This document shows, piece by piece, positions 1-64,000 of a DNA stretch of 64,000 nt. Within the stretch, counting starts at the first letter, position 1. The number at the start of each line of letters is the position of its first letter. The DNA comes from an uncultured Ignisphaera sp. (GTDB lineage Archaea > Thermoproteota > Thermoprotei_A > Sulfolobales > Ignisphaeraceae). A model generated the notes under the pieces. That model ran no database searches, was not told the DNA's origin, and worked only from the letters and a program-made list of their open reading frames with translations. The translations under genes and the position numbers were made by a program. The stretch is from NCBI GenBank assembly GCA_938074605.1, contig CALJEI010000002.1, positions 124,001 through 188,000 of the forward strand, given 5' to 3'.

Positions 1-1331
1 TCTATAAGCTTTCTATATGGTTCAGCAGGCTCGTGTCTTACCCCCATTATATCCATCGCTTTATTAACCTTTAGTACTATCTCCTTATCTAACCTCCTTT
101 CTGCTACTTGAGATACATAGAATTGAGCCTCGTACTCCCACTCCTTCTTTAAATATGGCATGTATTTAATTATCTCATCAAGGATATTCCTTTTATATGC
201 CTCTATTATGAATTCTGCATCTAAAAATAGTGGTGGTACTCCAAGAATGTACCATGTTGCTGTATATACGATAGCTCTTGGTGTACTAAGCATTCTATCA
301 TCTAAGACAATATGTCTTCCATATTCCCTCCACGATACTCTATCTCTAGTTGTTGGAATAAGTAGTGCATATTTATTTACTATATCTATATATCTAGCTA
401 CTAGAGCTCTATACCTTTGTGTAGCATCCTCAATGATTTGAAGTATGCTTGGTTCAACTTTTCTTGGTATACCATCAATATTGTTAAGTAGTACTGACCG
501 AACCCTCTGATATTCTGTATATGCAACATCATATCTTACTGCTGATTGTATTGTTATTGTTGAAAATCCCCTATATTGCTCCACTTCCATATCTACAAGT
601 CTTGGGTTATTAATTCCTCCTCTAAATGGTGGAGATCCCATTCCTATAATTGGCTTTATATCAACATCGAGTTCTCTATCTATTTTGCTGAGTTCGTGTA
701 GCGCATATATTAATGATAGTGCAGAGGCTATGTGTCCACTCTTAGTAGCAGTATCACTTTTACCTAAAAATACTCTTAAATCTCTTAAATCAGCATTGAA
801 TTCGTCTAAGACGCTGTATAGACTTGTAATATATTCATGTATCTGTATAAGCTTTGAAGAATCCTCAACTAGAGGTACTAGCTGCATTACTAGACATGGT
901 ATATTCATTTCCTCACATATAACTTTAGATTTTCTTATAATAAGCCTCTGAATCAATTTGACAATATCTACTGTTTCAACCATTGGTAGAATTATCCACT
1001 TTACTGCCTGTGTACATAGGTGTGTATATGAATAATAATTTGCTATAAGAGCTGCCTCTAGGGCTAAAGCAACTCTATCAAAGTCTTCCAATTTGGGATT
1101 GGGAATCCTTGGAGTAATGTATAGCTTCTCACCAACTGGTATATCTAGACTCTTAGCCTTCATAACTATATCCTTAGGCTGTGCATATGGTGTAAGCTTT
1201 CCCTCATAATCCACCATAATCTCATCACAGCCATATACAGTAAAACCTTGTATCGCCTCATCCACTTCTTCTTGCACACTCACCCTTATTGTTGAATCTG
1301 GGTGTTGAGTACACATAAGTTTAGGTATCAT
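1..1331 (-). CDS. ppcA: Archaeal-type phosphoenolpyruvate carboxylase, 3' end cut by window edge
   Basis: Forms oxaloacetate from PEP and bicarbonate (anaplerotic). The minus-strand frame stays open from an ATG at 1331 to the window edge (about 443 codons; the archaeal enzyme is roughly 500 residues). The N-terminus reads MIPKLMCTQHPDST, followed by GCDEIMVDYEGKLTPY, and further in there is GMGSPPFRGG; all are recognisable from the short archaeal PepcA family, which differs from the large bacterial/plant enzyme. It is the last visible gene of a minus-strand series that includes threonine synthase and citrate-forming enzymes, so it could supply their oxaloacetate. The 3' end is outside the window. 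Confidence 0.93.
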   Translation of the reverse strand, partial: MIPKLMCTQHPDSTIRVSVQEEVDEAIQGFTVYGCDEIMVDYEGKLTPYAQPKDIVMKAKSLDIPVGEKLYITPRIPNPKLEDFDRVALALEAALIANYYSYTHLCTQAVKWIILPMVETVDIVKLIQRLIIRKSKVICEEMNIPCLVMQLVPLVEDSSKLIQIHEYITSLYSVLDEFNADLRDLRVFLGKSDTATKSGHIASALSLIYALHELSKIDRELDVDIKPIIGMGSPPFRGGINNPRLVDMEVEQYRGFSTITIQSAVRYDVAYTEYQRVRSVLLNNIDGIPRKVEPSILQIIEDATQRYRALVARYIDIVNKYALLIPTTRDRVSWREYGRHIVLDDRMLSTPRAIVYTATWYILGVPPLFLDAEFIIEAYKRNILDEIIKYMPYLKKEWEYEAQFYVSQVAERRLDKEIVLKVNKAMDIMGVRHEPAEPYRKLI

Positions 1332-1379
1332 TGTTACTCTAACCCATTTTGTTTATGGTTAAATCCTTCCCGTTTCTTT

Positions 1380-2624
1380 CTATTTGACTATTAAATTATA
1401 GTGCTCTGCTCTTATAATAGCTTTGTTGACTATTGTATCTGGATCTTTTAGGGCATGCCCTGTCGCTATTAAAACTACAACTTCACTTCTATCTATGAAA
1501 TTATCTTCAACTAATTTCTTAAAACCTGCAAACGTTGTAGCACTAGCTGGTTCAACACCTATACCCTCAAATACAGCCAATGCTCTCATTGCAGCTAGAA
1601 TTTCATCATCAGTCACGGTTATAAAAGTGCCATTGGATTCCCTAACAGCCCTTAGTGCCTTTAGCCAGTTAACAGGTTTACCAATTTTTATAGCTGAGGC
1701 TATAGTCTGCGGATTCTCTATGGCATAAAGCTCATCTATTCCCAACTTCCACGTCATTGCAAGTGGTGCTGCTCCAGCTGCCTGTACACCTACCATCTTG
1801 GGGAGTTTATTTATTAAACCATAGCTGTAGAGCTCCTTAAACCCTTTCCAAATAGCTGATATATTACCTGCATTTCCAACAGGTACAATTACAGTATCTG
1901 GTACAAAACTAAGTTCATCAACTATCTCAAAGGCTACCGTCTTCTGCCCTTCTAATCTCCATGGATTATATGAATTTAATGGATATAGTCTTCGACCGCC
2001 GTTTATGACTACCTCCATAAATACTTCCTCTAATGCATCGTCAAATACACCATCAACTTCTTTAATCTCTGCACCATATAGTAATGCTTGAGCTATCTTG
2101 CCCCTAGCCACACCCCCTTTAGGTAAAACAACAACACACCTTAGACCAGCTCTAGCAGCGTAGGCTGCTGCAGATGCAGCTGTATTTCCTGTACTTGCAA
2201 CAATAATCCCCTCAACACCAATATTCTTAGCTATTGTTACCCCTACAGTCATTCCTCTATCCTTAAAACTTCCAGTAGGGTTGCTACCCTCAAACTTTAC
2301 ATAAACATTAATAGCCTTATTAACAATATTTAATGATCTTGTTAATGATATTAGTGGAGTTCCTCCTTCACCAAGTGACACAGGTGTTATTCCATCATCT
2401 AGTGGTAAAAGTTCTCTATACCTCCATACACCAAATCTCCTAGTTCTAGCAGCCTCCATGCTAAAATTTATAGTAGTTGGCATTACTACCTCTAGTAGTC
2501 CTCTACATCTAGGACAAATAATCATGAATGGATCTGCATCATATATGTGTCCACATTGAATACATCTTAAGAGAACCCCTTCCTTAAATACTTTTTTAGC
2601 TATTACTTTACTTACATAATTTAT
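1380..2624 (-). CDS. thrC: Threonine synthase, true start unclear
   Basis: PLP enzyme converting O-phosphohomoserine to threonine. SNPTGSFKDRG carries the PLP lysine, and ASTGNTAASAAAY and PVGNAGN are family motifs. The first ordinary start is the ATG at 2525, but the same frame upstream encodes LRCIQCGHIYDADPF, the first half of the N-terminal zinc ribbon whose second half is CPRCRGLL. Coding therefore extends upstream. The frame is open to 2681 with no ATG, GTG or TTG; an ATA at 2624 is used here only as a placeholder. An ATG just upstream would come into frame if the six-T run (minus strand, 2671-2676) had one more base. Function is certain; the start is not. Confidence 0.88.
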   Translation of the reverse strand: MNYVSKVIAKKVFKEGVLLRCIQCGHIYDADPFMIICPRCRGLLEVVMPTTINFSMEAARTRRFGVWRYRELLPLDDGITPVSLGEGGTPLISLTRSLNIVNKAINVYVKFEGSNPTGSFKDRGMTVGVTIAKNIGVEGIIVASTGNTAASAAAYAARAGLRCVVVLPKGGVARGKIAQALLYGAEIKEVDGVFDDALEEVFMEVVINGGRRLYPLNSYNPWRLEGQKTVAFEIVDELSFVPDTVIVPVGNAGNISAIWKGFKELYSYGLINKLPKMVGVQAAGAAPLAMTWKLGIDELYAIENPQTIASAIKIGKPVNWLKALRAVRESNGTFITVTDDEILAAMRALAVFEGIGVEPASATTFAGFKKLVEDNFIDRSEVVVLIATGHALKDPDTIVNKAIIRAEHYNLIVK

Positions 2625-2694
2625 GTTTCCAAGAGATTCACCACAATAATAACTAGTAAAGATACTGGTTAAAAAACATTTTCATGCATTATAC

Positions 2695-3735
2695 TTAAGA
2701 TACATCTAATAATTCTATAAGTACTTGTTTTATTGCATGTACAACATCGCTAGTCTTTCTTGTACCCCCTAAATCAGGAGTCCACACCCTCTTTTTTTCA
2801 ATTACTATATGCACTGCTTCATCAATTTTTTCAGAAATTTTAATAAGCTTATTGTCACTATAGCGCTGTCCCAGATATTCAAGCATCATTTTAGCTGACA
2901 GTATTTCGCCGATAGGATTTGCAATACCTTTTCCGGCTATATCTAAGGCAACACCATGTACGGGTTCAAATACTGCAATATTTTCTCCTATTTGAGCTGA
3001 TCCACATAGACCCAGACTTCCAACCATGGCTGCTAAGAGATCTGCTAGTATATCGCCATAGAGATTTGGTGTAAGGATTATCTGTAGTTTTCCAGGGTTT
3101 TTAACAATCGTATATGCGGCTGTATCAACTATAAGTTCATCTGCTATAACATTTGGATATTCTTCAGAGACTTTATAGAAGATTTCACGAAATAGCCCAT
3201 CGGTTTCCTTCAATATATTAGCCTTATGTATTACCGTAACTTTATTGAATCCTCTCTGCAATGCATAATTAAATGCATACTTTGCTATTCTCCTAGAGCC
3301 CTCACTAGTTATTATTCTAAGCGATACTGCCTTATCCTTATATCTCCCCTCAATACCAACATATACATCCTCAATATTCTCCCTAATAAGTACAATATTG
3401 AAATTCTTAAGTGAAATACTTTCAAAGCTTTTAAATGGCCTTACATTAGCATAGAGATTAAGCTCTCGTCTAATTAAAATATTTACACTTTTAAATTCCC
3501 TAACATGAGGTGGTGTATAGAGGGGTCCTTTAAGTATGGCATCAAGTTCTCTAACCTTGCTAAAGAAATCCTCCTCTATAGATCTACCTATCCTTTGATA
3601 GTAGCTGTAGCCTGCCTCTAGCTCTATAAATGTGATCCCCAGATCTAGTGTACCAAATATATCTATTGCAGCTTCGACTATCTCTGGACCTACGCCGTCA
3701 CCCTTTAATACACCTACCTTATATCTTTTTGCCAT
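2695..3735 (-). CDS. Isocitrate dehydrogenase-like member of the IPMDH/ICDH family
   Basis: 346-residue beta-decarboxylating dehydrogenase, NAD(P)-dependent. GDGVGPEI near the N-terminus, [23 protein letters not shown] and the C-terminal half [25 protein letters not shown] are family signatures. The substrate-helix segment reads [18 protein letters not shown] (about residues 83-100). Serine and asparagine in the S-x-N positions are what isocitrate dehydrogenases use (E. coli S113/N115; SMN in mitochondrial IDH3), whereas isopropylmalate enzymes such as LeuB at 36651 lack them. It overlaps the small LeuD-type subunit by 22 nt. I infer conversion of isocitrate to 2-oxoglutarate; homoisocitrate is the main alternative. 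Confidence 0.8.
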
Positions 3736-4244
3736 GGAGGTCCCCCATACCTCTTTATATACTCAACTATACCCCCTACTTCTATAAGCTGCTCAATGTA
3801 TTTTGGATATGGCTGTATGAACTCTACTACATATCTTGTTAGATTCTTTACATAGCCTTCAACTAAATTAATTTCTATTATATCGCCAGTCTGTGTTACA
3901 TCAGGTATTATCTTAGCTATTACGACCGGCAGTCCAATATTTATTGAATTTCTATAGAATATATGTGTAAAACTTTTTGCAATAACTGCGCTTATTCCAG
4001 CAATCTTTAGAAGTCTTGGCGCTTGCTCTCTACTAGATCCCTTTCCAAAATTCCTTCCCGCAACTACTATATCCCCTGGTTTGACCAATTTATAAAAGTC
4101 TGGTATAACTTCTTCAAATAGATGAATTAACATTTTATTAATATCATTTATAGCTTCAAATTTATACTTACCCGATATTATGTGATCTGTACTTATATTA
4201 TCTCCTAGCTTCCAACATCTACCTCGTTTAATCATTTTCAACAC
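3714..4244 (-). CDS. LeuD-type small subunit of a two-subunit hydro-lyase (aconitase / homoaconitase / IPM isomerase)
   Basis: 176 residues, the usual size of the swivelling small subunit. GDNISTDHI at the N-terminus and [18 protein letters not shown] in the middle are family motifs. The specificity loop after STDHI reads [10 protein letters not shown], not the YL-containing loop I associate with leucine-specific subunits. The partner large subunit ends directly before it (4245), and the following dehydrogenase overlaps it. Context with a citrate-synthase homologue suggests citrate/isocitrate as substrate, but it could also serve the leucine and citramalate routes, because no other LeuD is in the window. 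Confidence 0.85.
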
Positions 4245-5492
4245 CTAAGGAAGGTATTTTCTAGGATCTGCTATCCTACCCTCTATTGCAGATGCTGCTG
4301 CTGTAGCTGGTGAAGCTAAATACACCTTGCTCTCCCTATGTCCCATTCTTCCTGTGAAGTTTCTATTGGTTGTAGCAACAGCTACTTCACCCTCCGCTAG
4401 CAAACCCATATGAGCACCAACACAAGGTCCACATGTTGGGGGAGCTATAATACAGCCTGCCTCAATAAGTATATCAATATATCCCATTCTAAGGGCCTCT
4501 ATGTATACTTTTCTTGAGGCTGGAGCTACAATACATCTAACTCCTTCACTAATCCTTCTATTCCTCAATATCTTAGCTGCTACCTCTATATCCTCTAATC
4601 TACCATTTGTACACGATCCTATAAATACTTGATCTATTTCTATGCCCTCAATCTCTCCAATACTCATAACATTATCTACATCTGGCGGTGTTGCAATCAT
4701 AGGCTCTAGCCTTGAAACATCAATTGGTATTGTATCGATGTATTCTCCAAAATTCTCAATCTTTCTAGCTATTGTATATCCATGCTCGCTAAGCCATTTC
4801 AACGTAACTTCATCCACTGGAACTATGGCTGATTCCGCACCCATCTCCGTACACATATTTGTTAAAGTCATTCGTGAATCAATTGACAGCCTCCTAAGTA
4901 CATCTCCATGGAATTCTACAGCTCTACCTATCATGCCATCTGTCTTGAATTCGCTTATTATAGCATGTATTATATCTTTACTGTAGACTCCTTTAGGGAT
5001 GGTTCCTGTTAAAACCATTTTTATAGTTACTGGAATCCTTAGCCAGAGTTCTCCATATGCCATGGCAATAGCTGCATCAGTACTACCAACACCTGTTGCA
5101 TAAGCTCCTATAGCTCCTACTGTAGGTGTATGGCTATCAGCTCCTATAACAATCATACCTGGTCTAACTATACCCTCCTCAACAACAACTTGATGGCTTA
5201 TACCATACCCTGCATCAAAGAGCTTTAAGCCATATTTTTTAGCAAAACTTCTCATCTTTTTATGTATAGAAGCTGCTGCTACATGTGGTGCAGGTGCTAG
5301 ATGGTCTATAAAGAAATAGCTTCTATCTGCTGCTACAAGCTTCCCTACATTCAACTCATTTTCAATTACATCTATGACAAGGGGTGCAGTACCATCTTGA
5401 GCATATACTATATCCACTTTAACTATAGCGATTTCCCCTGCTACAACATCCCTTCCTATTACCTGTGATGCAATTCTATCTATGAGTCCCAT
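4245..5492 (-). CDS. LeuC-type large subunit, Fe-S hydro-lyase (aconitase / homoaconitase / IPM isomerase)
   Basis: 415 residues, typical for the archaeal two-subunit hydro-lyase. Visible are DSHTPTVGAIGAYATGVGST, GSCTNGRLEDI (first cluster cysteine) and PPTCGPCVGAHMG (the other two), followed by ATTNRNFTGRMGH. The three cysteines would hold a [4Fe-4S] cluster. It is separated from the small-subunit gene by no bases and lies 65 nt after the citrate-synthase-like gene. The precise substrate cannot be read from the sequence; citrate, homocitrate, citramalate or isopropylmalate are all family substrates. Confidence 0.87.
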   Translation of the reverse strand: MGLIDRIASQVIGRDVVAGEIAIVKVDIVYAQDGTAPLVIDVIENELNVGKLVAADRSYFFIDHLAPAPHVAAASIHKKMRSFAKKYGLKLFDAGYGISHQVVVEEGIVRPGMIVIGADSHTPTVGAIGAYATGVGSTDAAIAMAYGELWLRIPVTIKMVLTGTIPKGVYSKDIIHAIISEFKTDGMIGRAVEFHGDVLRRLSIDSRMTLTNMCTEMGAESAIVPVDEVTLKWLSEHGYTIARKIENFGEYIDTIPIDVSRLEPMIATPPDVDNVMSIGEIEGIEIDQVFIGSCTNGRLEDIEVAAKILRNRRISEGVRCIVAPASRKVYIEALRMGYIDILIEAGCIIAPPTCGPCVGAHMGLLAEGEVAVATTNRNFTGRMGHRESKVYLASPATAAASAIEGRIADPRKYLP

Positions 5493-5557
5493 CTACACCC
5501 CCTATAGAATGGTAATAGAGGTAGGTTATATAGGGCAATAAGTTAAAAATAGCTATT

Positions 5558-6868
5558 TTAGCTATCTCCCTTCTTAATCCTATTTGCCTCAGGGAAATAT
5601 TTGCTTACAATTGAGAACATCTCACTATCCGTTAGAGGTTCGACCTTACCACCTCTATTATAGAGCTCAATAATATCGTTATAGATATAATTTAATCGTG
5701 GATCATCCTTACTTAAATGATTTAACCCAAGATAGTTTCTAAGCCATAGTAATATTGCTGACCTACCTGAATACTGTGTTATTGCTACTGAGTATGGTAT
5801 ACCTAATACCAGCATAGGATTAAATGGTAAATAGACCTCGGGATTCTTAAGGAGACCATCAGCATGAATTCCAGCCTTAGTTCTAAATGCATTTCTACCA
5901 ACAATTGGATAGTGTTCTATCAGTCTATGGCCCATGGCCTCAAACAGCTCTACTATCCTTGGTAAAGCCTTTAGATTAATGTTATTTTGTCCCCTTAAAC
6001 CAGCGTAGTGTATAGCCATAACTTCAAGGGGGCAATTACCAGCTCTTTCACCAATACCTAGTAGTGTACAGTTTGCTGCAGCAGCTCCATACATCCATGC
6101 CGATAGGTGGTTAGCTACAACAAGCCCAAAGTCGTTATGCCCATGAAACTCTATATTTTCCTGGGCTATACCCGTAGCTCTCCTTATACTTTGTATTATT
6201 GCCGGTATACCTCTTGGTAAAGGTGATTCTGGAAATGGAAGACCAAGACCAAGTGTATCTGGTAGCTTTATCTTTATTGGCACTCTATATTTTTCACTAA
6301 GCGTAAGAAGTTTCCTAGTAAATGGTATCACTAGACCATCGATATCCGCCCTAGTTATATCCTCTAGAGAGCATCTAATGGTTATTCCATGGCTTAGAGC
6401 TCTTTCAGCAACCTCAAGATATTTTCTGATAACCTCCTCACGTGTTGCATTAAGTTTATATCTTATATGATAGTCTGAAATAGACATAAGTATAACAGCT
6501 TCATCTATCCTAGAGTCTATGACGAGCTGAAGATCTGAAAGTGTAGCTCTTATCCAGGCTATAACCTTGGGATATCTATATCTATAGCTTAGGAGTCTCT
6601 TGACGGCCTCTCTATCTTTCTCTGTATAAAGAAAGACTTCAGTACTGTCAATAGCCCCTCTACCACCTATATCAACTAAAAGCTCATATATTTTCTCACA
6701 CTCTCCAATAGTAAACACCCTCCAGCCCTGTTGACCATCTCTAAGTGTGGTATCCGTTAGATACACCTTGTCTAGGTTTTCAGCCAAATCTCTAGAGCTT
6801 ACTATAAATCGTGGAACATCTGTAAATGGATATATGTCCCTATAATACTGTCCTTCATTTAACTCCAT
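5558..6868 (-). CDS. Re-type citrate synthase homologue (HMGL/DRE-TIM superfamily)
   Basis: 436 residues. DTTLRDGQQGWR is the metal-binding and catalytic N-terminal motif of DRE-TIM condensing enzymes. Segments such as WIRATLSDLQLV, SDYHIRYKLN, EDITRADIDG, HGHNDFGLVVAN, GIGERAGN and KAGIHADGLLKNPEVY resemble my recollection of the clostridial Re-citrate synthase more than LeuA, CimA or homocitrate synthase. It would condense acetyl-CoA and oxaloacetate. It is the first gene of a cluster with a LeuCD-type aconitase and an isocitrate-type dehydrogenase. Homocitrate synthase is the main alternative. No C-terminal LeuA regulatory domain is visible. Confidence 0.75.
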   Translation of the reverse strand: MELNEGQYYRDIYPFTDVPRFIVSSRDLAENLDKVYLTDTTLRDGQQGWRVFTIGECEKIYELLVDIGGRGAIDSTEVFLYTEKDREAVKRLLSYRYRYPKVIAWIRATLSDLQLVIDSRIDEAVILMSISDYHIRYKLNATREEVIRKYLEVAERALSHGITIRCSLEDITRADIDGLVIPFTRKLLTLSEKYRVPIKIKLPDTLGLGLPFPESPLPRGIPAIIQSIRRATGIAQENIEFHGHNDFGLVVANHLSAWMYGAAAANCTLLGIGERAGNCPLEVMAIHYAGLRGQNNINLKALPRIVELFEAMGHRLIEHYPIVGRNAFRTKAGIHADGLLKNPEVYLPFNPMLVLGIPYSVAITQYSGRSAILLWLRNYLGLNHLSKDDPRLNYIYNDIIELYNRGGKVEPLTDSEMFSIVSKYFPEANRIKKGDS

Positions 6869-7071
6869 GATACTACACCAGTATCGTTAAGTGTAATTAT
6901 TTTTTACTATACTGTACAGACTTTAAATAAATATCTAATCGTTTAATGGTGCGAATCCTAGTAAGTTTACTGTTGTAGATACATAACATTTATTGTATAG
7001 AGAATGTGGAATCTGTACCTATATAAACTGTTTTACCTGTTTATACTAATTGCTACATATTTAAAGTGTAT

Positions 7072-7123
7072 CCACCAGCTAAGTTTATATACTAAAAATA
7101 TAATAGTTTGTTATTGCTGGTGG
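7072..7123 (+). promoter_or_regulatory. serA operon promoter bracketed by an 8-bp inverted repeat
   Basis: A box A, TTTATATA, lies at about 7084-7091, some 50 nt before the serA ATG at 7139, placing the start of transcription near 7113-7118. The arms CCACCAGC (7072-7079) and GCTGGTGG (7116-7123) are perfect inverted copies on either side of the box, with centres 44 bp apart. The right arm also contains GGTGG, part of the probable ribosome binding site. This could be a repressor operator or a DNA loop site; function is inferred. Confidence 0.5.
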
Positions 7124-7138
7124 TAGATCTTTGTCGGA

Positions 7139-8059
7139 ATGCAAAATGTACTTATAATCGACAGAGTTTCAGAGAAGTTTCTAAAAGAGCTTGTCAAGAG
7201 AGGCTTTAATGTAGAGTATAGAGCTGGTTTAGAGAGAAGAGATTTGTTAGAAATAATCAATAAGTATAATATTCTTATCTTTAGGGGTAGACTTAAAATT
7301 GATAGAGAGGTGATATCTGCTGGTGAAAAGCTTAGGGTACTAGCTAGATATGGTGTTGGTCTAGATAATGTTGATGTTGAGTATGCAATTAAAAGAGGTG
7401 TAGCAGTTGTTAATGCTCCAAATGCCTCTTGTGTAAGTGTAGCTGAACTAACGATAGGCTTTATGATAATTGTCCTTAGAAATCTCTATGAATATATCAG
7501 CCTAGTTAAGCTTGGTAAGTGGCCTAAGGGTTCTTTTATTGGAAGAGAACTCTATGGTAAAACTATAGGTATTGTGGGTTTTGGGAGGATTGGTAGTAGG
7601 GTTGCAAGGTATGCAAAAGCCTTTGGAATGAATATTTTAGTGCATGATGTAAGAAATGTTTCTAGAGATGTTGAAGAATTAGGGGGTAGGCAGGTAGACT
7701 TTGAAGAGCTTTTAAAACAAAGTGATGTAGTAACAATACATGTACCTCTAACACCACTTACATACCATATGATAGACTACTATGAGCTGTCGCTTATGAA
7801 GGATGGTGCTGTAATTATTAATACTAGCCGTGGTGAGGTGGTAAATGCAAGAGCCCTTATAAAGCATATAGATAGACTTGGCGGTGTTGCTCTTGATGTT
7901 TTAGAGCAGGAGCCTCCAAGAGATAATCTATATCATCAGCTTATATCTCACCCCAAGGTTATAGTAACACCTCATATAGGTGCTGAAACTATAGAGTCTA
8001 TGGATAGAATAGCAGATGAGCTTCTACATAATATACTTGATGCAGTGAAATGGTTATGA
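7139..8059 (+). CDS. serA: D-3-phosphoglycerate dehydrogenase, short form
   Basis: First step of serine synthesis: 3-phosphoglycerate to 3-phosphohydroxypyruvate. 306 residues. The Rossmann motif GFGRIG is at about 147-152, NTSRGEVVN carries the catalytic arginine region, and PHIGAET carries the catalytic histidine. The protein ends after the catalytic domain, so it lacks the C-terminal ACT or ASB regulatory domains of longer SerA enzymes and is unlikely to be serine-inhibited through them. It has its own promoter and overlaps the downstream aminotransferase by a few bases. The adjacent aminotransferase makes SerA more likely than a glyoxylate or generic 2-hydroxyacid dehydrogenase. Confidence 0.85.
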   Translation: MQNVLIIDRVSEKFLKELVKRGFNVEYRAGLERRDLLEIINKYNILIFRGRLKIDREVISAGEKLRVLARYGVGLDNVDVEYAIKRGVAVVNAPNASCVSVAELTIGFMIIVLRNLYEYISLVKLGKWPKGSFIGRELYGKTIGIVGFGRIGSRVARYAKAFGMNILVHDVRNVSRDVEELGGRQVDFEELLKQSDVVTIHVPLTPLTYHMIDYYELSLMKDGAVIINTSRGEVVNARALIKHIDRLGGVALDVLEQEPPRDNLYHQLISHPKVIVTPHIGAETIESMDRIADELLHNILDAVKWL

Positions 8060-9084
8060 AGTATCTAACCCCTGGACCAGTACAGCTTCCTAAGGCAGTT
8101 ATACATGCCATTGCTAGACAGCCGCATTTCCATAGAATAGATGAGTTTAAGGAGATATTTAAAGATGTTATAGATAAGTTATCTAAGGTAGCATATGGTA
8201 TACCAATTATAGCCCCTGGTACAGGAACTTTTGCTATTGATATGATGGTCTACAACTATGTTAATCCAAATGAAAATGCTGTTGTTCCAATATATGGTGA
8301 ATTTAGTGAAAGACTAGCTGAATCTCTAGAGAGTAGAGGTGCTAAGGTATACAGAATTAAGTGGGGTATTGGAAGTATTCCACCACCTGATGTAATAGAG
8401 GATTTCTGTAGGAGAATCTCTAATGTAAAGGCTATAGCTATAGTTCATAATGAGACTAGCTGTGGTACAACAAATAGATATGTTGAGGAAATACAAAGTG
8501 TTGCTGATAGTGTAGGTGCTACACTACTTGTCGATAGCGTATCAGCATTTCCTGCTGAACCAATAAGAAGTAGAGTAGATGTTATTGCAACAGCATCTCA
8601 GAAGGCATTTCTAGCACCACCTGGTGCTGCCATATTGTTTATCTCTAAAGAGCCTAGTTCTAGCCATCCTGTACCACCATCAATGAATTTACAAAAATAT
8701 CTTAAGATGCTCTCTAGAAATGAAACCCCATATACACCACCAATAAATGTAATATATGGTCTTAGTGTATCGCTTAATTATATTCTTAGTATAGGTATAG
8801 AGAAATATCATGAGATACATAGAGAAAGAGCTGAGATTCTCTATAGAGGTATAAAGCTTAAACCTGTCCCAATGGAGCACCATGTTAGAAGCTATACAGT
8901 TACAGCATTCTATACAGAGAAGCCAAAGGAGATAATATTTGAGCTAAAGAGTTTAGGCTATATAATAGCTGGTGGAATGGGTGAGATTAGAGATAGATCA
9001 ATAAGGATAGGTGTTATGGGGGATATCACAGTAGATGATCTAAATAAAGTAGTTGAGGTTGTAAATAGAGTTGCTGATAGATAA
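8050..9084 (+). CDS. Class V aminotransferase, probable phosphoserine aminotransferase
   Basis: 344-residue PLP enzyme of the alanine-glyoxylate/serine-pyruvate aminotransferase type. It begins YLTPGPVQLP, has IAIVHNETSCGTTN, DSVSAFPAEP (PLP aspartate region) and ATASQKAFLAPPG with the PLP lysine. A start at 8056 would give the common ATGA overlap with the serA stop; 8050 is also possible. Sitting between serA and a phosphatase, it is the natural candidate to make O-phosphoserine from phosphohydroxypyruvate and glutamate. The fold alone would also fit serine-glyoxylate aminotransferase. Confidence 0.75.
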   Translation: MVMKYLTPGPVQLPKAVIHAIARQPHFHRIDEFKEIFKDVIDKLSKVAYGIPIIAPGTGTFAIDMMVYNYVNPNENAVVPIYGEFSERLAESLESRGAKVYRIKWGIGSIPPPDVIEDFCRRISNVKAIAIVHNETSCGTTNRYVEEIQSVADSVGATLLVDSVSAFPAEPIRSRVDVIATASQKAFLAPPGAAILFISKEPSSSHPVPPSMNLQKYLKMLSRNETPYTPPINVIYGLSVSLNYILSIGIEKYHEIHRERAEILYRGIKLKPVPMEHHVRSYTVTAFYTEKPKEIIFELKSLGYIIAGGMGEIRDRSIRIGVMGDITVDDLNKVVEVVNRVADR

Positions 9085-9901
9085 AGACTTATGTAAACTA
9101 TGCTTAGTATACTCAAGGTCAAGAGATTTAGTGGCACTTGGTGGAGGTAGTAAGCTACCAGAACTACTTAAATATATTGCAGAGCTACTTGATAAAGGAT
9201 ATAGTAGAACAGCCATATTCACAGAGTCGTTCAACTATATAAAAGAGCTTCTAAACTCATCTGATCCATATATCTACACCAAGAGAAAACTATCCGAAAT
9301 AGGTAGAAGAGTTGCTAAAATAGTAAGAAAACACTTAGCCAATAGTAATTGGGGTCTACATGAAGCAATTAGAATCTCAGCTGCTGCAAACATTATAGAT
9401 ACATCTGTAATCGGCTATGAGCCTAAAGATTTAGATAAAGCTATATGGGATAAACCAGCCATAGACGAATACACTGGGATACCAAAGGATAAAAAGGTGG
9501 TAATTGTTTTAGATAATGCTGGTGAAGCTGAAATAGACCTTATTTTAGCGGAAACCTTTATAAGAAATGGATATAACACTTCTATAGCAGTTAGAAAAGA
9601 AGCATACGAAATAGATGTAACATATAGCGATATAATAGATCAAGCTACCAATTTAGGTATAGAAATTATAGCTACACCAAACAATACACCACCAATAGCT
9701 TACCTCACAGAAGGTTTTGCAATAGTTAAAGGGATAGCAAATCTAGAATCCTATATAGAGCTAGAAACAGTAAAATCACTCCACTTATTTAGAGCAAAAT
9801 GTGAAGTCCTTGCAAAAATATTTGATGTACCAAAAAATAGCCCTTTAATTTTATTTGGTGATAAGTCAAGAAAATTGTTAAAAAATTTATTTAGTTTTTA
9901 G
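9071..9901 (+). CDS. DUF89 / ARMT1-family metal-dependent phosphatase
   Basis: 276 residues, the size of archaeal stand-alone DUF89 proteins. The family's D-N-x-x-E metal motif is DNAGE at about 148-152, with the K-C element RAKCEVLAKI and a late GDKSRK. Family members are cobalt- or manganese-dependent phosphatases thought to remove damaged or excess phosphometabolites. The gene overlaps the aminotransferase by 14 nt, so the three genes are probably one transcript. By position it could dephosphorylate O-phosphoserine or hydrolyse a side product of the pathway; no sequence feature shows which. Confidence 0.75.
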   Translation: MLIDKDLCKLCLVYSRSRDLVALGGGSKLPELLKYIAELLDKGYSRTAIFTESFNYIKELLNSSDPYIYTKRKLSEIGRRVAKIVRKHLANSNWGLHEAIRISAAANIIDTSVIGYEPKDLDKAIWDKPAIDEYTGIPKDKKVVIVLDNAGEAEIDLILAETFIRNGYNTSIAVRKEAYEIDVTYSDIIDQATNLGIEIIATPNNTPPIAYLTEGFAIVKGIANLESYIELETVKSLHLFRAKCEVLAKIFDVPKNSPLILFGDKSRKLLKNLFSF

Positions 9902-9908
9902 AGATTTT

Positions 9909-12176
9909 TTATCTTCTTTTTATTATCCATCCTATTGCTACTCCTATTATTAGTAGTATTATTGCTATTATTGTTGTTGTTGTCCAATCTGTTACTGTTT
10001 CTTTTAATGTAGTTGTTTCTAGTCTTGTTGTTGTAACTGTTGATGTAACTACCTTAGTTTCTGTAACAGTTTGTAGAACTGTTACAGTAACAGTAGTAGC
10101 TACAGGAGTAGGTGTAGGAGTCGGTGTAGGAGTAGGAGTAGGTGTAGGCGTGGGTTTTGGTATCTCTATTGGTAGTTTTGGTGGTGCTCCTGGTTCTGTA
10201 GCTTCCTTGGTGGGACATCTACCTGATGGCCTTACACGTAGTAGTATAAAGAGCATGTGGTTCCACCAGTTTACTGGATCCATGTAGTAGTTATCTGGAT
10301 ATGTTGGCCAATTCTCCCAACAGTAGGTGTTCTGTGGTGTATAGAATAGGTGTGCAAAGAATGGTACACCTGGTGTTATTTCAGTCCATAGCAATATGTA
10401 TTCTTGTGCTAGTTTTATCATTTTTTCTGTTTCCCATGGTGGTGTATTCTCCATCTCCTCTATAATTCTATCTAGTCTTGCTCTCTGTTCTCTAGCTTTC
10501 TGATCTTGCTTTGCAAGTATGTATGGTCCAGTCCACTTAAACTCTAGCTCTGTTTCCTTACCTGTTCCATAGCATGGAAGGAAGCCGCTTCCACCCTGCC
10601 TCTCATGGCAGTATCTGCTGTGGTAACCCCATACATGTGGTGCTACGTCTGGGAATAGCATTGAGCAGAATGGCCATGTTGTTGCTATGTCGAAGTCGCC
10701 ATATGTTACTCTAGTTGCCCATATTGCTGCTTCTGGTGTCTCAACCTCTACCTCAATTCCAAACTTCTTCCAGTAATCTGCTATTAGAAAGCCTTGAACC
10801 TGGGTCTCCCAGTGGAATGGGCCTGTGACAAGGAATCGTATGACCCATTTTTCTCCTGTTGGTAGATACCATTTACCATCAGGGCCTCTGTAGAATCCTA
10901 CTTTCTTTAGTAGCTCTTCTGCCTTCTGTGGATTATACTCCCAGAAGGCTACATCAGCATCAAATCCTAGAAGCTTCAGGTGTTCTCTTACTTCAGCAGG
11001 CACTTTATCTGGTGGTGTAATAATTCCAAGCTCTACAAGCTTACCCTTTAATGCTGAGTAAATATGTTTATCAACTAGTGGTGTTCTTATAAAGTGGAGA
11101 ACCATTGGTATAGGTTTAGAGCCATCGGGACCTGATAGAGCCCTCCATACAGCTACAGGATCAACAGCATATCTTAGTGCATACCTTACCTCCGTTATAT
11201 TGTATGGATATCTAAATGTGTTATAAGTATAGCCCTTGTTACATGGGTCAAAGAGCCATGCAAGTGGCGGCTCTTTTCTCCACCCAATTACATATGGATT
11301 CTTTAATACAAGCTCCATCTGCTCTACAGCAAAGGTCTTCTTGGTATCCATTTCATTTCTAACAAACATTAGGGCAGCTTTTTCCTCAGGGCCTGGATAG
11401 AGTACAAGGTAGTATTTTGGTGCTGGTTTAAGTCCATATAGTTTTGTAGCCCACCAATTCTCATTTCTCTCCCACAGCCACCAATTACCACCCCTATCAA
11501 AGTCCTTCAATACATATGGCCCTAGACATAATGGTGGATAGTTTTTATAAGCAACAGGATCTTCAACTTTTTCCCATACATGCTTAGCTATACTTGTAAC
11601 ATAAACAGATGGACCCCAGATTATTGCTGTAAGGTAGTAGTGGAATCTTGGGTTAGACTTTAGAAGTTCATAAACAACTGTATAGTCATCTACCTTATAG
11701 ACTTTATCAACCCATGAGGTAAGTAGAGCATAGGGCCCAAATCTTTTATCGCTCATAAGAAGATTAGTTGCATATACAATATCGTCAGCTGTAAATGGAA
11801 CGCCATCGCTCCACGTAACACCCTTTCTCAGATATATTTTGACAGTCTTAAAGTCTGGTGAGTATTCTGGTGGACCAGCTGCAATCCAACTTATAAGTTC
11901 ATTGTTAGTAGTATTTATATACCATAGATTCTGGTGGCATACATGGTGCCACCCATATGCAACAGGTCTTCCAGGTACGTGAACATTGAAATTATCTGGT
12001 TCTGCTAATGTTCCTCCTTCATAGTGATTTACTAATACGTCTCCTCTAGGTACACCTGGTGGAAGGGGTAGTTGTGCTTCTACTGGTCTTATATCTATTA
12101 CCACAATACTGCTTAAAACCATTGTTATTATTAGTAATATGCTTAAGATATATCTACTAAAACTCATATTTACCAC
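9909..12176 (-). CDS. ABC transporter substrate-binding protein, family 5 (peptide/oligosaccharide), membrane anchored
   Basis: 755 residues. It has an N-terminal signal segment (SRYILSILLIITMVLSSIVV), a family 5 binding domain (LRKGVTWSDGVPFTADD is the classic motif), then a threonine-proline run of about 17 residues, a threonine/valine-rich stalk and a C-terminal membrane helix ending IIKRR. This architecture (exported domain on a stalk tethered by a C-terminal helix) is common in crenarchaeal sugar and peptide binding proteins. It is the third gene after two permeases. The ligand cannot be read from the sequence; several cellobiose or xylo-oligosaccharide binding proteins look like this. 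Confidence 0.88.
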   Translation of the reverse strand: MVNMSFSRYILSILLIITMVLSSIVVIDIRPVEAQLPLPPGVPRGDVLVNHYEGGTLAEPDNFNVHVPGRPVAYGWHHVCHQNLWYINTTNNELISWIAAGPPEYSPDFKTVKIYLRKGVTWSDGVPFTADDIVYATNLLMSDKRFGPYALLTSWVDKVYKVDDYTVVYELLKSNPRFHYYLTAIIWGPSVYVTSIAKHVWEKVEDPVAYKNYPPLCLGPYVLKDFDRGGNWWLWERNENWWATKLYGLKPAPKYYLVLYPGPEEKAALMFVRNEMDTKKTFAVEQMELVLKNPYVIGWRKEPPLAWLFDPCNKGYTYNTFRYPYNITEVRYALRYAVDPVAVWRALSGPDGSKPIPMVLHFIRTPLVDKHIYSALKGKLVELGIITPPDKVPAEVREHLKLLGFDADVAFWEYNPQKAEELLKKVGFYRGPDGKWYLPTGEKWVIRFLVTGPFHWETQVQGFLIADYWKKFGIEVEVETPEAAIWATRVTYGDFDIATTWPFCSMLFPDVAPHVWGYHSRYCHERQGGSGFLPCYGTGKETELEFKWTGPYILAKQDQKAREQRARLDRIIEEMENTPPWETEKMIKLAQEYILLWTEITPGVPFFAHLFYTPQNTYCWENWPTYPDNYYMDPVNWWNHMLFILLRVRPSGRCPTKEATEPGAPPKLPIEIPKPTPTPTPTPTPTPTPTPVATTVTVTVLQTVTETKVVTSTVTTTRLETTTLKETVTDWTTTTIIAIILLIIGVAIGWIIKRR
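10106..10160 (-). repeat. Low-complexity repeat coding a Thr-Pro linker
   Basis: Tandem six-base units close to GGAGTA/GGTGTA on the plus strand encode the alternating TP run of the binding protein. It is the only obvious tandem repeat in the window and may vary in length between strains by slippage. Confidence 0.7.
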
Positions 12177-12237
12177 TCCACTATAGTTTTGCCTTATGCC
12201 AGCTTTTTAAGTTTTTTGCTCTCAATTCTATGTTTAC

Positions 12238-13155
12238 CTACTGTCTTAATCTGGGGTTTACATACTCTGATATACCTTGTGATAGTAGGAAGAATGCTAG
12301 AAATACTAATATTACACCCATAATTGGTATGATATACCACCACCAGAGTCCCCTAAATAGAGCTGAGTAGTAGAGTGACCAGTAAATCATTGTACCGAGA
12401 GTATCTTTATCAAGTATCGATAGCCCTAGTATCGATAGCCCTGTCTCCATACCTATGGCGTAGAGCACAGTATTAGTAAGGTTTATGAGGTGCCATGCGA
12501 GTAGGTGTGGTATAATCTCTCTAAATATTATCCTTGCCATAGAGTTTCCAGATAGAGATGAAGTTAATATGAACTCCCTTTCCCTTAGTGATAACACCAT
12601 TGCACGTACTTGTCTAGCAGGCCAGCACCATGCTGTAATTGAAAATATTAGCCCCATAAACGGTATTGGATCTCCTATTGCTGATATATGAGGCTTTAGT
12701 ACCATTAATACAATGACATAAAGTGGCAATGCTGGTATTACTATAATTGTGTCTGTTATAAACATCAAAACCCTATCAACTATACCACCCCTTAGCCCTG
12801 CAATAATACCTATAAGTAACCCAACGTGTGGCGCTATTAGAGCTGTAACTATACCTATTAATAGCGAATTCCTTATAGCATTGACAAAGACCCAGAATAC
12901 ACTTCTACCATTAGCTGTTGTCCCAAATATAAGATCTATGCTTGTAGGCGTTGGCGGGAGACTTCTTGGATAGCTATACCAATGTATATACTGTGGTGGT
13001 GCTGAAAAAGAGAGGAAAGCCAGTATCACTACTACTATAATTATAGCAAAGCCTATTCGAAACTTTCTACTTGTCTTCATAAGTGCTAAAAATGAGTTTT
13101 TAATTGAGGTGAACAAGCCTATAGGTGTACCAGCCATATTCTCCACACCTCTCAT
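12238..13155 (-). CDS. ABC transporter permease, DppC type
   Basis: 305-residue inner-membrane permease. It has an N-terminal helix, a periplasmic segment of about 60 residues, five further hydrophobic segments and the cytoplasmic EAA-like loop around ILTSSLSGNSMARIIFREIIPH that contacts the ATPase. It overlaps the DppB-type gene by 4 nt and precedes the binding protein. Family knowledge places it in dipeptide/oligopeptide/oligosaccharide importers. Confidence 0.85.
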   Translation of the reverse strand: MRGVENMAGTPIGLFTSIKNSFLALMKTSRKFRIGFAIIIVVVILAFLSFSAPPQYIHWYSYPRSLPPTPTSIDLIFGTTANGRSVFWVFVNAIRNSLLIGIVTALIAPHVGLLIGIIAGLRGGIVDRVLMFITDTIIVIPALPLYVIVLMVLKPHISAIGDPIPFMGLIFSITAWCWPARQVRAMVLSLREREFILTSSLSGNSMARIIFREIIPHLLAWHLINLTNTVLYAIGMETGLSILGLSILDKDTLGTMIYWSLYYSALFRGLWWWYIIPIMGVILVFLAFFLLSQGISEYVNPRLRQ

Positions 13156-14150
13156 CTATGTCTTACACGTGGATCTATAAATGGGTATATAATATCTAAA
13201 ATATAGGTTGCTATTGCTACCCCTATTATTGTAAGTGAAAGCATGCCTAGCGCTGTTGGATAATCTCCTGACAGAACGGCTCTATAAACAAGCATACCAA
13301 CTCCAGGATATGAAAACAGCATTTCTGTAAGTAATGCACCACCAAATATCCCTCCTAGAGATAGCCCTAGCGTTGTAACTTGTGGCAGTAATACATTTTT
13401 AAATATATAATTCTTTAATATGCGTGACTGTGCCAACCCCCTAAGCTCTGCATAATAAACATAGTCTTCTGTTTGTACATTTAATGTTAGTGAAAATGAG
13501 CTTAGGAACCACCAGCCAAACATACTAATCATTATTATTGATAGTGCAGGTAGAGCAGATCTATATAGCCATTCTCTAATCAATATAAATATATCTGTAA
13601 AGACTGCCTCTCCAAAACCGCCTACAAGTGGAAATATCGGTATTAAATAGGCTAATAGGAATATGAGTGTAAGTGCCATAATATAATATGGTATGGGGTA
13701 TAGTGTTAGTGAAAGTGATACTAGAACTTTTGATATCTTCTTTTTTCTATTTATACTTGCAAAAACACCAAGCAAATTACCTAAAACCCATGATAATACT
13801 GTGGTAAATGCCAAGAGGCTTACAGTCCAAGGTAGTCTACGGATTATTAGCTCTCTAGCTGGAGTTGGATATGACATTATCGATGGTCCAAAGTCTAATG
13901 TTAAAAATCTTCTAAGGTAAGAGACATACTGATCAATAGGTGATCCTGTTAAACCGAATACCTCATACAAAGTCTTTCTAAGCTCTATAATTGCCTGGGG
14001 ATCAATAACCTGTCCCTGAACTGTAAGTCCTGCTAAAACGTTTTCTACAGCTGAAACTGGCATAGCCCTTAGTAATAGGAATGTGAATGTAAATGCTGTA
14101 AATAGTGTTGCCACTAGTACAGCCGTTCTAATAGCTATAAAGCGTAGCAA
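13152..14150 (-). CDS. ABC transporter permease, DppB type
   Basis: 332 residues with six hydrophobic segments. The N-terminal FIAIRTAVLVATLFTAFTF helix and the loop AELRGLAQSRILKNYIFKNV (EAA motif for the ATPase) are typical of DppB. It is the first gene of the transporter set. No DppD/DppF-type ATP-binding genes follow the binding protein or precede this gene within the window, so the ATPases must be encoded elsewhere or be shared. Confidence 0.87.
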   Translation of the reverse strand: MLRFIAIRTAVLVATLFTAFTFTFLLLRAMPVSAVENVLAGLTVQGQVIDPQAIIELRKTLYEVFGLTGSPIDQYVSYLRRFLTLDFGPSIMSYPTPARELIIRRLPWTVSLLAFTTVLSWVLGNLLGVFASINRKKKISKVLVSLSLTLYPIPYYIMALTLIFLLAYLIPIFPLVGGFGEAVFTDIFILIREWLYRSALPALSIIMISMFGWWFLSSFSLTLNVQTEDYVYYAELRGLAQSRILKNYIFKNVLLPQVTTLGLSLGGIFGGALLTEMLFSYPGVGMLVYRAVLSGDYPTALGMLSLTIIGVAIATYILDIIYPFIDPRVRHR

Positions 14151-14305
14151 TAACTTTGAAGCCAGGATTTATCACCCATGCTATACTGTATTTGGTTTGA
14201 GGAGTTTTATAAATTTTCAACACAATTAATACCTTCACATTAATGAATAAGTTATTGAATAATCATATGAATTGAACTATTAAAATTGTATAGTGTTCAC
14301 CTAAA

Positions 14306-15331
14306 CTATACGGTATTTAGAAACATATTTATTACTTCCTCCTTTAATTCTTGGAGAAGCTGTTTATACATTGATATGCTTTTGGTTTGCAGTGGGTCTA
14401 ACCCTCTTAACTGTGCTAGCCTAACACTTGTAATACCTATTATTAGTGAGCCATATAGAAATCTTTTGATTATATTTCCCCTTAGTCTTAATAGATATGT
14501 GTCTATACCTACTCTCTTTAGATACTCTGCATAGAATTCTATAAGTTTATTTTCATAGTCGATATCTGAATCTATAAGTATAGCTCTATCTCTAAATTCT
14601 GTAGCCTCCCACCCCACAATATCATTGTGGAAGAGTTCAGGTAGTAGCTCAATCTTTACAGGAATTTTTGAATTCTCATTAAGCTCATTTTTTATCCTTA
14701 TAGCTAGAGCTGAATATCTTTGTGGTGCAACAACTAATGGCAGTTTAGAGTATTTTAAGAAGTTTAGTAGCTCACTACTAATTCTTTCAGCTTCACCTAT
14801 ATCTCTAAGTATCTCTATAGCATCTAATAACTCACTTCTTGAAATTAGTTTAACTCCACAAGTTGATAGTAGTTTGAATGCTGCAACTAACATTATTGGC
14901 AGGGCTAGTCGTGGAGCTAGCCCCCCTCTAACAACTATATATGGCAGGGCATTTTCCTCTGCAATTTTTATTAGTTCACCACCTGAAGCTATAACAGCAA
15001 TAGATTTTGTGTATTGTAATGCTTTTTTAGTTGCTAGTATAGTCTCTAATGTATTGCCAGAGTAGCTTATTGAGAACATGAATGTTGTATCATCAATTAT
15101 ACTTTTTGGGATATAGAAATCCTTATGTACATATATGGGTAGAGGATTACTTGATGTAGCCACAATAGATGCTATCATATCGCCTACAATACCACTACCA
15201 CCCATGCCTAAAACAACAACCCTTTTAATACCATCAAAAGCTCTAGCATTTACTACAGTATACCCCAATGCCTCTAAACTATATTCATACCACCTCATGT
15301 AGTGTTCAAGCATTGCCCTCCCCACCAACAC
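14306..15331 (-). CDS. Bifunctional phosphoglucose/phosphomannose isomerase
   Basis: 341 residues, close to the usual size for the archaeal PGI/PMI family. VVLGMGGSGIVGDM is the SIS-domain phosphate-binding start and SISYSGNTLETI the second sugar-phosphate loop; HNDIVGWE near the C-terminal third contains the family histidine. It interconverts glucose-6-P or mannose-6-P with fructose-6-P in the cytoplasm. It is a monocistronic-looking gene upstream of the ABC transporter and divergent from L38e. Confidence 0.88.
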   Translation of the reverse strand: MLVGRAMLEHYMRWYEYSLEALGYTVVNARAFDGIKRVVVLGMGGSGIVGDMIASIVATSSNPLPIYVHKDFYIPKSIIDDTTFMFSISYSGNTLETILATKKALQYTKSIAVIASGGELIKIAEENALPYIVVRGGLAPRLALPIMLVAAFKLLSTCGVKLISRSELLDAIEILRDIGEAERISSELLNFLKYSKLPLVVAPQRYSALAIRIKNELNENSKIPVKIELLPELFHNDIVGWEATEFRDRAILIDSDIDYENKLIEFYAEYLKRVGIDTYLLRLRGNIIKRFLYGSLIIGITSVRLAQLRGLDPLQTKSISMYKQLLQELKEEVINMFLNTV

Positions 15332-15448
15332 AAATCTTAAGATTTTAGTGCATAGTGTTTAAATCTCTATTATTAAGCTTGATATACAGTTAGAGCACTA
15401 AGCTTTTAAACTAATTAGAAAAGGTAGCTGATTGAGTGGTGTTACACT

Positions 15449-15655
15449 ATGCCCATATTTATTAGCAGTGAGGAAGAGTTTTTAGAAGCTGCAAAAAGAG
15501 CTTTAGAATGTAGAGTTAAAAGGATTGAGAAAAAGGGGGTCGCAAAAGTTAAAGCTAGAACAAAGAGATATCTATACACATATATAGTGGCTCTAGATAA
15601 ACTTAATGAACTTCTAAATAAGCTAAAGAATATATGTAGCATAAAGGAACTATAA
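15449..15655 (+). CDS. rpl38e: Large ribosomal subunit protein eL38 (L38e)
   Basis: 68 residues, beginning MPIFISSEEEFLEAAKRA and containing KVKARTKRYLYTYIV, the basic YLYT signature of eL38. The start is supported by GGTG seven bases upstream of the ATG and a box A (CTTTTAAAC) at about 15402-15410. L38e occurs in eukaryotes and a subset of Crenarchaeota, so it is a useful taxonomic marker. Confidence 0.92.
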   Translation: MPIFISSEEEFLEAAKRALECRVKRIEKKGVAKVKARTKRYLYTYIVALDKLNELLNKLKNICSIKEL

Positions 15656-15891
15656 TGCAGAATTAGACATACCTGTTTCGGGAATCTGGCTACATAATAG
15701 ACAACTTAAAAGTAGTGTGGGAATACTATTTACTGTTTTCCAAAACCCATGATATCTCTAGATTTATCTTCTGAACACCTTTTACTTCTTATACATCCAC
15801 CCTTTACAATCTCCTATTTCCTGTTAAGTGAATTAGCGTCTATCAAGAAATATAAGACCTCTAAAAATAGAGTAAAACATATACCGCCATT

Positions 15892-15964
15892 ATTCAATGA
15901 TGTATTACAAACCCCATCTGATAAGTCTTAATAGATATGATGAAGGCTGGCGCTTCTGATAATC
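15892..15964 (+). ncRNA. Candidate C/D box sRNA
   Basis: C-like box ATGATGT at 15897-15903, D' box CTGA at 15918-15921, C' box TGATGA at 15938-15943, a 12-nt guide AGGCTGGCGCTT at 15944-15955 and D box CTGA at 15956-15959. The D'-C' spacing of 16 nt is longer than usual and the last base of box C deviates, so this is the least certain sRNA of the set. The second guide's complement, AAGCGCCAGCCU, looks like the end of a tRNA D-stem plus 5' anticodon stem. The remainder of 15656-16168 shows only a promoter for the next gene (TATATATA near 16131). Confidence 0.45.
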
Positions 15965-16168
15965 TTTCTCAATACACCTTACTCTAACCTTCAGATGACA
16001 TATTTATAATACTTAATATTAGCATAGGTGATTCATTTTATATCTCTATGATGTAATATACTGTCATTGTCTTTATCTAAAATGGTTGTAATCGAATCTG
16101 TTAACATTTAATAAAACTTATAAGCTATATATGCTACTAATACTATATATAGCTAAAAAGTAGTATTA

Positions 16169-16879
16169 TTGGCTTACCTATGCATAGGTGTGATAATGAT
16201 TAGCGAAGATGGCGTAGCATTAATGGTTTCTACAGCATATAGTATTCCATCACTAATTGATATAATAGATATACTACCAATAGTTGATAGAAACCATGTT
16301 ATTAGAATGATTGATATGTTTATAGATGAAGCAATTATGTATATTAAAAACCTTGGTGTAAAGCCTCTATCTACAAAATATATAAAGGAGGATGCCTACA
16401 TTCTATGTAATGATTTACTGAACTATATTGGGGAATTTGAAGGAGGCTTCATACCACAGCCCACCATCCTTAAATATATCTCTAGATGTGGTAAGGCTGC
16501 CATACTTCATAGCCACCCCATACCAATGCCTATACCAACAATAGAGGATTTGATGTCCTCTTATCAAATTGGCTACAATGTGGAATGTGTTATAAGTAAA
16601 TCATCGGATTGCTTAGCTGTAATGATATGCTTGGAGCCTTTGGAATCTTGGAAAGATACGATATCAGCTCTTTATGGTATCGATAACTATATCCTAAAAT
16701 CTATTAACTATATTGTTGTTGGAGATGATTCTCAAATCGAATTTCTACCCTTTCCAAATACAACTGAGCAAAATAATATTATTCAACTTTTCATAGAGAC
16801 TATCACTAAATATGCAAAAATTTTATATGCTAGAATAGATTTGGTAAAACAAGTATATGATGTAGAGATATTTAATTGA
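16169..16879 (+). CDS. JAB1/MPN (JAMM)-like domain protein, unknown function
   Basis: About 236 residues. AAILHSHPIPMPIPTIED matches the H-x-H-P...(S/T)-x-x-D metal motif of JAMM/MPN+ isopeptidases, with threonine in place of the usual serine. This is therefore probably a zinc-binding deconjugase-like fold, but activity is unproven. A later start than TTG 16169 is likely: GTG 16190 or ATG 16196, giving MISEDGVALM. It runs 55 nt before the HD-domain gene on the same strand. No ubiquitin-like protein or E1 gene is nearby. Confidence 0.6.
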   Translation: MAYLCIGVIMISEDGVALMVSTAYSIPSLIDIIDILPIVDRNHVIRMIDMFIDEAIMYIKNLGVKPLSTKYIKEDAYILCNDLLNYIGEFEGGFIPQPTILKYISRCGKAAILHSHPIPMPIPTIEDLMSSYQIGYNVECVISKSSDCLAVMICLEPLESWKDTISALYGIDNYILKSINYIVVGDDSQIEFLPFPNTTEQNNIIQLFIETITKYAKILYARIDLVKQVYDVEIFN

Positions 16880-16934
16880 GTTTAATTATTCCCCAGAGAA
16901 CTATGCATTCTAGATAACTTAAAGGTATTGTAAA

Positions 16935-18272
16935 ATGTTTATAGATATGAATAGATATAAGATTGTGAAGGATGCTGTACATGGCTATATAAAAATCTAT
17001 CACCATGAACTATCTATAGTAGACTCATATATATTTCAAAGGCTTAGAAGAATTAAACAACTCTCTGTAGTAGATATAGTGTATCCAGGGGCTGTCCATA
17101 CTAGATTTCAGCACTCATTAGGAACAGCACACATTGCTGAAACTATGATTAGAGAGCTACTAAGAAAGCTTCACTTAAAGCAGTATGATATAGATAGATA
17201 TGTTGTTCTTATAAGGCTATTAGCTCTCCTCCACGATGTGGGCCACGGCCCCTTTAGCCATTTATTTGAGGACTATATTCTATTGCCAAAGGGGTTATCA
17301 CATGAGGATATGGGAGCATCAATAGTTCTAGGTATAGATGATTTCTCCTCTAGTTTAGACTCAATACTAAATAGATATGGCTATAGCGTTAATCATATAG
17401 CTAAAGCATTGAAGAGTAAGAGTATTAATGAATGGCCTTTCACATCAAATATTACTCATGAGGTTAGTGAGAAAATTCTCTTCTATATTATTAAAGGTGT
17501 CTTTAGTGCTGATATTCTTGATTATCTTCTCCGCGACTCTTACTATACTGGTACTGGATATGGTGATAATATTGATTGGTATAGAATCTCATACTATCTA
17601 TATGCATCCAACGATAAACTGGTAATAGACTATAGAGCTCTTGATGTTTTTGAGCAGATGATTATAGCTAGACTCCACATGTTTTCAACAGTATACTATC
17701 ATAAGACTGTTAGAGCTGCTTATAGGTTTCTGGGCGATATTCTTAGAAAGATAGATGAATTAAAGCTTTTAGATTTTAATAGATATTTAGATACTGTAGA
17801 GAGCTATGTAGAGCTAGACGACTACTCTATACTATTAAATGATAGAGTTAAAAGCTTATCAGAGGTTCGTGAGTTTCTATCGAGGAGAATCCCCTATAAA
17901 GCTATAGCTGAACATAGAATCTCCCTTCCCGATAATGTAAAATCCATGGAATACCTACTAGAGGTAGGTAAAAAAGCTATTGAAGACTCTATAGAAGAGG
18001 CCATGAAGTCACGAGGTATTGAGATAATAAGAAATAGAGACTTCTTTGTTGATACTCCTAAATTATCGTTAAATCCAATGCTGAAGGTAGATGATATATA
18101 CATTATGCTTGAGGGAGGGTATATACAGAGGAAAAGGATATTTGAGTTACCGTGGGTAAATATACCTAGAACTGCAGCTATAGTTAGAGTTTATATCAGG
18201 AGGAATCTCCTTAGTAAATCAGTTATTCTACGTGAAGTATTTAATAGAATAGTTGAAGGTGGAGGTCTGTGA
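16935..18272 (+). CDS. HD-domain phosphohydrolase, SAMHD1/dGTPase-like
   Basis: 445 residues. RLRRIKQL and FQHSLGTAHIAETM (first H) are followed by LLALLHDVGHGPFSHLFED (HD pair) and DILDYLLRDSYYTGTGYG, in the order seen in dNTP triphosphohydrolases and their archaeal relatives. Likely role: hydrolysis of (d)NTPs to nucleoside and triphosphate, or a related nucleotide substrate, in the cytoplasm. It is co-oriented with the JAMM-like gene and convergent with a hypothetical gene 18 nt away. Confidence 0.8.
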   Translation: MFIDMNRYKIVKDAVHGYIKIYHHELSIVDSYIFQRLRRIKQLSVVDIVYPGAVHTRFQHSLGTAHIAETMIRELLRKLHLKQYDIDRYVVLIRLLALLHDVGHGPFSHLFEDYILLPKGLSHEDMGASIVLGIDDFSSSLDSILNRYGYSVNHIAKALKSKSINEWPFTSNITHEVSEKILFYIIKGVFSADILDYLLRDSYYTGTGYGDNIDWYRISYYLYASNDKLVIDYRALDVFEQMIIARLHMFSTVYYHKTVRAAYRFLGDILRKIDELKLLDFNRYLDTVESYVELDDYSILLNDRVKSLSEVREFLSRRIPYKAIAEHRISLPDNVKSMEYLLEVGKKAIEDSIEEAMKSRGIEIIRNRDFFVDTPKLSLNPMLKVDDIYIMLEGGYIQRKRIFELPWVNIPRTAAIVRVYIRRNLLSKSVILREVFNRIVEGGGL

Positions 18273-18289
18273 GACAGCTTAAAATCCTT

Positions 18290-18949
18290 CTACAAGGATA
18301 CTCCCTCTACATAACTACTATACAGTGTCATTAGTTTCTCAACATCCTGTGGGGATAGCTCATATACTTTACCACCATCTGTATCGAAAATAAGTATACT
18401 ATTTATGTATGCTTTCATTAGATACTCTATATCATCGTTGTCTAGAGTGAGTATCTCCCTTATGGTAGAAGCAATGTTGAGTAACCTCTTTCTAGATCTA
18501 CTATTTATTGGCTTTATTAACTCTATTGGTATTAGTGGTATATAGCCATAGGGATAGGCAAAAATTACTGCCTTAATCCCACTTTTTACTATCTGTAACA
18601 CCTTCTTTATATGGCGGGCTAGTATATATTTCGTTCTATTCAATATAAAATTCTGTGGTATAGAGTAGAAGTCTATCTCAACACATACATCAAATCCCTC
18701 TTTCTCAGCATATACATCACACTTAGCCATTCCCACACTTTCCTCTATTGTTACATATCTATATCCACAGCCCAATAGATAGTAGTAGATAAGGAGTTCT
18801 GCTAAAACATGGTTTACCGGTATCCCCTTCTCATCAGCTAACCTAACTGCCCTACGAACAACACTATCTAGATACCCTACACCTATTCTACTTAACAGCT
18901 GAAGTATCTGTGTTAAGTATATTTCACTTCCTGGTGATATGGCTACCAC
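18290..18949 (-). CDS. Conserved-looking hypothetical protein, possible PD-(D/E)XK-like fold
   Basis: 219 residues that I do not recognise as a named family. The centre reads CDVYAEKEGFDVCVEIDF, an aspartate followed by a strand with E-x-D, reminiscent of a restriction-nuclease-like core, but the usual lysine is missing. The N-terminal half is helical. It is convergent with the HD phosphohydrolase (18 nt apart) and divergent from the DTD2 gene. Function unknown. Confidence 0.6.
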   Translation of the reverse strand: MVAISPGSEIYLTQILQLLSRIGVGYLDSVVRRAVRLADEKGIPVNHVLAELLIYYYLLGCGYRYVTIEESVGMAKCDVYAEKEGFDVCVEIDFYSIPQNFILNRTKYILARHIKKVLQIVKSGIKAVIFAYPYGYIPLIPIELIKPINSRSRKRLLNIASTIREILTLDNDDIEYLMKAYINSILIFDTDGGKVYELSPQDVEKLMTLYSSYVEGVSL

Positions 18950-19022
18950 ACAGCATCAAGCCATATAAGATCTATTTCTGTGAGATACCTACTTAAATTA
19001 AAAGCGTTAATGGGTTCAACCT

Positions 19023-19874
19023 ATGGATGTAGAGTATGTAATCGCATTTTCAGTAAATGATAAAGCTGGTAGAGGTATAGCTACAGCACTCATAGACTTG
19101 ACCAAATGTAACGAGATTGTTGAACTTAAGAATCCTAGAGTCAAATCCCTATATCTATGTAGTAATTTAAAGTCTATAGTTGCAGGCTTTAATGAAGATA
19201 CTATATTCCTTGATTTTATTGAAGAATTCAAAAACGTTAAGTACTTTATCATTCTATCAAGACATAGCTCTGAGACCGGCATGCCAACCTTAACAACACA
19301 TGTACCCGGTAATCCATGGGGTAGGAATGATTTTGGTGGAAAGCCGTGGGAAATACCACCTGCAAATCCTGTGTTGATGTGGTATTTTTTAAAAGGGCTT
19401 CATATACACCAAACTAAGAATGAACTATCGAAGTTTAGAGTAAGCTATGAAGTTACACACCATGGCCCTACCTCAATTACAAGACCCATAACATTTATTG
19501 AGATTGGGAGTAGCGAAAGAGAATGGGGTTTGGTAGAGGCGCATAGGGCTGTAGCCTCAGTAGTTATTGAGGGAATTAAAAAGGCTTTATATGAACAAAC
19601 TGAGCCTTGTACAATAAGTGTAGGTTTTGGGGGTTCACACTATGCTCCACTATTTACTAGAAGAGCTATAGAGTACAGTGAATGCTATGGACACATGATA
19701 CCAAACTATGTAATTAGAGAACTTGATCTAGATAAAATAGTATTTGTTAGTACTAAAGCTATTGAGTCTACCCCTGGTGTAAAGCGTATTGTGATAGAGA
19801 AGGTTAAGAGCGAAATTAAAAGAGCTATAGCTTTAATCGCTAGAGAGAAAGGCATTGAAATTATAGCATACTAA
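19023..19874 (+). CDS. dtdA: D-aminoacyl-tRNA deacylase, archaeal DTD2 type
   Basis: 283 residues. ILSRHSSETGMPTLTTH and GNPWGRNDFGG are characteristic; VTHHGPT and VGFGGSHYAP carry further conserved histidines. The enzyme releases D-amino acids from mischarged tRNAs (chiral proofreading) and replaces bacterial DTD in archaea and plants. It has a separate transcription unit, convergent with the beta-CASP nuclease (27 nt gap). The ATG at 19023 is preceded by GGGTTCAACCT, a weak ribosome site, so the message may be nearly leaderless. Confidence 0.92.
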   Translation: MDVEYVIAFSVNDKAGRGIATALIDLTKCNEIVELKNPRVKSLYLCSNLKSIVAGFNEDTIFLDFIEEFKNVKYFIILSRHSSETGMPTLTTHVPGNPWGRNDFGGKPWEIPPANPVLMWYFLKGLHIHQTKNELSKFRVSYEVTHHGPTSITRPITFIEIGSSEREWGLVEAHRAVASVVIEGIKKALYEQTEPCTISVGFGGSHYAPLFTRRAIEYSECYGHMIPNYVIRELDLDKIVFVSTKAIESTPGVKRIVIEKVKSEIKRAIALIAREKGIEIIAY

Positions 19875-19900
19875 CGTTTTGTCTACAAGGCTACGAGTTT

Positions 19901-21172
19901 CTATAGAGCTAGCTTTTCACCATTTTTAGGCGCTATAAATTCAATACCAAGTTCCTCCTTTATATGGTACCCTAGACTATAGATAGAGTCTTCACCGCCG
20001 TGAACTAGCACAACCCTCTCTAGATTTCTTATACTTTTTATAAGGTTGAAAAGATCTGAAGCTCCTGCATGACTTGAGAAATCAAACCAGAATACCCTAG
20101 CCCTTACACGTGGACCTCCACTCTCTAGCGATCCCTCAATCAATAGTCTTCTTCCTGGTGTTGTTGGTGCCTGATAGCTTACTAATATAACTGCATTTCT
20201 TGGGTCGCTCCATAGCCTCTTTATATAGTATTGAACGGGTCCTCCCTTAAGCATACCTGCAGGTGTAACTATTATACTACCAGGCTCTTTACATATCCTC
20301 TTCCTCATCTCACTCCCTCTTACAGTTGCAAATATTTTGTACACCTTTTCAAGAAGGTCATACCTATAGATGAATTCCCGATACCTTAGGAAAAGCTCAA
20401 GAATATCCTTAGCCATTCCATCATAGTAGACATTAGAATGAGGCATTTTTTCAGCCAGTATAGCTAAAATTTCTTGGGATCTTGCTAGTGAGAATGCCGG
20501 TATCAATACTATACCACCATCCTCTACCACACCTCTAACTGTTTCAATAAATAGATCCTCAATCCTCCGTCTATCTGGATGGTCATACATTCCATATGTT
20601 GACTCCATGATGAGAGTATTAACCTCAATACCATTTATATTTAGACCTCTTGATAGCCTTGTATCTATAGTGTTTACATCCCCCGTATAGAGTATACTAT
20701 GCTCGCCACTCACTAGCCTATACATAAAGGCACCTGGAATGTGCCCCGAATTAAGCGTCTCTATATATATGTTGCCCACCCAGAAGCTTTCCCCTAGACC
20801 TACAATCTTTGTATTTTCAAGCATTGTCATAAGCTCAGGATATTCAAATGGTAGATAGTAGCCTGAAAGCCTAAGCATATCTTTAACCATAAGTCTACCA
20901 AGCTCTGATGTAAGTCTATTCATTACTGCCATAGGTCTTGCTGATGTGTATAGAAATGGTGTAGCCCCAATGTGATCTAAGTGAGCATGTGTAATCAAAA
21001 TAGCTGTAACTTTAGATGGAGGTACTGTTAAGGGTAGTAGAGGCCTATCATCCTCATCGAAAGAGACACCGTAATCCAATACAATATTAGTACCGCTACC
21101 CATATCACTAATTAGAATGGCTGCTCTACCTACCTCTCTACCTGCTCCCAATACTGTTAGTTCTATACCCAT
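19901..21172 (-). CDS. Beta-CASP metallo-beta-lactamase ribonuclease, aCPSF2-like
   Basis: 423 residues. ITHAHLDHIGATPFL is the HxHxDH zinc motif; GHIPGAFMY and LYTGDVNT supply the next ligands; METTYG-like MESTYGMYDHPDRR, SLARSQEIL and FSSHAGASD are beta-CASP motifs. There is no N-terminal KH extension, so it fits aCPSF2 rather than the longer aCPSF1. Expected to act on RNA as an endo- and/or 5'-3' exonuclease in maturation or decay. Divergent from the NAC gene, with an 83-nt shared promoter region. Confidence 0.88.
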   Translation of the reverse strand: MGIELTVLGAGREVGRAAILISDMGSGTNIVLDYGVSFDEDDRPLLPLTVPPSKVTAILITHAHLDHIGATPFLYTSARPMAVMNRLTSELGRLMVKDMLRLSGYYLPFEYPELMTMLENTKIVGLGESFWVGNIYIETLNSGHIPGAFMYRLVSGEHSILYTGDVNTIDTRLSRGLNINGIEVNTLIMESTYGMYDHPDRRRIEDLFIETVRGVVEDGGIVLIPAFSLARSQEILAILAEKMPHSNVYYDGMAKDILELFLRYREFIYRYDLLEKVYKIFATVRGSEMRKRICKEPGSIIVTPAGMLKGGPVQYYIKRLWSDPRNAVILVSYQAPTTPGRRLLIEGSLESGGPRVRARVFWFDFSSHAGASDLFNLIKSIRNLERVVLVHGGEDSIYSLGYHIKEELGIEFIAPKNGEKLAL

Positions 21173-21255
21173 CTATCCTTCAACCACTATCACTTATATT
21201 CTACCTATACAGTATTATAATTCTGCTGTTAAAGGCTTATCTATAGTGAGAAAAT

Positions 21256-21633
21256 ATGTTTCCTATAAATCCTCGTGAACTACAGAAACAGTTAAAGCAG
21301 CTAAGAAAAATGGGTATGAAGATTGAACAGCTAGAGAATGTAGATGAAGTTGTAATACGAGTAGGAGGTAAAAAGCTTATCCTTGAACACCCCGATGTAA
21401 TGACATTTGAGTTTGCCTCCCAAAAAATATTCTACATAGTACCCAAGATAATTAAAGAGGAGATAGAAAGTGGGGAAACTACACCACCGTCTATAGCAAT
21501 TAAGGAGGAGGACATCTCATTCATTACCGAATTTACTGGAGTAAGCTATGATGTTGCTAAAGAGGCATTAATTAAAGCTGGAGGAGATATTGCTAAAGCT
21601 ATTGAGATTCTGCAAAGTGAAAAGAAACAATAA
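21256..21633 (+). CDS. nac: Nascent polypeptide-associated complex protein (archaeal NAC)
   Basis: 125 residues. An N-terminal helix is rich in K/Q, then the NAC beta-barrel (EQLENVDEVVIRVGGKKLIL, VMTFE) and a C-terminal UBA domain (EEDISFITEFTGVSYDVAKEAL). Archaeal NAC forms a homodimer on the ribosome near the exit tunnel. Length matches the family. Confidence 0.93.
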   Translation: MFPINPRELQKQLKQLRKMGMKIEQLENVDEVVIRVGGKKLILEHPDVMTFEFASQKIFYIVPKIIKEEIESGETTPPSIAIKEEDISFITEFTGVSYDVAKEALIKAGGDIAKAIEILQSEKKQ

Positions 21634-21685
21634 ATATCTGTCTCTATTATATCATAATCATAACTGTATATCTAATATTAGCTTA

Positions 21686-22024
21686 CTAAAGTTTTAGAAT
21701 TGCTTCTTTTATACAAGGGCATAGCATTTTTAAAATTGTGTATACCCTCTGGGTATCAGCATAGCTATATTTAGCATGCAGAAAGGCTTTACCCATGTCA
21801 ATAAGTGTAGCAATGTCCTGGCATCTTTTACTAATTTCTGTAGTTAGATTTAGTGCTTCTATAAGTCTTGAAATCGCTATGGCTATGTAGCGTATTATAT
21901 AGTAGAGGCTTCTATCAGTTGTATTGCTAGGAGTATTTTGCTCTAGATAATTTAAACAAAAGTTTACATAGTCAATCAGTCTCTCAAGCCCATCTTTGAA
22001 ATTAACCTTCAGCCTCTCTACCAC
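21686..22024 (-). CDS. Small all-helical hypothetical protein
   Basis: 112 residues, predicted by eye to be entirely helical (LIDYVNFCLNYLEQN, YIIRYIAIAISRLIEAL, IKEAILKL). No motif that I can name; a HEPN-like or PaREP-like helical bundle is conceivable, but the HEPN R-x4-H motif is absent. It lies between NAC and a SpoIIM-like membrane protein, divergent from the latter with about 60 nt between starts. Confidence 0.55.
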   Translation of the reverse strand: MVERLKVNFKDGLERLIDYVNFCLNYLEQNTPSNTTDRSLYYIIRYIAIAISRLIEALNLTTEISKRCQDIATLIDMGKAFLHAKYSYADTQRVYTILKMLCPCIKEAILKL

Positions 22025-22083
22025 CCTCTCTTATTTAATTAAAGGTTTAAAGCTAGTTTAAATAGTGTTCTGTACATGATCTG

Positions 22084-22662
22084 GTGGATACAATGAGTAG
22101 TATTTTTAGCTCTTGGCTAAGACAGTTCATCGAAAGCCTTCCAGTAACATTAGCTGTTCTAATATCATCATTAGCTCTACTGATATCCATCGCAATATAT
22201 GTAGAGCCTCCAGAAATTCTTAGAGATGCAATAGAGAATGAAATTAGAAATATATTAACATCCCTTGCAGACACCTCATTTATTGAAAAAATATACATTA
22301 TATATACAAGAAATGCCCTTATCAATATCCTGCTCGCCATACCATTCTTTATAAATATAGTTATATACATATCTACAATGATTACAACCGCTTGGGCCCT
22401 CAATATCTCTGCACTTAATCTAGAAATAGCCACCGGAATCCCAAGGTACTTAAGTATAGTATCATTAATGCTTATGCCTCATACCTACCTTGAACTATTC
22501 TCATATTCTCTATCCATTATAGTATCACTTAGGGTAACACTAAGTTTCTTAAGAAGGAAAGTAGATAGAATACTTATATATAACTACATAATTACCATAA
22601 TAGTATCACACATAGTGTTGCTAATTTCTACCATTATTGAAGCGACACTCATCAGCTCATAA
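22084..22662 (+). CDS. SpoIIM-family (stage II sporulation protein M-like) integral membrane protein
   Basis: 192 residues with about five hydrophobic segments (LPVTLAVLISSLALLISIAI, LINILLAIPFFINIVIYIS and others). NALINILLAIPF and LMPHTYLELFSYSL resemble the conserved elements of the SpoIIM/DUF95 membrane family (N-x(n)-PHG.lE). Archaeal members have no known role in sporulation; a membrane-remodelling or transport function is only suspected. Confidence 0.68.
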   Translation: MDTMSSIFSSWLRQFIESLPVTLAVLISSLALLISIAIYVEPPEILRDAIENEIRNILTSLADTSFIEKIYIIYTRNALINILLAIPFFINIVIYISTMITTAWALNISALNLEIATGIPRYLSIVSLMLMPHTYLELFSYSLSIIVSLRVTLSFLRRKVDRILIYNYIITIIVSHIVLLISTIIEATLISS

Positions 22663-22687
22663 AACATTGCATTTATTATACATCTCA

Positions 22688-22746
22688 ATACTTCAGTGAG
22701 AGGAAACGGTCATCATAGCTTCAGAGCCTCTATTTCATCACTTGTT
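22688..22746 (-). ncRNA. C/D box sRNA
   Basis: Minus strand, in order: C box GTGATGA (22741-22735), 10-nt guide AATAGAGGCT, D' box CTGA (22724-22721), 5-nt spacer, C' box TGATGA (22715-22710), 13-nt guide CCGTTTCCTCTCA, D box CTGA (22696-22693). All four boxes match the consensus exactly and the spacing is standard. It guides 2'-O-methylation together with L7Ae, Nop5 and fibrillarin. I could not assign targets; the D guide's complement is UGAGAGGAAACGG. Confidence 0.85.
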
Positions 22747-22813
22747 ACATCCATGAAAAAAGTAATCTATAAAAAGACTAATTAATATTAATCACATAAT
22801 AGTGGAATCCACC

Positions 22814-22871
22814 AAACTATGATGAATTCAAGACGGTATGATAGATGATTTAAACTCCCTGTCTGATAACT
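22814..22871 (+). ncRNA. C/D box sRNA with a 23S rRNA-matching guide
   Basis: C box ATGATGA (22819-22825), 12-nt guide ATTCAAGACGGT, D'-like ATGA (22838-22841), 4-nt spacer, C'-like TGATTT (22846-22851), 11-nt guide AAACTCCCTGT, D box CTGA (22863-22866). Ten bases of the first guide, TTCAAGACGG, are complementary to CCGUCUUGAA of the nearly universal LSU rRNA stretch GACCCGUCUUGAAACACGGA. The fifth base before D' would select the U of CCGU. It lies about 70 nt from an sRNA on the opposite strand. Confidence 0.78.
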
Positions 22872-22974
22872 TAAACCAGCGGTATTATTTTGGGTTTTTA
22901 TAAAAGTTTATGATTACTGTTTTCATACTCTTTTTCAATCCAAAAATTTTTATCCTGTAAGCTATAAATCAATT

Positions 22975-23826
22975 ATGGTGTGTTTAGTAATGAGGAAACC
23001 ATGCGGTATTATAGCTATGTTGACAGACTTTGGATATGATGACTACTATGTAGCTGCTATGAAGGGTGTCATACTGGATACTTGTAGAGATGTGAGAATC
23101 GTTGATATAACTCATTCTATAGAGAGTTTTAATCTACATCAAGCTGCCTTTACACTACATGCTGTCTATAGATACTTTCCAGAAGGAACTATATTTCTAG
23201 TTGTTGTTGATCCTAGTGTGGGTAGTGATAGAAAAGCCATTGTTATTGTTTCAAAAAGGTACTACTTTATAGGCCCTGATAATGGAGTGTTAACACCAGC
23301 TGCAAAACATGATGGTGTTGAGAAGATATATCTTATAGAGAATGACATCTACTTTAGAAAGCCTGTCTCAAAGTCATTCCATGGAAGAGATATATTTGCT
23401 CCAGTTGCAGCAAGAATTGTATGCGGTTTAGAGCCTTCCTATGTTGGAAGAGAGGCGAATTTCAGTGAACTAAGTAATATAGATATTGAACTCTTTATGG
23501 AAAAAAGAGAAAACTGTGTAGTGCTAAAGGTAATATATGTAGATAAGTTTGGCAATGTAATGCTCTCTCATAACTTTAAAAATGTTGTAGAAGCACTCAA
23601 TGTGAATATAGGAGATGAAGTATACATATACACAAATAGTGCTGCCATAAAATCAAAGATTCTAGAAGTGTTCTCACATGGAGCTCCTAAAGATCTTGTG
23701 CTTTATGAAAATAGTCTACAACTTGCAGAACTAGCAGTAAATCTAGGCTCTGCACAAAGGCTACTAAATATAGATAGTGGTAATATGATTGAGATATGTA
23801 GTGAGGAAAAAGTGGTCCGGGGGTGA
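22975..23826 (+). CDS. SAM hydroxide adenosyltransferase (DUF62 family)
   Basis: 283 residues. MLTDFGYDDYYVAAMKGVI, VDPSVGSDRKAI, GPDNGVLTPA and KSFHGRDIFAPVA are the signatures of the SAM hydrolase/chlorinase superfamily. The archaeal members split S-adenosylmethionine with hydroxide into adenosine and methionine; halogenase activity is not expected. The last codons and the stop overlap a GC-rich structured RNA that appears to be encoded mainly on the opposite strand. Confidence 0.88.
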   Translation: MVCLVMRKPCGIIAMLTDFGYDDYYVAAMKGVILDTCRDVRIVDITHSIESFNLHQAAFTLHAVYRYFPEGTIFLVVVDPSVGSDRKAIVIVSKRYYFIGPDNGVLTPAAKHDGVEKIYLIENDIYFRKPVSKSFHGRDIFAPVAARIVCGLEPSYVGREANFSELSNIDIELFMEKRENCVVLKVIYVDKFGNVMLSHNFKNVVEALNVNIGDEVYIYTNSAAIKSKILEVFSHGAPKDLVLYENSLQLAELAVNLGSAQRLLNIDSGNMIEICSEEKVVRG

Positions 23827-23890
23827 CCCGCCCCGTGTACACATAGCCCCGGGACAACGGGGTTTATTTGCACGGGCAACCGGGCTATCT
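23807..23890 (-). ncRNA. GC-rich structured RNA of unknown class, antisense to the 3' end of the SAM hydrolase gene
   Basis: In AT-rich surroundings, 23815-23887 is strongly GC-rich. On the minus strand a box A, AATTTATATA (23920-23911), lies about 26 bp before a start near 23888, and a TTTTT run (23811-23807) could terminate it. Possible helices: CCCCG/CGGGG hairpin; GCCCGUG with CACGGGGC; and a competing AUAGCCC/GGGCUAU pairing that would form a pseudoknot or alternative fold. I find no tRNA, 5S, SRP or RNase P signature. Read on the plus strand, GGGCUAU is followed by CUACA, which recalls an H/ACA end, so the strand is not certain. Confidence 0.55.
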
Positions 23891-23946
23891 ACAACTTTCC
23901 TCTATACGGGTATATAAATTAATACACTCTAATTTTGGTGTATGCC

Positions 23947-24013
23947 CCACTCAGCATGGGTTGGAGCACATCATCTATATGTTATCATACATTGGAGTCA
24001 TTCATCACTATAA
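23947..24013 (-). ncRNA. C/D box sRNA
   Basis: Minus strand: C box GTGATGA (24008-24002), 13-nt guide ATGACTCCAATGT, D'-like ATGA (23988-23985), 11-nt spacer, C'-like TGATGT (23973-23968), 13-nt guide GCTCCAACCCATG, D box CTGA (23954-23951). C and D are perfect; D' and C' each deviate at one position, which is normal for internal boxes. A T/A-rich promoter element (ATTTATAC on the minus strand, near 24030) lies upstream. Targets were not assigned. Confidence 0.72.
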
Positions 24014-24070
24014 CATATAGAAGATCTTGTAGAGTATAAATCTTTTATAGATTCTATCTATAGATGTACA

Positions 24071-24463
24071 CTATTCTTTGATGTGACACATTTGTGTCAG
24101 AAGTTTATATCCATTGCCTATAAAGATAGGCGTTTTAAATATAAACAAGTCATCATTTTTATAGATTACAACTCCAATTATATTGCTAATTTTCCTTAAA
24201 ATCCATGGATAGAGCCTATACGGAACTACCACATATAGATAGTCAGCTAGCCCTAACCTCTTCTCAATTTGATCAACTATCTTAGGTTTAGCTCTAACCT
24301 TAACCTCAAATATATGTATAAGTGGTCTCCAGAACTCTTTAGAGGGCTCTAAAGCCATAACATCAAACTCCAATCCCATACATTTAAAATTGCTGTAGAC
24401 ATCATAGCCTAAAGCAATAAGTTTTTTAGTAAGCCGCTCAATAATTATAGACTCACTACACAG
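24071..24463 (-). CDS. Small PD-(D/E)XK nuclease-like protein, probable CTG start
   Basis: About 131 residues. ERLTKKLIALGYDVY, GLEFDVMAL and HIFEVKVRAK give the E...D...E-x-K layout of the restriction-endonuclease-like fold, as in small archaeal Holliday-junction or RecB-like nucleases. The first ordinary start, ATG 24379, would remove the leading helix. The frame is open to 24466 and a CTG at 24463 lies exactly 7 nt after AGGTG, the spacing seen for other genes here. Substrate unknown. The last codons contain a perfect 7-bp palindrome, TGACACA/TGTGTCA. Confidence 0.6.
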   Translation of the reverse strand: MCSESIIIERLTKKLIALGYDVYSNFKCMGLEFDVMALEPSKEFWRPLIHIFEVKVRAKPKIVDQIEKRLGLADYLYVVVPYRLYPWILRKISNIIGVVIYKNDDLFIFKTPIFIGNGYKLLTQMCHIKE

Positions 24464-24682
24464 TATTCAACACCTTAATCTTCCTAAAGGGACTAGGAGA
24501 ATATAATACACATAGTTAGATAATACTTAAACCAATTAAATGATTAATAAATATATTTAAAAACATATAACAGGTAATACCATCATAAAGTAAATGAATA
24601 TAATACATTAAAATATTCATATAGATACAAATGAAAACTATGTGCCTCACCATATTTAAGGCCTCTCCTACCCCACTATAGA

Positions 24683-24842
24683 TTCTGGGGGCCAAACCCA
24701 CAGGATACGTAGAGAGTGGGTCGGTCAGCCCGATAAGCCAAGGGGTGTAAGGTCTAAGGGTGATAAAGCCCTTAGGCCAATACTCCAGAGGCTTATCGAG
24801 CTAACTGATCCGCCCTCTATGTATCCTGTGGGGGCCAAACCT
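24683..24842 (+). ncRNA. Structured RNA of unknown class forming a long rod-like hairpin
   Basis: Arms 24697-24714 and 24815-24832 pair over 18 bp (one G-U). Then GGTCAG pairs with CTGATC, GATAAGCC with GGCTTATC, and the tip is a 10-bp helix (GGTCTAAGGG/CCCTTAGGCC) with loop TGATAAAG. A 12-bp direct repeat GGGGGCCAAACC sits at both ends (24687-24698 and 24830-24841). A box A, ATATTTAAG (24652-24660), is about 26 bp before 24683, and T-rich sequence follows 24841, supporting plus-strand transcription. It does not look like SRP RNA, RNase P RNA, tRNA or 5S. The rest of 24464-24852 is AT-rich and otherwise featureless. Confidence 0.6.
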
Positions 24843-24852
24843 TTCTCACTAT

Positions 24853-25398
24853 CTAAATCTCTATAATAATATACTCTTGGCTAATCCTATAGCCTTGTCT
24901 CCCTAAAATTTTTGCACATTTCTGACAAAACTTCATACTCTTTCTATCAACTTCGGTAACACTATTACTAAAGCTCATAACACATTCTAACTTAGAACAG
25001 TGTTTTAATCCTAGTATATGGCCAAGTTCATGTATGACTTCCTTTTTAACCCTCTCTAGAAATAGTGTGCTCTGAATTGCTACTAATCTTGGTAGGAATA
25101 CTGCTGCTGATTTTAGATGGGGTATTGCAAGACCAAAGACAAAGTTTAGCCCTTTTATATAGGCATCAAACTCTACTAATATGACTGCAATTGAAGTAAG
25201 GTTTTTATATCTATATACATGATAGACAACAGCGTCTGCTAGATACTGCATTCTCTTGCTATCGAATATACTGGTAGGAAGCTCTATATAATAATCTGTA
25301 ATCTCGACCTCAGCTGCAAAAATGGTATGCAGACACGATGCTACTTCCTCTAATAATTTTTTATCAATATTTTTTGTTTTGAAGAGCTGTATCTGCAT
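24853..25398 (-). CDS. amzA: Archaemetzincin metalloprotease
   Basis: 181 residues, the usual size. VIHELGHILGLKHC contains the HExxHxxGxxH zinc site with the extra glycine and histidine of metzincins, followed by the archaemetzincin cysteines C-x4-CVMSFSNS and FCQKCAKIL, which bind a second zinc. Probably an aminopeptidase-like enzyme acting on small peptides. The single gene ends 11 nt from the rod-like RNA gene. Confidence 0.93.
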   Translation of the reverse strand: MQIQLFKTKNIDKKLLEEVASCLHTIFAAEVEITDYYIELPTSIFDSKRMQYLADAVVYHVYRYKNLTSIAVILVEFDAYIKGLNFVFGLAIPHLKSAAVFLPRLVAIQSTLFLERVKKEVIHELGHILGLKHCSKLECVMSFSNSVTEVDRKSMKFCQKCAKILGRQGYRISQEYIIIEI

Positions 25399-25580
25399 TG
25401 GTAATCACAATTATTTACCTAAAATTATTTACCTAATCAGTAATCTCTTTAGAAGTTATTTGTTTTATGAATTTTTCTATAGAGTATTTTCTAATTTAAT
25501 TACTGTCTGTTTAGGCTAGGTGATTAAGGTAAGCCATCTATTTTGAGTATAGTCTATCCTTCAGTAATACCGTTATATTT

Positions 25581-26258
25581 CTATACTTTGCTTCCAATAA
25601 AACTTGGAACCGTGTGTCTTCTTTCTATGATTTTTGCTAGCTCTGTCAACAGTATAGAGATGATAATGTATATAAATGCTAGTATGATATATACCTCCAT
25701 ATAGAGAAATGTTTTACTGCCTATAGACTTACCTATATACATGAGTTCAGGAGCTGTTACAAAGTAAGCAATAGATGAATATTTAAATAGATATATAGCC
25801 TCATTGACTAAAGCTGGAATTGCTACTCTAATAGCTTGCGGCAGAATAACTATCCATACAATCTTAAACTTGGTTAGCCCTATTGATAAGGCTGATTCAA
25901 ACTGAGAGTATGGTATGGCACTTATTGAGGCTCTTATGTATTCTGACTGATATACAGCTGAGTTAATTGCTATGGCTATAATTGAGGCTGTCACAGGATC
26001 TAGTAGTATACCCAGCTCAGGTAGTGCATAGTATACAAAAAATAGCTGTACCATCATTGGCGTACCTCGTATTATCTCAACAAATACCGTTAGTAGAGCC
26101 CTAGGCAATCTACTGCCATATACTCTCAATAAGGCTATAAAAAGACCTAGAGCTATACCAATAGAATATGATGTTACTGTAATTATAACTGTATATTTAA
26201 GCCCTAATGCTATAGCAGATCCATAGCCATACAGAATGTAAAGTATATTTTCTAGCAT
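25581..26258 (-). CDS. Polar amino-acid ABC transporter permease (second permease)
   Basis: 225 residues of the HisM/GlnP family with about five membrane segments. The His/Glu/Gln/Arg/opine permease signature is in VEIIRGTPMMVQLFFVYYAL, and the EAA loop is SIGLTKFKIVWIVILPQAI. It ends the four-gene transporter operon (binding protein, permease, ATPase, permease). The two permeases are paralogues and probably form a heterodimer. Confidence 0.88.
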   Translation of the reverse strand: MLENILYILYGYGSAIALGLKYTVIITVTSYSIGIALGLFIALLRVYGSRLPRALLTVFVEIIRGTPMMVQLFFVYYALPELGILLDPVTASIIAIAINSAVYQSEYIRASISAIPYSQFESALSIGLTKFKIVWIVILPQAIRVAIPALVNEAIYLFKYSSIAYFVTAPELMYIGKSIGSKTFLYMEVYIILAFIYIIISILLTELAKIIERRHTVPSFIGSKV

Positions 26259-26260
26259 CT

Positions 26261-27031
26261 TTAAGCCACTTTAGATGACCTATTTAATGAATATAGATAC
26301 CACATTCTATCCATAAATCTTTTGATTCTCTCACCCTTAGGGTTTAGCAGTATTTGATTAGGTGGCCCCCTCTCAATAATAGTACCTCCATCCATAAACA
26401 TTACTTCATGGGCAACCTTTATAGCAAAGCCAAGCTCATGTGTAACAACAATCATAGTCATACCATTTCTTGAAAGTTTCTCCATCACATTTAGAACCTC
26501 CCATATGAGCTCAGGGTCTAGAGCTGATGTAGGTTCATCAAATAGTATTATTTTAGGATCCATTGCAATAGCTCTAGCTATTGCTACACGTTGCTGTTGA
26601 CCTCCTGATAGCTGGGCTGGATATTTCCTCCATAGCTCCTCAGTAATACCAACTGATAGTAAGGCCTCCTTTGCTCTTCTCATTGCCTCTTCCCTTGGAA
26701 GTTTCTTCACCTTTATTAAACCAAGTAAGACATTATCTATAGCTGTAAGATGATTGAATAGATTGAAGTGTTGAAATACGAACCCTATTTGACTCCTAAT
26801 GTTATGTACATCTCTTCTCTCTGTAATTACATCACCATCAAGAATAATTCTACCTCTATCAGGTCTTACCAAAAGATTTATACATCTAAGTAAAGTTGAT
26901 TTACCGGCACCTGAAGGTCCTATGATAACTTTTGTCTCACCCCTTTTTACAGTAAAATTTATATTTTTTAGAATGACCTCTCGCCCATAGAACTTCCAGA
27001 GATTTTCAACCACTAAAATGTTGCTTTCCAT
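26261..27031 (-). CDS. Polar amino-acid ABC transporter ATP-binding protein
   Basis: 256 residues. Walker A GPSGAGKSTLL, Q-loop GFVFQHFNLF, signature LSGGQQQRVAIARA, Walker B ILFDEPTSALDPE and H-loop VTHELGFA are all intact, in the arrangement of GlnQ/HisP. Separated by 2 and 11 nt from the flanking permeases. Energises uptake of a polar amino acid. Confidence 0.93.
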   Translation of the reverse strand: MESNILVVENLWKFYGREVILKNINFTVKRGETKVIIGPSGAGKSTLLRCINLLVRPDRGRIILDGDVITERRDVHNIRSQIGFVFQHFNLFNHLTAIDNVLLGLIKVKKLPREEAMRRAKEALLSVGITEELWRKYPAQLSGGQQQRVAIARAIAMDPKIILFDEPTSALDPELIWEVLNVMEKLSRNGMTMIVVTHELGFAIKVAHEVMFMDGGTIIERGPPNQILLNPKGERIKRFMDRMWYLYSLNRSSKVA

Positions 27032-27042
27032 TAATAATTCAC

Positions 27043-27726
27043 CTAGCTTCCTATCATACCCATCTCTATAAGTCTTCTATGAAATCTGTTAGAAATGTAC
27101 GACAATGGATAGCATATACATAGATATATTAGTGAAACCAATAGTAGAGGCTTTAGATAATCTGCAATTACCTGTGCAACATGTACAGCTTGTGTAAAGA
27201 TTTCTGTAACGCCTATTGCATATGCTATTGAAGAATCTTTAAGAACTATCGAGAATTCATTAATCCACCCCGGGATAGCTATTCTAAATGCCTGTGGTAA
27301 AATAACGTGTCTGAACGCCTTCCACTTTGTTAAGCCTATTGCATAGGCAGCCTCAATCTGCTTCTCACTTACACCCTCTATAGCCCCCTTAAAAAGCTGC
27401 TCTTGATATGCTGAATCAACAAGTGTTATTCCTATTATAGCTGAATAGAGTGGTGGTAGTGGAAATCCAAATCTAGGTAAACCATAGTAAAAAATAAATA
27501 GAGCAAGGATTAGCGGTATTCCCCTTACAATCTTTACATACCACTCTACAGCTTTTACCAGTGGTCTAGGGCCGAAAACCTCTATGAACGAAAGTAGTAG
27601 TGCTACTATAGTGGCCAGTATAAAGCTTGCTATAGACAGAATGAATGTAGTAGTTATAGAGGAGAGTATTATATTTACATATGTAAAAAATTGTATATCC
27701 TTAATCCAGCTCATCACATTATTCAA
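27043..27726 (-). CDS. Polar amino-acid ABC transporter permease (first permease)
   Basis: 227 residues; VKIVRGIPLILALFIFYYGL is the family signature and AIGLTKWKAFRHVILPQAF the EAA loop. It overlaps the binding-protein gene by 4 nt. Paralogue of the permease at 25581. Confidence 0.88.
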   Translation of the reverse strand: MNNVMSWIKDIQFFTYVNIILSSITTTFILSIASFILATIVALLLSFIEVFGPRPLVKAVEWYVKIVRGIPLILALFIFYYGLPRFGFPLPPLYSAIIGITLVDSAYQEQLFKGAIEGVSEKQIEAAYAIGLTKWKAFRHVILPQAFRIAIPGWINEFSIVLKDSSIAYAIGVTEIFTQAVHVAQVIADYLKPLLLVSLIYLCICYPLSYISNRFHRRLIEMGMIGS

Positions 27727-28493
27727 CCGATGTACTTATTGATAATCTCTTGCCACTCCTTAGATTTTAGAAACACCTCTAGTACCCTATTTAGATTGTT
27801 CAAAAGCTCTGTATCATCCTTTCTAACTGCAAGACCATATTTTTCACCTGTCTCTATAACACATGAAATGATGACATCATAGTTTTTTGTAAATGCCTCT
27901 GCTACAGGAGTATCTATAACAACAGCATCTAAACGTCCATTAACTAAATCCTTTACAGCAAGAACATAGCTATCATAGCTTCTTACATCTATATTCTTTC
28001 CAGTACTTTCTATAAAATCAGTTAATAGCCCCTCAGCAGTAGTACCACTTTGTACACCCACAACCTTTCCAACCAAATCATCTAGACTTTTCGGCATGAA
28101 GTTAGAGGTCTTTGCCACAATTACTGCCTGATTTGCATCCCAGTATGGAGTTGTGAATGCTACAACCTTTGCCCGCTCACTGGTTATAGTTAAACCAGAT
28201 GCTATAACATCTATCTGATTATTTATTAAAGCTGGTATAAGACCATCAAAACTCATAGATATAATCTCGACCTCATAACCCAGTTTCTTTGCTAGTGCTT
28301 CAATAAGATCTATATCTATTCCAACTATTTTACCCTCTGGTGAAATGTATTCAAATGGTGGAAAGTCTGGTGAAGTTCCAACGCGTAGTATTTTCTTTGG
28401 TTTAGCATATTGGGGGTGGATGAGGAGCATATATGTTAATACTGCAGAAATTAGAACTACAAGTATTAGAATAGCTAATGCTATTCTATTCAC
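27723..28493 (-). CDS. Polar amino-acid ABC transporter substrate-binding protein
   Basis: 256 residues. An N-terminal hydrophobic anchor or signal (LAILILVVLISAVLTYMLLI) precedes a family 3 binding domain with LRVGTSPDFPPFEY, GIDIDLIEALAKKLGYEV and ASGLTITSERAKV. First gene of the transporter operon. The ligand is an amino acid (Gln, Arg, His or similar), not decidable by eye. Confidence 0.9.
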   Translation of the reverse strand: MNRIALAILILVVLISAVLTYMLLIHPQYAKPKKILRVGTSPDFPPFEYISPEGKIVGIDIDLIEALAKKLGYEVEIISMSFDGLIPALINNQIDVIASGLTITSERAKVVAFTTPYWDANQAVIVAKTSNFMPKSLDDLVGKVVGVQSGTTAEGLLTDFIESTGKNIDVRSYDSYVLAVKDLVNGRLDAVVIDTPVAEAFTKNYDVIISCVIETGEKYGLAVRKDDTELLNNLNRVLEVFLKSKEWQEIINKYIG

Positions 28494-28585
28494 TATATCT
28501 ACCTCTTTATAGTTCTTAGATAAAACAGCGAGAGGTATAGTTTTAAAGTTTTATGAATGCTAATATATTCAATTGTTCCAAAAAT

Positions 28586-30253
28586 TTATGTAAAGAGTAT
28601 AGCTCCTGTATATGCAGATGTTACCAGTTTGGAGTATCTAGCTAAATATCCCCTATGTTTGGCTTCTCGAGGCTTATATCTACTTAACCTTTCATTGATC
28701 TCCTCTTGAGGTATAAGTAAATCTACTCTACCCAGCTTAAGATCTATTTTAATCCTATCACCATTCTTTACAATAGCTATTGGTCCACCCTCAGCTGCCT
28801 CAGGAGATACGTGGCCTATAGATAACCCTCTTGTAGCTCCAGAAAACCTTCCATCTGTAATGAGCGCTACATCTCTATCAAGACCCATTCCAGCTAGGAT
28901 AGCAGTAGCAGTAAGCATCTCCCTCATACCAGGTCCACCCTTTGGCCCTTCATACCTTATCACAACTACATCACCCTTCATAACCTTTCCATTTAAGATT
29001 GCCTCAACAGCTTCCTCCTCACCGTCAAATACCTTTGCAATCCCTTCAAATATATATAGATCCTCAGAAACAGCTGAAATTTTAATTACAGCACCTAGTG
29101 GTGCTAATGATCCCTTAAGAATTTTTATACCACCCCGTAAATACCACGGATTGTCGATAGGTCTAATGACATCAGTTCTATAGTTTATAGCCTCATCAAT
29201 TATTTCTCTAATACTCTTTAAAGCTACAGTTATCCTATCTCTATGAATTAGTCCTTTCTTAGAAAGCTCTTTCATTACTGTAGATATTCCACCAGCCTCG
29301 TGAAGATCCTGGATATGGTGTGGTCCTGCTGGGCTTAACTTACATAGTGTTGGTGTTCTACTTGATATTTCTTCAAAGTCGTCAAGCGTTAAATTCACAT
29401 TAGCTTCAGCTGCTATAGCCATTAGGTGTAGAACAGTATTTGTTGAGCCACCTAAAGCCATATCTACAGCAATAGCATCTAAAAATGCTTCTCTCGTTAA
29501 TATCTTTCTAGATGTTATGCCATGTTTAACCAGCTCAACTATCATCATGCCAGTCTTCTTAGCAAGTCTGATTCTCTCAGCTGAAACTGCTGGAGCTGTG
29601 CCATTGCCAGGAAGAGAAATCCCTAAGGCTTCAGTTAATGCATTTAATGTATTAGCTGTAAACATTCCTGCGCATGAACCTATACCAGGACATGCTGTTT
29701 CCTCTATAGCTTTAAGCTCATTATAACTAATTTTACCTGCCTTAAATGCCCCTACAGCTTCAAAAACATCATGGAGGTCTATATCTCTTCCTCTATACCT
29801 TCCAGCAAGCATAGGGCCTCCTGAAATAAATATAGCAGGGATATCCAGCCTTGCTGCAGCCATCAACATACCCGGTATTATTTTATCACAAGAACCTATC
29901 AGAACTATTCCATCAAACTGATAGGCGTTCACCATAATTTCTATAGAGTCTGCAATAACTTCCCTTGAGGGTAGGGAATACTTCATACCACTATGACCCA
30001 TAGCAATACCATCACATAACCCAATCGTATTAAATTCAAGAGGTATTCCCCCAGCCAATCTAACACCTGCCTTTACAGCCTCTGCCACCTCTTTCAATTG
30101 CTTATGACCTGGAATAACCTCATTCCAAGAGTTGGCAATACCTATCATAGGTTTAGCTAGCTCTTCATCAGTTAGTCCAAGTGCCTTGAATAATGATCTG
30201 TGTGGTGCTCGTTCTATACCTTCTACCACAATTCTACTTCTCACAAATTCCAC
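28586..30253 (-). CDS. ilvD: Dihydroxy-acid dehydratase
   Basis: 555 residues. Dehydrates 2,3-dihydroxy-isovalerate and 2,3-dihydroxy-3-methylvalerate in Val/Ile synthesis. Cluster cysteines sit in [25 protein letters not shown] and [24 protein letters not shown] near the C-terminus is also diagnostic. It lies upstream of the amino-acid transporter and downstream of cimA, all on the minus strand, with a 90-nt gap to each, so promoters of its own are possible. Confidence 0.95.
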
Positions 30254-30345
30254 CTAAAACATCTTTGCCTAGGCTTATATTCAATACATTAATCTTTAAT
30301 CTATAAAAATAGCTTTTAAAATTATAGTCAAACACCTACTACTGA

Positions 30346-31920
30346 CTATGGAAATAACGCATCTCCACTAACTATGGCAGTATTGGCAATTTTAAGCATC
30401 TTAATAGCACTATAGTATTCAATGCCGTCGATTAACGCCTTACCAAATGCATCTATTATATTCATTGAGACCCCCTGTGTTGACCATGACTGAAAACCAT
30501 CTGAAAACCTTACTGTAGCCCTGTATACACCATCTGGAAGTAGATTTATTGAAAATGAAACTACCTTTACCGTTTCGTATTCTGGTAGAAGTCTTTTAAC
30601 AACACCCTCAAAGGCTTTCCTTAAAGCTGCTATAGCATCTATGTCCATAGCTCTATCATTAATCTCATTAAGATTAACTATAGCTATTGAAACCCCTGTA
30701 GAATCTGTAAATATTGTCCAACTATATCTACTAATTATATCCCTCTTTAAATCAAGCTCCCTCAGCACCACTAAGGCTGCTGAAGCTGGAGCAATATTAA
30801 ATGCATACCCCTGTTTCTCAAGACTCTTAATTTTTGTTAATGCTTTTCTAATCCTCTCATCCCTCTTGCTAAAGTCTATCCCAAAATCCTTAAGTAGTGC
30901 AACTATGTTAGAGGCCCCTGAAAGCTCTGATACAACCACTATTCTGCTATTACCAACAATAGATGGATCTATATGCTCATATGCCCTAGGATTCTTTAAA
31001 ATAGCATCTACATGTACACCAGCCTTATGTGCAAATGCATATTCACCAACATACGGTTGATATGGATTTGGCTCTAAACCAGTAAGTCTATAAACTAATT
31101 GCGAAACTTCCTTCAACTTTTTAAAGCTTTCAATACTCTTTAATACCTTAAAATTCATCTTAAATGCTAGCGTTGGTAGAATTTGTACTAAATCAGCATT
31201 ACCTGTTCTTTCACCAATACCATTTATAGTACCTTGAATATGTCTAGCACCAGCTAGAACACCCATTAATGTATTTGCAACTGCACAACCAATATCGTTA
31301 TGCATATGGAGACCTACCTTAACCTTTACAGTATCGACAACCTTTCTTGTAATACTGTAAACCTCCATAGGCATAGTACTACCAGTTGTATCTGCAAGAA
31401 TAATTACAGAAGCACCTGCCTGTTCCGCAGTTTTAACGGCATTCAATGCATATTCAGGGTCTTCTTTATAGCCTTGATAAAAGTGTTCAGCATCAAATAG
31501 AACTTCTATGCCATGCGATTTTAAGTAGCTGATTGACTCATATATCATATCCAGATTAACATCCTTTGGAACCTCAAGTACATCATTGACATGCAAAGTC
31601 CATGTCTTTCCAAATAATACTGCTACATCTACATCTGCTCTTATAATAGCGTATAGATTTGGATCCTCATTCACACGTACGTTCTTCCTTCTAGTACTTC
31701 CAAAAGCTGCCACCCTTGAATAAGACAACTCATATCTCTTAATCTCCTTAAAAAATTCGTTATCCTTTGGATTTGAACCAGGCCATCCACCCTCTATATA
31801 GTCAATACCTAAATCATCTAGAGCTAAAGCAATTCTTATCTTATCCTCAATTGTAAGAGAGATTCCTGCTGCTTGTACACCATCTCTTAATGTTGTATCG
31901 AGAACTTCAACCTTGGATTT
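30346..31920 (-). CDS. cimA: (R)-citramalate synthase with C-terminal LeuA regulatory domain; start codon not identifiable
   Basis: Makes citramalate from pyruvate and acetyl-CoA, the threonine-independent entry to isoleucine. The catalytic metal motif LDTTLRDGVQAAGIS and GIDYIEGGWPGSNP (typical of CimA) lie upstream of the first ordinary start, TTG 31728, so that start would remove the active site. The frame is open to 31920, directly after an in-frame TAG, with no ATG/GTG/TTG/CTG/ATN at the expected place. AGGTGG lies just upstream. LHMHNDIGCAVAN and GIGERTGNADL follow, then a C-terminal allosteric domain (SINLLPDGVYRATVRFSDG). A one-base indel or base-call error near 31920 would explain the missing start. 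Confidence 0.85.
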   Translation of the reverse strand, partial: KSKVEVLDTTLRDGVQAAGISLTIEDKIRIALALDDLGIDYIEGGWPGSNPKDNEFFKEIKRYELSYSRVAAFGSTRRKNVRVNEDPNLYAIIRADVDVAVLFGKTWTLHVNDVLEVPKDVNLDMIYESISYLKSHGIEVLFDAEHFYQGYKEDPEYALNAVKTAEQAGASVIILADTTGSTMPMEVYSITRKVVDTVKVKVGLHMHNDIGCAVANTLMGVLAGARHIQGTINGIGERTGNADLVQILPTLAFKMNFKVLKSIESFKKLKEVSQLVYRLTGLEPNPYQPYVGEYAFAHKAGVHVDAILKNPRAYEHIDPSIVGNSRIVVVSELSGASNIVALLKDFGIDFSKRDERIRKALTKIKSLEKQGYAFNIAPASAALVVLRELDLKRDIISRYSWTIFTDSTGVSIAIVNLNEINDRAMDIDAIAALRKAFEGVVKRLLPEYETVKVVSFSINLLPDGVYRATVRFSDGFQSWSTQGVSMNIIDAFGKALIDGIEYYSAIKMLKIANTAIVSGDALFP

Positions 31921-32043
31921 CTAGACCACCTGTCACCATTTACACCCTGGTGTTAAGGTTAGGAATAATAGTCTGTATAGATAGATTAAAAAGCTTTTAT
32001 GATATAATAAAGGTTTAAATAAGATAAACTAATTTAAACAGTG

Positions 32044-33401
<1,358 letters not shown>

Positions 33402-33424
<23 letters not shown>

Positions 33425-35126
33425 GTAGTATCATCTCCCTTAGACTTCCACCTGGAGGAAGTGTTGGTAGGGACAACTCATCCCTTTTTATAGGAATTCT
33501 AATTACAGATGGTGTGTCTTCTCTTATACTCCTCTTTATAGCAACTGTAAGATCTTCATATGTCTGTACATCAAAGCCAAGTGCGCCCAGCCCTTCAGCA
33601 ATCTTGATGTAATCTATTGTAGACCCAAAGTCTACACTTATAATTCTACCACCGAAAAATAGATCTTGAACCTGCCTTACAAGTCCTAGCGTCCTATTAT
33701 CGAATATAGCCACTATGATAGGTATATCCTCATCGACAGCCGTTGACAGGTTATTCACAGTCATGAGAAACGAGCCATCGCCATCTAAGTCCATTACAAC
33801 CCTATTAGGCTGCGCTACTTTAGCGCCAATTGCTGCTGGTAAACCAAAGCCCATTGTACCCATTCCACCAGAGGTTATGAATGTCCGTGGTTCAAGAGCC
33901 TCCCAAAAAACTCCACACCACATTTGATGCTGACCAACACCTGTTGTAACTATAGCATCTCTTGGTAGTACTCCTCTAATTGTTTTTAGAACCCTCCATG
34001 GTTTTAGCCCCACACTATCTTCATCAACATAGTAGAATTGTGAATAGTAGTCTCTAAACTCATATATTCTTCTAATCCAATTTGACCTTTCAAATTTAAT
34101 TCCAATACACATCAGTGCGTCTATTAACTTCCTTAGAATAATCTTTGCATCACCTATTAGTGCTACATCAACATTTATTGGTAGCCTCTCTACATCTGTT
34201 GGATCAATATTTACTATAATAAACTTCTTTTTAGAGTTAGCGAGATCACTATATGATGTTATAGTTCTGTCACTAAGTCTTGCACCAATCACTAAAACAG
34301 CGTCAGATTCAAGAAATGCTATGTTGGCTTCAGCCCTCCCATAGTATCCCATCATCCCTATATAGAGGGGGTAGTCATTTGGTACAGCAGATTTCCCTAG
34401 AAGGGTTGACACTATAGGTGCTATAAGCATATCAGCTAATGTAACTATTTCATCTGCAGCCATTGATGTAACAGCTCCAGCGCCAACCAATATCAGTGGC
34501 TTTTCTGCATTAATTAGAATCTCTACTGCCTTCTTAATCTGTATAGAATTTATAGAGGTTGGAAATCGTCTAAATCCCCTAACATCTCCTCTGAAAAACC
34601 TTGTATCGCCATTCATAACTTTTTCATTAAAGATATCACGTGGTATATCTACTACTACAGGACCAGGGCGCCCTTCAGTAGCTATATAGAAGGCGTTGCT
34701 AAGCCATATAGGGATATCATTTACATTTCTTATCTGAATAACAAATTTCACAATATTTTGGACAACACCAGGAATGTCTGCTTCTTGAAATGACATCTTA
34801 CCTATTGACGTTCTGGGAACCTGGCCTGTTATTGCAATTACCGGTGAATTATCCCAGTAAGCAGTAGCTAAGCCAGTAACTAGATTAAGTGCACCTGGAC
34901 CAGAGGTGGCTGTACAGACACCGGGTTTACCTAGAGCTCTTGCATAGCCATCTGCTGCATGTGCTGCTCCTTGCTCATGCCTCATTAAGATGAGTCTCAT
35001 TTCTCCATTTTTAACGTATTCAACCAATGCATCATATAGCGTCATATTCGATAGACCAGGTATTCCAAATATTACATCCACATTCAATTCCTTTAGAGTC
35101 TTAGCTGTAAGTTCTGCTCCCCTCAA
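33402..35126 (-). CDS. ilvB: Acetolactate synthase large (catalytic) subunit
   Basis: 574 residues, a ThDP and FAD enzyme. IFGIPGLSNMTLYDAL, MRHEQGAAHAADGYARA (ThDP glutamate), ATSGPGALNLVTGLA and GDGSFLMTVNNLSTA (ThDP/Mg motif) are present. The TTG start at 35126 is supported by GGTG exactly 7 nt upstream. Head of the ilvBNC operon, divergent from leuA. Confidence 0.95.
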
Positions 35127-35480
35127 TAATAATCACCTAGAACACAATGATAACAATCATATTTGATGTGAATAATTGTATTAGTATATTTTTCTTTACC
35201 TTAAATTTATGGATGAATAATTTTATGTCACACCTCGGTACGGTTATTGAACTTGGAGTTCCATCTACCCCACCACATTGTTTAACCGCTAGTATAGTAA
35301 TAGAGGTTCTTGTACAGGGTTTTTAAACTTTTTACAGGTATCCATAGTTTAAATAGGTATATATCTAATGAATTTCAATTTATATCTATCTATAATAATT
35401 ATAATAGTTAGAGGGCCATAAATATTTAAATACCCCTTCTATAAAATTAAACTTATAACATATATTAATTTGAAGGAGGG
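35127..35480 (+). promoter_or_regulatory. Divergent ilvB / leuA control region
   Basis: 354 nt without a gene. A box A for leuA, ATATTTAAATA, is at 35422-35432, giving a start near 35453. A more GC-rich stretch at about 35227-35280 (ACACCTCGGTACGG...) stands out from the AT-rich background but I see no clear hairpin or leader peptide in it. Confidence 0.45.
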
Positions 35481-36650
35481 ATGTATATTGCTCCAACTCT
35501 GAATCCCATAAAAGATGAAAAAGAGAAATATATAAGGATATTCGATACTACATTACGTGACGGGGAACAAATGCCTGGTGTTTCTCTAAAGCCAAGTCAA
35601 AAACTTGAAATAGCATTAGCCCTAGAAGAGCTGGGGGTAGACTCTATAGAAGCTGGCTTTCCAATAACAAGCTTAGGGGAGTTTGAAGCTATTAAGATGA
35701 TAGCTAGGGAAGTAAGTTCATCTGAGGTTATAGCGTTAGCAAGATCGGTTAAGGATGATATAGATAGAGTTATTGATAGTGATGCTGATGCTATACATCT
35801 ATTTATAGCAACATCAGATATCCATATGAAATATAAACTTAAGCTATCGCCACAGCAAGTAATTGAAAGAGCTGTAACATCCGTTGAGTATGCTAGAACG
35901 CATGGACTTATAGTTGAGTTTAGCGCTGAAGATGCTACTAGATCAAATCCAGAGTTTTTAGCCCAAGTATTTCAAGCTGTAGTTAATGCTGGTGCATCTA
36001 GAATTGATATTGCTGATACTGTTGGTGTTGCCTATCCTAGCCTTATGGCAAGGCTTGTTAACTATATAAAGAATAATGTAAAAGGAGATTATATAATTAG
36101 TGTTCATTGTCACGATGACTTTGGTATGGCTGTAGCAAATAGTATTGCAGGAATTGAAGCGGGAGCTAGTCAAGTACATGCAACTATTCTAGGTGTTGGT
36201 GAAAGAGCTGGCAATGCAGCTCTAGAGGAGGTTACTGCAGCCATAAAGTTTATACTGGGCTACAACACTAGAGTAAGGTTTGAAAACATTAACAGAGTTG
36301 CACAGCTTGTTGCTGAGAAATATAGCTTAGTAATACCACCTAATAAGGCTATTGTTGGCCATAATGCATTTTCACATGAATCCGGCATACATGTACACGG
36401 CATTTTAAGCCATCCACTAACCTATGAACCTATAGATCCATCTATTGTAGGTGCTGAAAGGAGAATTGTTATAGGTAAGCATAGCGGTAGACATGCAATA
36501 ATATTCATACTGAAGCAGCTTGGCTATGAACCAAGTAATGATATTGTAGATTTTGTTCTTAGAAAAGTAAAGGAACTAGCTGATCAAGGTATAAAAATAG
36601 ATTACAGAACCATAGAGGATATCATTAGAGAAGTAGCTGGTGATAAGTAG
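35481..36650 (+). CDS. leuA: 2-isopropylmalate synthase, short form without regulatory domain
   Basis: 389 residues. RIFDTTLRDGEQMPGVS (catalytic motif), SVHCHDDFGMAVAN, GVGERAGNAALEEV and SHESGIHVHGI are diagnostic of the LeuA/AksA group. It stops after the catalytic and linker regions; the roughly 120-residue C-terminal leucine-binding domain is absent, so feedback by leucine through that domain is not expected. GGAGGG abuts the ATG at 35481 with no spacer; an in-frame ATT at 35487 would have a normal 7-nt spacing. The following leuB starts right after its stop, supporting leucine synthesis over an AksA-type role. Confidence 0.85.
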   Translation: MYIAPTLNPIKDEKEKYIRIFDTTLRDGEQMPGVSLKPSQKLEIALALEELGVDSIEAGFPITSLGEFEAIKMIAREVSSSEVIALARSVKDDIDRVIDSDADAIHLFIATSDIHMKYKLKLSPQQVIERAVTSVEYARTHGLIVEFSAEDATRSNPEFLAQVFQAVVNAGASRIDIADTVGVAYPSLMARLVNYIKNNVKGDYIISVHCHDDFGMAVANSIAGIEAGASQVHATILGVGERAGNAALEEVTAAIKFILGYNTRVRFENINRVAQLVAEKYSLVIPPNKAIVGHNAFSHESGIHVHGILSHPLTYEPIDPSIVGAERRIVIGKHSGRHAIIFILKQLGYEPSNDIVDFVLRKVKELADQGIKIDYRTIEDIIREVAGDK

Positions 36651-37679
36651 ATGTCCACACCATATCTTATTACAGTCATAGAAGGTGATGGTATAGGTCC
36701 AGAGGTTATGTCAGCAGCATTAAATGTGCTAGAGAGGGTTAAGAAGAGTTATAGCCTTAATGTTGACATAGTCAAGATTGAAGCAGGTGACAAGGCTTTA
36801 GCAAAATTTGGTTTAGCTATACCCGAAGAGTCTTGGCGGATAATAAAGTCGTCTGATGCAATCTTAAAAGGCCCTGTTGGTGAATCAGCTGGTGATGTTG
36901 TTGTTAAAATACGAAGGGGGCTAGACCTTTATGCAAATATTAGACCTGCTAAAGTTTATCCAGGTGTGAAAGCTTTGAAGGATAATGTGGATTTAGTTAT
37001 TGTTAGGGAGAATACAGAGGATGTATATATAAGGGCTGAATACCTACTACCAGAAGATGTAGCTATTGCCTTGAGGGTTATAAGTAAAAGAGCATGTAGA
37101 AGAATTGCAAAGATTGCCTTCGATACTGCATTTAAAAGACGGAAACATGTAACGGTAGTCCACAAAGCCAATGTTCTATCGCTATCCGACGGCCTCTTTA
37201 AAAACACAGTATTTGAATTGGGTAAAGCTATGTATCCAGACATTACAGTTGATGAAATGTATATAGATGCAGCTGTTATGGATCTTGTAAGAAGACCAGA
37301 GCGATTTGATGTTATAGTAACAACCAATTTATATGGCGATATATTAAGCGATTTAGCTGCTTATGTCACAGGTAGTATAGGACTGGCGGCCTCTGCAAAT
37401 ATCGGCGATGATAAGGCTATGTTTGAACCTATACATGGTGCAGCATTTGATATTGCTGGTAAGGGAGTGGCTAACCCAACAGCAATGATACTGTCGCTCT
37501 CATGGCTACTTAAATGGCTTGGTGAAAAAAAGAATGATGTAAATATGTCGGCAGCTGGAAGAGAGATTGAGAATGCTGTTATTGATACACTTGCAAGAGG
37601 TGAAAAACTAACTCCCGATCTTGGAGGAGGTGCTTCAACACAGGAATTTACTGAAGCAATAATATCAAGAATTATTTAA
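36651..37679 (+). CDS. leuB: 3-isopropylmalate dehydrogenase
   Basis: 342 residues. EGDGIGPEV, the substrate helix AGDVVVKIRRGLDLYANIRP (no S-x-N isocitrate motif), RENTEDVYIRAE, HKANVLSLSDGLF and GDDKAMFEPIHGAAFDIAGK. The DVVVK-R helix resembles Sulfolobus LeuB as I remember it. It starts directly after the leuA stop codon and its end overlaps hisI by 4 nt on the opposite strand. Contrast with the isocitrate-type paralogue at 2695. Confidence 0.9.
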   Translation: MSTPYLITVIEGDGIGPEVMSAALNVLERVKKSYSLNVDIVKIEAGDKALAKFGLAIPEESWRIIKSSDAILKGPVGESAGDVVVKIRRGLDLYANIRPAKVYPGVKALKDNVDLVIVRENTEDVYIRAEYLLPEDVAIALRVISKRACRRIAKIAFDTAFKRRKHVTVVHKANVLSLSDGLFKNTVFELGKAMYPDITVDEMYIDAAVMDLVRRPERFDVIVTTNLYGDILSDLAAYVTGSIGLAASANIGDDKAMFEPIHGAAFDIAGKGVANPTAMILSLSWLLKWLGEKKNDVNMSAAGREIENAVIDTLARGEKLTPDLGGGASTQEFTEAIISRII

Positions 37680-38050
37680 TGACTATTGAATACACTTAAA
37701 CCTCTATAGAAGCATGTATAGTTACCTGTATGGCATATAGGACCCTGTGACTTAACAAAAACTAATACAGCATCACCATCGCAGTCAACCCTAAGATCAA
37801 AAACAATTTGATAGTTACCACTTGTTTCTCCCTTTAGCCATAACCTCCCTCTAGTTAGTGACCATAGATGTAGATACCCTGTTGTTAATGTCTTTATAAG
37901 AGCCTCCCTATTCATATGTCCAACCATTAAAACCTCTCTACTCTCTACATCTTGTATAACTGCTATCACGGTTCCTTGTTCATGTCTAAAGCGCAACTCA
38001 TTTGCGATCTTCTCAGCTACCTCTATTGATACCCTCAGCATCTTATCCAC
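37676..38050 (-). CDS. hisI: Phosphoribosyl-AMP cyclohydrolase
   Basis: 124 residues, HisI without a fused HisE. EVLMVGHMNREALIKTL, SLTRGRLWLKGETSGN and DLRVDCDGDAVL (metal aspartates and cysteine) are the family core. Third step of histidine synthesis. Last gene of the nine-gene minus-strand his operon, overlapping hisH by 16 nt. Confidence 0.95.
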   Translation of the reverse strand: MDKMLRVSIEVAEKIANELRFRHEQGTVIAVIQDVESREVLMVGHMNREALIKTLTTGYLHLWSLTRGRLWLKGETSGNYQIVFDLRVDCDGDAVLVFVKSQGPICHTGNYTCFYRGLSVFNSH

Positions 38051-38652
38051 CTATATAGTGTATTAAGAAAAGCTAACCCTACTCTACCACTCTTCTCAGG
38101 ATGGAATTGTGTGCCAATAATATTCCCCCTAGCAATTAATGCTGGAAATGTAGTGCCATAGTGGCTAACCATATATATGATGGTGTTATCAGCTGGGTAA
38201 GCCACATAGCTATGAATAAAATAGACATAACTACCATTAATATCATTAAAAGTTATACAGCTATTACCCATATCTTTAGCTAAATAGATTCTATCCCAAC
38301 CTATATGTGGTAGCTTTAAACTTGTTTTAAGTCTATCTACATATCCCTTAAGCCAGCTAAGTCCTGTACGTCGTCCCCCCTCAAGCCCATATTCAAACAT
38401 TATCTGCATTCCTACACAAATACCTAAGAAGTACGTTCCTGCCTCTCTGATATCCTCAAGTATATCTATTCTCTCCCTAAGGTATCTAGCTACAGCCTTA
38501 AATGTACCTACACCAGGAAACACTATTAAATCATATTTTCCCCAAGTTGTGATAGGATGAGCCTCTATATCTACATCAAATCCCACTTTTCTTAAAGATG
38601 ATGCTACACTAAAGAGGTTGCCGACACCGTAATTTACTACTATAGCCTTCAT
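38035..38652 (-). CDS. hisH: Imidazole glycerol phosphate synthase, glutaminase subunit
   Basis: 205 residues. Class I glutamine amidotransferase: VNYGVGNLFSV at the start, GICVGMQIMFE with the catalytic cysteine, and GTQFHPEKSG with the histidine and glutamate. Delivers ammonia to HisF, encoded in the same operon. Overlaps hisE by 4 nt. Confidence 0.95.
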   Translation of the reverse strand: MKAIVVNYGVGNLFSVASSLRKVGFDVDIEAHPITTWGKYDLIVFPGVGTFKAVARYLRERIDILEDIREAGTYFLGICVGMQIMFEYGLEGGRRTGLSWLKGYVDRLKTSLKLPHIGWDRIYLAKDMGNSCITFNDINGSYVYFIHSYVAYPADNTIIYMVSHYGTTFPALIARGNIIGTQFHPEKSGRVGLAFLNTLYRWIRC

Positions 38653-38933
38653 CTTCTCCTCCTTTCAAGCTCTTTACATATATCATCTAATGTTATATTG
38701 TTTACAGCCATTAGCACCATGGTGTGATATATAAGATCAGCTATCTCACTCACAATCCTCTCTCGTGATTCTGTTAAAGATGCTATGACAACCTCTATAG
38801 CCTCTTCCCCAATTTTTCTAGCTATATACTCCTTGCCCCTCTCTACAAGCTGAACCGTATAGCTACCTGAAGTCTTCTTATCTATTCTATCAAGGATAAT
38901 GTTATAGAGTTCACCCAATATACTACACAACAT
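38649..38933 (-). CDS. hisE: Phosphoribosyl-ATP pyrophosphatase
   Basis: 94 residues, a MazG-like helical NTP pyrophosphatase. IARKIGEEAIEVVIASL and EIADLIYHTMVLM carry the acidic metal-binding residues. Second step of histidine synthesis; separate from HisI as in many archaea. Overlaps hisD by 11 nt. Confidence 0.95.
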   Translation of the reverse strand: MLCSILGELYNIILDRIDKKTSGSYTVQLVERGKEYIARKIGEEAIEVVIASLTESRERIVSEIADLIYHTMVLMAVNNITLDDICKELERRRR

Positions 38934-40122
38934 TTACACCTATACTCTCTCTATGGAGTAGAAACCCTTCGTACTCCGCTAGAATTTTAGCCGCATTTAT
39001 AATCTCAGTAGCTGCATCCTTAGAGCTGTAAAGTATGGCTATAGGCTTTAGAAAGTCGTGCACTGTTAGTGCACCTCTAGTTTTAGCCCACCCATTAGTT
39101 GGCAATATATGATTTGGCCCAAGGTAATCTATTAATGCTGGTGGTTCAGAACCTAAGCTTATAGCACCTACATTTCTAATCTTATCTAGGTAGCTAAGGG
39201 GGTCTCTAACGTAGAGGAGTAGATGTTCTGGAGCTAAGCTATTTACAATCTCAATCGCTTCATCTATACTCGTAACTTTAGCTAAATAGTAGGTATGTTC
39301 TTTATCGCTAGCCAACTCCTGCTCAACCCTCCCTATAATCTCAGGCGAAGGTGTTAGAAGCACAATAAATGTGTCTTTACTGTGTTCAGCCTGAGCCCTC
39401 ATATTAAGTATTATCTTTTTGTAATCAGCATATTCATCTGCAACTACAACTAGTTCTGTTGGACCCTCTATACCATCTATATCAACAACCTCTTTTACAA
39501 GATATTTAGCAATCTGTACATATATGCTCCCAGGCCCCACAATCTTGTTAACACTTACTACAGACTCAGTACCATATGCCATAGCAGCTATAGCATGTGG
39601 TCCTCCAACCCTATACACACCCTTAACGCCAAGTTTCAGCGCTCCATATGCTATAGCTGGATTAATACAACTGTCTCCCATGGGCGGTGATGAGATGTAT
39701 ATCTCCTTAACACCTGCTACAACAGCTGGTACGCCAGCCATGAGAAGTGTTGAAGGATATGACTTACGTCCACCCGGTACATATATCCCCACCTTATCTA
39801 TACTTCTCCAGCTAATACCTAAAGATACACCATTTAAATTAATCTTTATATCTTTTGGTAGTGTGAAGCAGTGAAAGTTGTAGAGATGAGTATAGATAAT
39901 ATCAATTGACTTTCTAACGCTGATTGGTGTTTTTTCTGCACATCTCTCTAGCTCTTCACCATCTAATTTAATGCTACTAATTTCTACCTTATCATATTTT
40001 TTTGTGAGCTCTATAAGTGCTCTATCACCATATATCTTAACGTAATCTATAATATTTTTAACATGGTCTATAATGTTACTAAAGTCCGTTACTCCTCTAC
40101 CTGGAATACCTTTGACTATCAC
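38923..40122 (-). CDS. hisD: Histidinol dehydrogenase
   Basis: 399 residues. VPGGRKSYPSTLLMAGVPA, KIVGPGSIYVQIAK, DIDGIEGPTELVVVAD, QAEHSKDTF and GPNHILPTNG are the family signatures, including zinc ligands. Oxidises histidinol to histidine with two NAD+. It shares one base with hisF. Confidence 0.95.
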   Translation of the reverse strand: MIVKGIPGRGVTDFSNIIDHVKNIIDYVKIYGDRALIELTKKYDKVEISSIKLDGEELERCAEKTPISVRKSIDIIYTHLYNFHCFTLPKDIKINLNGVSLGISWRSIDKVGIYVPGGRKSYPSTLLMAGVPAVVAGVKEIYISSPPMGDSCINPAIAYGALKLGVKGVYRVGGPHAIAAMAYGTESVVSVNKIVGPGSIYVQIAKYLVKEVVDIDGIEGPTELVVVADEYADYKKIILNMRAQAEHSKDTFIVLLTPSPEIIGRVEQELASDKEHTYYLAKVTSIDEAIEIVNSLAPEHLLLYVRDPLSYLDKIRNVGAISLGSEPPALIDYLGPNHILPTNGWAKTRGALTVHDFLKPIAILYSSKDAATEIINAAKILAEYEGFLLHRESIGVNVV

Positions 40123-40877
40123 TATATCCTCACCTCAATACCGCGGTTCATGAGGTACCTCTTTAATTCACCAATCCTTATAATGCCATTGTGAAAAACT
40201 CCTGCTGCTAATGCTGCATCAGCTTTACCTAGAGTTAGAATAGTATAGAAGTGTTCAGGAGAACCAGCACCACCACTTGCTATAATAGGAATGTTGACAG
40301 CTTCAGCTACAAGCCTTGTAAGCTCAACATCATAACCAAGTCTAGTGCCATCTCTATCTATACTTGTTAGCAATATTTCTCCTGCTCCAAGGTCAGCAAC
40401 TTTTCTAGCCCACTCAACAGCATCTAGACCAGTATTAACTGTCCCTGAATAGATGTAGACTATATACTTATCCTCTACACTTTTTGCATCTATTGCGACA
40501 ACTATTGACTGTGAACCAAACTCGCTAGCCGCTAGAGATACTATATCTGGATTTTCAACTGCTGCTGTATTTATACTCACCTTATCAGCTCCACTTGATA
40601 GTATTTTAGATATATCATCTAAGTCTTTTACACCACCACCAACAGTTAATGGTATCGTTAAAACACTGGCTGTATTTCTTACAACACTTAATGTTGTTTT
40701 TCTACCCTCAATAGATGCAGAGATGTCTAAAAACACTATTTCATCTGCCCCCTCCTCTTCATACCTTGCTGCTAATTCCACTGGATCACCTTTATCCCTT
40801 AGATTAGCGAATTTCACCCCCTTAACAACCCTCCCATTTCTTACATCAAGACAGGGGATTATCCTCTTTACAGTCAT
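40122..40877 (-). CDS. hisF: Imidazole glycerol phosphate synthase, cyclase subunit
   Basis: 251 residues, a TIM barrel. [19 protein letters not shown] with the catalytic aspartate, [11 protein letters not shown], and [14 protein letters not shown] with the second aspartate, plus [13 protein letters not shown]. Partner of HisH; yields IGP and AICAR. Overlaps hisB by 4 nt. Confidence 0.96.
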
Positions 40878-41464
40878 AATACCCCCTTTGTACTTCTGGT
40901 ACGTGTACTAACAATTCTAGATGCTTCATATAAAGTTATGCCAAGTCCTTTAAATGTAGCTTCTGCAATGTGATGTGAGTTAAATCCCTTTAGTTGATAA
41001 ACATGAATGGTTATAGCTGATCTATAGGCAAGTGTTTCAATAAAATGATAGATATTCTCTACTGACATATCGCCTAGTAACTCCCTACCAATATTTAGAT
41101 CTATATATGCTCTACCTCTACCAGATATATCAATGGATACCATCACAAGAGCATCATCCATAGGGATTATAGTATTTGCGAACCTCCTTATACCAACCCT
41201 ATCCCCTAGACACTCATTAAATGTCTCACCTAAAGCTATTGCACAATCCTCTACAATGTGATGATCGTCAAAAGGCTTTTTATCAATGGCATTAATAGTT
41301 GCCGTAGAATTCATATAGCTTAGCATTGTCTCTAGTAAGTGATTGAAAAATCTAATTGGTGTTGAAACCCTTACCTCACCAGCTTCATCTATATTAAGTT
41401 CAACTTCAATTTTTGTTTCTAGTGTTTCTCTAACTCTCCTACACACCCTACTATCCCTAGACAT
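40874..41464 (-). CDS. hisB: Imidazoleglycerol-phosphate dehydratase
   Basis: 196 residues, dehydratase only. [26 protein letters not shown] and [15 protein letters not shown] carry the histidine metal-binding repeats. The histidinol-phosphatase domain found in enterobacterial HisB is absent and no separate phosphatase is in the operon. Confidence 0.95.
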
Positions 41465-42152
41465 TCTTCACCCCCCTTAGACAACCTCTATATAGAGCCA
41501 TACCCACAATCACATAATCAAATCCTGAATTCCTTAAAAATAGCAGATCATCATATGTAGCAACACCCCCAGCATATTCCTTCAGTCCGTTAATCACTGA
41601 AATATATCTCCCAATACCCCTATCAACACCCATACAAGTTCCCTCAGTCGGTATATATGTAAATACAGCCCCCAGCACACCTGCATCCTTAACCAACTCA
41701 ACTGCTGTATCGAGATCAATAACTGTGGTACTCCATCCTCTAATCATAACATTACGGCTATCGTTATAGTCAATTGAAATGAGAATCTTTTCCCATCCAA
41801 TGCCTCTATACACCTCATCAAATTTTCTACGATCTGTAAAAAATATTGTTGATATAACAATAGCTGATGCGCCATAGGATATGAGTTTAGACGCCCTATT
41901 AAAGTCTCTAATACCACCACCAACTTGAATCCATTTAAAGCCAATGCCCGCTATATCCTTTATAATATAATCGTTTAAACCCCTATCCTCTGCAGCATCT
42001 AGATCCACAATATGTATATGGCTATACCCAAGTGAATATAGTTCACTAGCTATTTTTATAGGGTCTCCCACTACTATCCCACTACCTCTTACGCCTCTAA
42101 CCCTCTTTACCACTCTCCCTTCACTTAAATCTATGCTAGGCATTACTATCAT
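41457..42152 (-). CDS. hisA: ProFAR isomerase
   Basis: 231 residues. MPSIDLSEGRVVKRVRG with the first catalytic aspartate, VDLDAAEDRG and VGGGIRDFN, then FTYIPTEGTCMG containing the segment that carries the second acid in other HisA proteins. Amadori rearrangement of ProFAR to PRFAR. The second active-site region (IPTEGT) has threonine-glutamate rather than the D-G-T familiar in many HisA/TrpF-type enzymes. Overlaps hisB by 8 nt. Confidence 0.92.
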   Translation of the reverse strand: MIVMPSIDLSEGRVVKRVRGVRGSGIVVGDPIKIASELYSLGYSHIHIVDLDAAEDRGLNDYIIKDIAGIGFKWIQVGGGIRDFNRASKLISYGASAIVISTIFFTDRRKFDEVYRGIGWEKILISIDYNDSRNVMIRGWSTTVIDLDTAVELVKDAGVLGAVFTYIPTEGTCMGVDRGIGRYISVINGLKEYAGGVATYDDLLFLRNSGFDYVIVGMALYRGCLRGVKNV

Positions 42153-43015
42153 TTTACCACCTTTTCAATATCTATTACAACAATATCCCTTGCTCCACTC
42201 GTTTTAGCCCTTAGAATTATCTCGGGTAAATTATCTTCATCCACCACAGTTATTACTTCCCACGCATCAGATCTACTTAATCTTGTAATTGCTGGTGCTA
42301 GCATTGCTGGTAGGTTTGAAAGAACATTGTTTAGTGCTTTATTGGGTACATTCATAAATAACATTTTTTTACCCTTAGCATTAAGCACCCCCTTCACCAT
42401 AGTAACTATAAGCTCAATTTTATCTAGATCGCTGCTCTCCCTCCACTCTTTAGATGCTATCAACACTGCATATGTATCTATGATTGTATCTATGGGCTCT
42501 AATCCATGTATTTTAAGAGTAGTACCTGTACTCATTACGTCAATAACGGCATCTGCTGCACCCAAATATGGCATGACTTCTGCAGCTCCACTTATTTTCA
42601 CTATCTTAGCCCTAATACCTTTCATGGATACATAGTTTTTTGCTATATTGTAGTACTTTGTAGCTATTCTAATTTCTCTACCTAACTTCGCTAAACTCTC
42701 TACACCATTTATATTCCAAGTTCTAGGAATGGCAAAGACTATACTTGCTCTTCCAAAGTTTAGTGGGAGAAGCTCTTCAACTTCAGCCCCACTCTCAATA
42801 ACATAGTCGTGCCCCGTTATCCCAAGATCTGCACCACCACTTTCAATAATATATGGTATATCCTCTGGACGAACCATAACAATCTCTACTCCATTCCAGT
42901 TAGTTGGAAGGATAAGAGCCTTTTCATCTACTGCCATAAGCTTTATACCAGCCATTTGTAAAAGGTCTATTACCGGCTGCTGGAGTCTACCTTTGTTGGG
43001 TATGGCTATTCTCAC
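42149..43015 (-). CDS. hisG: ATP phosphoribosyltransferase, long form
   Basis: 288 residues: catalytic domains (AIPNKGRLQQP, GGADLGITGHDYV, AADAVIDVMSTGTTLK) followed by a C-terminal ACT-like domain of about 75 residues (TRLSRSDAWEVITVVDEDNLPEI), the histidine feedback domain of the long form, which does not need HisZ. First committed step. Overlaps hisC and hisA by 4 nt each. Confidence 0.95.
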   Translation of the reverse strand: MRIAIPNKGRLQQPVIDLLQMAGIKLMAVDEKALILPTNWNGVEIVMVRPEDIPYIIESGGADLGITGHDYVIESGAEVEELLPLNFGRASIVFAIPRTWNINGVESLAKLGREIRIATKYYNIAKNYVSMKGIRAKIVKISGAAEVMPYLGAADAVIDVMSTGTTLKIHGLEPIDTIIDTYAVLIASKEWRESSDLDKIELIVTMVKGVLNAKGKKMLFMNVPNKALNNVLSNLPAMLAPAITRLSRSDAWEVITVVDEDNLPEIILRAKTSGARDIVVIDIEKVVK

Positions 43016-44064
43016 TGTAGGTCACCCAATATCCTTACAACCTCTCGACACATATCTTCATCGCCTATGGTAATTCTATAGAGATTTTTACCAATATCTT
43101 TAATCAGTATACCGCGTTTTAGCATATAGTTTTTTAAATCCCTTGAATCCTTTACAAGTAGGAAATTTGTTAGGCTCCTATATACATTGAATTTAAGTTT
43201 CCTAAGCTCTTTATACATCCACTCTCTTAGCTCTACTATCCTAGATACAACCTCATTAACATATCTATGATTCTCTAGAGCAGCTATTCCCGCAGCAATA
43301 GTTGGTGTTGGAATGTCGAAGATGGTATATGGCTTTGATAAAATGTTTATCAACTCCCTATGTGCTATTATATAGCCAAGCCTAAAACCAGCTAAACAAA
43401 ACGCTTTACTAAGACTTCTAACAATAATTAGATTTGGATATTCTTCCACCATATCGGCTAACGTATAGCCGCTAAACTCATAATAGGTTTCATCAATGAC
43501 TATAAAACCATTTGTTTTCTTAGCAAGAGTTAGAAAAAGATCTTTATTGCCCTTAAGGATGGGTGACCCAGTTGGATTATTAGGATCAACAAGTACCGTA
43601 ATATCTACCCTACTAGCCTCATCCACTAATCTCTCAAAATCTATACACCACCACTCTCCACACTCAAAGGAGCTAATCGTAATGCCATTTAAGCCCCTCA
43701 GAAACGTTAGAATTGGTATCATGCTAAAAGTTGGTTCAATAAACATTGCAGTATTTCCTTGCTCTACTAAGTTGTAGAATATAGCTCTCAGAGCGTTATC
43801 AGCTCCTGCAAATGGATATACATTCTCTGCACTAATACCGTTATACTCCCCTAAAAGCTCCCTCAATCTATTAAACATATCAGCACTTGGGTAGAAGTTG
43901 GTCTTATAAAGCATTTGGAGAACTGCATCAATAACATGGGGTGGTGGTGGCCATGGACACTCATTTAGGTGAAGCCTTATGCCAGCCTCCTCAACATATT
44001 TATAACTCTCATATCTTAATAGCCATGGCTTTATCTTCTTTTTAAAAATATCTAGTGATGCAAT
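43012..44064 (-). CDS. hisC: Histidinol-phosphate aminotransferase, start upstream of the first ordinary codon
   Basis: PLP class I aminotransferase. VLVDPNNPTGSP, VIDETYYEF, and IVRSLSKAFCLAGFRLGYI with the PLP lysine. The first ordinary start (ATG 43914) misses the conserved N-terminus RLHLNECPWPPPP, which is encoded in frame upstream. The frame opens after a TGA at 44065 with ATT at 44064, and AGGG lies 7 nt before it. A box A (TTAAATTTAAGG region, about 44112-44125) would give a start near 44092, two bases before a TTG in another frame that would need a one-base shift. First gene of the his operon; about 350 residues with the extension. Confidence 0.88.
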   Translation of the reverse strand: MASLDIFKKKIKPWLLRYESYKYVEEAGIRLHLNECPWPPPPHVIDAVLQMLYKTNFYPSADMFNRLRELLGEYNGISAENVYPFAGADNALRAIFYNLVEQGNTAMFIEPTFSMIPILTFLRGLNGITISSFECGEWWCIDFERLVDEASRVDITVLVDPNNPTGSPILKGNKDLFLTLAKKTNGFIVIDETYYEFSGYTLADMVEEYPNLIIVRSLSKAFCLAGFRLGYIIAHRELINILSKPYTIFDIPTPTIAAGIAALENHRYVNEVVSRIVELREWMYKELRKLKFNVYRSLTNFLLVKDSRDLKNYMLKRGILIKDIGKNLYRITIGDEDMCREVVRILGDLQ

Positions 44065-44502
44065 TCACGATCCCTTTTTGTGTTAGTCAACTAAAGTAAG
44101 TTTTTGAATAGCCTTAAATTTAAATATATATGAAAATCAGTACCATACACACTATCTATACAATTTGTTTGACTTTGAATATTCGTCTCTTGTACTTAAT
44201 CGCTTTTAGCTTCATTAAAGGACTTCCACCCTATTAACAAAAGTTTCACCACTTCCATGGGGTTATGGGTTAGCTATTAAAGCAAATAGAATTTCCATCT
44301 ATAGTACTTATCAATCTGTTTAGAGTCAAATCCCTATTATCATCCAAGACCTTTCGCTAACATCTAGCCTTACAGTCAATGCTTACAAAGCTTACAGACC
44401 CCTTCCCAAAACATTGGGGATAAAATGACTCTGAAGTAGCAATTATAATCGGAAGTTTTATATCTACCCTACAACTATATAGTAATATGAGGTTAGCACT
44501 GT
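44065..44502. other. Intergenic region between hisC and a small gene
   Basis: About 440 nt. It contains the hisC box A near 44112-44125 on the minus strand and, for the plus strand, a box A TTTTATATC near 44457-44465. Nothing else coding, repeated or RNA-like is apparent. Confidence 0.4.
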
Positions 44503-44784
44503 ATGTCTCCTAACCCTTCACATAGTGAACTCATAGATATTATAATATACAATAATATGGTTGAGGAGTTTGTGGCATGGCTTAAGAATATTAAAGGAAT
44601 TAGTGCAGACCCCATATCTCTAAGGGATATCGATTATAATCTGCTACTAGAGTTTGTCCATTCAAGGGGTCTCCTTAATTCTGAAATACCAAAAGAATTT
44701 ATTGACTCAGACAAACATCTAGAACTTCATGATATGGATGTAAAAAGACCTACAAAGACTAAGAAGATTAGAAGAAAGACTTAA
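44503..44784 (+). CDS. Small acidic-then-basic hypothetical protein
   Basis: 93 residues, no family recognised. The first 75 residues are acidic and helical (DIIIYNNMVEEFVAWLKNI, DYNLLLEFVHSRGLL) and the tail KRPTKTKKIRRKT is strongly basic, which could bind nucleic acid. Support for a real gene: a box A at about 44457-44465, GAGGT nine bases before the ATG, and normal codon usage. Confidence 0.55.
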   Translation: MSPNPSHSELIDIIIYNNMVEEFVAWLKNIKGISADPISLRDIDYNLLLEFVHSRGLLNSEIPKEFIDSDKHLELHDMDVKRPTKTKKIRRKT

Positions 44785-44866
44785 CAATAGATACTAAAGA
44801 CGTCTATTATATCTCTACAATTATAGAATTTATAGAGTGATGTTGCCTCTTTATTTTTAACCTTTA

Positions 44867-46408
44867 CTATAGTTTTTTGAATGGTATTGGCGATATCCTT
44901 ACATTATACATGTGTATGTAGCCTAGCTTAAACTGTTGTAGACCCTGTTCTACTTCATCTAAACCCATGCTATGTAGTATTCCACTAACCGTTACTGGCA
45001 TAACTGGATAGAGAAGTAGCGATGCTATTCTTATAGCTTCTAGCACTGTATATATTGTCTGGTTTGGTGTACTTGATTTCCACGGCTCCTTCCTATTTAT
45101 ATATGCATTTGTTTCATGAAGTATATCTAGAGCATATTTTACTGCACTACTTACCTCAAGGTTATTGTATAGATCAATTGCCTGCTCTTTTAACTTATCT
45201 ATTACTCTAGCAAACTCTTCATCAAGATCATGTACAACACTTCCATTAAGAGTTTTTATGGCGAGCATTGTTGCTCTTCTTACAAGATTGCCATAGTTAT
45301 TAAGTAAATCTCCTGTATATATGGAGTCATATATATCCCATGAAACTTCAACATCTTTATCGTAATTCGCTATCCTAGCTATTATGAATCTAACTACCTC
45401 TGGATTTCCATATCTTTTAACCATATCATCTATAGACACAACATTGCCAAGACTCTTACCCATTTTTTGTCCTTTTACAGTTAAGTATGAATGAACCAAT
45501 AGTTTCTTGGGCGGTGGTAGATCTAGCATTGCTAGTAGTGTAAACCATATTGCTGTATGGAACCATAGTATGTCTTTTCCTATTAGCTGTATAGAATTTC
45601 TCCAATATTGCTCAACTCTATCCATGTTTTTTGGATAACCTAGCCCAGTTAGATAGTTTAAAAGTGCATCTATCCATACATAGACGACATACTTATTATC
45701 AAATGGTAGTTCAATACCCCAGCTCACTCTAGTTTTTGGTCTAGCTATAGAGAGATCTTGAAGCCCCTCAATTTCAATTTTTGATGTTACTTCATCGCTG
45801 AAATGTTTTGGGTATATGATACTGCCCTCTCTTAACAGCTTAAGTATATAGTCTTTAAATAGAGATAGCTTGAGGAAGTATGTATCTTCTTCAATATACT
45901 CAAGAGGTCTTCTGTGAATAGAGCATATCGGTGTGTCGTTTTCAGTTATATATTCACCTTCACTATAGAATTTCTCACAGGCTGTACAGTACCACCCCCT
46001 ATACTTCCCACTATAAATATATCCCTTCTCCCACAGCTTACTAACAACATATCTTACAACCTCTTCATGATCATAATCAGTAGTTCTTATAAATCTGCTA
46101 TATCCTATTCCTAGCAACTTCCAGTACTCCTTAAATATCTCTGACATTTGGTCAACAAATTCCTTTGGATTTATCCCCCTTCTCTCAGCTTCTCTTTGAA
46201 GTTTTGCACCATGTTCATCTGTACCAGTTAAAAAATAAGTGTTGTAACCAAGTAGGGAAAACCATCTATGGATTATATCAGCTAAAATAGTGGTATATGC
46301 ATGGCCTAGATGAGGTTTATCATTTGGATAATAAATAGGGGTAGTTATATACATATGGCATCTTTTGGTATTCTGATACTCTATACCTGCCATAGCTAAA
46401 TCACACAA
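44867..46408 (-). CDS. metG: Methionyl-tRNA synthetase, bacterial-like short form
   Basis: 513 residues. MYITTPIYYPNDKPHLGHAY contains the HIGH motif (HLGH), VWIDALLNYLTGLG, and VKGQKMGKSLGNVVS contains the KMSKS motif (KMGKS). One zinc knuckle is formed by CTACEKFY...CSIH. TPIYYxNxxPHLGHAYTT and FLTGTDEHG are the wording of bacterial MetRS such as Thermus rather than the usual archaeal enzyme, and the C-terminal tRNA-binding (EMAP-like) domain is absent. The internal ATG encoding MYITTP may be the true start; the 18 residues before it are not typical. Confidence 0.9.
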   Translation of the reverse strand: MCDLAMAGIEYQNTKRCHMYITTPIYYPNDKPHLGHAYTTILADIIHRWFSLLGYNTYFLTGTDEHGAKLQREAERRGINPKEFVDQMSEIFKEYWKLLGIGYSRFIRTTDYDHEEVVRYVVSKLWEKGYIYSGKYRGWYCTACEKFYSEGEYITENDTPICSIHRRPLEYIEEDTYFLKLSLFKDYILKLLREGSIIYPKHFSDEVTSKIEIEGLQDLSIARPKTRVSWGIELPFDNKYVVYVWIDALLNYLTGLGYPKNMDRVEQYWRNSIQLIGKDILWFHTAIWFTLLAMLDLPPPKKLLVHSYLTVKGQKMGKSLGNVVSIDDMVKRYGNPEVVRFIIARIANYDKDVEVSWDIYDSIYTGDLLNNYGNLVRRATMLAIKTLNGSVVHDLDEEFARVIDKLKEQAIDLYNNLEVSSAVKYALDILHETNAYINRKEPWKSSTPNQTIYTVLEAIRIASLLLYPVMPVTVSGILHSMGLDEVEQGLQQFKLGYIHMYNVRISPIPFKKL

Positions 46409-46512
46409 CCTTTCTTCAGCAATAATGTATTAGTACTACATGTACTTATATATTTCTAAGATGACATGAATGTAGATTAATGTATATGCAAAGTAATTAG
46501 GTTTGCTACACA

Positions 46513-47292
46513 ATGAATTATGTGGTGCTATCCTTGAAACCATATGTACTTCGCTTTGTTTCACTTGAATCCAGTAAGGGTAAGACATTAATAGCAGCCT
46601 CTGTAGTATCTAGGCTAAAGTCTAAAGGTTATCTTGTTGCTGCTGTTAAGCATGCTGCTCATGGTATAGATGTTGGCGAAAAGGACACAGAAAAATACAT
46701 TGGTGCAGGAGCAGACATTGTTATTGCCTCATCTAGTAGTCTAGCTGCTATATACTACAGTAGATGGACTGATTCTCTAGATTACATCCTAAGATACATC
46801 GATATACCAATAATTATTGTTGAAGGTTTTAAGAGAAGTAGCGTTGGAGAGGTAATAGCTATTATTGATACAATTGATGAATTCAACATTCTATCAAAGA
46901 ATGTAGTAGATAACATTATAGCCATTGTATATAGTAAGCCATTTAATGAAGTTCAAGTACCGAGACTTAAGGTATTTAGTAGAGACGATATAGATGGTAT
47001 AGCCTCATTTATAGAGTTAAAGGCTCTAAAGTTTTTAGAGAACCAACTTCCACAAACAAATTGTGGCTTTTGTGGATATGAGACATGTGAAATATTTGCA
47101 AGGCTATATGCTATGGGGAAGGTGCATCGATGTCCAGTGTTATCGGATGTTAAGCTAGTTGTAGACTCTAAGGAAATACCACTAAATCCATTTGTGAAAA
47201 ATATCCTCAGATCAACAATAGAGGGTTTTATCACAGCCCTTAAAGGCGTTCCCCAACAGAAGAAGAGAATATCGATAGAAATTGAGCTATAG
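46513..47292 (+). CDS. MobB-like P-loop protein fused to a 4Fe-4S domain
   Basis: 259 residues. Residues 1-165 match MobB, the GTP-binding protein linked to molybdopterin (tungstopterin) guanine dinucleotide formation: AAVKHAAHGIDVGEKDTEKY and IIIVEGFKRS are typical. The Walker A is degenerate: SLESSKGKT lacks the first glycine. Residues about 178-210 are a C-x2-C-x4-C...C cluster domain (TNCGFCGYETCEIFA ... HRCPVL), the type found in RnfB and CODH-associated proteins. Likely role in Mo/W cofactor assembly or insertion. Confidence 0.75.
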   Translation: MNYVVLSLKPYVLRFVSLESSKGKTLIAASVVSRLKSKGYLVAAVKHAAHGIDVGEKDTEKYIGAGADIVIASSSSLAAIYYSRWTDSLDYILRYIDIPIIIVEGFKRSSVGEVIAIIDTIDEFNILSKNVVDNIIAIVYSKPFNEVQVPRLKVFSRDDIDGIASFIELKALKFLENQLPQTNCGFCGYETCEIFARLYAMGKVHRCPVLSDVKLVVDSKEIPLNPFVKNILRSTIEGFITALKGVPQQKKRISIEIEL

Positions 47293-47319
47293 AAACCATA
47301 AGATAGAAGTGTTCTACTG

Positions 47320-48183
47320 CTAAAAAGGCGGCTCAATACTATAGAGTTTTATAACCATATCAATATTTATTTTATAGAGATATTCCTCATCTACCAAATC
47401 TTCAGCTAGAAGTTTTCTCTGATTTTCAATAATATCCCATGGATATGATGAAACACCAGGTCTTTTTGGATCATCTATAAAGTCGCTTTCAATCATATAC
47501 ATGGGTTTGAGGGACTTAATACATTCTTTAAGAATAGGGTATTTACCAGCTATGGTGAAAATAAATCCTCTATTCTGTGAAGCTTTTGCTGTTACTACAT
47601 CAAGATGGTGAAGAATAATTCTATTTTTTTCAATATCTATTGACCTAGCAATTTTGTCAATATCTATTGCTGTTACCTCCCCTCCCTGCTCGAGGTGTAG
47701 ATGTACTGGCGCACTAAGATCTTTAGCTAAAGTGAGTGTGTACATCATAACTATGTTGTTGACTACAAATGCTTCTGGAATAGCCTTATAGTGTGGTCTG
47801 CCAATTTCGCCAAATCCATCAACAATACCTTCCCGAATAAGTTTAGCAATATGGTCTACAACACCTAAGGCTTTCTCTAAAACCTTTCCACCATGTTTAG
47901 AATCTCTTGAAATCTCATTTTCTATAGCTGATGGATGAATGCCAGCAAAGCACATTACCTTTAGTCCAAGCTCTTTAGCAATCTTACACTCATTAATAAG
48001 TACCTCAAAAGTCTTTAAATAGTCATCAAAGGTATTATTAAAACCAAGACTATGAGGTGGTAAAGACACTAATGCCATAAACCAGCCGCCAGCATCTCGA
48101 AACTTCTTACCTATAGTAGCTATGCCCATACCCTTAATTGGGTTGCTGTGTACATGACCATCAGCAAAAATAAGTCCCACCAT
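47320..48183 (-). CDS. TatD-like metal-dependent hydrolase (TIM barrel)
   Basis: 287 residues. FADGHVHSNP (metal histidines), GFGEIGRPH, VHLHLEQGGE, LHHLD and MIESDFIDDP follow the ligand order of the TatD/amidohydrolase fold. The archaeal subgroup has no proven substrate; DNase activity is known only for distant TatD relatives. Convergent with the MobB/Fe-S gene. Confidence 0.72.
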   Translation of the reverse strand: MVGLIFADGHVHSNPIKGMGIATIGKKFRDAGGWFMALVSLPPHSLGFNNTFDDYLKTFEVLINECKIAKELGLKVMCFAGIHPSAIENEISRDSKHGGKVLEKALGVVDHIAKLIREGIVDGFGEIGRPHYKAIPEAFVVNNIVMMYTLTLAKDLSAPVHLHLEQGGEVTAIDIDKIARSIDIEKNRIILHHLDVVTAKASQNRGFIFTIAGKYPILKECIKSLKPMYMIESDFIDDPKRPGVSSYPWDIIENQRKLLAEDLVDEEYLYKINIDMVIKLYSIEPPF

Positions 48184-48552
48184 AGCAGATCACTAACAAT
48201 TCCTAACATACCATACCTTAAAAACCACTATCCCAAAAACGCTGGATCTTGCAATCACCCTCTAAACAGCCATATAAACTATTTCTAATTACAATCTAAT
48301 ACAAGTTTATGGTATTGTATGTAGTCTTTAATCCATTAATAGATTACAGTATAACGCCTAATGCTATTGTTTTGTGTTTCATAGAGTTTATAAGCTAGTA
48401 ATGTGTATTTTGATGAAATAGACCCAAAGGGTATGTAAAGTCACAATTAATACTACACTATATCAATTGCTACGAAACTAATCCTCTGCAACTACCTTCT
48501 TCCTTTAGAATTAAGAAGATAAACATTTACTATTTAAGTAGTAAAGCTTATT

Positions 48553-48602
48553 CTATCAGCCTTGAGTGTTACCTATGGCCTAAATATAAGGATAGCTGAT
48601 AG
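48553..48602. repeat. 8-bp inverted repeat flanking a TATA-like element
   Basis: CTATCAGC (48553-48560) and GCTGATAG (48595-48602) are perfect inverted copies, 34 nt apart, around TAAATATAAGG. The arrangement resembles the serA promoter repeat at 7072-7123. No gene start lies close by. The remainder of 48184-48655 shows nothing else I can support. Confidence 0.35.
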
Positions 48603-48655
48603 TTACTGTAATTGATAAAGAGATATAGCCAATTTTTGTGGTCTAAGATAAAGAG

Positions 48656-48715
48656 ATTTGTCAGAGGGATTCGCTACTCATCATAATTCAGTAAGGATGC
48701 GTTTCTTCACTAAAA
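48656..48715 (-). ncRNA. C/D box sRNA
   Basis: Minus strand: C-like box GTGAAGA (48710-48704), 12-nt guide AACGCATCCTTA, D' box CTGA (48691-48688), 4-nt spacer, C' box TGATGA (48683-48678), 13-nt guide GTAGCGAATCCCT, D box CTGA (48664-48661). Only one base of box C deviates and spacing is standard. Targets (complements UAAGGAUGCGUU and AGGGAUUCGCUAC) were not assigned. Confidence 0.78.
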
Positions 48716-48814
48716 GATGGTAAACAACTATGAAGTTTATATCTTTTTACAATATCATAAACTTGTTAACTCACGCATTTTTAATTTAATGTAATGCTAT
48801 ATTGTTTTCTATAG

Positions 48815-49381
48815 TCACTTCCGTTCTATATATTTTTCCCAGAGAAGTCTTCGTGGCGTATGGGGGGCAACCTCTATACCAAGTCTCCTAAGTGCTGTAC
48901 TTTGTTTTTCTGACACTAGATACCGTTTATAGTATTGTAGTGCCTCTCTACTGTATTTCTCCATAAACTCTACATATGCTTTATAGGATAGCCTATCAGC
49001 CTCTCTATTCATCTCTCTTGGAATCCAAATTAACTTAACATTCTGTAGAATGTTTAAAAGCTCTAGAACTCTCTCATAGAGAGGCTTTATTTTAGTAGAC
49101 TTTACTCTATACACCCCATTTATCTGGTTAATAACCAGCAGGCTATCACCATAAATTTCAATATCTCTTTTTATACCTAGCTCTATTAATTTTTCAAGTA
49201 GTTTTATAAGAGCATAATACTCTGCTATATTGTTGGAAGTATCATCACCCAGCATACCTGCACCTATAATACCATAGCCACTCACTATCTCTATACCCCC
49301 TCTATATATCACATAACCATATGTAGCAACACCCCCTGGATTTACTGGCTCACATAAGCCGTCAAAGTATCCCTTTATCAT
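48815..49381 (-). CDS. Ribonuclease HI family protein
   Basis: 188 residues. GYFDGLCEPVNPGG (first aspartate), NNIAEYYALIKLLE (glutamate), IYGDSLLVINQING (aspartate) and IPREMNREADRLS (last aspartate) give the complete DEDD active site. It cuts RNA in RNA-DNA hybrids. The C-terminal 60 residues are an extra helical and basic tail not present in the minimal archaeal RNase HI. Confidence 0.88.
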   Translation of the reverse strand: MIKGYFDGLCEPVNPGGVATYGYVIYRGGIEIVSGYGIIGAGMLGDDTSNNIAEYYALIKLLEKLIELGIKRDIEIYGDSLLVINQINGVYRVKSTKIKPLYERVLELLNILQNVKLIWIPREMNREADRLSYKAYVEFMEKYSREALQYYKRYLVSEKQSTALRRLGIEVAPHTPRRLLWEKYIERK

Positions 49382-49774
49382 ACCTCCTCAACACTGTATA
49401 TAACCATCTCCCTTAAAATACCTACTGCCTACTAAAACTTTTAGTTAGATTTCTAACCACCTCTACTCAAGAATAGAATATCTAAAGCTATCTTAAACCT
49501 CCATAATGGTAATATAGATCTAAGACCAAATAAATAGAAATAAGGTAATGGAACTAAACATTATAAACCTATACAAGAGCTAAACCCTTACCGTAAATAC
49601 CCTAGCTATAGAGATCTTTATAGACTTATCAACTATTATATGGTGAGGCAACCTTCATCTAAAGGGATTTGAAGTATTGTTGCTACTGTTTTATCTGGGT
49701 AAAGATAATTGTATAAAAATTTAAGGCAGCAGAATATATTCAGCTTGATTTGGAAGAAGGAGCTACTACAATAG

Positions 49775-49837
49775 GGGCTGTGATGTAGTTTGAACCCGGG
49801 ACTGAAATCTTGATGAGCGGTGCAAACACTGAGCTAT
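49775..49837 (+). ncRNA. C/D box sRNA with two guides colinear antisense to a tRNA
   Basis: C-like box GTGATGT (49780-49786), guide ending TTGAACCCGGGA, D' box CTGA (49802-49805), 5-nt spacer, C' box TGATGA (49811-49816), 12-nt guide GCGGTGCAAACA, D box CTGA (49829-49832), then a T-rich tail. The first guide is complementary to a T-arm (UCCCGGGUUCAA) and would direct methylation at G51. The second is complementary to UGUUUGCACCGC, an anticodon loop with UGC, and would point to U34 of tRNA-Ala(UGC). The flanking D-box sequence CTGAGCTA is also antisense to UAGCUCAG of a D-arm. The rest of 49382-49923 holds only AT-rich sequence with box-A-like elements near 49718 and 49735. Confidence 0.72.
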
Positions 49838-49923
49838 CTTTTCCATTTAAAGGGCAAGACTTTCAGTTACTACACTAATTAATAAACTGAGGTAAAACAA
49901 AATAATTTAAGGATTTCGAAAAA

Positions 49924-51108
49924 TTATCTCTCTTTTCTTAGATGGCTATAGGCTAGCAGACTATAGAGTGCTGTTCCTTTCCAAAGCACATCTTCATCAA
50001 CATTAAATTTTGGATGGTGATGTGGATATATTATACCCTTTTCCTCATTTCTAACTCCTAATAGTATGAACACCCCTGGTATTTTCTGAAGGTAGTATGC
50101 AAAGTCTTCTGCTCCCATTGTCATTGGCGCTTCCCTAGCTTCACCCAACTTTTTAGCTATGTTCATGGTGAATTCTGTTAGTGATGGAGTGTTGATTACC
50201 GGCGGATATTGAACTTCGGCTATCTCTAAAACACCTTCGCAGTCCCAGGCGAGAGAATAATATTTTACTATAGCCTCTAGTCTTTTTAGTACTCTATCCC
50301 TTAGCTCTAAATCAAATACTCTTAAAGTTCCATAAATCCTAACCTCATCTGGAATTACATTACTTGCATTACTACCTTCAAATTTAGGTGTTGAGATTAC
50401 TATGGGAATGAATGGATCTATAGTTCTAGAGACCACTTTCTGGATGGCATTATATATATCTGCAGCTGGTATAGTTGGATCTCTTGTAAGCTCTGGGTGT
50501 GCAGCATGACCTCCAGATCCTTTAATCCTAATTATAAATGATGTTGCAGATGCTGTCATGGGCCCCTTTCTAGTGGCTATAACTCCCGATGGTAGTTCAG
50601 ACCAAACATGAATCCCATATATCGCCTTAACATCGTTAAGTACACCCTCCTCTATAATCCTCTTAGCACCAGCACCACCTTCTTCAGCAGGTTGAAAAAC
50701 TAACTTTACATAGCCTTTAAGATAATCTCTAAACTTACTTAATACTTTGGCGGCACCAAGTAGCATTGCTACATGGGCATCATGACCACAAGCATGCATT
50801 TTACCAGGAACTCTAGACTTGTAAGAAACTTCATTCTCCTCATTAATGGGTAGAGCATCCATATCAGCCCTTAAAGCAATTACATCACCACTTTCAACAC
50901 CATCTATTATACCAATAACACCTGTACCAGCAACTCTAATCGATTTAACACCAATAGCATTAAGTTCATCTAAAATGAGTTGAGAGGTTCTATACTCCTC
51001 AAACCTTAGCTCAGGATACATATGAATCTCTCTCCTAATTCCAATAACATAATTGTTCAAGGACCTTGAATAATTGATAATCCTACTCTCAACATCATTA
51101 ATACACAT
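49924..51108 (-). CDS. M20D metallocarboxypeptidase/amidohydrolase (CpsA-like)
   Basis: 394 residues. MHACGHDAHVAMLLGAA (zinc ligands), QPAEEGGAGAKRIIEEG, GSGGHAAHPELTRDPT (dimerisation domain) and MTMGAEDFAYYLQKIPG are the M20D signatures, and HHHPKFNVDED closes the metal site. The closest characterised archaeal relative I know is the thermostable carboxypeptidase CpsA of Sulfolobus. Probably releases amino acids from N-acyl or peptide substrates. Confidence 0.88.
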   Translation of the reverse strand: MCINDVESRIINYSRSLNNYVIGIRREIHMYPELRFEEYRTSQLILDELNAIGVKSIRVAGTGVIGIIDGVESGDVIALRADMDALPINEENEVSYKSRVPGKMHACGHDAHVAMLLGAAKVLSKFRDYLKGYVKLVFQPAEEGGAGAKRIIEEGVLNDVKAIYGIHVWSELPSGVIATRKGPMTASATSFIIRIKGSGGHAAHPELTRDPTIPAADIYNAIQKVVSRTIDPFIPIVISTPKFEGSNASNVIPDEVRIYGTLRVFDLELRDRVLKRLEAIVKYYSLAWDCEGVLEIAEVQYPPVINTPSLTEFTMNIAKKLGEAREAPMTMGAEDFAYYLQKIPGVFILLGVRNEEKGIIYPHHHPKFNVDEDVLWKGTALYSLLAYSHLRKER

Positions 51109-51620
51109 TACAAAACCACCTACTAGGCTACTTCAAACTATTTAATAAAATACCAATTTAAATTCAACTACAATATGAATAGCTGATAGAGAATTCTATA
51201 GAGACGTTAATATATGTATAGATTTTTTCATAGCACTAAATAGTGATTACCCTAAGACGAATAGAGGTTAGCAACACAGTAGTATATCTGCAAAAGATGT
51301 TTTTACCTAAAGTTTGTAAAGCTAAGGGTAGAGCATTAGTATCAGCTAATGGTAGCTTCAATAAAAATATGAGTCCTATAAACCATAGTATTGACTGGTT
51401 AACTAATACCTATAGAAGTATTTATCCAACCCCTATACCTCTTTATACTCGATATAATTTTATGTACATTAGTTTTTACACAAATTGCAAAAGTTTTTGG
51501 TGTAGAGACAAAGATCTTTCTATGTTGCCTTGGCTATTTTATTTAATAATATTTTGAAGCTGTCATTAGAGTAAAGCTTTTAAAGATCTGCTGTAGATAG
51601 CAGAGGATGGTGGTAACCAT
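51109..51620. other. Intergenic region upstream of the O-phosphoserine sulfhydrylase gene
   Basis: About 510 nt. An open frame on the plus strand at 51243-51557 (104 codons) has no recognisable domain and an unusual composition, so I do not call it. A box A, CTTTTAAAG (51577-51585), would start the sulfhydrylase message near 51606, 15 nt before the proposed CTG. Confidence 0.4.
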
Positions 51621-52814
51621 CTGTATCTTTTAACCGTAGAAAATTTATATTGTGAAGAAGATATCAGCATCGAAGACTTTATTAGTTTAGCCAAAGAGAT
51701 ATTAAGTAAAGGAGGCATAGATAAAACAATAATTGTTGATGGAAATAAAGTTGTAGAGAATTGTAAACTTTTTCAAACACTTAAAAAACTTGGGGTTAGA
51801 AGAATACCGGTATCAGATAGTGTAGAAAAGGTGTTTATACCTCTTGATGTTCTAGGCTTTTTTGAAGATATTCAGCCTAGCATGTATAGAGTTTTTAGAG
51901 ATTCTGAGGAGCTTCTATACAAGAATTGGCCTACACCGCTGGTAAAACTTGATAGAGCCTCTATAAGGAATAGAATAGTGTGGGCTAAGCTAGAGGGGTT
52001 TAATCCATGGAGTATGAGTGTAAAAGATAGAATTGGATGGTCTATGTATAGAAAAAGTGTTGAAGCTTACGGTAGGAGTAAGCTAAAACTTTTAGTAGAA
52101 TCAACATCAACAAATACGGGACTGGCAATAGCAGCTATGGCAAATATTTATGGCTCAAAACTTAGAGCATACATACCATCTACAGTCTCAGAAACGGGAG
52201 AGCTTCTACTAAAGATCTTTGGTGCTGAAGTTATAAGATCCTCTAAGCCACTAACGGTAGAACTTATAGATGAAGTTGAGGAAGTTGCTAAAAGGGAGGG
52301 TGCTATACATCTCAATCAGTTCTATAATGATGCTAACTTTGAGGTGCATCTTAGATATACAGCAAAAGAGTTAGAGCTTCAGATTAGAGAAGCTGGTATA
52401 GTCCCCAAGGCTATAATAGGTGGTTTAGGGACCTCTGGACATATTTCAGCTATCGCCCTATATTTTAAGAGTAGATTTAAGGGGATTAAAGTCTATGGTA
52501 TAGTACCTAGAGCAGGAACAGCCATACAGGGTATAAGGCGAATTGAATCTGGTATGAAGTGGATACACCACATCGAAATAGATGGTGTATTAGATATTTC
52601 ACCTGAGGAAGCAATACAGTCTGTTCTACATATAGTTAGAAGAGAGGGTATATTCATAGGATTAAGTAGTGGTGCCATCTATACGGGCTATAAAAAACTT
52701 GTGGAGAATGGTGTGCTTGACGAAGGTCATTACGTATTGATTTTTCCAGACCATGGTTATAAATACGTTGAACAGATTCAGAAATATTTAAATGCTAATA
52801 ATACTAATACATAA
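51621..52814 (+). CDS. O-phosphoserine sulfhydrylase (cysteine synthase, CysO type), probable CTG start
   Basis: PLP enzyme making cysteine from O-phospho-L-serine and sulfide. FNPWSMSVKDRIGW (PLP lysine), STSTNTGLAIAAMA, HLNQFYNDANFEVH, GGLGTSGH and IESGMKW match Aeropyrum CysO closely from memory. The first ordinary start (GTG 51831) would remove about 70 residues, yet the upstream frame encodes FISLAKEIL and LGVRRIPV, which align with the CysO N-terminal domain (YLENAREVL, IGASRIPV). The only candidate in frame is CTG 51621, 7 nt after GGTGG and correctly placed behind a box A. With it the protein is 397 residues, near the 389 of CysO. Followed by serK. Confidence 0.87.
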   Translation: MYLLTVENLYCEEDISIEDFISLAKEILSKGGIDKTIIVDGNKVVENCKLFQTLKKLGVRRIPVSDSVEKVFIPLDVLGFFEDIQPSMYRVFRDSEELLYKNWPTPLVKLDRASIRNRIVWAKLEGFNPWSMSVKDRIGWSMYRKSVEAYGRSKLKLLVESTSTNTGLAIAAMANIYGSKLRAYIPSTVSETGELLLKIFGAEVIRSSKPLTVELIDEVEEVAKREGAIHLNQFYNDANFEVHLRYTAKELELQIREAGIVPKAIIGGLGTSGHISAIALYFKSRFKGIKVYGIVPRAGTAIQGIRRIESGMKWIHHIEIDGVLDISPEEAIQSVLHIVRREGIFIGLSSGAIYTGYKKLVENGVLDEGHYVLIFPDHGYKYVEQIQKYLNANNTNT

Positions 52815-52832
52815 AAAGCTTTAAATGCGGCT

Positions 52833-53366
52833 ATGACTATGGTCCATGAAGTAAATGTATTAAATTTCCTGATAGCTACCCTAGGGCATGATAGACTCTA
52901 TAAATCTTTAGAGCCTTCAAAACTTCATCTAAAAATAGGTTTAGTAGAGTTAAATCTTCTTAAGCCCCATGAAGATGTAATGGCAAGTGTAATTAGAGTT
53001 GTGGAACATGATATAAATTCATGTGACTGCATTAGATTCCCTATAGTTGTTGATATTAGAACATTAGCTATTTTAGATGGCCATCATAGAGTTTATGTAT
53101 TAAAAGAACTTGGAGTACGATACGTACCAGCATTTTTGGTTGATTATGCAGAAGATAGCATAACTGTATCACCAATTAGAAGAGAAATCCCAGTAGATAA
53201 AGTCATAGTACTAAAGAAGATATTAATAGAGAAGAACATATTTCCACCAAAAACAACTAGACACTCCTATCATGGCTACACAATACCTTCACTACACATA
53301 GGTTTAGAGGAACTTAGCAATATAGATAAGAATAGGAGATTTACCATAAACTCTTCATCTATATAA
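52833..53366 (+). CDS. serK: Free serine kinase, SerK/ParB-like fold
   Basis: 177 residues. VVDIRTLAILDGHHRVYVLKEL contains the DGHHR motif of SerK, the ADP-dependent kinase that converts free serine to O-phosphoserine in Thermococcus. The fold is ParB/sulfiredoxin-like. It starts 18 nt after the O-phosphoserine sulfhydrylase gene, which uses its product, so the pair forms a serine-to-cysteine route. Confidence 0.82.
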   Translation: MTMVHEVNVLNFLIATLGHDRLYKSLEPSKLHLKIGLVELNLLKPHEDVMASVIRVVEHDINSCDCIRFPIVVDIRTLAILDGHHRVYVLKELGVRYVPAFLVDYAEDSITVSPIRREIPVDKVIVLKKILIEKNIFPPKTTRHSYHGYTIPSLHIGLEELSNIDKNRRFTINSSSI

Positions 53367-53751
53367 AAATAAACCATGCTTCATACCACCATAAATTTCC
53401 AAACAAATTTTTAGTAACATCTTAATAGAATAATCTTCGTAACTGGATAAATAGTTATGAGAGGTCTATTCCTAATTCTATATACAAAGTCTTTTACGAG
53501 GCAGTATTGTTTGATTTATTTTCTATTTAGTCTCATTTAATCTACATAAAAGAATTTTATGCTATTTATTTTTAGAGAATAGTTCTTAAAAATAATAAGT
53601 ATATATAATGAAATTATAGAGTGATAAATCTTAAGTCAGGAATCTGTATTAATTAGCATGATGTTCTGCGGTGATAAAATAGCTGAATAATCTATTCTTC
53701 TATATTTTAGAACCCATTGCAACTATGTGTATCTTCTATTTGATTATTTTG

Positions 53752-53829
53752 TGGCGGGCCCGAGGGGATTTGAACCCCTGACCACCGGCTTAGGAGGCCG
53801 GCGCTCTATCCTAGCTGAGCTACGGGCCC
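53752..53829 (-). tRNA. tRNA-Arg (anticodon CCU), CCA encoded
   Basis: Acceptor GGGCCCG pairs with CGGGCCC; D-arm TAGCTCAGCTAGG; anticodon stem CCGGC/GCCGG around loop CTCCTAA; T-arm AGGGGTTCAAATCCCCT; discriminator G and a genomic CCA (53754-53752). Reads AGG codons, common in this genome. No intron. Box A CTTAAATT at about 53853-53860 upstream. The rest of 53367-53888 is AT-rich without other features. Confidence 0.97.
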
Positions 53830-53888
53830 AGCTAGTCTATTGTCGTCTAGTTTAATTTAAGTGTTTTTGGAGTATTTCACTGTTTTTA

Positions 53889-54734
53889 CTATATTGTTTG
53901 GTAGTGTTTTTTAAAGAGTAGAGCATCGTCTTCTAGATTGGGTGACTCACTAATTATAACCCCATCTATGTTGAATTCCTTTATTGCTTTTGCTAAATCT
54001 ATGTAATTTAGATCTGATTCAAGTAGATTTAGGTGCTTTACTTCACCTCTTGGCCCATACTCAATACCACTTATATGTATATGCATATTTGATAGTGCTT
54101 CTCTACCTAAGCTTCTTTCAATAATTTCTAGCACCTCTCTAAATTCTCTATAGCTATTATACTTCCCTAGGCTTCTTGCATGAAGATGTGCAAAGTCTAT
54201 ACAGGGTAGAACATATTCACCGATATCCTGGCTAAGCCTAATAACCTCCTCTAAAGAACCTATCTCACTAATGCCGCCCATAACCTCAGGCCTCACCCAT
54301 ATATCAATACCTCTATCTCTTAACTCATTAATAACACTCTTTAAGGAATTTTTAACATTATTATATGCCATACCTGTGTCAAAGTCTCCATAGTAACCTG
54401 GATGAAAGACTACACTCCATGCACCAGCCTCAAAACCTATATAAGCACTATCAACTATACGCCTAATGCTTGCCTCTACCTTTTGGCTGTCAACTGAATT
54501 AAGATTTATGTAATATGGTGCATGAACGGTTAGAACAACACCTAGCTCCTTAGCTACATTTTTAATCTCATGCGCCATATCAATACCCATTCTAATACCC
54601 CTTACAAACTCTATCTCCATAGCATTTAGCCCAAGCTCCCAAACCCTTCTTACACCATTAACGGTGGTCTTCTTTGAAGTTGAATTAGGTATTCCAGCCG
54701 TCCCAAAGTAGAGACTACTTAGCCTTTTTGGCAT
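53889..54734 (-). CDS. nfo: Endonuclease IV-type AP endonuclease
   Basis: 281 residues, a TIM barrel. MEIEFVRGIR, LTVHAPYYINLNS (first histidine), VFHPGYYG (second), PEVMGGISEIGSLEEV (glutamate), CIDFAHLHARS (aspartate and histidine) and MHIHISGIEYG give the three-zinc site of Nfo. Repairs abasic sites. ISESPNLEDDAL is the C-terminal glutamate motif. Family placement is clear, although some archaeal sugar-epimerase relatives share the fold. Confidence 0.85.
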   Translation of the reverse strand: MPKRLSSLYFGTAGIPNSTSKKTTVNGVRRVWELGLNAMEIEFVRGIRMGIDMAHEIKNVAKELGVVLTVHAPYYINLNSVDSQKVEASIRRIVDSAYIGFEAGAWSVVFHPGYYGDFDTGMAYNNVKNSLKSVINELRDRGIDIWVRPEVMGGISEIGSLEEVIRLSQDIGEYVLPCIDFAHLHARSLGKYNSYREFREVLEIIERSLGREALSNMHIHISGIEYGPRGEVKHLNLLESDLNYIDLAKAIKEFNIDGVIISESPNLEDDALLFKKHYQTI

Positions 54735-54790
54735 AGAAGTTACCTAGTATCTATTAATAATTCTAGAAACTGAAAAAGTTTTGAGGACAA

Positions 54791-55272
54791 ATGGATCTAC
54801 CATATAATGACGGTATATATCTGTTGATACTACATGGAGAAGAGTATATGTAGATGGGCCATATATTCCTGAAAAGGATGGTATATATCTACTAGTAAAT
54901 GTCCTGGGTGCAAGGCATTTGATAAAACTTGAACTAAATTTGTAGAACAGATGAAAGGATGTATATAGATTTGTATTTGTAGTAATACAATGTACCGAGT
55001 TCTTCAATAGCTGTAGCGACAATAGTACAGCAGATACATTTATCCACCTCAAGTGATAATTGCTATTGTTAGGAATAATACTGTTAGTTATTTAGAAAGA
55101 GAAGTAGGTTTTTATAACATATGAGAAGCTTACAAATCTTGTTGAAAATATTGAGAAGAAGATAGATAGTTATTCTAAGGATGAAGAAGGTCTTTACATC
55201 GACTTTAGTAAAGGGAACTGGAAGGAGGTTATGAGAAAAATTAAGGCTTTACTAATCACAGGAGATATATAA
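54791..55272 (+). pseudogene. Decayed thioredoxin-like gene
   Basis: Coding fragments lie in order but in shifting frames: VDGPYIPEKDG, then YISTSKCPGCKAFDKT with a CPGC active site, stop, TKFVEQMKG, then FVFVVIQCTEFFNSCSDNS, PPQVIIAIVRNN, and finally YEKLTNLVENIEKKIDSYS to a TAA at 55272. At least four frame changes and several stops interrupt it. A TGA directly after DKT probably replaced a tryptophan codon. The intact thioredoxin-like gene at 61663 is a possible functional substitute. Opposite-strand open frames here are shadows. Confidence 0.75.
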
Positions 55273-55343
55273 TCAAGATGGCTGTAGGCTTACCATAGGC
55301 TAGAAGTTATATTAAAAAGATCTTAAAGTTATATATAGGTAGA

Positions 55344-55369
55344 CACCTTACATACACGAAGGTGTATGT
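55344..55369 (+). promoter_or_regulatory. Palindrome over the start site and ribosome binding site of the sugar isomerase gene
   Basis: ACATACAC (55350-55357) and GTGTATGT (55362-55369) form a perfect 8-bp hairpin; ACACCTT (55344-55350) can also pair with AAGGTGT (55359-55365). Both pairings hide the GGTG placed 8 nt before the TTG start. A box A TTATATATAG (55329-55338) puts transcription start inside the palindrome, so a DNA operator is as likely as an RNA hairpin. Confidence 0.5.
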
Positions 55370-55372
55370 TAT

Positions 55373-56635
55373 TTGAAGCCTTTAGTCTTAATACCATTTG
55401 CTTCAGAGGTGCATGGAAGAGAGTACTATGCTGGTGTACTTGATGTATTTAAATCATATTTTAAAAAGTATGGTATAGAATTCCACAGCAACATAGTGAC
55501 ACAATATGATGAGGTAAAGGATATCTCAAAGAAGTACAGCAACTTTATTCCAATGGCACTTATACTTACAGGTGGCACAAGCAGATTAGTGTATGAATTT
55601 ATAGTAGAATCGCAGACAGATAAAGTATTTATAATTTCCCATAGTGAGCATAATAGCCTTGCGTCAGCTATTTCAGCTAGAAGTAAACTAGAATATGAAG
55701 GTGTATCTGTAGGTATCTACTACTGTACCAATCCCTATAGTAGAGAGTGTGAGTTTGTAGTTGATAAAGCCATGAGTATAGCGAGAACTGTAGCTAGCAT
55801 AATAGGTGCTAATATAGGGGTGGTAGCTGATAGAGGACGAGAGGAGATGGATGAAATATTTGAGTCTAAATTTAGCGCTACGGTAAATCTAATCCCATTT
55901 ACTGAAGTTGAGAAAGAGGCTGAAGAAGTTAGGAGTGATATTGTAGACAATGTGGTTAGTGAGGTTAGGAGTAGAATAGGGCTTAGCAGTATAGATGATA
56001 GCTTAAGGGAAATAACCAAATTGTATATCACATTAAAAAATATTGTAAGAAAGAAAAAACTTGATGCAATTACAATCGACTGTTTTCCATATATACTAAA
56101 GTATGGTATAACACCCTGTATACCACTAGCACTACTAAACTCTGAAGGTATTGTAGCTGGATGTGAAGCTGATCTCACTGCTCTTTTAGGCTTAATGATA
56201 GCTAAATGTATAACTGAAAGAAGTGGTTGGATCGCAAATTCAGTACTCTTTAATTCAAGGCGTGCAGTATTTGCCCACTGTACAGTTGCACTCGATATTG
56301 TGGACACACCATCCATAGTATCACACTTTGAAACAGGCAAACCCTATGCAGTTACTGGAAAGATGCTTACAAATACTGCAACACTGCTATCCATAGACCG
56401 AGAGTTTAGTATAGCAGCAATTGCAAGAGGTAGAATAATAAGGTCTGGCCCACTTGGATATACTGCTTGCCGAAATCAAGTTGTGATAGAACTCGATCAT
56501 AGTACAGAGGAAATTCCACGGTACGCACCGTCAAATCACCATGTAATTATGATGGGAGACTACACATCTAGCCTTATAGATGTAGGCTACATGCTTGGTA
56601 TAGATGTAGTTGAATATAGAGAGTTAATAAGGTGA
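55373..56635 (+). CDS. L-fucose isomerase-like sugar isomerase family protein
   Basis: 420 residues from a TTG start. The N-terminal part (LILTGGTSRLVYEFI, FIISHSEHNSLASAISARSK) and C-terminal part (GIVAGCEADLTALLGLMI, AHCTVALDI, GPLGYTACRNQVVIE) resemble the FucI/AraA superfamily, in which E and D residues bind Mn2+. The true substrate is unknown; members include fucose/arabinose isomerases and uncharacterised archaeal proteins. Co-transcribed with a flavoprotein gene 6 nt downstream. Confidence 0.7.
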   Translation: MKPLVLIPFASEVHGREYYAGVLDVFKSYFKKYGIEFHSNIVTQYDEVKDISKKYSNFIPMALILTGGTSRLVYEFIVESQTDKVFIISHSEHNSLASAISARSKLEYEGVSVGIYYCTNPYSRECEFVVDKAMSIARTVASIIGANIGVVADRGREEMDEIFESKFSATVNLIPFTEVEKEAEEVRSDIVDNVVSEVRSRIGLSSIDDSLREITKLYITLKNIVRKKKLDAITIDCFPYILKYGITPCIPLALLNSEGIVAGCEADLTALLGLMIAKCITERSGWIANSVLFNSRRAVFAHCTVALDIVDTPSIVSHFETGKPYAVTGKMLTNTATLLSIDREFSIAAIARGRIIRSGPLGYTACRNQVVIELDHSTEEIPRYAPSNHHVIMMGDYTSSLIDVGYMLGIDVVEYRELIR

Positions 56636-56641
56636 AGGTAG

Positions 56642-57208
56642 ATGGGCTTAGATGAAATAAAGCCTAAGAAATTCTATTACCTCCTTCATCCACGTCCAGT
56701 AGTAGTTATAGTTACAAAATGCGCTAATGGAAAGATTAATGCAATGTCTGCATCATGGATTACACCAATATCTGAAGATCCTCCAACTATTGCAGTAGCT
56801 ATTGATAGAGCATCATTTACACATGAATGTCTTGAATACAGTGGCGAAGCAACAATAAATATACCGTCATCTAGCCACATAAACCTTGTATATGAAATTG
56901 GCACTACATCTGGCAGAGAGATTGATAAGATTAGTAAATTCAGAATAGAGTTGACTACAAGTAAAAGAATTACAACACCACGATGGTCTGAAGCACTGGG
57001 ATGGCTTGAGGTAAAGGTGGATAGGTATATTGATGTAGGTGAGGTACGACTCTATATATTTAATGTAATAGAATATTATATGCGAAAAGATGTAGCCAGT
57101 GAGTGGGGATGGGACACACGTAGAGCTAGCATACTACATCATGGTGTTGGCAGAGGCTTTTACACCATAGGAAAACTGCTACTTGCAGGAGGCTCAATCC
57201 CTACATAG
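56642..57208 (+). CDS. Flavin reductase-like FMN-binding split-barrel protein
   Basis: 188 residues. LLHPRPVVVIVTKCANGKINAMSAS, PPTIAVAI and EATINIPS are typical of the flavin-reductase-like (PF01613) domain. These bind FMN and may reduce flavin, ferric iron or serve as redox partners. The short spacing to the isomerase gene implies one operon; the functional link is unclear. Confidence 0.82.
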   Translation: MGLDEIKPKKFYYLLHPRPVVVIVTKCANGKINAMSASWITPISEDPPTIAVAIDRASFTHECLEYSGEATINIPSSSHINLVYEIGTTSGREIDKISKFRIELTTSKRITTPRWSEALGWLEVKVDRYIDVGEVRLYIFNVIEYYMRKDVASEWGWDTRRASILHHGVGRGFYTIGKLLLAGGSIPT

Positions 57209-57402
57209 AATTTATATTGGGCTATTTTCTTTTTGATGTTTCTAGGGAAGATTATAAGCTTGCAAATTTTTAGGTTTCTATTTAAATTCTATGGCCATAG
57301 CTACCCTTAGGAAAGAATCCTTACCTCTTCTCTACTAAAATGATCTATTGAAGAACTTGGAGTAAAAACAAAATTGTTAGAATCTATAAATTGATTTATA
57401 TA

Positions 57403-58389
57403 CTACATTTCCTTCTTTAGTAGCTGTCTTACGGTTTTCCTTACAGCTGTATAGGAGTTCATTGAAGGTTTCCATCCTTTTGACTTTAGCTTGCTTATAT
57501 CAAGTAGCATGAATTTTACATCCCCTAGCCATCCCCTGCCATCTGTGGTAGCCAATCTAAATATGTAGTTGACGTTACTGAGTCCCATCTCCTCAACAAC
57601 AATATTGGCTATTTCTCTTACTGTAATCCAATCATCATTTCCAACATTATATATATCGTAGTCTATAGCTGTTGGCAAAACCTTTAGCGCTAGAAATAGC
57701 GTTGCATTTACAGCATCATAGACGTGGAGATAGCTCTTCTTTTGAGTCCCATCTCCCAAAATCTCTAGCTCCCTTGGATTCTGCTTCAACTTATTTATAA
57801 AATCCACTATAACTCCATGGGTACTACGAGGTCCAATTATATTGGCGTATCTTATAATGAGGGATTTTATGCCATATAGTTTAGAGTAGGTTATACAGAG
57901 GTATTCTGCTGCAAGCTTTACTGCACCATATATTGATATGGGTTCTAAAGGCTGATAGTTTTCAGGTGTTGGTATTATTTTCGCATCACCATATACTGTT
58001 GAGCTACTGGCAAACACTAGAGCCTTTGCACCACCCCTTCTACACGCCTCAAGAATATTGAATGTAGTTACTAGATTTTCGTTAAAGTGAATATATGGAT
58101 TTACTACAGAGACTCTTACTTCTGGGTTTGCAGCCATATGTATAACCATATCCGCATTCTTGATGTGTTCTAACCACTGCTCATCAACATACTTTAGATC
58201 GGCTTTTACAAATGTAAGGTATTTTTTATTTATATGCACTGCTATATTATCTATACTTCCAGAGCTAAGATTATCTATAACAATAACCTCCTTCGCCAAT
58301 CTATTCTCTACTAAATAGTCTAGTATGTGGCTACCTATAAACCCAGCTCCACCAGTAATAACAACCCTATTTAGATATTGGATCGTCAT
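57403..58389 (-). CDS. NAD-dependent sugar-nucleotide epimerase (GalE-like)
   Basis: 328 residues, an extended short-chain dehydrogenase. TGGAGFIGSHILDYLVE binds NAD, MVIHMAANP and SSSTVYGDAK follow, and SIYGAVKLAAEY holds the catalytic Y-x3-K. Most likely UDP-glucose 4-epimerase or a related UDP-sugar epimerase feeding N-glycan or exopolysaccharide synthesis. No glycosyltransferase genes are adjacent. Confidence 0.85.
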   Translation of the reverse strand: MTIQYLNRVVITGGAGFIGSHILDYLVENRLAKEVIVIDNLSSGSIDNIAVHINKKYLTFVKADLKYVDEQWLEHIKNADMVIHMAANPEVRVSVVNPYIHFNENLVTTFNILEACRRGGAKALVFASSSTVYGDAKIIPTPENYQPLEPISIYGAVKLAAEYLCITYSKLYGIKSLIIRYANIIGPRSTHGVIVDFINKLKQNPRELEILGDGTQKKSYLHVYDAVNATLFLALKVLPTAIDYDIYNVGNDDWITVREIANIVVEEMGLSNVNYIFRLATTDGRGWLGDVKFMLLDISKLKSKGWKPSMNSYTAVRKTVRQLLKKEM

Positions 58390-58496
58390 TTCGTGATCCC
58401 CTCATCATAAATATTCAGTATGGCTAGATTAAATCACCACATTAACAGTATATTGTGTACCCTTTATAAATATTTTAATATTGCTGATAGCTAACG

Positions 58497-59411
58497 TTAA
58501 ACTAATAGTATATGTGATTCTATATTGGAGAACCAGCTACTGCTATCGTGTGGCACCTTTAGTGCAGCTGCAAACTCATTACCGTAGTAGCCCTTCATAG
58601 AAAAGAGTGTTATAACTAACCCCCTATGATTTATCTTAAAGCCATTGCACGGCTCATGCCCTCGAATCATTACTTTCACACCTAGCCTCTCTATAATTCT
58701 CTCTGAAATTCGCCAGCCCCACACCTTACCCGCCCCTCTATACACATTATAAGCAATCCCCTCAATATCCTCAGTGGGGTCACTCCATAGTATATCCTCG
58801 AAATCCTCCCTATATCTAACATTTAGTATGTCATCAGGCTCTGTATAACGTTCAATCCTCGAAAGTGGTGGACCTCCATGAAAGGCTAAAATACTTCCAG
58901 GTATATATAGGAGTAGAGGTATTGCTTCAAACATTTCTAAAAAACTGTAGTAAAGCTCCATCCCACTATGGACACTAAATCTCTCCACCAGTTCCTGTGG
59001 AAAGTCATGTGGATAGGGTTCTAAACCCCTAATAGGCTCGTGATTGCCCCTCAGTAGTAGTATGCTATTTCTCCACTCACATTTCAATATAGATAGAAAT
59101 ACTAGTGTTAATAATTGATGTGGTCCCCTATCTATGTAGTCACCTAGAAATACCATCTTTAGTGAACTTCCATTTAACTGTTCTACTACATTAAGTTTTG
59201 TCATAAGCTCTATGAGTGTATATATATCACCATGAATATCTCCAAAGAATATCATTGGGGTAGAGATATGTTCCTTCACTAAATGTTTTCTACCCCGGGT
59301 AGCAAACTCAAATTCAAGTTCATGTTTAGTATCGTTAATTAACATCTGAAGTTTATAGAAATCCTTTGCTACATCCTTAGCTTTGCGCATTAAATCCTCT
59401 ATACTTTTCAT
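58497..59411 (-). CDS. PPP-family serine/threonine protein phosphatase
   Basis: 304 residues. FFGDIHGD, FLGDYIDRGPHQ, LLRGNHEP and IRGHEP are the GDxHG, GDxxDRG, GNHE and late histidine motifs of the binuclear metal site, in PP1/PP2A-like order. An N-terminal helical segment of about 45 residues precedes them. Acts on phosphorylated proteins in the cytoplasm. Divergent from the DUF711 gene. Confidence 0.92.
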   Translation of the reverse strand: MKSIEDLMRKAKDVAKDFYKLQMLINDTKHELEFEFATRGRKHLVKEHISTPMIFFGDIHGDIYTLIELMTKLNVVEQLNGSSLKMVFLGDYIDRGPHQLLTLVFLSILKCEWRNSILLLRGNHEPIRGLEPYPHDFPQELVERFSVHSGMELYYSFLEMFEAIPLLLYIPGSILAFHGGPPLSRIERYTEPDDILNVRYREDFEDILWSDPTEDIEGIAYNVYRGAGKVWGWRISERIIERLGVKVMIRGHEPCNGFKINHRGLVITLFSMKGYYGNEFAAALKVPHDSSSWFSNIESHILLV

Positions 59412-59495
59412 TATAGATACCTAGCATAGATATAGCTATTGCTTTTTATAGTACAGAATATCTTAAATACTAATATGATAGTAATAATAGTCTAT

Positions 59496-59511
59496 ACACC
59501 TAATGAGGTGT
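59496..59511 (+). promoter_or_regulatory. Short hairpin containing the ribosome binding site of the DUF711 gene
   Basis: ACACCT (59496-59501) and AGGTGT (59506-59511) flank an AATG loop; AGGTG is the likely ribosome binding site 11 nt before the ATG at 59522. The same ACACCT...AGGTGT pairing occurs upstream of the sugar isomerase gene. Confidence 0.35.
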
Positions 59512-59521
59512 CTTATAGCTA

Positions 59522-60601
59522 ATGGCATTAATTAGGGCTTTTGCCCTCCACATACCGGTCACTGAGCCGAAACCCAATAAAATTATAGAGATGTCAATTA
59601 GGCTACTAGATGGTGCTACAAGATGTTGTAAAGCTGTCGGATGTTCTCCCTGGACTTGGAGGATAGTATTTCCCCCTCTACCAGATGATATTGAGTATCA
59701 GGATGTTAAGAGGATAGCAATGGAGATTTATAGCAGTTTTAGCAACATAGATGTGTTAATGGCAATACCATTTAAGATAGACAGCCCCCATATAGATAAA
59801 ATTGTTAATTTAATTTATGAAAATAGCTACATCTATAGCAGTACCGTTTGTAACAATGAAACTTGTGTACAGAAAATTGCTAGTAGCATCTACAGTAAAT
59901 TTAAGGATATAGGCATAGATGTCTACACAAACTTTGCAGTAGCCTTTGGATCATGGGTAGAGTCACCATACTTTCCAGCAACAGCCAATACAAGTAATAA
60001 TGTGGGCTTTAGTTGCTCCCTAAGATATGTAGATCTAGTTAAGAAAAGTTTAGTAGATGGAAATGAAAATGATGTTTCTAAGTTTATCATTAGTATTGAC
60101 AGCCTTCTCAAATCTATATCTAGCTGTATGATGGTTCCATATCTCGGCATCGATGCCTCCCTCTCACCATGGCTTAATGAAAGTGTAGCTGAAATTGTTG
60201 AAATATTGATTGGTGATAGATTGGGGTCTCTAGGTAGCTTCAATGCTATATACATATTAAATAGATATATAAGGGAATTGATAGATAAACTCAAGATAAA
60301 ATCTATAGGATACAATGAAGTTATGTTGTCTGTTGCTGAAGATCTACTACTAAATGAATACGTTAGTGACGGTAGAATAAGACTGAAAGATCTAATGAGC
60401 TTCTCCCTCTTCTGTGTACCTGGTGTTGATATGATAGCAATGCCACACCAAGTTGACTATAGAAGATTTTTACTAGACATGCTAACAATCTATAGAGTAA
60501 AGAAAATCAGTACTGCATTAAGAGTAATTCCAACTGAGTTAGAGAGTGGAACAAAGATTATTTTGCGACGTTTTGGAGAAACATATGTTATTCACATATA
60601 G
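59522..60601 (+). CDS. DUF711-family protein
   Basis: 359 residues. AVAFGSWVESPYFPATAN and the late FCVPGVDMIAMP (about residue 300) are consistent with DUF711/UPF0210, whose members look distantly like glycyl-radical or amino-acid-binding proteins but have no assigned reaction. TRCCKAVGCSPWTWR is an unusual cysteine-rich patch near the N-terminus. It precedes NurA by 14 nt, so the two are probably co-transcribed. I cannot assign a function. Confidence 0.62.
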   Translation: MALIRAFALHIPVTEPKPNKIIEMSIRLLDGATRCCKAVGCSPWTWRIVFPPLPDDIEYQDVKRIAMEIYSSFSNIDVLMAIPFKIDSPHIDKIVNLIYENSYIYSSTVCNNETCVQKIASSIYSKFKDIGIDVYTNFAVAFGSWVESPYFPATANTSNNVGFSCSLRYVDLVKKSLVDGNENDVSKFIISIDSLLKSISSCMMVPYLGIDASLSPWLNESVAEIVEILIGDRLGSLGSFNAIYILNRYIRELIDKLKIKSIGYNEVMLSVAEDLLLNEYVSDGRIRLKDLMSFSLFCVPGVDMIAMPHQVDYRRFLLDMLTIYRVKKISTALRVIPTELESGTKIILRRFGETYVIHI

Positions 60602-60615
60602 TGAGGTGACTAATA

Positions 60616-61653
60616 GTGGTAGCTACACTATTTCCAGAACTGGAGGGTATTATATTTAGATTACTAGAGATGATAAGCCATAAGATTAAAAGTGAAAGAA
60701 CCAACATTATAGAGATATTAAAGAACATAGAATGGAGTACTAAATTTAGAGATGATATTGATAGATGTACAGCTATAGGTGTAGACTCTAGTTTTACTGT
60801 AGTAGAGTCTAGAATAGGTATGATATATGTTATTCAAGGTGTGGCTATAAGGCAGTCATTTAATAGATCAACAATAAAAATTGAAGAAGATAGCAGATTC
60901 TACGACATAGGTCTAATTTCCGTCAAACCCAGCTATTCAAATAGAGTTATTAGAAGATCTGTCTACAAAAGAGCACTTTCTGTGTATGCATACCTACTTG
61001 AGCTGCAGTCAGCATATAACCTATTAGCAGGTAGTTCTGCTGATATAGTGTTATTAGATGGTTCACTGTTATCATTTTTAATTCAGAAAGAATTTAAAAA
61101 TCTCAATATAACTATAAATAGTGTTGGCCACGCTAAGGATATTGAAATCAAGTATATTTTAGAGAGAAAAATGGAATTAATAAAAGAGTTAGACAAGACT
61201 ACCCATACAGTCTTTATAGCTAAATCAAGTGGTGCAAGCTTTTACATAAATAATGGTATATATCCTGATATCTATATATTTGAGTTGGCTAAGCTATTTA
61301 GAGTAGAGCCATACTATAAAGCTGGATACTCTATACCTATGGTTATAGAAATCGATAAAACTTTGAGAAGATTTCTTGGAATTGATGAAAGTTGTGAAAT
61401 TACATTCATTACCGTAGCATATTCAAGATTTATAGACAATGCTCCAATCTTTCAGCTTACGTTTCCCAATAAAGTAGAGGCTGATACTGTAGGTAGCATA
61501 TTTTCATACATTAAAACTCTGTCACCATCTGGATATCCAATGCCTCTAGAATATCCACATAGAATTAGTAAACTAGCTAGAGGTACCATAATAGATGTCT
61601 TTATGAAGCTTGGCATTCCAGTAATAAGTGGTCGAGAACTTATAGAGCTATAG
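60616..61653 (+). CDS. nurA: NurA-domain 5'-3' nuclease
   Basis: 345 residues. GVDSSFTVVES (first metal aspartate, about 57), GMIYVIQGVAIR and VLLDGSLLS (second aspartate, about 146) are the NurA core. NurA resects DNA ends with the HerA translocase and Mre11-Rad50 in archaea; none of these partners is encoded nearby, so this copy is separate from the usual operon. Start codon GTG at 60616. Confidence 0.85.
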   Translation: MVATLFPELEGIIFRLLEMISHKIKSERTNIIEILKNIEWSTKFRDDIDRCTAIGVDSSFTVVESRIGMIYVIQGVAIRQSFNRSTIKIEEDSRFYDIGLISVKPSYSNRVIRRSVYKRALSVYAYLLELQSAYNLLAGSSADIVLLDGSLLSFLIQKEFKNLNITINSVGHAKDIEIKYILERKMELIKELDKTTHTVFIAKSSGASFYINNGIYPDIYIFELAKLFRVEPYYKAGYSIPMVIEIDKTLRRFLGIDESCEITFITVAYSRFIDNAPIFQLTFPNKVEADTVGSIFSYIKTLSPSGYPMPLEYPHRISKLARGTIIDVFMKLGIPVISGRELIEL

Positions 61654-61662
61654 GTAATGTGA

Positions 61663-62136
61663 CTAACTCTGAACACACTTAATATTGCTCAGTAAACCAT
61701 CAACATACTCTCTAAAGTATCTGGCAGGCACATATCCTAGAATTCCATCAGCTACTTTACCATCAATTAAAACTATTGTTGTAGGAGTAGAATATACATT
61801 GAACATCATAGCTATCTCAGGAATATAATCTGCATTAACCTCAATAAATGCAGCTCTACTACTATATTGTTCTGCAATGCTATAAAAGATGGGCTTAAAC
61901 AGTCTGCAGTATGGACAGTAATTCGTTGTTATTAGTACAAAGGCAACTCTACAGCTTTCTAACACAGCCATAAACTCCTTATATGATTTAACATACACTA
62001 CACCATTCAGTGGAATACTACAACAAATATTTCTCTGCAGATTAGCCCCCCTACTATATTCATAAGCTATCCTATCAAGTATCTCAGAGATATCTGAGTT
62101 ACTTCTAGCATCTTCATATCTACTATTAATCACCAA
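61663..62136 (-). CDS. Thioredoxin-like protein
   Basis: 157 residues. An N-terminal helical extension of about 55 residues precedes a thioredoxin fold with TTNYCPYCRLFKP (CPYC redox pair), FIEVNADYIPEIAMMF and the cis-proline YSTPTTIVLIDG. No signal peptide, so cytoplasmic. Convergent with nurA. The CPYC site is glutaredoxin-like. Confidence 0.82.
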   Translation of the reverse strand: MVINSRYEDARSNSDISEILDRIAYEYSRGANLQRNICCSIPLNGVVYVKSYKEFMAVLESCRVAFVLITTNYCPYCRLFKPIFYSIAEQYSSRAAFIEVNADYIPEIAMMFNVYSTPTTIVLIDGKVADGILGYVPARYFREYVDGLLSNIKCVQS

Positions 62137-62792
62137 AGCACACCAAACTAATATAGCTGTCAGCCTAAATAAAAAGCTAACTACTGTAACACTATCATAA
62201 TACTTAGTGATACAATACTCCCTAACTTCTCACTTAAAGTCTTTCTACCTCTTTTTAAGAATACTTCACGAATTTAGTAAACTAAAGCTGTACTCCCCCC
62301 TTGAATGATCTAGTTCTATATTGAAGATAATTTAGCCAAAGGGTTAGAGCTTTATACTTTTGATGTTGTTTAATAATGATGCTCAACTTCATTAACTTCA
62401 GAACTCCTTGTACTAAAGCTCTTACCATTAGTATTCGTACATTTAAAGCAGTCTAAGGCTCCATTGAAACGCTTTCTTCAATTCATATCTGTAGCAAAGC
62501 CCTCACCCTAATATATCTCAAGCTCTCAATAATAGGCTCTCTTACAACCAATATTTAATCAACTCCTATAAACCAATACAAAACAGCCTTACGAGATTAT
62601 AGTATATCTGTAAAGAACATATAGTCACAACAATGCCTTATACACACTTAAGAATGGTTCCTGTAGCCATCAAATGCAGTAAAGGGATAGAAACTCTATA
62701 AAACTTCAACTTACTTAGGGAGGCAATTTTTTGTTGTAAGCATTATAAGCTTATTTAAGATTTAACTAAAGTGTATAGCAGGGTCTTAATCA
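62137..62792. other. Long intergenic region without identifiable genes
   Basis: About 650 nt, AT-rich, many stops in all frames. I found no C/D box RNA, tRNA or repeat. A box-A-like CTTATTTAAG (about 62750-62759) precedes the next gene by about 33 nt. Confidence 0.4.
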
Positions 62793-63572
62793 GTGGGATT
62801 AAAAAGACCTGAGGGCTTTATTGAAAGACTAGATACTCTTTCCTCTATCATAGCTTCCTTTGGTACACATCTAAGCTACATTGATATAACTTCACTGGCA
62901 AGTAGATATTATATCTCTATACATGATGTTATAATCCCAATAGCTATAGAAGATGAAAAAAGCCTTATCTCTAAGGCTTTTTTTGAACCTACTTTTAATA
63001 TATACCTGCACGAAAATAAGGTATACGCTATTTTAAAGAATACAAAGGATTTCTATCCACAGAATAGTAGCCAATGGAGCAAAATATCTGCAGTTGATTT
63101 AACGCAAAATGAAGATTTTCTAGCTATAGCTGCTGCCTCTATTGCTGAAAAAATACATATCTCACCATCTGAGAAAAGTATAGTAAAGATACTTCCAAGT
63201 AATTTAAAAATATATGTAGATACAGCATATAGTATTATTAGGAAGATTGGAGATGTAGATGTAACATCATTTCTAGAAAGACAAAAAATACCTTTAGCTA
63301 AAAAGCCTCTTGAAATAATTCTATGGCTAAGAAAGTCTGCTGCTGACACCATTAATGAGATAGCCTACCTCAAAGGTGTTAGTATAAGGTCTGTTAAGGT
63401 GGTCTTTACAGATTATGAAGTAGAGGTGAAGATATATAGAAGTGGTGAAGTATCATTTGAATTGCTAAAGCTTTTAGAGAAGATAATTACAGCAGCTACT
63501 CTGTCATCTATATATAAAAATATTGAAAGGGTATCAAGAATATTATTCACAGCAACCAATATTATTGGCTAG
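62793..63572 (+). CDS. Hypothetical protein, unknown family
   Basis: 259 residues from GTG 62793. No motif recognised. The middle is mixed alpha/beta (FNIYLHENKVYAILKNT, LKIYVDTAYSIIRKIG), and the C-terminal part RSVKVVFTDYEVEVKIYRSG then LLKLLEKIITAATL looks like a beta sheet plus helix pair. It converges with, and overlaps by 4 nt, the JAMM protease gene. Confidence 0.55.
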   Translation: MGLKRPEGFIERLDTLSSIIASFGTHLSYIDITSLASRYYISIHDVIIPIAIEDEKSLISKAFFEPTFNIYLHENKVYAILKNTKDFYPQNSSQWSKISAVDLTQNEDFLAIAAASIAEKIHISPSEKSIVKILPSNLKIYVDTAYSIIRKIGDVDVTSFLERQKIPLAKKPLEIILWLRKSAADTINEIAYLKGVSIRSVKVVFTDYEVEVKIYRSGEVSFELLKLLEKIITAATLSSIYKNIERVSRILFTATNIIG

Positions 63573-63991
63573 CACGATTCTACAATAAAAGTTTCAATAG
63601 CCGTAGGTTCACCATCAGAACCTAAAATCCATGCTCTATATACATCCCTACTATTTAGAATTAGCCATGGTATACCCCATATCAGCATATTGGATATATC
63701 TTTAGCACTAGGTTCTACACCACCATCTACATGAGAGTGAATTATAGTAACTATATCTTCATTTGTTTTAGTGATAATTTTATATATGTTATGAAAACAT
63801 AGAGGATCTGCTAAAAATTCATGTTGAGGATCTCTTGCAATATTTTTGCACAACTCAACATGCCTAACCTGTACATAATCTTTATTGATTATCCCTATTC
63901 CTATTCCTACAATCTCAGTCAATCTATTTTGCTCTAGATAACTCAATACTTTCATTAATTGTGAATTACATATAAGTAATTTCTTAAACAC
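63569..63991 (-). CDS. JAMM/MPN+ metalloprotease (JAB1-like)
   Basis: 140 residues. RLTEIVGIGIG carries the catalytic glutamate region and IIHSHVDGGVEPSAKDISNM is the H-x-H...S-x-x-D zinc motif, intact. Archaeal relatives cleave ubiquitin-like SAMP proteins from targets. The start is near the window edge (GTG 63991) and could lie further upstream. A second, more degenerate JAMM-like protein is at 16169. Confidence 0.82.
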   Translation of the reverse strand: MFKKLLICNSQLMKVLSYLEQNRLTEIVGIGIGIINKDYVQVRHVELCKNIARDPQHEFLADPLCFHNIYKIITKTNEDIVTIIHSHVDGGVEPSAKDISNMLIWGIPWLILNSRDVYRAWILGSDGEPTAIETFIVESC

Positions 63992-64000
63992 TTTGTAAAA

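Follow-up and report, generated by a model that had tools for sequence, protein, structure and literature searches.

We found that the DNA stretch analysed here (64,000 nt in full length, referred to as the window) harbours in its plus strand what is very probably an archaeal C/D box sRNA gene of the standard kind (we estimate the probability of this reading at about 0.87). Its D guide is predicted to address U34 of tRNA-Ala(UGC) and its D' guide G51 of a set of tRNAs which share a T-arm sequence, the Ala-U34 guide being old and the T-arm guide having been shaped within the genus. The gene anatomy, the complementarity to tRNA genes of the same genome, the conservation in relatives and the presence of fibrillarin and Nop5 genes can be read directly from the genomes and are described below.

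The sRNA corresponds to positions 49780-49832 of the window (plus strand); its parts are listed in Table 1. In a double-guide C/D architecture the boxes C (RUGAUGA), D' (CUGA), C' (UGAUGA) and D (CUGA) follow each other in this order, with guides of approximately 10-12 nt. Here all four boxes are present in order with one mismatch in total, located in box C, the spacers are 15 and 12 nt long, and the stretch AAUCU separates D' from C'. The deviating final U of box C recurs in the homologues of three other genomes of the genus (G008, G001 and G003; the genome of the window is G000). A scan allowing at most one box mismatch revealed three such structures in the window, while 40 first-order Markov-shuffled versions contained none, in line with the initial annotation, which had placed a C/D box sRNA at this site. 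No Rfam family was found over the sRNA at the gathering score. At lax thresholds, several archaeal C/D families were placed exactly over positions 49776-49835 with weak, sub-threshold scores; for sR3, sR14, sR33 and snoPyro_CD the best score was 18.2 bits, while the gathering cut-offs are 37-45. Our element is a C/D sRNA outside these named families. It is flanked by two minus-strand ORFs, one RNase H-like and the other a peptidase M20, and the closest public records for one of the flanking proteins are from Sulfolobales MAGs (67-69% identity). The genes for fibrillarin and Nop (Nop5) adjoin each other in the same genome (E-values of 3e-103 and 3e-75).

Table 1. Parts of the C/D box sRNA gene and its 3' flank (positions in the window)
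Feature	Position	Strand	Sequence and remarks
Box C	49780..49786	+	GUGAUGU; consensus RUGAUGA; final base U, not A
D' guide	49787..49801	+	AGUUUGAACCCGGGA; 13 nt complementary to tRNA T-arm 47-59; fifth base before D' pairs with G51
Box D'	49802..49805	+	CUGA
Box C'	49811..49816	+	UGAUGA
D guide	49817..49828	+	GCGGUGCAAACA; part GGUGCAAAC pairs with tRNA-Ala(UGC) 31-39; fifth base before D pairs with U34
Box D	49829..49832	+	CUGA
3' flank	49833..49837	+	GCUAU; likeness to a D-arm complement judged to be chance; unconserved in homologues

The tRNA-Ala(UGC) gene of the same genome (L012, G000:C2:404381-404454) reads GGGCCGGTAGCTCAGCCTGGAAGAGCGCTCGGTTTGCACCCGAGAGGTCCCGGGTTCAAATCCCGGCCGGTCCACCA. 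Its anticodon region GUUUGCACC is paired over 9 nt by the D guide; the base adjoining box D is unpaired, and according to the +5 rule it is the fifth base before the box that lies opposite U34. Among the tRNAs and rRNAs of this genome, tRNA-Ala(UGC) is the best match for the D guide and none pairs as well; the alanine tRNAs with the anticodons CGC and GGC differ from it at position 34. A match of 9 nt is reached by approximately 1% of shuffled guides (20,000 shuffles). The D' guide pairs with the T-arm sequence UCCCGGGUUCAAA of tRNA-Ala(UGC), and its 13-nt match was reached by none of 20,000 shuffled guides. If at least 9 bp with a stable RNA, the +5 nucleotide among them, are required (PMC4644070), both guides qualify, with 13 nt and 9 nt to tRNA genes of their own genome. 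As alternative targets of the two guides, rRNAs were considered and rejected, the best matches comprising only 7 and 6 nt.

The 13-nt T-arm stretch is common to ten tRNAs of this genome (three for Ala, three for Gly, two for Lys, and those for His and Pro(GGG)). Thus, the D' guide is not an alanine guide, and specificity for tRNA-Ala(UGC) is confined to the D guide. The initial annotation had asked for a comparison of the guides with the tRNA-Ala(UGC) gene of this genome, and in this comparison both guides fit. Its predicted Um34 and Gm51 agree with the gene, in which U34 and G51 occupy the +5 positions and are candidate methylation sites. Its view that a single tRNA is targeted twice holds insofar as tRNA-Ala(UGC) is matched by both guides, but the D' guide fits ten tRNAs equally well. 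Taken as a whole, what had been observed is partly confirmed and what had been concluded from it is partly supported.

According to our model, an RNA would be transcribed from positions 49780-49832 (plus strand) and would bind L7Ae, Nop5 and fibrillarin, resulting in RNP assembly. Through the D guide, this RNP would 2'-O-methylate tRNA-Ala(UGC) at its wobble base U34; through the D' guide, it would place the same modification on the T-stem G51 of tRNA-Ala and of about nine further tRNAs that share its T-arm.

Several known systems can be compared to this arrangement. In S. acidocaldarius, methylation of the wobble U34 and of the D-loop G18 of tRNA-Gln by the fibrillarin-C/D machinery was observed, according to the available text of PMC7668247. 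As in our case, U34 and a second site in the same tRNA are addressed by this machinery. However, the second site is G18 in the D-loop of tRNA-Gln and not G51 in the T-stem of tRNA-Ala, and a single sRNA shared by both sites of tRNA-Gln is not stated in the available part of that paper. The box C/D RNA in the intron of tRNA-Trp (sR50) is responsible for Cm34 and Um39 of tRNA-Trp. Like our sRNA, it is a C/D RNA whose two guides address the same tRNA, position 34 being one of the sites, but it resides inside the intron of its own target, whereas here the gene is free-standing and the second guide fits ten tRNAs. For Pyrobaculum, families of tRNA-targeting C/D sRNAs were described (Lui et al. 2018, summarised in PMC7994747), and they include wobble guides for position 34 of a single tRNA as well as guides for stretches common to many tRNAs. 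Both kinds are found here too. According to the same summary, usually just one of the two guides in these Pyrobaculum sRNAs has a target in a tRNA and its partner lacks a target, whereas here both fit a tRNA. Finally, a C/D sRNA of Pyrobaculum aerophilum guides Cm56 in tRNAs (tabulated in PMC6313347) and is similar in that a T-arm site common to many tRNAs is addressed, but its site is C56 instead of G51. Gm51 is mentioned neither in the available text of PMC7668247 nor in PMC6313347.

The pattern GGTGYAAACNCTGA of the D guide was detected in ten of the eleven genomes of the genus (nine besides that of the window). The full order of C, D', C' and D is kept in eight homologues besides our own (G008, G001, G003, G004, G005, G006, G007 and G010); in G009 the pattern is present and an sRNA is not clearly readable. 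The sRNA of G008 adjoins orthologues of the genes flanking it in the window (70-80% identity). The boxes and the D guide are kept in the relatives, the D' guide only partly. In G001 (L209:3364) the D guide reads GGUGUAAAC and can pair with G35 of tRNA-Ala(UGC) only by U-G; it is a guide drifting off perfect pairing. As a target of the G001 variant GGTGTAAAC, tRNA-Val(UAC) was considered and rejected, since the fit to its anticodon arm is poor and a single G-U is enough to accommodate tRNA-Ala(UGC).

In G004, G006, G007 and G010, neither a DNA search nor two pattern searches nor the listed matches of the tRNA model revealed a contiguous tRNA-Ala(UGC) gene, and therefore the target of the D guide is unconfirmed in these genomes. 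The gene may contain an intron, may have diverged or may fall into an assembly gap. In G005 the tRNA-Ala(UGC) gene adjoins rRNA genes; assemblies tend to break beside rRNA genes. The alanine tRNAs CGC and GGC were found in the four genomes (L235-L237, L244, L247-L249, L262-L275), and the U34 guide is still conserved there.

The D' guides of the genus split into two groups, and this variation bears on the possibility that only the D guide works, leading to Um34 in tRNA-Ala(UGC), while the D' guide, drifting or orphaned, matches the T-arm to no functional effect. In the second group (G004, G005, G006, G007 and G010) the guides are of the ATCCGGG or GTCCGGG type; with the tRNAs of G000 taken as substitutes for their own, they keep the pairing with C48-G52 and then need U-G at G53, giving 8-10 nt at best. 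Just the CCGGG core plus the U-G wobble is kept in G004, G006 and G010, so that Gm51 guiding is doubtful there. The combination of one tRNA guide and one targetless guide reported for Pyrobaculum (PMC7994747) also fits a silent D' guide. On the other side stands the first group with TGAACCCGGG-like guides, in which the match to the T-arm is perfect over 13 nt in G000, a length not attained by any shuffled guide, over 12 nt in G008 and over 11 nt in G001, and the pairing is kept with one G-U in G003. On balance, we consider a functionless D' guide unlikely.

The two-guide sRNA, as we prefer to read it, offers two precisely placed candidate methylation sites that can be tested, in an archaeal lineage that has received little study. 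The further-reaching proposal that one C/D RNP marks the wobble base of one tRNA and, with Gm51, the T-stem of a group of tRNAs, and that the recruitment of its second guide to tRNA took place in a single genus, is a tentative one. If it is true, an alanine tRNA would owe two marks to one RNA, possibly made sequentially, and Gm51 would be a site unmentioned in the archaeal tRNA papers searched.

Beyond the genus, the two guides behave differently. The pattern GGTGYAAACNCTGA is present in 35 of 147 genomes of the order, and a reversed control pattern gave one match in all; some of the matches outside the genus are in other sequence without C/D boxes. The T-arm guide pattern TTGAACCYGGGNCTGA was found in three of 144 genomes of the order, each time in the genus and in the same sRNA. 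In sRNAs of other genera and families, the Ala-U34 guide often takes the D' place and has no clear T-arm guide as its partner. For example, in G013, G014, G016, G022, G121, G047 and G063 (L082, L093-L095, L098-L100) it precedes a CUGA followed by a C'-like box, which looks like an exchange or circular permutation of guide halves between genera. The second guide differs in these seven genomes; that of G016 reads GTTTGACCGGG and may be a degraded T-arm guide. Since the Ala-U34 guide is thus combined with unrelated or doubtful partners outside the genus and a perfect T-arm guide exists only within it, the two guides have separate histories. We are dealing with a conserved wobble guide that acquired a second tRNA guide, a small and clean case of guide RNA evolution: one guide is kept across families, before D in some relatives and before D' in others, and its partner was rebuilt within the genus.

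These histories also bear on the suggestion of the initial annotation that the sRNA, being colinear antisense to one tRNA, originated when a tRNA gene was transcribed in antisense. On this view, the gene would be one for tRNA-Ala, and C' and D' would have been worked into the antisense copy. The order of the blocks is indeed as suggested: read backwards, the D-arm, anticodon and T-arm blocks UAGCUCAG, GUUUGCACC and UCCCGGGUUCAAA follow each other as in a tRNA. However, the spacing does not fit. The gap between the D-arm and anticodon blocks is 1 nt in the sRNA and 16 nt in the tRNA, and that between the anticodon and T-arm blocks is 17 nt, with C' and D' inside, as compared to 7 nt. The three matches lie on three different tRNA diagonals, and the colinear identity with tRNA spacing expected of an antisense-derived copy is absent. 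Moreover, the supposed D-arm match of the D-box flank could not be upheld. Half of the eight letters of UAGCUCAG belong to the D box, already the complement of UCAG, and the four beyond it, which match most tRNAs with this D-arm, are restricted to this species, the eight alignable homologues of the genus reading gcca (G008), gtat (G001), agat (G003), gctt (G004), caca (G005), tata (G006), gtta (G007) and aatt (G010). Relatives with the U34 guide at D' and next to unrelated or doubtful partners, and a clear T-arm guide confined to the genus, argue in the same direction. As the order of two guides has a chance of one half, the flank match is of four letters and the guide histories are separate, no antisense event would be needed, and we regard such an origin as highly improbable. 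Three short tRNA matches, two of them guides and one partly D box, can mimic an antisense tRNA by chance. A decayed tRNA gene in the minus strand, in favour of which the short tRNA-like blocks there could be quoted, is more improbable still and can practically be dismissed, since ARAGORN and the Rfam tRNA model find nothing there and the conserved feature is the plus-strand box structure and not a tRNA fold.

Two other C/D structures are present in the window. A second C/D box sRNA is located in the minus strand at positions 48661-48710, approximately 1 kb from the sRNA at 49780-49832, with the order GUGAAGA, guide AACGCAUCCUUA, CUGA, AUUA, UGAUGA, guide GUAGCGAAUCCCU and CUGA. Both of its guide cores are conserved in G008 (L215:11099), and its D' guide fits tRNA-Gln over 9 nt (AAGGAUGCG). 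The third structure, at positions 22693-22741 in the minus strand, has perfect C, D', C' and D boxes and the guides AAUAGAGGCU and CCGUUUCCUCUCA; its best rRNA match comprises just 8 nt.
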